A stretch of 27,044 nt of DNA, taken from positions 1 to 27,044 of the IMG/VR virus record IMGVR_UViG_3300017773_000107; one strand, written 5' to 3'. A program made the translations under genes and the position numbers. The notes beneath the pieces were generated by a model that searched no databases, had not been told where the DNA came from, and worked only from the letters and a program-made list of their open reading frames with translations. This DNA is from a virus. Below, one piece after another: positions 1 to 27,044 of the stretch (position 1 is its first letter; the number at the start of each line of letters is the position of its first letter).

Positions 1-1793
1 ACTTCTTCCATAATTCTAATGATCTTATCTGCATCCTCAAGTGATGCAATGGATATATCAAGTTCGTCGTGAATTTGTACATGAGGTATAACTCCTTCTC
101 GGTATAAGGCCAGCATAGCCATCTTTGTCATGTCAGCCGCTGATCCTTGTATTAGTTTGTTTAATGCTTTGTATGTGAATGCGCGTTTAATCCCCGGGCC
201 ATGTTCTCTCAGTGCGTCTGCATGGGGTAATGGTTTCTTAATACCAAAACCATGGGGCTCCCATAGATCAAAGTGACATAGGCGACCACCAATCGTGCGT
301 ATCTTACCGCTGTCATCTGCTCTACGCGATACAGCATCCGATAACATTTTAACAAATGGTGCACGTTGATGGTATGTCTTAATGAGTTTCTCTGCTGCCT
401 CTTTCAACAGACCTAACTCAGCCATCAGCTTGTTCTTGCCCATGCCATACATTAATCCTAAGTTAATAGTTTTTGCTTGTTTACGTTCTATGCCGGCCAT
501 GTCCGCGATCATCTGATGGAAGTCAGCGTCGCCTGAATTGTAGCCGTCAACAATAGTTTGTGTTCCTTCTAGTCTTAACAAAGATGCAAAGTGTACAACA
601 AGTCTTGGCTCTTGTTGACTGTAGTCAAAACAACCCCACTTACATTTTTCTTCTGGTATAAATAAACTTCTAATTAGCGGGCCGAGTTCCTTGTGCCTTG
701 CTGGTATCTGCTGTAGGTTTGGATTACTATAACTGAATCGTCCTGTCACAGTTCCGCCATCATCTGACCTTATCTGATTGATATCACTATGTATTCTACC
801 CTTATGGTTGTGCTTTAATATTGTGTCTATGAACGTGGTGCTAGCTTTATTTATCTCACGTGCTTGGTTAATTAGTTTTGGTAATTCATGTGGGTGAGTC
901 GCCAGGAAATTTTTAGTAAACGATGGCGCACCTTTTTCTGTTCTGTCATATGGTAGCTTGACTATGTCGAATGCTTTTGCAATAGACGCTCCAGCCCATA
1001 TCTCTACATCAAAACCTGCTATCTTTTTTATGTCCTGGTGCATTTGTTTTTCTGATACAAGCAGCGATTTTTTAGTTTGCTCTGCTTTATCAATGTCAAC
1101 GCGTACACCTTTGAACTTCATGTCTACTAGACATGGAAATAAATTAGTTTCTAAATTAAATACATCCCACAGATCTTGTTTCTCTATCTCGTGTTGCATT
1201 GCTGCCCATAACTTTAATGTTATTACAGCGTCTTGTTCTGCATACTCACCAACTAATGGTGCTGGTAGTCTCCACATCTCTGCTTTTGGATTGATGCCCC
1301 ATTCTTTTGCTGCCTCAACCAATAACTTTTCACTTTTGCCTACACCAATATATTCTTTTGCAACTGAGTCTAGTGTATAACTCCATCTGTTTTCATTACA
1401 CAATGATGCTGCAATCATAGTATCTATGATACCACCATTGATATAAAAACCCATCGACCGTATCCAAGACACGTCATACATTGCGTTGTGAAATATTTTT
1501 GTAGCTGTTGTTTGTAAAACTTCTTCAAACCAATCTAATACTAATGCGCGATCCATGTTGCCACCACCTTCGTGATTGATCGGGAAGTAACCTGACCATC
1601 CTTCTACTGCAACTGCAATACCAATCACTTCACCATCGCGACGTACAGAACCAGAGCCCATTGTCATTAAGTTTGGATCTCTTGTTTCTAAATCTATTGC
1701 AATTTCTTTATGATCTTTTAAATCTGGTAGATGTGTTGGCGGTACCCATTCGGTTTCCGGTTTAAACATCGGCATCTGTAGAGGTTTATTCAT
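1..1793 (-). CDS. Family A DNA polymerase with 3'-5' exonuclease domain, C-terminus cut by window edge
   Basis: Replicative phage DNA polymerase of the Pol I type, lacking the 5'-3' exonuclease domain. The ATG at 1793 gives 597 readable residues. The proofreading domain shows ExoI DLET (D34, E36), ExoII in FHNAMYD (N103, D107) and ExoIII in YAEQDA (Y184, D188). The polymerase domain shows motif A DYSQQEPR (D390), motif B with R437, K441, Leu445 and Y448-G449, and motif C HDE (H575-D576). Only the last few dozen residues should lie outside the window. Leu445 occupies the place of E. coli Pol I Phe762. The start overlaps the end of the DUF3310 gene by 8 bp, so it is probably the last or near-last gene of the replication operon within view. 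Family assignment is secure; the host and exact subfamily are not known. Confidence 0.95.
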   Translation of the reverse strand, partial: MNKPLQMPMFKPETEWVPPTHLPDLKDHKEIAIDLETRDPNLMTMGSGSVRRDGEVIGIAVAVEGWSGYFPINHEGGGNMDRALVLDWFEEVLQTTATKIFHNAMYDVSWIRSMGFYINGGIIDTMIAASLCNENRWSYTLDSVAKEYIGVGKSEKLLVEAAKEWGINPKAEMWRLPAPLVGEYAEQDAVITLKLWAAMQHEIEKQDLWDVFNLETNLFPCLVDMKFKGVRVDIDKAEQTKKSLLVSEKQMHQDIKKIAGFDVEIWAGASIAKAFDIVKLPYDRTEKGAPSFTKNFLATHPHELPKLINQAREINKASTTFIDTILKHNHKGRIHSDINQIRSDDGGTVTGRFSYSNPNLQQIPARHKELGPLIRSLFIPEEKCKWGCFDYSQQEPRLVVHFASLLRLEGTQTIVDGYNSGDADFHQMIADMAGIERKQAKTINLGLMYGMGKNKLMAELGLLKEAAEKLIKTYHQRAPFVKMLSDAVSRRADDSGKIRTIGGRLCHFDLWEPHGFGIKKPLPHADALREHGPGIKRAFTYKALNKLIQGSAADMTKMAMLALYREGVIPHVQIHDELDISIASLEDADKIIRIMEE

Positions 1794-2016
1794 AGTCTCT
1801 TTCTATAATCATATCTATATAGTGTTTGGCTTTCTCTAAATCTTGCTTACCGCTTCCCTTGTGAGGGTGTCTCATAATATACTTTATAGCATTTCCCTCG
1901 GCAAATAACAACTTGTTTTTATTGACGAATTCCGCCGGTTGTATCTTGTAGTGATTGTAATGACTACCACCAACTTGTTTATCGTATGCTGATTTTTTAT
2001 TTTTAATAATTGCCAC
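1786..2016 (-). CDS. DUF3310 family small phage protein
   Basis: A 76-residue protein with the pattern of the phage DUF3310 family: YDKQVGGSHY near the N-terminus, then KIQPAEF, GNAIKYIMRH and a C-terminal DLEKAKHYIDMII helix. Some family members, as I recall including phage T7 gp1.7, are associated with nucleotide kinase activity; that role is only a family-level suggestion here. I chose the GTG at 2016 because an AGGAGG Shine-Dalgarno (2025-2030) lies 8 nt upstream; a TTG at 2019 is the alternative. The ribosome binding site lies inside the end of the upstream endonuclease gene, and the two genes overlap by 14 bp. Its position next to the DNA polymerase fits a role in nucleotide supply or replication. 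Confidence 0.8.
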   Translation of the reverse strand: MAIIKNKKSAYDKQVGGSHYNHYKIQPAEFVNKNKLLFAEGNAIKYIMRHPHKGSGKQDLEKAKHYIDMIIERDYE

Positions 2017-2758
2017 CAACTAATCCTCCTTGACTGTAACTCATTCTTATTCCTTTTTTAGTTTTTATTCTTGGCGCACCAATTGTATTTTGTTTGTTAA
2101 ACTTTTTCATAAAAACAGAAAACAAACCTGGTTGAAATTTTAGAAGAAAATCAAAATCTTCTGGATAATTAGTTTCTAAATATCTTGCAACTACAATAAA
2201 ACAATCTGCTGTAGTAAAATTATTTTTTCTGTTGTTAAAATCCCAACCTGAAAAAACAATATTACTTTTTGTATAGCCTAAACTAGAATCAAACCGTTCG
2301 ATAGACATGGTGTTAGGTTCTTTTGCTTTGTATGTATAAGGTATGCGTTCATAAAAACAAACAGCACCATACTTTTTTTCATAGTCATCAACCATTTTAA
2401 AAAATGCATCTCTTGTAATAATATTAGGAATAAATCTAGGGTCTTTTTCTTTCAACCATTTTCTATTTCTTTTACCCATTGTATGATACAATGCTAAAAT
2501 TCTACCATGCCTTGTATCTCTACGTTCTGCTTCTTTCTTATTATTTCTTTCTCTAACAGAAGGGTCTTTTTTATAAAGTTTTAGTTTTTCTTCTCTTCTT
2601 TTTTTAGCGTACTCTTGTTTTTTTTCTTTATCCCACACATGATATTTAGCTGTGCTTACGTTTATATCTAACTTTCTCGATATATCACACAACCTCATTC
2701 CTGTGTCGTATAATTCTTTTATTTGGTTACTAACTTGTTCGCTTATTCGTTGTCTCAT
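2003..2758 (-). CDS. Helix-turn-helix protein with HNH-like endonuclease domain (probable homing endonuclease)
   Basis: A 251-residue basic protein. Residues about 1-42 look like a helix-turn-helix (ISEQVSNQIKELYDTGMRLC, then a second helix ending in STAKYHV). A very Lys/Arg-rich linker follows (about 43-85). The C-terminal part carries a single-Cys CFYERIP segment, then MSIERFDSSLGYTKSNIVFS and NNRKNN, matching the SxDRxDxxxGYTxxN...N..K pattern of phage HNH endonucleases. It lacks the usual paired cysteines, so the metal site may be degenerate. The start forms an ATGA overlap with the helicase stop, and its tail carries the ribosome binding site for DUF3310. The gene is visibly more A+T-rich than its neighbours and sits close to the polymerase, typical of a free-standing homing endonuclease. 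Activity is not shown by the sequence. Confidence 0.65.
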   Translation of the reverse strand: MRQRISEQVSNQIKELYDTGMRLCDISRKLDINVSTAKYHVWDKEKKQEYAKKRREEKLKLYKKDPSVRERNNKKEAERRDTRHGRILALYHTMGKRNRKWLKEKDPRFIPNIITRDAFFKMVDDYEKKYGAVCFYERIPYTYKAKEPNTMSIERFDSSLGYTKSNIVFSGWDFNNRKNNFTTADCFIVVARYLETNYPEDFDFLLKFQPGLFSVFMKKFNKQNTIGAPRIKTKKGIRMSYSQGGLVGGNY

Positions 2759-4269
2759 AGGATGTATGCCCTTTCATAGTTTCTTGGTTCTAAAATATGT
2801 AAATTTTCTTTTGCTCTTGTTACTGCTACATAAAACAACCGATGCAGCTCGTCTGGGTCAACATCGTTATGATCAACAGCTGACTTAGTAATATCAGGAA
2901 GTAATAAAACATTGTCCGCCTCACCTCCCTTCGCTCCATGGATGGTTGACATTGTAATTCTTGGTGTCTGTGAAATCTTTTCTTTGTTTGCTAACATGTT
3001 TCGTATGTAGTTCTCTGTGTTTGTATCTATCTTTGTAAATGCTTCGTACCAAACTTTATTAGTTATTAAGCCGTGATCCGCGATGCAATCTTCTAGAATA
3101 TAGCTAAAGTCATTATTAAACGTTTTACCTGTTCTGTATCCTCGCGTTACGTTGTCACCTAAATAAGAATAAATGTTTTTGATTTGCATGACATTTAATA
3201 AACTACCTTTTGTCCACTCTTGCCAGTTTTGTATAGCTAGCAACAGATCAATAGAAATAGAATTACGGCCTTTGTGTGAATAATACCAACCTTGCAACTC
3301 ACATAAATCTTTTGCATCATCTAAAAAATAATTAGCAGACGCTAACACTAGCCATTCACCAGCGCTCATGTCAACTTGTGTAATGTCTGAATACCTGTTC
3401 AATTTACCAACAGCTTCTCGTGGCTTGTATGCTTTATCAAAACGATTATTTACACGTTCTATTATGTTTTGTGATAATTCATGTATGGGTCCACCAGGAA
3501 TACGGTAGGATTGTTTTAGTGTGTCGATCTGATCTACTTCTTCTTTAAGAGCGATAAAAGAATCAACGTCAGCACCAGCCCATTTAAATATAGCCTGATC
3601 ATCGTCCCCTGCAATGTAGGTTTTGTCAGCTTTCGACCAAAGAGACCTGACCATTCGCCACTGCAAAGGTGAGAGGTCCTGTGCCTCGTCAATAAATAAT
3701 ACGTCAAAAGATGGTGATACATCTTGTTCAACAAATCTTTGTAACATGTCAGCATAATCTATCATTCCTTTCTCTTGCTTATACCGCTTGAGTTCTCGGT
3801 CTAATAAATACAATGTATCTCGTTCAATATCAAGGTAATGATTGTTATCGTCATACAAATCCATCACAGCACGCTCTGTAACTCTAGCTTTGTTTATCAG
3901 TGATAGATACTCATTATCAGAATTAAATGTACCATCTGCATCAGAATTGTTTGCGTGTTTTAGTTTTATATTAATACCAACTTTTGATCCAAAGTCTTTG
4001 TAGTCACGTGTCTGCATAACCTGCTCACGTTTTATACCTAACGTTCTAAATGATAATGAATGTAGTGTTCTAAAAAAAGGTAAATCTTGTTCAACATCTA
4101 AGCTAAACTTCTCAGCAGCCCTGCTAGACGCCTCTTCAGCAGCCTTACGTGTAAAAGAAAAGTATCCTATTCTTTTAGAATCAACACCGGCTTTTAAAAA
4201 CTGATCTACTAAATCTAATAGTGTAGTTGTTTTACCTGTACCCGGTGGTCCTAATATTATTGTTTTCAT
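2755..4269 (-). CDS. UvrD/Rep-type superfamily 1 DNA helicase
   Basis: A 504-residue ATP-dependent helicase. Motifs visible in order are Walker A GPPGTGKT (residues 7-14), motif Ia around YFSFTRKAA, Walker B with DEAQD (about 193-197), motif III GDDDQAIFKWAGAD, motif IV region KQSYRIP, motif V TMSTIHGAKGGEAD and motif VI RLFYVAVTRAKE (477-488). At about 500 residues it is shorter than host UvrD/PcrA (about 700), as is usual for phage versions. It probably unwinds DNA in replication or recombination beside the polymerase and primase. The start overlaps the previous stop as ATGA (4266-4269) and its own stop overlaps the endonuclease start in the same way (2755-2758), so it sits in a tightly coupled operon. 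Confidence 0.93.
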   Translation of the reverse strand: MKTIILGPPGTGKTTTLLDLVDQFLKAGVDSKRIGYFSFTRKAAEEASSRAAEKFSLDVEQDLPFFRTLHSLSFRTLGIKREQVMQTRDYKDFGSKVGINIKLKHANNSDADGTFNSDNEYLSLINKARVTERAVMDLYDDNNHYLDIERDTLYLLDRELKRYKQEKGMIDYADMLQRFVEQDVSPSFDVLFIDEAQDLSPLQWRMVRSLWSKADKTYIAGDDDQAIFKWAGADVDSFIALKEEVDQIDTLKQSYRIPGGPIHELSQNIIERVNNRFDKAYKPREAVGKLNRYSDITQVDMSAGEWLVLASANYFLDDAKDLCELQGWYYSHKGRNSISIDLLLAIQNWQEWTKGSLLNVMQIKNIYSYLGDNVTRGYRTGKTFNNDFSYILEDCIADHGLITNKVWYEAFTKIDTNTENYIRNMLANKEKISQTPRITMSTIHGAKGGEADNVLLLPDITKSAVDHNDVDPDELHRLFYVAVTRAKENLHILEPRNYERAYIL

Positions 4270-4505
4270 TTATCTATACACAATCCGTTGTCTAAAACTA
4301 TTTTTTCATCTGTTTCAATCCAGACTCTTGCACCACAAGATAAAGGTTTGTCTTTAGCGTAAACCACTTTAGACGGGCCTTGTATGTCCACCTCGTGTGC
4401 ATAGTTATTTGACTTGTAAGTTTTGACTGTCAATACAGGTTCGTTAGTGTTGTTCTTTTTATTGCTTCTTATCTTATGCATATTTACATGTATTATTTTT
4501 TTCAT
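4266..4505 (-). CDS. Conserved hypothetical protein, 79 residues
   Basis: I do not recognise a named family, although the sequence style (KIIHVNMHKIRSNKK, NEPVLTVKTYKSN, PLSCGARVWIETD) is familiar from marine phage replication regions. It has a basic N-terminus, no membrane segment and a single cysteine in the SCGARVWIET stretch. It probably folds as a small mostly beta protein. It is joined by ATGA-type overlaps to the zinc-ribbon gene upstream and to the helicase downstream, which suggests co-translation with the replication proteins. No function can be proposed from the sequence alone. Confidence 0.75.
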   Translation of the reverse strand: MKKIIHVNMHKIRSNKKNNTNEPVLTVKTYKSNNYAHEVDIQGPSKVVYAKDKPLSCGARVWIETDEKIVLDNGLCIDK

Positions 4506-4660
4506 TTATCTACGTTCCCATGATAGACAATTACAACCGCTGTACAGTTAGGACATGATAGGTTTGTCATTATCATATGTTCCTCTTCATTGTTGTCTTC
4601 CCATTCAGTGTCGTGGTCACCACCCCATATTAATTCGTGATTGCAACTCCAACACTTCAT
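4502..4660 (-). CDS. Small zinc-ribbon protein, 52 residues
   Basis: A short gene in the space between the primase and the 79-residue gene. Translation from the ATG at 4660 gives a 52-residue protein with one CxxC knuckle at the N-terminus (MKCWSCNHELIWGG), an acidic middle (DTEWEDNNEEEH) and a second CxxC near the C-terminus (LSCPNCTAVVIV). The CxxC...CxxC spacing is that of a zinc ribbon. The start shares a base with the primase stop (TAATG) and the stop overlaps the next start as ATGA, so it fills the gap exactly, which argues strongly that it is real. Zinc ribbons bind nucleic acid or protein; the partner here is unknown. Confidence 0.8.
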   Translation of the reverse strand: MKCWSCNHELIWGGDHDTEWEDNNEEEHMIMTNLSCPNCTAVVIVYHGNVDK

Positions 4661-6186
4661 TAGAATGGATTCTCCTGGTATGTTACATGAGATACATCCG
4701 GTTTGTATGTCTTCATTGCTTTAATCTTAACAACTCTTGGTGTCTGGTTCTTTAGAGTCATTCTAACTTCTTCAATAAATATATCTTTTAGTTGTTTTAT
4801 TAGATTACCTGTTTTTATTTTATCTAACTCCCAGTTGTTTCGTTTTGCAAATGCATAGAAGTCTTCCATTCTAAAATATGTATGTCCTTCATCTGTCCAT
4901 GCTGCTCTGTTTAAAATATCTTCTTTTGTACGCGCTATAGCTCTATGCACTGTAAAGTCATACAATAAATTTTCTATTTGGTTTTGTGGACTCAATGATT
5001 CGAGAGGTTCTATTTCTTGTAGATTACCCATCAAAGGTTTTACATATACTTCTCTCCAATCTTTTGCTTTTGGTATAGGGGATATGATATTCGCTTGATC
5101 TAATACTGCTATTGCAAACAGATTAGGGTTATGTAACTGTTCTGTTTTTAATTCTACTCTCTTACTATCTACATCTAGAAACCATTGTGGTGGATTAGAG
5201 TTTATTTTTGACAGTGTACCAAACTCTGGCATCTGCTCTTCTTCAAAACCTACACCAAACTTTTTAGTCCTGCATTTTGCAGGATTACATACGCCACATA
5301 TTGGCTGATCTTTACATCTGTATTTATCGTAGCCACGTTTACCGATAGATGCCATTAACTGTTTTACTTCTTGAAAGCCTAGTGGTGGATCCATATATTT
5401 TTGATTAGACGTCATAACATCATCTTCCCATGTGTCTGGAGAAGATTGCTTGTGATATACTGCTATGTTAAATAAACCATTGTTACGTGAGCCATCACCA
5501 AAACCATCTGCTGCTAGTTTGTTAAGACAGGGTGGTCCATCTTTAAACGCTTCGTTAGCTTCAACTTTTTTTACAGCAATTATCGCTTCAACCTGTTCTT
5601 TTGTTTGCACCCATTCATCATAGATAGAATAGAACTGTTCTAAACTAGCCGCGTTACCTTCTGCATCAAAAGTGTATCGCAAACCCCTAATGCCACCATG
5701 GTATGGTAAGTTTAAAAAATTACCTGTATCTCCACGTTCAACTAATATTTCTGTTTGTTTCGGGAATATCTCACTGCCACCAAAACCCAATGCTTCTGAC
5801 ATCATTTTTAGTTTAGACTGCATCAATGCAGCAGGTATGAAATCTGTAGTAAATAAAAATAAATGTGCACCACCTGATTTTGATCTAAATGTGACTAATG
5901 GGAAATTATGGGACTTAATAGAAGCCGCTATTTTTTTGTGATCTAAACCTTTGTACTCATCAACATCAACACAACCCCAACGACACATATTGTCCTCATT
6001 AATAGGTATGACACCTAGTGCCGGATCCTTGCCGTCTAAATGATCTTGCCAAAAACTATCTGGTATTGGTTCACGTTTTATAAATGCTTTTCCTATAGCC
6101 TTACCTTTGTCTGTAGTTTCACCAGATAAAACTAGCTGGCCATAAGCACTCTTGTTGCCCTCAAATATTTTTTTAAAATGTTCCAT
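4660..6186 (-). CDS. Archaeo-eukaryotic-type (AEP) DNA primase
   Basis: A 508-residue protein with the AEP primase signature: the metal-binding DVD (D74, D76, in WGCVDVDEYKG), the SGGAH motif (H108) and the third motif region GNFLNLPYH (155-163). This resembles the primase domain found in TOTE-type systems and many marine phage primases. A second conserved stretch follows (GSRNNGLFNIAVYHK, from about 232), then a compact cysteine cluster C291-x5-C297-x2-C300-x4-C305 followed by RTKKFG. The C-terminal third looks like a winged-helix or accessory region with no motif I can name. It should synthesise primers for the family A polymerase. No helicase domain is fused to it. The start overlaps the small upstream gene by 14 bp; the Shine-Dalgarno is weak. 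Confidence 0.85.
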   Translation of the reverse strand: MEHFKKIFEGNKSAYGQLVLSGETTDKGKAIGKAFIKREPIPDSFWQDHLDGKDPALGVIPINEDNMCRWGCVDVDEYKGLDHKKIAASIKSHNFPLVTFRSKSGGAHLFLFTTDFIPAALMQSKLKMMSEALGFGGSEIFPKQTEILVERGDTGNFLNLPYHGGIRGLRYTFDAEGNAASLEQFYSIYDEWVQTKEQVEAIIAVKKVEANEAFKDGPPCLNKLAADGFGDGSRNNGLFNIAVYHKQSSPDTWEDDVMTSNQKYMDPPLGFQEVKQLMASIGKRGYDKYRCKDQPICGVCNPAKCRTKKFGVGFEEEQMPEFGTLSKINSNPPQWFLDVDSKRVELKTEQLHNPNLFAIAVLDQANIISPIPKAKDWREVYVKPLMGNLQEIEPLESLSPQNQIENLLYDFTVHRAIARTKEDILNRAAWTDEGHTYFRMEDFYAFAKRNNWELDKIKTGNLIKQLKDIFIEEVRMTLKNQTPRVVKIKAMKTYKPDVSHVTYQENPF

Positions 6187-6412
6187 AATGTAAATGATAT
6201 TCTTTCTGATACTTTCTTATACTTTCTTTATTTTTACTGCGGTATTCTTTCTGATAATTTAAATTTAATCTTTTCTTATATTGTTTGCCCTCCGGGCTGT
6301 CCATAAATATTTTTTTCTCTTCTTTAAGTTTCTTAATTGTATTTCTCAAATTGTCCATCGTGTTTTTACGATAGTAACGCATTTGATATAGTGACTCTCT
6401 ACTTCTAATCAT
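6173..6412 (-). CDS. Small basic protein, possible remnant of a homing endonuclease
   Basis: A 79-residue, strongly basic protein. I chose the ATG at 6412 because GAGAGG lies 7 nt upstream; a GTG at 6427 would add five residues and consume that ribosome binding site. The N-terminus is predicted helical and Arg-rich (MIRSRESLYQMRYYRK), and the C-terminal half repeats a YQKEY-x(n)-KESIRKYQKEYH pattern typical of the Lys/Tyr-rich linkers in free-standing phage HNH endonucleases. No nuclease motif is present, so it could be a decayed endonuclease or an independent DNA-binding peptide. It overlaps the primase start by 14 bp and is preceded by a G+C-rich hairpin. Confidence 0.5.
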   Translation of the reverse strand: MIRSRESLYQMRYYRKNTMDNLRNTIKKLKEEKKIFMDSPEGKQYKKRLNLNYQKEYRSKNKESIRKYQKEYHLHYGTF

Positions 6413-6427
6413 ATATAATCCTCTCAC

Positions 6428-6463
6428 GTAGCCCCCAGTACGGGGGAGTTGACTAGGGGCTAC
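6428..6463 (-). other. G+C-rich inverted repeat with two alternative stems
   Basis: In the minus-strand transcript, 8 nt after the stop of the SSB-like gene, GTAGCCCC (6463-6456) can pair perfectly with GGGGCTAC (6435-6428). An inner CCCCC (6446-6442) can instead pair with GGGGG (6436-6432) across a 5-nt loop. The two stems compete for the same G-run. No U-tract follows, so it is not a textbook intrinsic terminator. It ends right before the GAGAGG ribosome binding site of the gene starting at 6412. It may stabilise or process the upstream mRNA 3' end or control downstream translation. Confidence 0.6.
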
Positions 6464-6471
6464 ACTAATGG

Positions 6472-7233
6472 TTAAAACGGTACTTGCTCTTTAGATTCGG
6501 TACTATCTTCACCATGTTTTGCATTCACATCTCCTTTGCGACATGTTTCAGCAAAATTCTTAGCGGCAGCATAGACTTCTTTGTCTTGTACTGGCCCTAC
6601 TCTAGTCACTGCCCAACCAAACCAAGTTCCCTTGTCGTTCGACTGTTGCACTGCTTTAAGATTATATACATGACTGTAAGAAGCCGGTGTAAATAAACCA
6701 CTCTTGCCTTTCAGCTTTATGCTCTTCATCATAGAGTTCCACGATCTACTAACTTTTAGTTGTGTAGATTTCATAGAAACCAAAGCGGTTTGTGCATCCT
6801 CAGTAAGTACAAAATATGATGCTGTGTTTTCTAAATAGTTACCACTAGGTAATCTATCTTTATAATCAGCACCTCTTGTAGCTTCTCTAAGAATGTTACT
6901 ACTAGCCGAATGAATTGCAACAGGAGCACTTGTGCCCTGTCCTCTATCCGACCATTCAACATACTCGCGCTTGTAATGACACGGTATTATGTTGACACCT
7001 TCTTCACCGTCATACGTCTGCTTAGTTACAGTATTGAATATCATTCCTGCTTTAGCACCCTCTACGTATTTTGCATCCCTTTCATTAACTTCCGGGGATA
7101 ATTGTGCCAATATTCTTAGAAAAGGTAACGCAAAGTCATCTGACCCCATGTTATCTAATCCAGTATCGGCGTCTTGTTCGAACATACCTGCTAGAACTAC
7201 GTCCGTCTTCTTTTTTTCTGCTACTTGGTTCAT
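6472..7233 (-). CDS. Putative phage single-stranded DNA-binding protein
   Basis: A 253-residue conserved phage protein of the replication region. I chose the ATG at 7233 because an AAGGAG ribosome binding site ends 9 nt upstream; an ATG at 7254, seven codons earlier, overlaps the preceding stop (ATGA) but has no clear ribosome binding site. The middle looks beta-rich (ALPFLRILAQLSP, YDGEEGVNIIPCHYKREYVEW). The C-terminal tail is acidic and polar and ends in EQVPF, similar to the D/E-rich ...PF tip by which bacterial SSBs recruit partners. Its place just before the primase, next to a coiled-coil phage protein, fits an SSB. I see no recognisable OB-fold motif, so the call is inference; conserved hypothetical is the fallback. 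Confidence 0.5.
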   Translation of the reverse strand: MNQVAEKKKTDVVLAGMFEQDADTGLDNMGSDDFALPFLRILAQLSPEVNERDAKYVEGAKAGMIFNTVTKQTYDGEEGVNIIPCHYKREYVEWSDRGQGTSAPVAIHSASSNILREATRGADYKDRLPSGNYLENTASYFVLTEDAQTALVSMKSTQLKVSRSWNSMMKSIKLKGKSGLFTPASYSHVYNLKAVQQSNDKGTWFGWAVTRVGPVQDKEVYAAAKNFAETCRKGDVNAKHGEDSTESKEQVPF

Positions 7234-7250
7234 GTTTCTCTTCTCCTTTT

Positions 7251-7811
7251 TCATGATTTCCGGCTTATTTTTGTTTGATCTTTCACAAAAGTGTGAAAGA
7301 AGTCAGAGGGCATATCGAGGCCGGCCTCGATACGCTCCCTAAAAAGTGCTTTCAGAGTCATAGGTTCTACCTTCTGTTTCTGAGAAGGCTCATAACCTTC
7401 TTGCACTGCAAGGTTAAGCAATTGCTCCGCCTTGTTATCTTCGCCCTTTCCGAATTGTACAGCAACCTCATTTTTAATAAGGTCACCCAACTCGTTTTCA
7501 CGAAGCCAGTTATACGCTGATTCGACTGAGTCTTTTTTTACAGTACAGCTGTAGGTTTTCTTAACCTCCACACCGCTACCGTCAGCGAGTTTCAAAGATG
7601 ACAACCCTTGCTCTGCTAGCAAATTAGGTATTATCTCTGAAGAAATCTTGTCTGCTTGTTCTTTTTTATATTTGATTGATTCTTCTAACCTCTCAATTTC
7701 TTCTTCATGTGCCTGTAATTCATGACAATATGAAGCCAATGTTTGAATGTCTGTTTGTTCTATTAAATGTTGTTGATCTTCTTCTAGATCATCTAATGTA
7801 AGTGTGCTCAC
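7251..7811 (-). CDS. Conserved coiled-coil phage protein (Gam/DUF7173-like)
   Basis: A 186-residue protein from a GTG at 7811. This start overlaps the preceding TGA as GTGA and has AGGAG 7 nt upstream; an in-frame extension to 7877 exists but would overlap the upstream gene by 70 bp. Residues about 25-62 form a coiled coil (HELQAHEEEIERLEESIKYK and on). Then come LSSLKLADGSGVEVKK, YNWLRENELGDLIKNEV, and a C-terminal MTLKALFRERIEAGLDMP region. This layout recurs in a widespread phage family usually left unnamed; the coiled coil plus small domain recalls lambda Gam-type host nuclease inhibitors, which is only a suggestion. The neighbour downstream is the SSB-like gene. Confidence 0.7.
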   Translation of the reverse strand: MSTLTLDDLEEDQQHLIEQTDIQTLASYCHELQAHEEEIERLEESIKYKKEQADKISSEIIPNLLAEQGLSSLKLADGSGVEVKKTYSCTVKKDSVESAYNWLRENELGDLIKNEVAVQFGKGEDNKAEQLLNLAVQEGYEPSQKQKVEPMTLKALFRERIEAGLDMPSDFFHTFVKDQTKISRKS

Positions 7812-8224
7812 TCCATTTCTCCTTTCTGATATATATCTATCCTTAATGGATAGTATGTTTGTTCTCGTTTGTCCCACTTCAATAGATTAAATTGTCCATT
7901 TGTATTGTCACTGACAATAGCAGTAGACAAACCTATAATTGCAGGATCACCTGTACACAAAATGTAATCATTTGGTGTAAAGTCTTTTAAGTTCTTTTTC
8001 ATTTTAAAAATAAAAGGTCCAGAACTAAAAATCATTTGTGACAACTCTGGTAAACAAATTACTAAATTACCAAACTCCGACGCTCCCAGAATATTCATAT
8101 TCCGAGGTGGATGTTGTAGCACGTATACTAAAGGATCGTTAGGTTCAGCTGCTTTATAATCTAAAAAATCTACTAAACTTCTACGATCGTATAGCTCAAA
8201 TATCTTGTTCCTTTGTTTCACCAT
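7808..8224 (-). CDS. Conserved hypothetical phage protein, 138 residues
   Basis: No known function. The C-terminal half (PNDYILCTGDPAIIGLSTAI, then NGQFNLLKWDKREQTYYPL) follows a pattern I recall from early genes of marine phages, with a small hydrophobic patch rather than a true membrane segment. The N-terminal half contains DPLVYVLQHPPR. It overlaps the small upstream gene by 29 bp and ends in a GTGA overlap with the coiled-coil gene, so it belongs to the same operon. It is probably a soluble beta-rich domain; nothing catalytic can be seen. Confidence 0.75.
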   Translation of the reverse strand: MVKQRNKIFELYDRRSLVDFLDYKAAEPNDPLVYVLQHPPRNMNILGASEFGNLVICLPELSQMIFSSGPFIFKMKKNLKDFTPNDYILCTGDPAIIGLSTAIVSDNTNGQFNLLKWDKREQTYYPLRIDIYQKGEME

Positions 8225-8369
8225 TATTACTTTCTTCTTTCTGTGTACTTTCGTTAACTTGTTTTGTCAACCCATCGATCTTAACTTGCATTCCAATTTT
8301 TTCACTGTTGCTTTTTTGTAGTTGTGCAACTAATGAATCTATTATTTCTTGCGCTGTTTGTTCTGCCAT
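8196..8369 (-). CDS. Small coiled-coil protein, first gene of the leftward operon
   Basis: A 57-residue polar protein from the ATG at 8369, preceded by GGAG at 6 nt spacing. An upstream in-frame ATG at 8480 is rejected because it would run through the promoter region and encode a hydrophobic low-complexity stretch. Residues 8-40 are heptad-like (EIIDSLVAQLQKSN...MQVKIDGLTKQV), followed by a charged tail rich in Glu, Asn and Thr. It is the promoter-proximal gene of the replication operon, the usual site of early regulators or host-takeover peptides, but the function is unknown. Confidence 0.65.
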   Translation of the reverse strand: MAEQTAQEIIDSLVAQLQKSNSEKIGMQVKIDGLTKQVNESTQKEESNNGETKEQDI

Positions 8370-8388
8370 AACTTTCTCCGTTTTTTGA

Positions 8389-8417
8389 TTGACTTTATAT
8401 ATAACAATGATTATATA
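8389..8417 (+). promoter_or_regulatory. Sigma70-like promoter for the SNF2 helicase gene
   Basis: TTGACT (8389-8394) and TATATA (8412-8417) are separated by exactly 17 nt, close to the consensus -35/-10 arrangement. Transcription would begin around 8424, leaving a leader of about 12 nt before the ATG at 8436, with AAGAAAG as the ribosome binding site. It is interlocked with a leftward promoter in the same DNA. Confidence 0.7.
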
Positions 8418-8425
8418 AATGTCAA
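8398..8425 (-). promoter_or_regulatory. Sigma70-like promoter for the leftward replication operon
   Basis: On the minus strand TTGACA (8425-8420) is a perfect consensus -35 box. TATATA follows at 16-nt spacing (8403-8398), with another overlapping copy at 18-nt spacing (8401-8396). The first gene starts at 8369 behind GGAG. The -10 region lies inside the spacer of the rightward promoter, so the two polymerases could not bind at once. Confidence 0.7.
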
Positions 8426-8435
8426 GAAAGAAAAT

Positions 8436-9881
8436 ATGATAAAACATTATAAGTTTAAGACTAAGCCTTATGAGCACCAACTCAAGGCATTAGAAAAGTC
8501 GTGGGCGCAGAAAACCTACGCTTTATTTATGGAAATGGGTACCGGCAAATCCAAGGTCCTCGTTGATAATATAGCTATGCTGTATGATAGAGGCGCTATT
8601 CGCGGTGCATTAATAGTGGCTCCTAAGGGTGTGTACAAAAACTGGCATGACATAGAATTTCCTGTGCATCTACCAGAACATGTAGATCACACAAAAGTAT
8701 TGTGGGAACCAAACTTAACTAAGAAAAAACAAGCAGAATTAGGTACTTTGTTTGATGACAAAGGTGATCTTAAGATACTGATAATGAACGTAGAAGCTTT
8801 TTCTACGTCGAAAGGACTGGACTTTGCTCACAGTTTCCTTAACATATTCCTAGGGAAAGCCCTACTAGGAATTGACGAATCAACGACAATCAAGAGTCCG
8901 ACAGCTAAAAGAACAAAAAATATATTAAAATTAGGGGATCTCGCGTCGTATCGTAGAATACTAACAGGTTCTCCTGTAACTAAATCACCTCTTGACTTGT
9001 TTAGTCAATGTAAATTCCTGGACCCTTATCATTTAGGTTATGACTCTTACTACGCGTATCGTTCTAGGTATGCACATATGTTAGATAGAAATTTTGGTGG
9101 ACGACGTGTACAAATTGTAGGTAGCTACCGCAGGTTAGATGAGTTAGCTAAAAAACTAGAAAACTTTTCGTATCGTGTGTTAAAAGAAGATTGCTTAGAC
9201 TTACCAGAAAAAGTATTTACAAAACGTGTCGTAGAATTAACAGACGAACAACAAAAACTATATGCAACTATGAAGTCAGCAGCTATTGCAATGATAGAAG
9301 GTAAGGTTATGTCAACTGTAAATGTTATGACACAACTTATGCGCCTGCATCAAATCACATGTGGCACATTTAAAGCTGACGATGGCACAATCAAACATCT
9401 TAAAAATAACAGACTCACAACTTTAATGGATTGTCTAGAAGAAACTGAGGGCAAGGTCATAATCTGGGCAACTTACCGTGAGGACATCAAAAAAATAGTC
9501 GAATCTTTAAAAAAAGCTTACGGAGAAGCCTCTACAGTCGAATATCACGGTGGGGTGGATGCTACCCTTCGCCAGGAGCACATTGCTCAGTTTCAAGACG
9601 TTAAGGGCCCTACACGCTATTTTGTCGGAAACCCACAAACTGGAGGGTATGGAATTACCCTTACTGCTGCAAACACAGTTATCTACTATTCCAACAGCTA
9701 TGATCTAGAAAAAAGATTACAATCAGAAGACCGAGCACATCGTATCGGCCAGACTGGCAGTGTATTGTACATAGATTTAATTGCGGAAAAGACTATAGAT
9801 GAACGCATAGTCAAAGCACTTAAACAAAAAATAAATATAGCTAATGAAATCATGGGAGAAGATCTTAAGAATTGGATCTAA
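8436..9881 (+). CDS. SNF2-type superfamily 2 DNA helicase/translocase
   Basis: A 481-residue protein from the ATG at 8436; an in-frame ATG at 8349 would span the promoter and is rejected. Visible motifs: Q-like YEHQLKAL near residue 13, Walker A MGTGKS (34-39), Walker B IDEST (146-150; DEST in place of DEAH, as in many phage members), motif III LTGSPVT (177-182), motif IV region VIIWATYREDI, motif V GGYGITLTAA and motif VI QSEDRAHRIGQ (429-439). The protein is a minimal two-lobe ATPase with no extra targeting domain. It may remodel or translocate on DNA during replication, perhaps standing in for a classical replicative helicase. It is the only plus-strand gene in the window and converges on the endolysin gene with a 4-bp overlap. 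Confidence 0.95.
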   Translation: MIKHYKFKTKPYEHQLKALEKSWAQKTYALFMEMGTGKSKVLVDNIAMLYDRGAIRGALIVAPKGVYKNWHDIEFPVHLPEHVDHTKVLWEPNLTKKKQAELGTLFDDKGDLKILIMNVEAFSTSKGLDFAHSFLNIFLGKALLGIDESTTIKSPTAKRTKNILKLGDLASYRRILTGSPVTKSPLDLFSQCKFLDPYHLGYDSYYAYRSRYAHMLDRNFGGRRVQIVGSYRRLDELAKKLENFSYRVLKEDCLDLPEKVFTKRVVELTDEQQKLYATMKSAAIAMIEGKVMSTVNVMTQLMRLHQITCGTFKADDGTIKHLKNNRLTTLMDCLEETEGKVIIWATYREDIKKIVESLKKAYGEASTVEYHGGVDATLRQEHIAQFQDVKGPTRYFVGNPQTGGYGITLTAANTVIYYSNSYDLEKRLQSEDRAHRIGQTGSVLYIDLIAEKTIDERIVKALKQKINIANEIMGEDLKNWI

Positions 9882-10345
9882 AGAATTATCGGTTCGTACG
9901 CTGTTCGGCCTTCTATCTTCTTTGCTTGCAATACTTGTTTGCGCCCTGTTCCTGGTTCTCTTTTCGCTGAGCAATGCACCCATCCAGAATTTGGATCAAT
10001 ACCATCATAGAACTCTAATATCAATTGATCAAACTCACAGTTTTTTGTAATCCAAGCTGCTAACTCTTTGTTGTCAACACCAGGTATCTCAAAGTCTGCT
10101 GCCTCACCCTGGGCATGCTGTGACTTAGCCGAAGATCCGATAGCCTCGCACAACTCTGGGCTTCTATAGCCTGAAGATATCATAACCGGTTTACCAAAAT
10201 GCTCGCGCACTGGTTGCAGGATGGACTCCGCTAGGTGAATAAGATTATTAATCTCTGCAGTTCCAGGTTCATTTTTTATATTCTTACGAACTGCTGTTTG
10301 AGATTTAACTAGCTCTGCTAGTGTAAAATTATTTGATAGGTTCAT
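9878..10345 (-). CDS. Endolysin, M15 family zinc peptidase
   Basis: A 155-residue peptidoglycan peptidase. It opens with NFTLAELVKSQTA, continues with LQPVREHFGKPVMISSGYRS and has the zinc ligands of the M15 family: H77 and D84 in SQHAQGEAADFE and H124 in GWVHCS. FDQLILEFY before the last histidine is also characteristic. It should cleave a peptide bond in the cell wall cross-bridge or stem at lysis. No signal peptide is visible, so export would depend on the adjacent holin-like protein, whose stop overlaps this start as TAATG. It is the last gene of the virion/lysis operon. Its end overlaps the convergent helicase gene and no terminator can be seen between them. Confidence 0.92.
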   Translation of the reverse strand: MNLSNNFTLAELVKSQTAVRKNIKNEPGTAEINNLIHLAESILQPVREHFGKPVMISSGYRSPELCEAIGSSAKSQHAQGEAADFEIPGVDNKELAAWITKNCEFDQLILEFYDGIDPNSGWVHCSAKREPGTGRKQVLQAKKIEGRTAYEPIIL

Positions 10346-10566
10346 TATATCATTCCTAATAATGTTTCAATAACAATTAAACCAACGGCCCCCACCGTAG
10401 TTAAAACAACCCAATAGATTTTGTCTATCTTGCCACCCAATTTCTCTACGTCCTTGTGCACATGTGATACATCACTTTTTAAATTATCTAAATCTCTTTT
10501 CACCCCGGTTATATGTCCTTGTATTGAAATTATGTGTTCGCGTTCTGTTTCTGGTTCCATTTCCAT
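10345..10566 (-). CDS. Holin-like membrane protein
   Basis: A 73-residue protein with an acidic start (MEMEPETEREH), an amphipathic helix predicted as a coiled coil at about 15-48 (VKRDLDNLKSDVSHVHKDVE) and one hydrophobic segment at the C-terminus (about 50-72, IYWVVLTTVGAVGLIVIE). This is the layout of XhlA/haemolysin-type holin accessory proteins. The gene is immediately upstream of the endolysin (TAATG) and abuts the stop of the giant virion gene (TAA then ATG). The role in forming or regulating the membrane lesion at lysis is inferred from topology and position. Confidence 0.7.
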   Translation of the reverse strand: MEMEPETEREHIISIQGHITGVKRDLDNLKSDVSHVHKDVEKLGGKIDKIYWVVLTTVGAVGLIVIETLLGMI

Positions 10567-13500
10567 TTATACTATCCCCCTTTGTCTTTGTCTAATAAGT
10601 TGTTCGTCTCTATTTAATAAAGCTGTTTCGTTCCCTGTTAAGCCAGTAGCTTCATTCACGGGCCCCGTTGCTGGCTGAGTCTCAGCGACTTGCACTGCTC
10701 CTGATGCTGGCAGCGGTGCTACTGGTGGCGCTGCTTGCGCTGTTTGATTGACCTGTGGTGTTTCTACAGCTGTTTGATTTTTACGTCTTTCGTCTAATCT
10801 TTTTTGCTGTTCTTCCATATATGCTTTTTCATATTCTTCAAAAGTTTTTACACTCCATTCAGATTTAAGAGTCTCTAATTCACCTATAGGCATAAAGTAA
10901 TCGTAGTCATAAACTTTTTCTACTTTAGGATTGTTTCTATATATTTCATTCATACGTGTGGTTAATCCTTTTTCACCAGTTGATAGTGGTGTAAAGTATC
11001 CTTCCATAATACCCATGGCTCTTGTCTCACCTAAACGATTTATTAAAACTTCTTGTATAACGTCGTCTTGCATTAACCTATCGTCATTTTGTAATAAAAC
11101 AAAAATTCTACCTTTGCTTTTACCTTTAAACCTATCTTCTCTTTCGTCGTCTGGAAGATTTGCAATTCTTTCAGCTTCAATTCTTTTTTCTGGTAAATTA
11201 TTTCTACCTTGAGCTGCTCTTACTGCTTTGTAAAACTCATATTGTTCAGCAAACGCTTCTCTATTTTGTTGGTTATAGGATGCTACCAACCATTCAGGTC
11301 CTCTATTCATATAGTCTTGGGTGCTAAAATAATTTTCTGTAGCTCTAGATGCTGGAAAAGTATCTTTAAAATCAGCTATTTTATAGCGCAAAGAACTTGG
11401 TAGATCTACAGTCACAGTAGACCCTCCAAACAATTTAAACAGTTCGTCCTTAAGAACAAGGGGAACTCCAGAACCTTTTTGAACATCACCTTGTAAAGCG
11501 TTAAATACTTTTTGAGCACTACTAAACCCACCAGGTTCTACAGTATTAAACCAGTGAGCCATAAACTTATCTATTTTTGTAGAAAGCCTATCTTGATTAG
11601 TAAAAATTGTTTTACCATTTTTGTCTTTACCCTTAGTTATTAAAGGCAATAAAGGTTCAAAACCAATGGACGTTCCAAAAAAAGTACCTCCTGCTAAATC
11701 ATATAAAGGTCCTGCTGTGTTAAAAAAAGATTTTAAAACTAAATCATCAACCATAGAAGGATCTAGTGTTTCTCTTTTTGGACCAGAATAAGTATTTAAT
11801 AAACTACGTGCTACAGAAGAAACTAAATCATAAGGAAGGTATCTAGACAAATCGAACACTTTAAATTGACCATCTACATAAATAGGTTCTTTTACAATAT
11901 TTCCATTTTTGTCATAAACAAAATTACCAGACTCGTCTTTAACTTTTCTTTTTATAATCTGACCTTTAGAGTTTTTCTTAGGAATTTTTGCAATAGGCAT
12001 TAACTGGCTGTATTTCATAAAATCAGGAGCAAAGTTTTTTTGATAGTTTCTAACTTGTCCTTCAGTAATACCTGTGTATGTGTGACCCAAACCACTAAAC
12101 ACCGCACCTGCACCACCTACAGCAGTGGCTTGTCCCATCAGTGTTCTGTATCCCATTTGTCTTAACATAGGATTATCGTCAGCTATGTGTTTGAGTGCAT
12201 AACCTGTAGTTGCCATACTTGTTCTAAGTATTTCAGCAGGGAAAGATACAAAGTTTCCAATAAAAGGAACACGTCTAAAAAATTTAACTAGATCAGGTAC
12301 CTTACTATACGTTGGATAAGTTTCTCTAATAGTGTATGCAGCAGCTTCTTCTATAGCTTGTTTTACTGTTTTAGCTCTACCAGTCATGGCACTAATTTCG
12401 TCAATATTAACACCAAACATTTTTCTCATATATTCCCCAACTTCAGCAACTGATCTAAATCCTACATCTCTTAACTGAGATTTAACAAACTCAGAACCAT
12501 ATAATTTCCATACGTTATCACCACCAGCATATAACTTAGTAGCTCCTTTAACTAATTCAGATTTGTTTATTCTTTCTGCTAGACCACCAATAGTTTTTAA
12601 TTGACCAGCTTTTATATCTTGAAGCACAGCCTGTAGTTCTGAAACAACAATGTTCTCGTCAATAACGCCAAGTTCTTTTTGTCTAGTTAAATATTTTATT
12701 AATTGTTCTTCGTCTGCTACTCTTCCTGCACCAAAAATATCATCCATTACCATTTTAAAAGCATCGGTTACAGAAGCGTTTCCTCCAATGTGTCCCATGT
12801 TTAAAGGAAAGAATGCTGCACTACCAAAGTTACGTGCTTGTGTAGCAGGAGAGAATACAGTTTTCATAGTTTGAACACCTGCTTTGTATGCTATAAGATT
12901 TTGCACAACAAAATTTTGATATAAGCTATCAAACAAACCACCCTGGCTTTGTCCTATAGAGTGAGCAATATCAGGTGATGCAAAATATTTAGTTATCTCT
13001 GGATTTAGTTCTCCTGTAATACCTGACATACGACCATCTGTTTTTGAAGCTATTCGTTGTGGGTTTAGTATACCGGCTGCACGTGCTTCTTCCCTGCTTT
13101 TAAATATCCAACCGTTTTCTAAACCATCATCAAGCATTCTTTTATACATCCTCATGTTCGAGGCTTGCGTTAGTAAGCTGGCTGTAGTTGTTACAACACT
13201 ATCTCTTAAACCACGTTGTTCTCCTAAAAATTTTCTAATGGCTTCTGGTAATTCTTCCCCTGTTCTTATTACAAGATCATCTAAAAATAAATTTTCTCTA
13301 GCAATATTAGACATAATATCTAATGGATCTCTACCTTCAATCCTAGTCTTCATCATAATTTCTTTTAAGTGTTGTTGAGCTTGAGCTTTAATACCGCCTG
13401 GATTGCTTTTAGCAACTTCTAATAGTGATTCATTTTTTTGAATTTGTTTCATAATAAAACTTAAGGCGTTTTCGTATATTTCTTTTTCTTGAGCGTTGAC

Positions 13501-16500
13501 AAGTCTTCCGCCTACTTTAGTTGTGTCTTCAAGCGCCGCTTCTATAATATTATATTTAGGATTATTAAAAACAGCAAAAGATTGTCTAATATATTGTTTA
13601 AGATTACTATTTAATAAAGCTTTTAAATCATTATCATCAGGTAAGATATCTCTAAAAGAAACTTTAATTTCGTCCAACACTTTACCAAGTTGTTTTGCAG
13701 GTCCTTGTAATGCTTCGTCGAGTTGATTAATTTTTACATTACCTTTTATATAATCTAACACTTGCTCTAACATAGCCTGTTCTCCAGCCGGAGATGTTGT
13801 ATTTTGATTGCTACGTTTTAAAAAACCAGTTGCTAAATCATGTGCTCTTACCTCTATCATTCGTAAAAGATCTTCTACTTGTGCTGTTCTAGCTTTTATA
13901 AATCTGTCTGTTTCACCTGAAATTCTAAAACGATCAGAGGATTGTCTAGCACTGTCTCTAAAATAAGCTAAAAAATTATCAAATCTTTTTAAACCAACTT
14001 CAAGAGCGTTGTCAGAAGTAACTTCAAACAAACGCCAGTCTTCATATGAAGGTAATTCTCCTTTAAATTTATCTTTCATAGATTTTTCAAATTGTTTACT
14101 ACCACCTTTAGTAGAGCCAGTAATAGATGTAGCAAAAGCTTTTCCAAACATTTCAGGAGTAGTAACATTAGCCGCTAGTCTTGATATAACATCACTACCT
14201 AAAAAATCAGAAAATATTTTAACACCACTGCCAATTCCAGAAAAAGCCTCACCCATTAAAGGCACATCAACTTCTAGGTTGCCCGCCTTACTAAAAGGTG
14301 CTTTTAATTTACCTGCTGCTAAATAAGACACAGGTTTAATAGCAAGTTCATCAGCAAGAGTTAATCCAATTCCGAGTACAGGAGCACCAATTTCTTTAAC
14401 AACAGGAACAGCACCAAATTTAAAAGCAGCTCCAATTAAAGGAAACATTCCTCCTATAATTGCACCATCTGCACCAAACCTTAATCTATTTCTAAAGTTT
14501 GCTAGTGCTAAATCTTTTCCTGTTAATTTACTTGTGTCCTCAAGTTCGTAGTTTAGAGGACCATCAAACAACAAAGGGTTGTCACCAAAATATTCATTAA
14601 CTGAATTGTAAGGACCACCTGCAACAATGTCAGTCATTCCAAAAGCAAGCGCATTGGTTCCTGCAGCTTTTGAAATATTACTAATAACAGTAGATGCATA
14701 TTTTGTACCTTTTAAACCTAGTGTAGATTCTGCAAACAAGTTTACACCAAACGCACCACCTAATAATTTTCTAAAACGATTTACTAGTTTATACGCTGTT
14801 CCAGCAGGTACTCCAAATTCTGTAGCAATTGTAGCTATCTTACCAAGAAATGTTTCAGGTTCACTTTTGTCCATTTCTTCAAAAGATTTCTTTAGTGCTT
14901 TTTGAAAACCAACGTCTTTATCAAATGCAGAGCCACCTAGATCTAAACCCATAGTTGCTATATCCATTATATCATAAGAGAGATTAACCAAACCCCTATC
15001 CATTCCTCTGTTTAATTCATCAATTGCGGAAATGTATGTTTGTTCTTCAGGTGTTTCAGGTAAGGGAGCTATCATTTGTTCGTACGCTTTATGCATTTGA
15101 GGAAAATATTCTTCAAACTGTATTCTGTCTACCTCGCCTTGATCTGTTTTAAAACCATTAGCTATGGTTTCAGCTAGCTCCATTAAATAAACACCACCAC
15201 CATAAAAATTAGCATTGATACCTTTTCGTATTAATGGGTTTTCTAACATTTTTTTAGGATTTAATAGTTCAGTAAACCTAAATTCTAATGGTTTTTTAGA
15301 AGATAAAAAATCTTGCGCATCTCTTTCTAATTGTTCTAAGTCTATAAGTTCTCGTTCTGCATCAAACTGTTCTTGTTCTACTGCAATAGACAAAGGATCA
15401 TTTGATCTCTGTCCTGAAGATACAAAACGATCAGCCATAACTTCTGGGTCTAAAGAAAATATTTTTTTGTTTGTACCTGGTTCTCCTATAGCAAATTTTT
15501 TTCTCTCTATAGGTATGCCGCCCATCGCATTGCCTGTATTTAAATTAATGTTTCTTAGATCAGCTCCAGGAGAATATTGTTTAATTATATTTTCTGTTTG
15601 CATTACATAAGGTATTTGACCTACTTCAGTTGCAAGTTGATTATAAGGTGCGCCAACAAGTTTATTGTTGTAACCAAATTTAGCTGGTTCATCTATGTAC
15701 AAAGTTACATTTAATTTTTTAGCTTGATCAACTATCTCTCTAATATTATCAATATCTTTCTGATCTATACTTTTTTGTTTTAAAAGTTTAGCAACATATC
15801 TATCAAAAGGTTTTTTAAAATCATTATTTAATGTTTTAGGTAATGTTTGTAAATTACGTAAAGCGTTAACTCCTGATGTATTAGCTAATTCTACAGGCAT
15901 TATGTGATCTGTTTCGTAAAAAGTTTGTGTGTAACTTTTTTCATTAAATTCGGTATTTTTTAATCTAGTTTTAGTAACATTAGGACTGCTTTTTGCCAAT
16001 TTTCCACTGTTTAAAACTCTGTAAGACAAATTATTTATTATATTTTCATTTTCTAATATAGAGTTTTGTAAATTTTTATTGTTTTTTATTGCAACGCTTG
16101 TATCTGTTTTCCAAACAAAATTAACTTGATCAAAAATACTTTGTTCTCTCTCACTTAATTTTATTCCATAGTCTTTTAGCCCAAGAACACGAGCTTCTTG
16201 TTTTGATCCGCTGTAATTTGTTGATCTATATCCTGCTTGTTTTGCACGATAAGCTGCATAGTCTTCTGGTGAATAAGAATATATTTTTTGATTTTGTGCG
16301 GCGTTTTTAAAATCTTTTTTAGAATAACCTTGTTCTTCTAAATTTTTTCTAGCTTGTTTTAAGTTCGGTATTTGTCTTCTAGTATTATCGTAAGCTTTAA
16401 AACCTGAGAGTCCTGCTGGAAACTCTTCACGTTTAAGACCCGCATAAAAATTTTTAGGTAAATCAACTCTACCTTTATCATTTATCAAAGCTTTGTAATA

Positions 16501-18237
16501 ATCTTCATATTCTTTAACTGACAATTGATTTTGTTTAAAATATTCTTTTTGTACTGCTTGTCTAAAATACTCTGACTCGGAACTAAAAGGTTGCAGTGAT
16601 TCACCTGGTTTACTACCATGCACCATTTTACCTTCTAACTGTTGAGCTATGTCTGTTAAGTTTTCTGAATAACTTTTACTTCCATCAACTAAAGGAGTTG
16701 TAAGATTTTTAGTGGTTGGCAATAAGTTAGACATGTTTCTTACCTTGCTTGCATCTTTGTCCCTAAAAGCATATTTTGCATCTTTTTCTAAACCATAGTC
16801 TGTAGATTTTTTTCCAAACATATCTACTAATTCTTTACCCGCTTTATCTGCTTTAATACCAAAGGTGATTCTTTTAGTTGCTAGTTCTATTATTTCTTTC
16901 TCGCTTAGTATCTCACCAGTTTCTGCTATTTCTTTTCTTACTTCTGCAATAGCTGCATCCATGTTTGCGTTTACTTTATTAGATTCTTTAACTATATTTT
17001 TTTTAATAAATTTTTTAGGATTAGCTTTTGCATATAACACAGCGTTGTTTTGAATTTTTTTAATATCTTTTTTAGAAACACCTTCATCTATTAGTTTTTT
17101 CATTTCTCCTTTAGATAACTGTCCTGTTTTAATATCATCAAACGAACCTGTTATTAATTTGCCGCCTTTACCAATAAGTTTAAAACCTGCTCTAGCAACA
17201 TTATCAAACATCCCTATTACAGGTATAAATTCTATAGCTAGCTGAGCAGCCTGACCCCCACCATAACTAGCGTCAACATCTGCAGCCATGCCCATGTTCA
17301 TTTCATATATTTCTGGATCTAAAGAATCTATATTTAAAGGAACTAGTTTTGTTCCTTTGTCAGCATTGTATATTACACCTTTATCAATCATGGTGTTTGC
17401 CATTTCCATAGTAGAAATATCCTTTGAAGACATTAGCTCGTTGTAAGTGTCCATAGTTTGAAACCTAAATTTTTTAAACGTTTTATTGTTTTTTAGTTTT
17501 TCATCTATCGGAACTTCTATATACATAACTGTATTGTTTTCATCATAAACAGTTTTTTGTTTATCAATCCAATCTACTTCTTTTGCTTCTGTGAACTTTG
17601 GTATAAGATATGGGTTTACTCCGCCAAGACCCATAAAAAAATTAGCTACAGAAGGATCGACTAAATTATCTCTAGCATAGTTATAACGGTCTGTTTCTAA
17701 AGATGTTATTTGTTCTGCAGCCTGGTTGTAACCAATGTCTCCTGCCGGCATATATACACCAGGGTTTAACTGTTTTCTTTTAAACTGTTCTCTATACCAC
17801 TGCTCATGATTAAAACTGTTTTCTCTTTTGTCAAAAGGATTAATTAATCTGTCTCCCGATCTTGCTGTTCCTAAACCATCTGGATCAGTAACCATTCCGC
17901 GATCAATCATTTCGTTAAATTGTGTGGGTGTTGAAAAATTTATCTCTTCTTGTCGAGTGCTAGCTTCTTTAACACCTGGAGCCCTGTCTAATACCAAACC
18001 TTCAGACTGAGCAAAAGAACTATATAAATTTTGATCAGTTGAAGTTTCTCCTTCAAAAGCTTTTCCAAATGAACTTGTAGAAAATCTAGGGTTTTCTACA
18101 CCAAATTTTTGCATTCCAATATTAGCAATAGATAAGTCACCAATTGAAGTGCCAACGAAAGGTTTATAGCCTTCCATAACAGGTTCTAAAAAAGGTTTTT
18201 CTCTGTCTAGTAATTCTTGTGTGGTTAAATTGGTCAC
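10567..18237 (-). CDS. Giant virion (probable ejection) protein, 2556 residues
   Basis: The largest gene, starting at a GTG one base after the previous stop. It is probably an internal protein injected with the DNA, the last of four such proteins and just before the lysis genes. Seen in order: residues 1-330 without recognisable motif; a glycine/hydrophobic patch (about 330-365, AIEFIPVIGMFDNVARAGF); a Lys/Asn-rich, very A+T-rich stretch (about 400-900) with an HNH-like signature at 777-805; AMGG...KKFAIG (904-918); hydrophobic segments around 1290-1330 (PLIGAAFKFGAVPVV, GLTLADELAIKPVSYLAAG); a helical region; a late SPATQARNFGSAAFFPLN and KVPDLVKFFRRVPFIGNFVSFPAE block that recurs in marine phage giant proteins; and a Pro/Ala-rich tail ending in RQRQRGIV. 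I found no RNA polymerase or lytic transglycosylase motif. The exact function is unknown. Confidence 0.85.
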   Translation of the reverse strand: MTNLTTQELLDREKPFLEPVMEGYKPFVGTSIGDLSIANIGMQKFGVENPRFSTSSFGKAFEGETSTDQNLYSSFAQSEGLVLDRAPGVKEASTRQEEINFSTPTQFNEMIDRGMVTDPDGLGTARSGDRLINPFDKRENSFNHEQWYREQFKRKQLNPGVYMPAGDIGYNQAAEQITSLETDRYNYARDNLVDPSVANFFMGLGGVNPYLIPKFTEAKEVDWIDKQKTVYDENNTVMYIEVPIDEKLKNNKTFKKFRFQTMDTYNELMSSKDISTMEMANTMIDKGVIYNADKGTKLVPLNIDSLDPEIYEMNMGMAADVDASYGGGQAAQLAIEFIPVIGMFDNVARAGFKLIGKGGKLITGSFDDIKTGQLSKGEMKKLIDEGVSKKDIKKIQNNAVLYAKANPKKFIKKNIVKESNKVNANMDAAIAEVRKEIAETGEILSEKEIIELATKRITFGIKADKAGKELVDMFGKKSTDYGLEKDAKYAFRDKDASKVRNMSNLLPTTKNLTTPLVDGSKSYSENLTDIAQQLEGKMVHGSKPGESLQPFSSESEYFRQAVQKEYFKQNQLSVKEYEDYYKALINDKGRVDLPKNFYAGLKREEFPAGLSGFKAYDNTRRQIPNLKQARKNLEEQGYSKKDFKNAAQNQKIYSYSPEDYAAYRAKQAGYRSTNYSGSKQEARVLGLKDYGIKLSEREQSIFDQVNFVWKTDTSVAIKNNKNLQNSILENENIINNLSYRVLNSGKLAKSSPNVTKTRLKNTEFNEKSYTQTFYETDHIMPVELANTSGVNALRNLQTLPKTLNNDFKKPFDRYVAKLLKQKSIDQKDIDNIREIVDQAKKLNVTLYIDEPAKFGYNNKLVGAPYNQLATEVGQIPYVMQTENIIKQYSPGADLRNINLNTGNAMGGIPIERKKFAIGEPGTNKKIFSLDPEVMADRFVSSGQRSNDPLSIAVEQEQFDAERELIDLEQLERDAQDFLSSKKPLEFRFTELLNPKKMLENPLIRKGINANFYGGGVYLMELAETIANGFKTDQGEVDRIQFEEYFPQMHKAYEQMIAPLPETPEEQTYISAIDELNRGMDRGLVNLSYDIMDIATMGLDLGGSAFDKDVGFQKALKKSFEEMDKSEPETFLGKIATIATEFGVPAGTAYKLVNRFRKLLGGAFGVNLFAESTLGLKGTKYASTVISNISKAAGTNALAFGMTDIVAGGPYNSVNEYFGDNPLLFDGPLNYELEDTSKLTGKDLALANFRNRLRFGADGAIIGGMFPLIGAAFKFGAVPVVKEIGAPVLGIGLTLADELAIKPVSYLAAGKLKAPFSKAGNLEVDVPLMGEAFSGIGSGVKIFSDFLGSDVISRLAANVTTPEMFGKAFATSITGSTKGGSKQFEKSMKDKFKGELPSYEDWRLFEVTSDNALEVGLKRFDNFLAYFRDSARQSSDRFRISGETDRFIKARTAQVEDLLRMIEVRAHDLATGFLKRSNQNTTSPAGEQAMLEQVLDYIKGNVKINQLDEALQGPAKQLGKVLDEIKVSFRDILPDDNDLKALLNSNLKQYIRQSFAVFNNPKYNIIEAALEDTTKVGGRLVNAQEKEIYENALSFIMKQIQKNESLLEVAKSNPGGIKAQAQQHLKEIMMKTRIEGRDPLDIMSNIARENLFLDDLVIRTGEELPEAIRKFLGEQRGLRDSVVTTTASLLTQASNMRMYKRMLDDGLENGWIFKSREEARAAGILNPQRIASKTDGRMSGITGELNPEITKYFASPDIAHSIGQSQGGLFDSLYQNFVVQNLIAYKAGVQTMKTVFSPATQARNFGSAAFFPLNMGHIGGNASVTDAFKMVMDDIFGAGRVADEEQLIKYLTRQKELGVIDENIVVSELQAVLQDIKAGQLKTIGGLAERINKSELVKGATKLYAGGDNVWKLYGSEFVKSQLRDVGFRSVAEVGEYMRKMFGVNIDEISAMTGRAKTVKQAIEEAAAYTIRETYPTYSKVPDLVKFFRRVPFIGNFVSFPAEILRTSMATTGYALKHIADDNPMLRQMGYRTLMGQATAVGGAGAVFSGLGHTYTGITEGQVRNYQKNFAPDFMKYSQLMPIAKIPKKNSKGQIIKRKVKDESGNFVYDKNGNIVKEPIYVDGQFKVFDLSRYLPYDLVSSVARSLLNTYSGPKRETLDPSMVDDLVLKSFFNTAGPLYDLAGGTFFGTSIGFEPLLPLITKGKDKNGKTIFTNQDRLSTKIDKFMAHWFNTVEPGGFSSAQKVFNALQGDVQKGSGVPLVLKDELFKLFGGSTVTVDLPSSLRYKIADFKDTFPASRATENYFSTQDYMNRGPEWLVASYNQQNREAFAEQYEFYKAVRAAQGRNNLPEKRIEAERIANLPDDEREDRFKGKSKGRIFVLLQNDDRLMQDDVIQEVLINRLGETRAMGIMEGYFTPLSTGEKGLTTRMNEIYRNNPKVEKVYDYDYFMPIGELETLKSEWSVKTFEEYEKAYMEEQQKRLDERRKNQTAVETPQVNQTAQAAPPVAPLPASGAVQVAETQPATGPVNEATGLTGNETALLNRDEQLIRQRQRGIV
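15793..15930 (-). other. HNH-nuclease-like segment inside the giant virion protein
   Basis: Residues about 770-815 read YETDHIMPVEL, a short Gly/Asn loop, then NALRNLQTLPKTLNNDF. This is the HNH layout: D777-H778 with following P781, then N795-L796 and a final asparagine (N804 or N805). The cysteine knuckles of many HNH proteins are absent, as they are in several true HNH families. The surrounding 150 residues are Lys/Asn-rich. The match is by eye and catalytic activity is not established. Confidence 0.55.
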
Positions 18238-18238
18238 G

Positions 18239-19561
18239 TTAGACCGCCGTTTGTGCAGGCATCCTTAAATCTGCGTTAAATCTTTGATTAAAGTTTGCTA
18301 TGTCTTGTTGTGTTTCAATGTTAGCAAAAACAAATAAAGCTTCTTCGCTGTTAGCAAGTAAACGAACAACTTTATCTGAAACTTCTTGTGGTAATCTTGA
18401 TCTTAACTCTTGGTATGAAAGTTTGGTTGTAGGTTGTTGTGCTGTCATACTAGCAACCGGATCCATTGTAGGCTGAGTTCCATTAGCATAGCCGATACGT
18501 CCGCCATCTGCATTATTGTCTCGTGCTATTGCTAGTCTATCTTGTAACGTATCTAAATAAATACCTAAACTTTCAAGAGCTTCTTTATTTTTACCTGCGG
18601 TTACATATGTATTTAATAATGCTTCATAGCCTTCTTCACCTTCTTGAGGTGCAGTTGAATCATTCATAATTTTATTTGCTGCTTCTTTTTTTATTCTATT
18701 TTCTGTTTGTAAGGTCATTTTAGAAATAATTGGAGACGTAACTTTAGACATAGCTATGCCAATAGAATTGTAAGCTGCTATTATTTCAGCGTCATCATCA
18801 GATGTTAATATAGTATCAGCATGTTTTTGATATGCATCAGTCATTTTTTCAAATTCAGTCTTGTCTAATTTAGCTGTTTCTCTTATCTGTGCTAATTTAT
18901 TTATGTTTTCTTTATTTATTAACTCAACAGCATTTTCTTGTGTTACTGCAATCTGACCTAATTTAGCTTGATCTTCTAAAGATATTTGTTGGTTTTTATA
19001 TATATTTGATAAATCAATTTGACCTTCTTTTTGTATAGCTTCTATGTCCATAGCTGTTAAACCACGTTTAGCGTCTCTCATTTCTTTTGCATACTCATCT
19101 ATACGAGCTCTTTTTATAGCTTGGTTTCTTTGCATATCTGTTGCAAAATCACTTATAGCAGGAGAAGCAGAGGCAGCAAAACCTTTAAGACCCGATCCTC
19201 GATTAGGTGCGCCAGCAATACCAGCACCAAGTTTTACTAACGCCATGTAATCATTAAAACCAAAACCTTTTTTCTGTGCAGGTGCACCTGATGTATATGA
19301 GTCCATTAAATCTTGTCTGAGACCAGAAACTCTATCCGCAGTGTCTTGTTTTACATTCATTATTTGAGATATAACATTAGAGTTATCTAATTCTTGTTGT
19401 TGTAAATTAGCCAATACTTCTTCTTCTTCGGCAGTTCCAAAGACGCCTTGAGTACCAGCGGCAAAGTTTTCTCTAGGTTTTTCAAACCCAGATACAATTC
19501 CACTATTGCTGTTAGGTGTACCACCCATTCTAAACATTGGTCTATTTAACGGTCTACTCAT
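18239..19561 (-). CDS. Putative internal virion/ejection protein, 440 residues
   Basis: The N-terminus is Gly/Asn-rich (RPMFRMGGTPNSNSGIVSGF), a style common in marine phage virion proteins. A central helical region follows, rich in Gln, Glu and Lys (ALVKLGAGIAG, RARIDEYAKEMRDAKRGLTA, and on to about 330). At 351-361 the motif ADGGRIGYANG appears, followed by a small C-terminal helical domain (YQELRSRLPQEVSDKVVRLL). There is no signal peptide or clear membrane segment. It lies between the Gln/Ala-rich protein and the giant protein with 1-nt spacers, so it is part of the likely ejection set. Assignment is by position and composition only. Confidence 0.65.
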   Translation of the reverse strand: MSRPLNRPMFRMGGTPNSNSGIVSGFEKPRENFAAGTQGVFGTAEEEEVLANLQQQELDNSNVISQIMNVKQDTADRVSGLRQDLMDSYTSGAPAQKKGFGFNDYMALVKLGAGIAGAPNRGSGLKGFAASASPAISDFATDMQRNQAIKRARIDEYAKEMRDAKRGLTAMDIEAIQKEGQIDLSNIYKNQQISLEDQAKLGQIAVTQENAVELINKENINKLAQIRETAKLDKTEFEKMTDAYQKHADTILTSDDDAEIIAAYNSIGIAMSKVTSPIISKMTLQTENRIKKEAANKIMNDSTAPQEGEEGYEALLNTYVTAGKNKEALESLGIYLDTLQDRLAIARDNNADGGRIGYANGTQPTMDPVASMTAQQPTTKLSYQELRSRLPQEVSDKVVRLLANSEEALFVFANIETQQDIANFNQRFNADLRMPAQTAV

Positions 19562-19562
19562 A

Positions 19563-20615
19563 CTAACCCATCAAACTCCCTATACCACCTAGTAATCCAC
19601 CAGCCATAGTACCAACACCAAGTATAGTGTTAAGTGTGCTAGGAGGTGGAGTAGTATTAGTTGTAAATTGTGATGCTGCACCAAAGCCACCTGTAAACGG
19701 TGCAAATTGCGAACCAAAGAAACCTAGTCTTTGTTGCTCTTCATAAGCTGCTTCACGTGCGTTAGCTGCTGTTACGTCTAGTTGTGCTTGTCCAAGTGCT
19801 TGTTGTCCTGCACCAAGTGATTGTAATGTGCTAATATTTTGTGATGCAAGTTGTGGTTGTAATTGTGCTAGACCTGATTGTGCAGTTAGACTTTGTTGTG
19901 TTAAACCTTGGTTTTGCGCAGCTTGGTTTTGTAAAGCTGAAGCAAGTGTGCCTTGGTTTTGGAAACCTTGTTGAGCTGCTACTTGAGCTTGTGCAAAATT
20001 TTGTGCTCGTAAGTCAGCTTCTAGTTGTGTTGCTCCTAGTGTTGTTTGTGCGTCGTATACACCACGTTGTACACCTTCACGACCACCACCATACGCACCT
20101 GCGGCTACTGCAGAATCCATAATAGATTGTCTACCTTGTGCTCGCTGGTTTTGATAAGATGCTCGCGTAGCGTCAATAACTTGTTGTTGAAACGGTGACA
20201 TGTAAGCTGTACCTGCACCAGGTCCTGTTAAACCTGCTGCTGCTCGTAAATTTGCAGCCCCTACATTTTGCCCGGCAACGCCTTGCGCTTGTAATTGAGT
20301 AGCTGCAGTTGTAGCGTCTTTTAGAAAAGGTTGAAACCCTGCAACACCCGTACCACTTATACCACTAACTGTTCCACCAGGTCCTGAAAACTGTAAAGTG
20401 CCAAGACCACCTTGTGTGGCTGCTTGTTGTAATGCTTGTTGTTGTAATTTATTTTGACCCTGTACTTTTTGTGCAAATGCTCCAGTATTAACTGCATTTG
20501 CAGGATTTAATAAAGGTGTTAATCGCCCTGTAAAGGCTGTACCCGCCGCTTCAATAAACGGGTCGACTCTGTTGACAACCGTCTGTCTGGTGTCAAATTC
20601 TGATGGTGCTGCCAT
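19563..20615 (-). CDS. Gln/Ala-rich putative internal virion protein (DNA-transfer type), 350 residues
   Basis: An unusually Gln-, Ala- and Gly-rich protein with long helical stretches, for example NKLQQQALQQAATQGGLG, YQNQRAQGRQSIMDSAVAAG and the run of AQNFAQAQVAAQQGFQNQG units at about 205-290. Glycine-rich sections (FSGPGGTVSGISGTGVAG; the C-terminal GVGTMAGGLLGGIGSLMG) could be membrane-interacting. This composition is typical of podovirus proteins packaged in the head and ejected with the DNA. It starts in a TAATG overlap with the stop of the 572-residue gene. No enzymatic motif is visible. Confidence 0.7.
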   Translation of the reverse strand: MAAPSEFDTRQTVVNRVDPFIEAAGTAFTGRLTPLLNPANAVNTGAFAQKVQGQNKLQQQALQQAATQGGLGTLQFSGPGGTVSGISGTGVAGFQPFLKDATTAATQLQAQGVAGQNVGAANLRAAAGLTGPGAGTAYMSPFQQQVIDATRASYQNQRAQGRQSIMDSAVAAGAYGGGREGVQRGVYDAQTTLGATQLEADLRAQNFAQAQVAAQQGFQNQGTLASALQNQAAQNQGLTQQSLTAQSGLAQLQPQLASQNISTLQSLGAGQQALGQAQLDVTAANAREAAYEEQQRLGFFGSQFAPFTGGFGAASQFTTNTTPPPSTLNTILGVGTMAGGLLGGIGSLMG

Positions 20616-22333
20616 TAAACTATTGCCTCCATTTGATTCTGTAAGTCATACAATGCGCGGGCCCCGGCTCTAGCATCTGCCTTACCGGTCAGTACTTTAC
20701 CTATACCAGAAACTGCTCTATCGTTCAACACAAACTCATCTTTACCTACCATTGCTGGCACGTCATCGGCTCTTGGCTGAGTGCCAAGTTCTATAAAACC
20801 GCCTGGTCTTAGATCCATTTGTTTTCCTGGTGGTACATTCGGGGCAATAGGATCGCCGCCCGGTGTCATTCTACCACTACCATAATTCATGTTAGGTCTA
20901 TCTTGTGAACCCATGGCAAAACCCATACGGCTATTCATCATACCGCCCATAGCTCTACCTGTTCTATTCATTCTATATTCTTTAGCTGCTTCCATTGCTT
21001 CTTTTTGAGCTAACTGTTCTGCTAATCGTTCTGCTTCCATTGAATCTCTTTGCATTGCTGTAGGAATGCCCTTTGAATATCTTTCATGAAATTGTTTTTG
21101 CACTTCTAATGCTTCTAGCATTTCTTCTAGTCTTTTTCTTTCACGTTTTTGTTTTTCAGAAATTCTTAAATTATCGTTTTCACGTTCCATGTATAGATTA
21201 CTTATTTCTTGATCTACTACTTTTTCTAACATTCCTTTTTCTGGAATATACTCGCCTTTTCTTTTGTCTAGACGCATGTTTTTAAAATCATTTACTTTCT
21301 GTTCTAGCTTTTCTATCTTTTCACTTTTGTATCTATTTTCATTTATATATGTACCAACCTGTGCTTCTGGATAGTCATCATAAAAACGATTATAGTTTAA
21401 ACTTAGACCTGCTATACCGTCACCTGAACCATCAGCAAAACCAATACGACCACCATCAGCAGCGTAAGCTGTTTGCCCTTCACCAATATAACCTGCTAGT
21501 CTTAATGCATCATCTATTTCTTCTTCACTGTATCCTGCTAAACCCATGTATTCTTTATAAGCAGCTATCCTTGCGTTGTTATCTGCTTCAAGACTTGCAC
21601 GAGATCTTTCATCAAGTCCAGCTATATAATTAGCGTATTCTGTTTCTGCAGCTTTTAACGCGTCTCTTGCATCTCTAACCTGTGATGGTGCGTTAGCTAG
21701 TTCTAGTCCTGTTAGACCAGAAGTTACACTACCAAGTGTAACATTACCTACTTCATCAGTAAAACTTGTGTAAGGATCTGCAAAATCCATAGTTGAATCA
21801 AAAGCATTAAACATGCTTTCTCCAAAACCTATTTTTCCTCCTTCTGGTATTCTATAGTCACTTGCCAATAAAGATTCTTGTACACTAGGACCAGTGTTTT
21901 TTGCTCCAAGACTTTCAAAAAAGTTTGATGATGTTGGATCGGTGTATTTAGCAGCAGCGTTTGGATCTGCGATTAATTTTGTAGGATCATTGGGGTCTAC
22001 CATAACACCACGCCCTTCTCCTACATAACGATTAGCCTCACCTTCTCCAATAAAACCACCACCGTCGGTTTTGTTATAACCTTTAATACCACCAAGAACA
22101 CCTGACATACCAGCTTTTAAATAGTCAGTTTCTTTACCCGAATCATCGTCATACAATAAACTTTGCATAAGTAAGTCTGTAAAAAAAGAACCTGCACCGC
22201 CACCAAACATACCACCAGGCATTAATCCACCTACATAAGTTGCTGCAGCCGTTCCAAGTATGCCTTTAAGCTCATTAGGCACTGCTTTATCTACTGCTCT
22301 TCTTAATTCGTTGGGTATAAGTTTATCAAACAT
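20615..22333 (-). CDS. Putative internal/tail virion protein with tape-measure-style C-terminus, 572 residues
   Basis: The N-terminus is amphipathic and Gly-rich (GTAAATYVGGLMPGGMFGGG). The middle holds ADGGRIGFADG (292-302), then a long charged helical region (about 345-450, KQKRERKRLEEMLEALEVQK). AMGGMMNSRMGFAMG follows at 461-475. The C-terminus has DDVPAMVGKDEFVLNDRAV and ends ALYDLQNQMEAIV, a small module I recall from the C-termini of phage tape-measure and other tail proteins. The ribosome binding site AGGA lies just upstream of the ATG, after the short 25-residue ORF. It is the first of four consecutive large helical virion proteins. Its precise place in the particle is unknown. Confidence 0.7.
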   Translation of the reverse strand: MFDKLIPNELRRAVDKAVPNELKGILGTAAATYVGGLMPGGMFGGGAGSFFTDLLMQSLLYDDDSGKETDYLKAGMSGVLGGIKGYNKTDGGGFIGEGEANRYVGEGRGVMVDPNDPTKLIADPNAAAKYTDPTSSNFFESLGAKNTGPSVQESLLASDYRIPEGGKIGFGESMFNAFDSTMDFADPYTSFTDEVGNVTLGSVTSGLTGLELANAPSQVRDARDALKAAETEYANYIAGLDERSRASLEADNNARIAAYKEYMGLAGYSEEEIDDALRLAGYIGEGQTAYAADGGRIGFADGSGDGIAGLSLNYNRFYDDYPEAQVGTYINENRYKSEKIEKLEQKVNDFKNMRLDKRKGEYIPEKGMLEKVVDQEISNLYMERENDNLRISEKQKRERKRLEEMLEALEVQKQFHERYSKGIPTAMQRDSMEAERLAEQLAQKEAMEAAKEYRMNRTGRAMGGMMNSRMGFAMGSQDRPNMNYGSGRMTPGGDPIAPNVPPGKQMDLRPGGFIELGTQPRADDVPAMVGKDEFVLNDRAVSGIGKVLTGKADARAGARALYDLQNQMEAIV

Positions 22334-22340
22334 AGGTTTC

Positions 22341-22418
22341 CTATTTATTTACATGCATGTTGAGCAAGGTGCCTAATCTTGAATGAAGACGATTATTGAA
22401 TTTACCTTGTTTTGTCAT
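22341..22418 (-). CDS. Candidate 25-residue basic peptide gene
   Basis: Between the 81- and 572-residue genes an ATG at 22418, three bases after the previous stop, opens a 25-codon frame (MTKQGKFNNRLHSRLG, then TLLNMHVNK). It closes with TAG 7 nt before the next ATG, and it occupies almost all of the 88-bp gap. The product would be very basic. There is no clear ribosome binding site, so translation would rely on coupling. In such a compact genome a tidy fit supports a real gene, but a chance ORF of this size is possible. Confidence 0.4.
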   Translation of the reverse strand: MTKQGKFNNRLHSRLGTLLNMHVNK

Positions 22419-22421
22419 AGA

Positions 22422-22667
22422 TTACAAGTCAGAATCTGCTCCCATTGTAGGCATTTTAGCCACTTTCACAAGCACACTACGTGAGATATGCTCTCTCTTT
22501 GTTTCAGTATTCGGGTCATCTACATCAGCGTCTCCGTGATTATCTGACTCATACTCTTGTCCTGTTACGGTATTCTTTAAAGTCACAACCGTATCTACTT
22601 TAATTTGAGCTATTTTCTTATCCCCCTCGTATAAATAGCCTACACTTCCTGGTTCGTTAAATGGCAT
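22422..22667 (-). CDS. Small acidic virion-region protein, 81 residues
   Basis: Unknown function. The sequence is beta-like at first (VGYLYEGDKKIAQIKVDTVV), has a Gly/Asp-rich turn (SDNHGDADVDDPNTETKRE) and ends SVLVKVAKMPTMGADSDL. It has an exceptionally strong ribosome binding site, the nine bases TAAGGAGGT at 22679-22671, whose first three are the stop codon of the upstream gene. That suggests high expression, as for a decoration or other abundant structural protein, but this is inference from the signal alone. Confidence 0.75.
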   Translation of the reverse strand: MPFNEPGSVGYLYEGDKKIAQIKVDTVVTLKNTVTGQEYESDNHGDADVDDPNTETKREHISRSVLVKVAKMPTMGADSDL

Positions 22668-22670
22668 AAG

Positions 22671-22679
22671 ACCTCCTTA
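22671..22679 (-). promoter_or_regulatory. Full-length Shine-Dalgarno sequence overlapping a stop codon
   Basis: On the minus strand the sequence is TAAGGAGGT, complementary over all nine bases to the usual 3' end of bacterial 16S rRNA. TAA is the stop of the 109-residue gene and the ATG of the 81-residue gene follows after three bases. It is the strongest ribosome binding site I see in the window. Confidence 0.85.
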
Positions 22680-23006
22680 GTCTCTTGTTATTTCCAAAAA
22701 AGACATAACAACATGTAATCTGTCTGCTGTTGTTGCCTGACATTTTATAATCTCACCTTCATCAATAACTAATGGCATAGATAAAAGTTCTTCTGTACTA
22801 AGTGCACCTACAGATGCTAGCTTAGCTAAACTAAATACAGCATCGTTTGCATTAGTAATTGTAAAACTAACTGTATCTTGTGCAGAAGAGTCATTTGATA
22901 CTCGTATTGACTTTGCAATAGTTACAGTTTCAGCCGGAGCTGTATACAACACTGTGTCGTTTGTAGTAGTTAAATCTACTTTTGCATTTTTATATCTATT
23001 TGCCAT
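22677..23006 (-). CDS. Putative structural protein, 109 residues
   Basis: A beta-sandwich-like small protein: MANRYKNAKVDLTTTNDTV, then TIAKSIRVSNDSS and DTVSFTITNANDAVFSLA strands, ending in RLHVVMSFLEITRD. The pattern is familiar from unnamed proteins in marine phage virion operons. There is no membrane segment or catalytic motif. It begins directly after the TAG of the 54-residue gene, and its stop forms part of the strong ribosome binding site of the next gene. A head- or tail-surface role is plausible from context, not shown. Confidence 0.7.
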   Translation of the reverse strand: MANRYKNAKVDLTTTNDTVLYTAPAETVTIAKSIRVSNDSSAQDTVSFTITNANDAVFSLAKLASVGALSTEELLSMPLVIDEGEIIKCQATTADRLHVVMSFLEITRD

Positions 23007-23171
23007 CTAAAATAAAAACCACGATACTTGTTCTTGTTCTTCTTTAACCTGTTGTTGATATGTTGTATTCAACTGACTAATAAGTTCTGCTATAGATCTA
23101 TTGATCTGTCTTTGGTTTCCTACTTCATATTCAGTTCTTGGTTCAGGTACACGTAAAAGTATTTTAGCCAT
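23007..23171 (-). CDS. Small conserved-style virion-region protein, 54 residues
   Basis: A short gene filling the space between the 728- and 109-residue genes. The ATG at 23171 shares its last base pair with the upstream TAA (TAATG) and its TAG directly abuts the next ATG. The product begins MAKILLRVPEPRTEYEVGNQ, continues with a helix (QINRSIAELISQLNTTYQQQ) and ends in a Gln/Glu-rich stretch with the aromatic terminus SWFLF. The exact fit at both ends argues that it is real. No function is recognisable; a small helical connector or chaperone is a guess. Confidence 0.75.
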   Translation of the reverse strand: MAKILLRVPEPRTEYEVGNQRQINRSIAELISQLNTTYQQQVKEEQEQVSWFLF

Positions 23172-25357
23172 TATCTACCACCATCCTGTTTAACATCTAA
23201 CGACAACGTGCCGTATCGCCATGATTGTTCCACACCTGTGTTCTCAACTTTAATATTAATATATCGTCCACGAGCTCTAGTGTCTATCTTATCAGTTGTA
23301 GAAGTAATTGTAAAAGGACTATATGTAGAACTTGTATCACTTTCTGATGGATAACGTTTTAAAGCTAGTGTTACATCTGCAGTTCCTATCAATGTTTTAA
23401 AGTCAGGTATAAAACGACTTACAGATAAAAAGAAATCACCCTCAGAACCTTGTCCTTGTAGATCAAAGTCATAAGATTGTATATAAGACAACACTGTTGT
23501 AACGCTACCATCTTCGTTTGTTTGATCTGTACCAATCTCGTGTTCAAAGTATTTTGTTTGTCCTAAACCAGACTCACCTAATATAACAGGAAAAGTGCCT
23601 GTTTGACTGGTGTCAAATTTTGTTGCGTATGGTTTAGTATATACGTTTGCATCTGTCCAAGAAGTTCTAGCTTCTGTATGTAATGCCCAAATACCACCTG
23701 GCACTTGTGTTGATTCTGCATAGTTATAAGTAACACCTTTATTGTTAAAATCACTATTTGTAGGATACCACCAAGTTATCTCAGAAAATAAATTGTTTAG
23801 TCCAGCTGTAATCTGTTGTCCTTTGGTTGTGTCTATGTTGTCATAGACCTCATCTTCTACAGAACACGGTAGTGTTTTAACAGTACCATCATAATACAAG
23901 AATCCTTTTGCACTCATCCAGTATGCAACACCGTCAACCTCAATAGCTGCTGTACTACCAACCAGTCCGCAGTTAGTACCAACTTGTTCAATACCAAATA
24001 TAAACGGTGCACCAACAAAACGTAAAGAGTACAAAGCATTGTCTGTCCATACTAATATTGCTTCTTTTGTTTTTAACGCACCCATAATTTTAGTTCCGTC
24101 TTGCACACGTAATGTACCTGCAGTGTTAGTAGAAGTAGGTGTAAATGTATTTATGTCTTCACTAGCTGAGAAACGAATAAACATGTCATCTTGTGTAGAA
24201 GGTGTTCCAATAGTTGTTTCTGTACCTAAATGTATTAAGTGACGAGTTGTAGGTGAAATAAGCGTGAGCCGCGATGCAGTAGGATTGCTGGTTGTTGCAA
24301 AACCCGATGTTGTAAGAGACGCTCTTACTGTCAAAGGTGTCGTGGCCCCGGCGTTCCATGTAAATGTTTTACCGTTGTTTGAAGTTGCAACTAACACTTC
24401 ACCAAAATTATCTAGTGACCATTTACCAGGTTCTAGTTCTACTTGACTTGCAGAAATAGCATTACCCCAAGCGGTATAATCACTGGCGTTAATAGCTGCT
24501 GTAGCATCATTGTGCGCTGATCTTGTAGAACCTAAAGCTCCACGAGTTATGCCTGTAAGTGTGTTACTAGATTTACCTGTATATGTTATAAGTTCTGTAC
24601 CACCAACTAAAACAGTACCTGATGTTGGAAAGCCAGTAGCACTTGTCAGCACAAGACTAGTTCCTGATCCACCTGTACCGCTAGTGTTGTCAGATAAAGA
24701 ACCATCTAGGTCTGTAGTTGCAGCAGAGGACAAAGTTCCGCCCCATGTGCTTACACCCCAACCATAACCGTATGTTTGTTTTTGTGGTCCAACTACAAAA
24801 TAAAACTCAACAGTTGTTGAACCGCCTGCTGCTACGGTTGCAGTCGCTGCTGCCGAAGATGTAATTGTAAAAGTAGTTGTGCTTGGAACAGTGTTTACCA
24901 TAAACAATTTATCTTCAAAATTAGATGCACTTAATCCTGTACCACTTGGTAACGTAACACTATCTAGTAATATAATGTCTCCAACTTCAGCACCATGTGC
25001 TGATCCAGTTGTAATTGTAATTGATGTTGATTGATCTGTTGTTTTTATAGTTGCACTTGTTTGTTGTTTTGTGCTATCGTACGGAGTTATATCATATAAC
25101 TGCCCTTCAAAATATAAAAGTAAAAATTTGTCTGTGCCTAAAGCAATATATTTATTACCGTCTTTATCAACAAAAGCGTGTTGATTTCTAACAACACCGA
25201 CAATACTATCAGATAATAAAGAAGACCAGCCACCTACTTTTTCAGGAAGCCCATAACGAAAACGAATATTATCGCTATCGATCCAACGATCTTCAGCACC
25301 TTTAGTTGTGTTTTGCTTATCTATCCCTGGTAAGATTTTAAAATTAAGAAGAGACAT
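23171..25357 (-). CDS. Tail protein, possibly P22 gp10-like hub/stabilisation factor, 728 residues
   Basis: The N-terminus (NFKILPGIDKQ, then DRWIDSDNIRFRYGLPEKVG) matches a pattern common in marine podovirus virion genes. A beta-rich insert (about 90-300) has Ser/Thr/Gly-rich strands, including LTGITRGALGSTRSAHND, a motif seen in phage tail proteins. The later part reads like a propeller: HLIHLGTETT, DGTKIMGALKTKEAILVWTD, YWMSAKGFLYYDGTVK, WWYPTNSDF, VILGESGLGQ and a C-terminal beta domain. This is reminiscent of P22 gp10, which closes the tail hub. That homology is inferred from layout and unproven. There is no enzymatic motif. It is followed by a cluster of small genes. Confidence 0.65.
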   Translation of the reverse strand: MSLLNFKILPGIDKQNTTKGAEDRWIDSDNIRFRYGLPEKVGGWSSLLSDSIVGVVRNQHAFVDKDGNKYIALGTDKFLLLYFEGQLYDITPYDSTKQQTSATIKTTDQSTSITITTGSAHGAEVGDIILLDSVTLPSGTGLSASNFEDKLFMVNTVPSTTTFTITSSAAATATVAAGGSTTVEFYFVVGPQKQTYGYGWGVSTWGGTLSSAATTDLDGSLSDNTSGTGGSGTSLVLTSATGFPTSGTVLVGGTELITYTGKSSNTLTGITRGALGSTRSAHNDATAAINASDYTAWGNAISASQVELEPGKWSLDNFGEVLVATSNNGKTFTWNAGATTPLTVRASLTTSGFATTSNPTASRLTLISPTTRHLIHLGTETTIGTPSTQDDMFIRFSASEDINTFTPTSTNTAGTLRVQDGTKIMGALKTKEAILVWTDNALYSLRFVGAPFIFGIEQVGTNCGLVGSTAAIEVDGVAYWMSAKGFLYYDGTVKTLPCSVEDEVYDNIDTTKGQQITAGLNNLFSEITWWYPTNSDFNNKGVTYNYAESTQVPGGIWALHTEARTSWTDANVYTKPYATKFDTSQTGTFPVILGESGLGQTKYFEHEIGTDQTNEDGSVTTVLSYIQSYDFDLQGQGSEGDFFLSVSRFIPDFKTLIGTADVTLALKRYPSESDTSSTYSPFTITSTTDKIDTRARGRYINIKVENTGVEQSWRYGTLSLDVKQDGGR

Positions 25358-25369
25358 AATCTATTAATT

Positions 25370-26080
25370 TTAACCTCTCTTAGTTTTATAAATCCAACCT
25401 TTAGCCGAGTTAGCATAAACTAAAGTAAACGATTCTGCATTTGTGTTTACTGTTAAATTAGCAGCACTACCATTTATGTTAGAACCATTACGACCTATAG
25501 TTAAATTGTTTGAACCAAAATTTATTTTTGAGTCTATAAAATGCACTTCGTTTCCAACGCTAGGACTTGCTGGTAATGTTATAGTTACCGCTGCGGAAGA
25601 AGTGTCTACGAATATTTGATCACCGTTTACTGCTGTATATGCAGTAGTAGTTGTTTTGTATCCTTTTTCAAGCAGAGCACTAACTATGTTAGTACCGTCT
25701 GCGAATAATACAGAAGTAGAGCCAACAGGTAAAACAACCCCGGTTCCCGATGCTGTCTTAAATGTTAAAGTATAATGATTAGATGAACGATCAGTAGCAT
25801 CAATTACTATATATGCTTTTTCTAAAGAATCTGGAACAGTTACATTTCTGTTAGCAGCTAGTGTTCCTGTTAGTTTAATTACAAAATTACGGCCGTTAGA
25901 AGAAGCGCCATCGGATATGGTTGTAGTTATATCAGAACTAGTAACCGCAATTGATATATACCCGCCTATTGCTTCTTGTATTAAATCTAGATTAGTATTG
26001 GTAACTGTACCCCATAAACCAGCCTTTTCACCGGTTACCATTTTTTCTAGTTTTAGTGATGTTGAATAAGATGATGCCAT
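25370..26080 (-). CDS. Putative tail fibre or fibre-associated protein, 236 residues
   Basis: The N-terminus (SSYSTSLKLEKMVTGEKAGL, then WGTVTNTNLDLIQEAIGGY) is a recurring start of marine phage fibre proteins. The C-terminal domain has DQIFVDTSSAAVTITLPASP, VGNEVHFIDSKINFG, NNLTIGRNGSNINGSAANLT and ESFTLVYANSAKGWIYK, a beta-repeat domain common at the tips of phage fibres. It probably takes part in receptor contact or fibre attachment. It lies between the repeat protein and the 728-residue tail protein. The ribosome binding site is weak (AGGA well upstream). Confidence 0.7.
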   Translation of the reverse strand: MASSYSTSLKLEKMVTGEKAGLWGTVTNTNLDLIQEAIGGYISIAVTSSDITTTISDGASSNGRNFVIKLTGTLAANRNVTVPDSLEKAYIVIDATDRSSNHYTLTFKTASGTGVVLPVGSTSVLFADGTNIVSALLEKGYKTTTTAYTAVNGDQIFVDTSSAAVTITLPASPSVGNEVHFIDSKINFGSNNLTIGRNGSNINGSAANLTVNTNAESFTLVYANSAKGWIYKTKRG

Positions 26081-26093
26081 AATTATTTATATC

Positions 26094-26606
26094 CTATGCT
26101 GCTACGTCTGTCCACGTGTTAGTTGCGCCTGAGGTGTCTACGTCATTCCACGTAATAACACCAGCTTCTGTTGTTGTTATTGTTAATCCGCTTCCAGTTG
26201 GTGTGACAACTGCTTTTGCTACAATTGTAACAGAACCAGAACCAACAGTTCCCATTAAGCTTCCGCTTGGTTGAGCTGTTGCTCCCGCTTTTGCGACTAC
26301 AGTACCATCAGATAATGTAAGTCCATTTCCAGTTAGTGTTACAACTGCTTTACCGACTTCAGTAGTGTCACCGACACCACTTGTTAAAACGTTACCAGTT
26401 ACATTTATAACTGCTCCAGCAGTTATTACTACTGATCCACTTGCAGAAGTAACTTGGTTACCTCCAGCTGTTACGTCAACATAGCCTTCAATTGTTGTAT
26501 TTCCTACTGATGCAGTTAAGGCGTTCCCGGTAACTAAAACAAAACTTTCAGTATCCCCGTCGGAAGCAAAACTTAAATCAGCAAAAGATGCAAAACCAAA
26601 AGCCAT
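26094..26606 (-). CDS. Repeat-containing virion protein, 170 residues
   Basis: After a Phe/Ser-rich start (MAFGFASFADLSFASDGD) the protein is built from about six copies of a roughly 22-residue unit with core TGNxLTxxxGxxxxxxxAxV, for example VTGNALTASVGNTT, VTGNVLTSGVGDTT, LTGNGLTLSDGTVV and PTGSGLTITTTEAG. It closes with two Trp-containing strands (ITWNDVDTSG, NTWTDVAA). Such Thr/Val/Gly repeats suggest a beta-solenoid or filament on the virion surface, and similar proteins occur in marine phages. There is no signal peptide or cysteine. Confidence 0.7.
   Translation of the reverse strand: MAFGFASFADLSFASDGDTESFVLVTGNALTASVGNTTIEGYVDVTAGGNQVTSASGSVVITAGAVINVTGNVLTSGVGDTTEVGKAVVTLTGNGLTLSDGTVVAKAGATAQPSGSLMGTVGSGSVTIVAKAVVTPTGSGLTITTTEAGVITWNDVDTSGATNTWTDVAA
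26160..26535 (-). repeat. Degenerate tandem repeat of about 66 bp within the 170-residue gene
   Basis: About six degenerate units of roughly 66 bp encode the TGNxLT repeat. They are diverged at the nucleotide level but still recognisable through recurring ccagtt/ggtgtt words. The boundaries are approximate. Copy number could change by slippage or recombination. Confidence 0.55.
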
Positions 26607-26613
26607 TTTACTA

Positions 26614-26910
26614 CTAGCTTAAAGTTGAAACGTCAAAACTATTATCAACTGTATCTACTGCTGGTGGGTTCTTGTGAACATTATGTTTTTTATTAAACAT
26701 ATCATCCCAATGTGCCTCATCCATAAGTGCTAGTATCTCAGCTTTAGTATAGCTACCCGGTGCTTTTGATGGTGCATCTATCTTTTCAGATTTACTAAAT
26801 GTATGAGAAAAATCATCTTCAGTATATTTATACTCAACTGACCATTCTGTTACATTCCCATCAGCATTTACTTTAGGTTTAGCTGATACCCATGTTTTAG
26901 TTACTGCCAT
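26614..26910 (-). CDS. Conserved hypothetical virion-region protein, 98 residues
   Basis: A single small domain: MAVTKTWVSAKPKVNADGNV, a strand pair with Trp and Tyr (WSVEYKYTEDDFSHTFSKSE), then a helix (SYTKAEILALMDEAHWDDMF) and a polar tail. The layout recalls small unnamed proteins coded next to tail fibres in marine phages. Translation signals are good: AAGGAG lies 6 nt before the ATG, inside the end of the upstream fibre gene, whose stop is one base before the ATG. The function is unknown; a fibre accessory or chaperone role is a contextual guess. Confidence 0.7.
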   Translation of the reverse strand: MAVTKTWVSAKPKVNADGNVTEWSVEYKYTEDDFSHTFSKSEKIDAPSKAPGSYTKAEILALMDEAHWDDMFNKKHNVHKNPPAVDTVDNSFDVSTLS

Positions 26911-26911
26911 A

Positions 26912-27044
26912 TTATTCTCCTTTTATGGTTTTTATTTCTTGTTGTAGAGTTGTTACTTGAGCCGACAACTCTTGCACGGCTTTTATTAATGGTATAGTCA
27001 ATGTAGAATATTCAATAGATTGTTTGCTTGAGTATGCAACTTTG
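26912..27044 (-). CDS. C-terminal end of a tail fibre with S74-type intramolecular chaperone tail (partial)
   Basis: Only the last 43 codons are in the window. They read KVAYSSKQSIEYSTLTIPLI, then KAVQELSAQVTTLQQEIKT and a short end. An EYS..T.PLIKAVQEL block followed by a coiled coil is the usual C-terminus of peptidase S74 (endosialidase-type) chaperone domains, which trim themselves from phage fibres after trimerisation. The catalytic Ser/Lys would lie further upstream, outside the window. Its end carries the ribosome binding site of the next gene. Confidence 0.65.
   Translation of the reverse strand, partial: KVAYSSKQSIEYSTLTIPLIKAVQELSAQVTTLQQEIKTIKGE

Follow-up and report, generated by a model that had tools for sequence, protein, structure and literature searches.

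The analysed stretch of DNA, called the window in the following, comprises 27,044 nucleotides of the virus record IMGVR_UViG_3300017773_000107. Its positions 8370-8435 form a gap of 66 bp between the ATG of a leftward open reading frame (8369) and the ATG of an SNF2-like helicase gene (8436). The first leftward open reading frame, P0001 (8196-8369, minus strand), encodes 57 amino acids, carries the Shine-Dalgarno-like motif CGGAGAAAG ahead of its ATG and found no match in family searches. Next to it lies P0002 (7808-8224, minus strand), which encodes a Pam3 gp32-like protein (PF23992, E 5e-28); a gene of this type heads the leftward replication operon in most relatives. As the leftward genes encode Pam3 gp32-, gp33- and gp34-like proteins, an AEP-type primase, a UvrD-like helicase, an endonuclease VII-like protein and a DNA polymerase A, "replication operon" is a fair name for them. 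P0003 (8436-9881, plus strand) encodes the SNF2-like helicase (PF00176, E 4e-19; PHROG 62, E 8e-123) and is the only clear rightward gene within the window. A reading frame of 2556 amino acids at 10567-18237 (minus strand) has a partial match only, to a virion structural protein family (PHROG 22602).

The gap contains two putative promoters that interlock within 37 bp (8389-8425). The rightward one consists of the −35 box TTGACT (8389-8394, plus strand) and, after a spacer of 17 bp, the −10 box TATATA (8412-8417, plus strand), with a predicted start near 8424. The leftward one has the −35 box TTGACA (8420-8425, minus strand), the −10 box TATATA after 16 bp (8398-8403, minus strand) or alternatively after 18 bp (8396-8401, minus strand), and a predicted start near 8391 (minus strand). 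Each −10 box sits inside the spacer of the other promoter and the −35 boxes form the ends of a dyad, in which TTGAC/GTCAA and TTTATATA/TATATAAA are mirror-paired with an offset of one base. A preliminary description of the locus had given the boxes and spacers, the coordinates of the offset dyad and the 66-bp gap, and all of them proved exact when checked against the sequence. Shuffling the 66-bp gap 20,000 times produced the dyad in 6 cases, shuffles of the relatives' junctions did so in 11 of 5,240, and the pattern TTGAC-N24..30-GTCAA has one match in the 27-kb window compared with a mean of 0.25 in shuffles of the whole window. Judged by its sequence, the dyad with its two putative promoters is thus a genuine, non-chance observation.

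Both −10 hexamers in the window match the consensus at four of six positions and have no T at position 6; measured against E. coli, they are weak. The built-in sigma70 scan of the window listed neither promoter because it demands a T at this position. With TATATA as −10 box in the window, the case for promoters rests on the relatives, which commonly have complete promoters with TATATT. At the leftward −10 position, TATATT, TATGTT, TATCTT or TACATT are found in relatives. In a genome-wide search of ten relatives, TTGACW-16..18-TATAAT was nearly absent, so that no strong typical promoter can serve as a yardstick.

Conservation in related phages

Relatives were gathered by similarity of the SNF2 protein, independently of the dyad. 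TTGACW-N-WGTCAA was present in 55 of 58 close relatives, in one copy each. A profile search reaching down to about 60% identity gave 134 junctions, counting the window and two isolates, and 120 of them carry the dyad, with TTGAC on both strands and A or T as sixth base in nearly all; the two −35 boxes are conserved alike, and in several relatives lacking the dyad the rightward TTGAC stands alone. Many of these loci are phylogenetically close, so the counts do not represent independent events. The dyad is also carried by the isolate 023Pt_psg01, and it occurs once per record in this isolate and in six long contigs of relatives. The preliminary description had proposed an alignment of the intergenic region across relatives, and in this comparison the dyad is kept while the flanks drift. 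Its upkeep in well over a hundred related ocean phages suggests a real working part of the genome and no coincidence.

The dyad is missing from 14 of the 134 junctions. Two of them (L097 and L128) are on contigs that start inside the junction, and in L099 the dyad is found upstream of an inserted gene. L140, L143 and L148 have no dyad and instead hold complete promoters back to back, leftward TTGACA-16-TATATT and rightward TTGACA-17-TATATT. Inspection by eye showed that L043-L045, L093, L113, L132, L146 and the cultured phage HTVC027P have TTGAC in the rightward direction, followed at 16-17 bp by a TAT-like box, and no leftward partner; HTVC027P lacks the leftward −35 box and keeps the rightward TTGACT-17-TATATA. 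The dyad is absent at the junction in HTVC023P, DSL-LC04 and MW202510.

The genes next to the element are exchangeable. Directly behind the two predicted promoters, L208 and L223 have a tryptophan halogenase gene as their left gene (PF04820; L208:625-2139 and L223:6291-7721, both minus strand). In L099 (779-811 onward) and L200 an extra gene for about 165-180 amino acids lies between the dyad and the SNF2 gene, leaving the dyad at the head of the operon. To judge from these junctions, the element can persist while the neighbouring genes on either side are swapped.

Spacing of the promoter boxes

Among 92 distinct dyads, a TATA lies 16-18 bp from its own −35 box in 75 for the rightward promoter, in 54 for the leftward promoter and in 44 for both, compared with shuffle means of 19, 17 and 2.7 and shuffle maxima of 28, 27 and 7, respectively. 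The best rightward spacer was 17 bp in 77 of the 92 and the best leftward spacer 16 bp in 54 of the 92. The motif TANNNT was not enriched for the rightward promoter (19 of 92; shuffle mean 25), hence this count alone fails as support for the rightward promoter, which comes from the TATA spacing instead.

The total length of the element was 33, 34, 36, 37 or 38 bp among 182 distinct SNF2 junctions; a length of 35 bp was absent from these 182. For the most part, 36 bp corresponds to rightward/leftward spacers of 16/16, 37 bp to 17/16, 38 bp to 17/17, 33 bp to 17/16 and 34 bp to 17/17. Regardless of the length of the dyad, each TATA box keeps its distance from its own −35 box, mostly 16-17 bp. 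The SNF2 tree indicates repeated changes between dyad classes, a pattern that recombination at the junction could mimic. The absence of the 35-bp length is not predicted by two independent promoters.

When 2.9 million viral contigs were scanned for TTGACANTATA-N10..18-TATANTGTCAA with lengths of 32-40 bp allowed, the 34-bp form, in which both spacers measure 17 bp, accounted for 73 of 79 loci among the matches listed. Of these 79, 70 are SNF2/gp32 junctions and hence related to each other, and six of the nine others are also 34 bp long. The perfect-consensus form was found in 31 bacterial contigs, of which 18 have the 34-bp length, a count that leaves out the viral locus L299. These 34-bp counts come in part from a pattern search, and since 11 of the 18 bacterial cases belong to one TetR/DsbA-like gene pair, the bacterial ones represent few independent cases. 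In these Clostridia-type loci (L268, L269, L273, L275, L277, L279, L285, L291, L295, L296 and L298) the genes of a TetR-type regulator and a DsbA-like protein diverge from a perfect 34-bp twin consensus, the two protein families having been checked in L273 only. Palindromy of the centre was considered as a control against this Clostridia promoter and dropped, as it gave no separation (0.29 vs 0.32).

Start codon position in the 34-bp class

In the 34-bp class, the leftward ATG is located exactly 7 nt past the −10 box in 78 of 81 gp32-type junctions (e.g. L105 and L149), and these leftward starts are nearly always without a Shine-Dalgarno-like motif. The position of the ATG predicts a leaderless mRNA for the left gene of this class. 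The halogenase gene of L208 starts at the same place, directly ahead of its FAD-binding motif, which supports the choice of start codon. The clade of the window itself has a leader with CGGAGAAAG ahead of the small extra reading frame; for this reason the leftward mRNA of the window is not predicted to be leaderless.

Discussion

We propose, with a probability of roughly 0.8, that two divergent sigma70-type promoters make up the element, that host RNA polymerase most likely reads them and that they serve compact co-expression. The two-promoter anatomy is supported by comparative sequence, and we infer the sigma70 identity of the promoters and their use by the host enzyme. According to one report (PMC12753301), the cultured phage HTVC027P, which has a related gene pair, relies on host RNA polymerase throughout infection. 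A polymerase bound in either direction would cover the whole element including the boxes needed by the opposite promoter. Given established footprint sizes, the location of each −10 box in the spacer of the other promoter would make binding of the polymerase mutually exclusive. The preliminary description had likewise read the locus as two divergent promoters that overlap too much for joint occupancy, a reading with which the geometry and the conservation of both −35/−10 pairs agree. Each initiation event would then serve one of the two sides, leftward the replication operon or rightward the SNF2-like gene, and the ratio between them would be set by the relative strength of the promoters. In its simplest function, the element would let the replication operon and the SNF2 helicase be expressed together, in a compact arrangement, from one landing site of the polymerase.

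Could the dyad chiefly be an operator, at which a dimeric regulator of the phage or the host binds the half-sites TTGAC...GTCAA and acts on the two genes as repressor or activator? Classic divergent regulons such as Tn10 tet and E. coli bio place operators over both promoters, and the ends of the dyad are perfectly symmetric. In the set used for covariation, the TTGAC/GTCAA columns are invariant because of the way the search expression was built. However, a dimer operator would fix the distance between its half-sites, yet this distance varies from 33 to 38 bp, which disfavors an operator. Outside the boxes, hardly any symmetric pair covaries beyond expectation: the centre pairs are at expectation in the 34-bp set, and the 37-bp set has one weak symmetric association (pair 7/31, observed 0.67 vs 0.49 expected). 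The conserved symmetric letters of the 34-bp class are explained by its two −35 and two −10 boxes. Moreover, L140, L143 and L148 hold both predicted promoters without a dyad and other relatives only the rightward one, and no transcription regulator was recognized among the proteins searched in the 27-kb record. We therefore regard an operator as quite unlikely, and the suggestion of a site for a dimeric regulator in the preliminary description as disfavored by a dyad of variable length around stable spacers of 16-17 bp, by the lack of central covariation and by the three promoter pairs without a dyad. Spacing, separated promoters, weak covariation and swapped neighbor genes all fit two promoters. 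On this comparative evidence, the element is best described as two overlapping divergent sigma70-type promoters and not primarily an operator.

A regulated switch, in which mutual exclusion and a differentially acting regulator alternate expression between the replication operon and the SNF2 gene, would add to the two-promoter reading and is compatible with it. Exclusive occupancy follows from the geometry, and in plasmid pLS20 a genetic switch includes overlapping divergent promoters (PMC4207663). That switch, however, is tied to a regulator acting differently on the two promoters, with opposite effects, and none was seen in the window. In E. coli, polymerases compete at bidirectional promoters only when these are strongly active, and the basal activity of all five promoters tested was too low for competition (PMC12825309). 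Relatives with separated promoters also persist. Both findings, exclusion that matters only at high activity and the need for a regulator in pLS20, favor shared expression over a switch, which we consider unlikely; the symmetric switch or coin-flip with a regulatory outcome that had been envisaged for the locus is not supported, for the same reasons. It is very improbable that only one direction works, with AT-rich, symmetric DNA having produced the other as a by-product. The −10 boxes of the window are indeed weak and the leftward −35 box is missing in L043-L045 and HTVC027P, but both −35 boxes are near consensus in 120 loci, the leftward TATA spacing is enriched too (54 of 92 vs 17) and a complete leftward promoter stands alone in L140, L143 and L148.

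Beyond the pair of divergent promoters as such, we tentatively consider a further possibility, which we hold to be doubtful. A marine phage lineage may long have kept a polymerase-sharing device with one landing site and two selected geometries (33-34 or 36-38 bp, never 35 bp), in which mutual exclusion of host RNA polymerase fixes the ratio between the often leaderless replication operon and SNF2, and the −35 box of one promoter doubles as the start region of the other. The locus represents a conserved natural test of one polymerase binding site shared by two operons. Interlocked, separated and one-sided versions occur before the same genes, so that the effect of interlocking on ratio and noise would be measurable in reporters. 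For many relatives a leaderless start is predicted, which makes a second claim, also open to checking, about how common ocean phages express their genes.

Overlapping divergent promoters with dyad symmetry are known from Tn10 tetA/tetR and E. coli bioA/bioB, where the dyad binds a repressor dimer. In contrast, it is the promoter boxes themselves that make up the dyad of the phage element, and their distance drifts between relatives. With the prokaryotic bidirectional promoters of Warman, Grainger and colleagues (PMC12825309, PMC10268837), which are enriched between divergent genes in chromosomes, the element shares pseudo-symmetric DNA, divergent RNAs and steric exclusion of two polymerases, the RNAs being predicted and the exclusion deduced from geometry in the phage element. 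Promoters of that type have one shared or overlapping −10 element and starts 7-25 bp apart, most commonly 18 bp, whereas the phage element has separate −10 boxes, −35 boxes that form the dyad and predicted starts about 33-37 bp apart (about 33 bp in the window), which places it outside this definition. The Pc/Pr promoters of pLS20 (PMC4207663) are likewise divergent with overlapping core promoters and accommodate one polymerase at once, as the geometry suggests for the phage element. They are of very unequal strength and controlled by RcoLS20 and DNA looping, while no regulator or second operator was seen at the phage element, whose genes are a replication operon and a helicase. In conclusion, overlapping divergent promoters are of a known kind; the interlocked geometry and its conservation are new.
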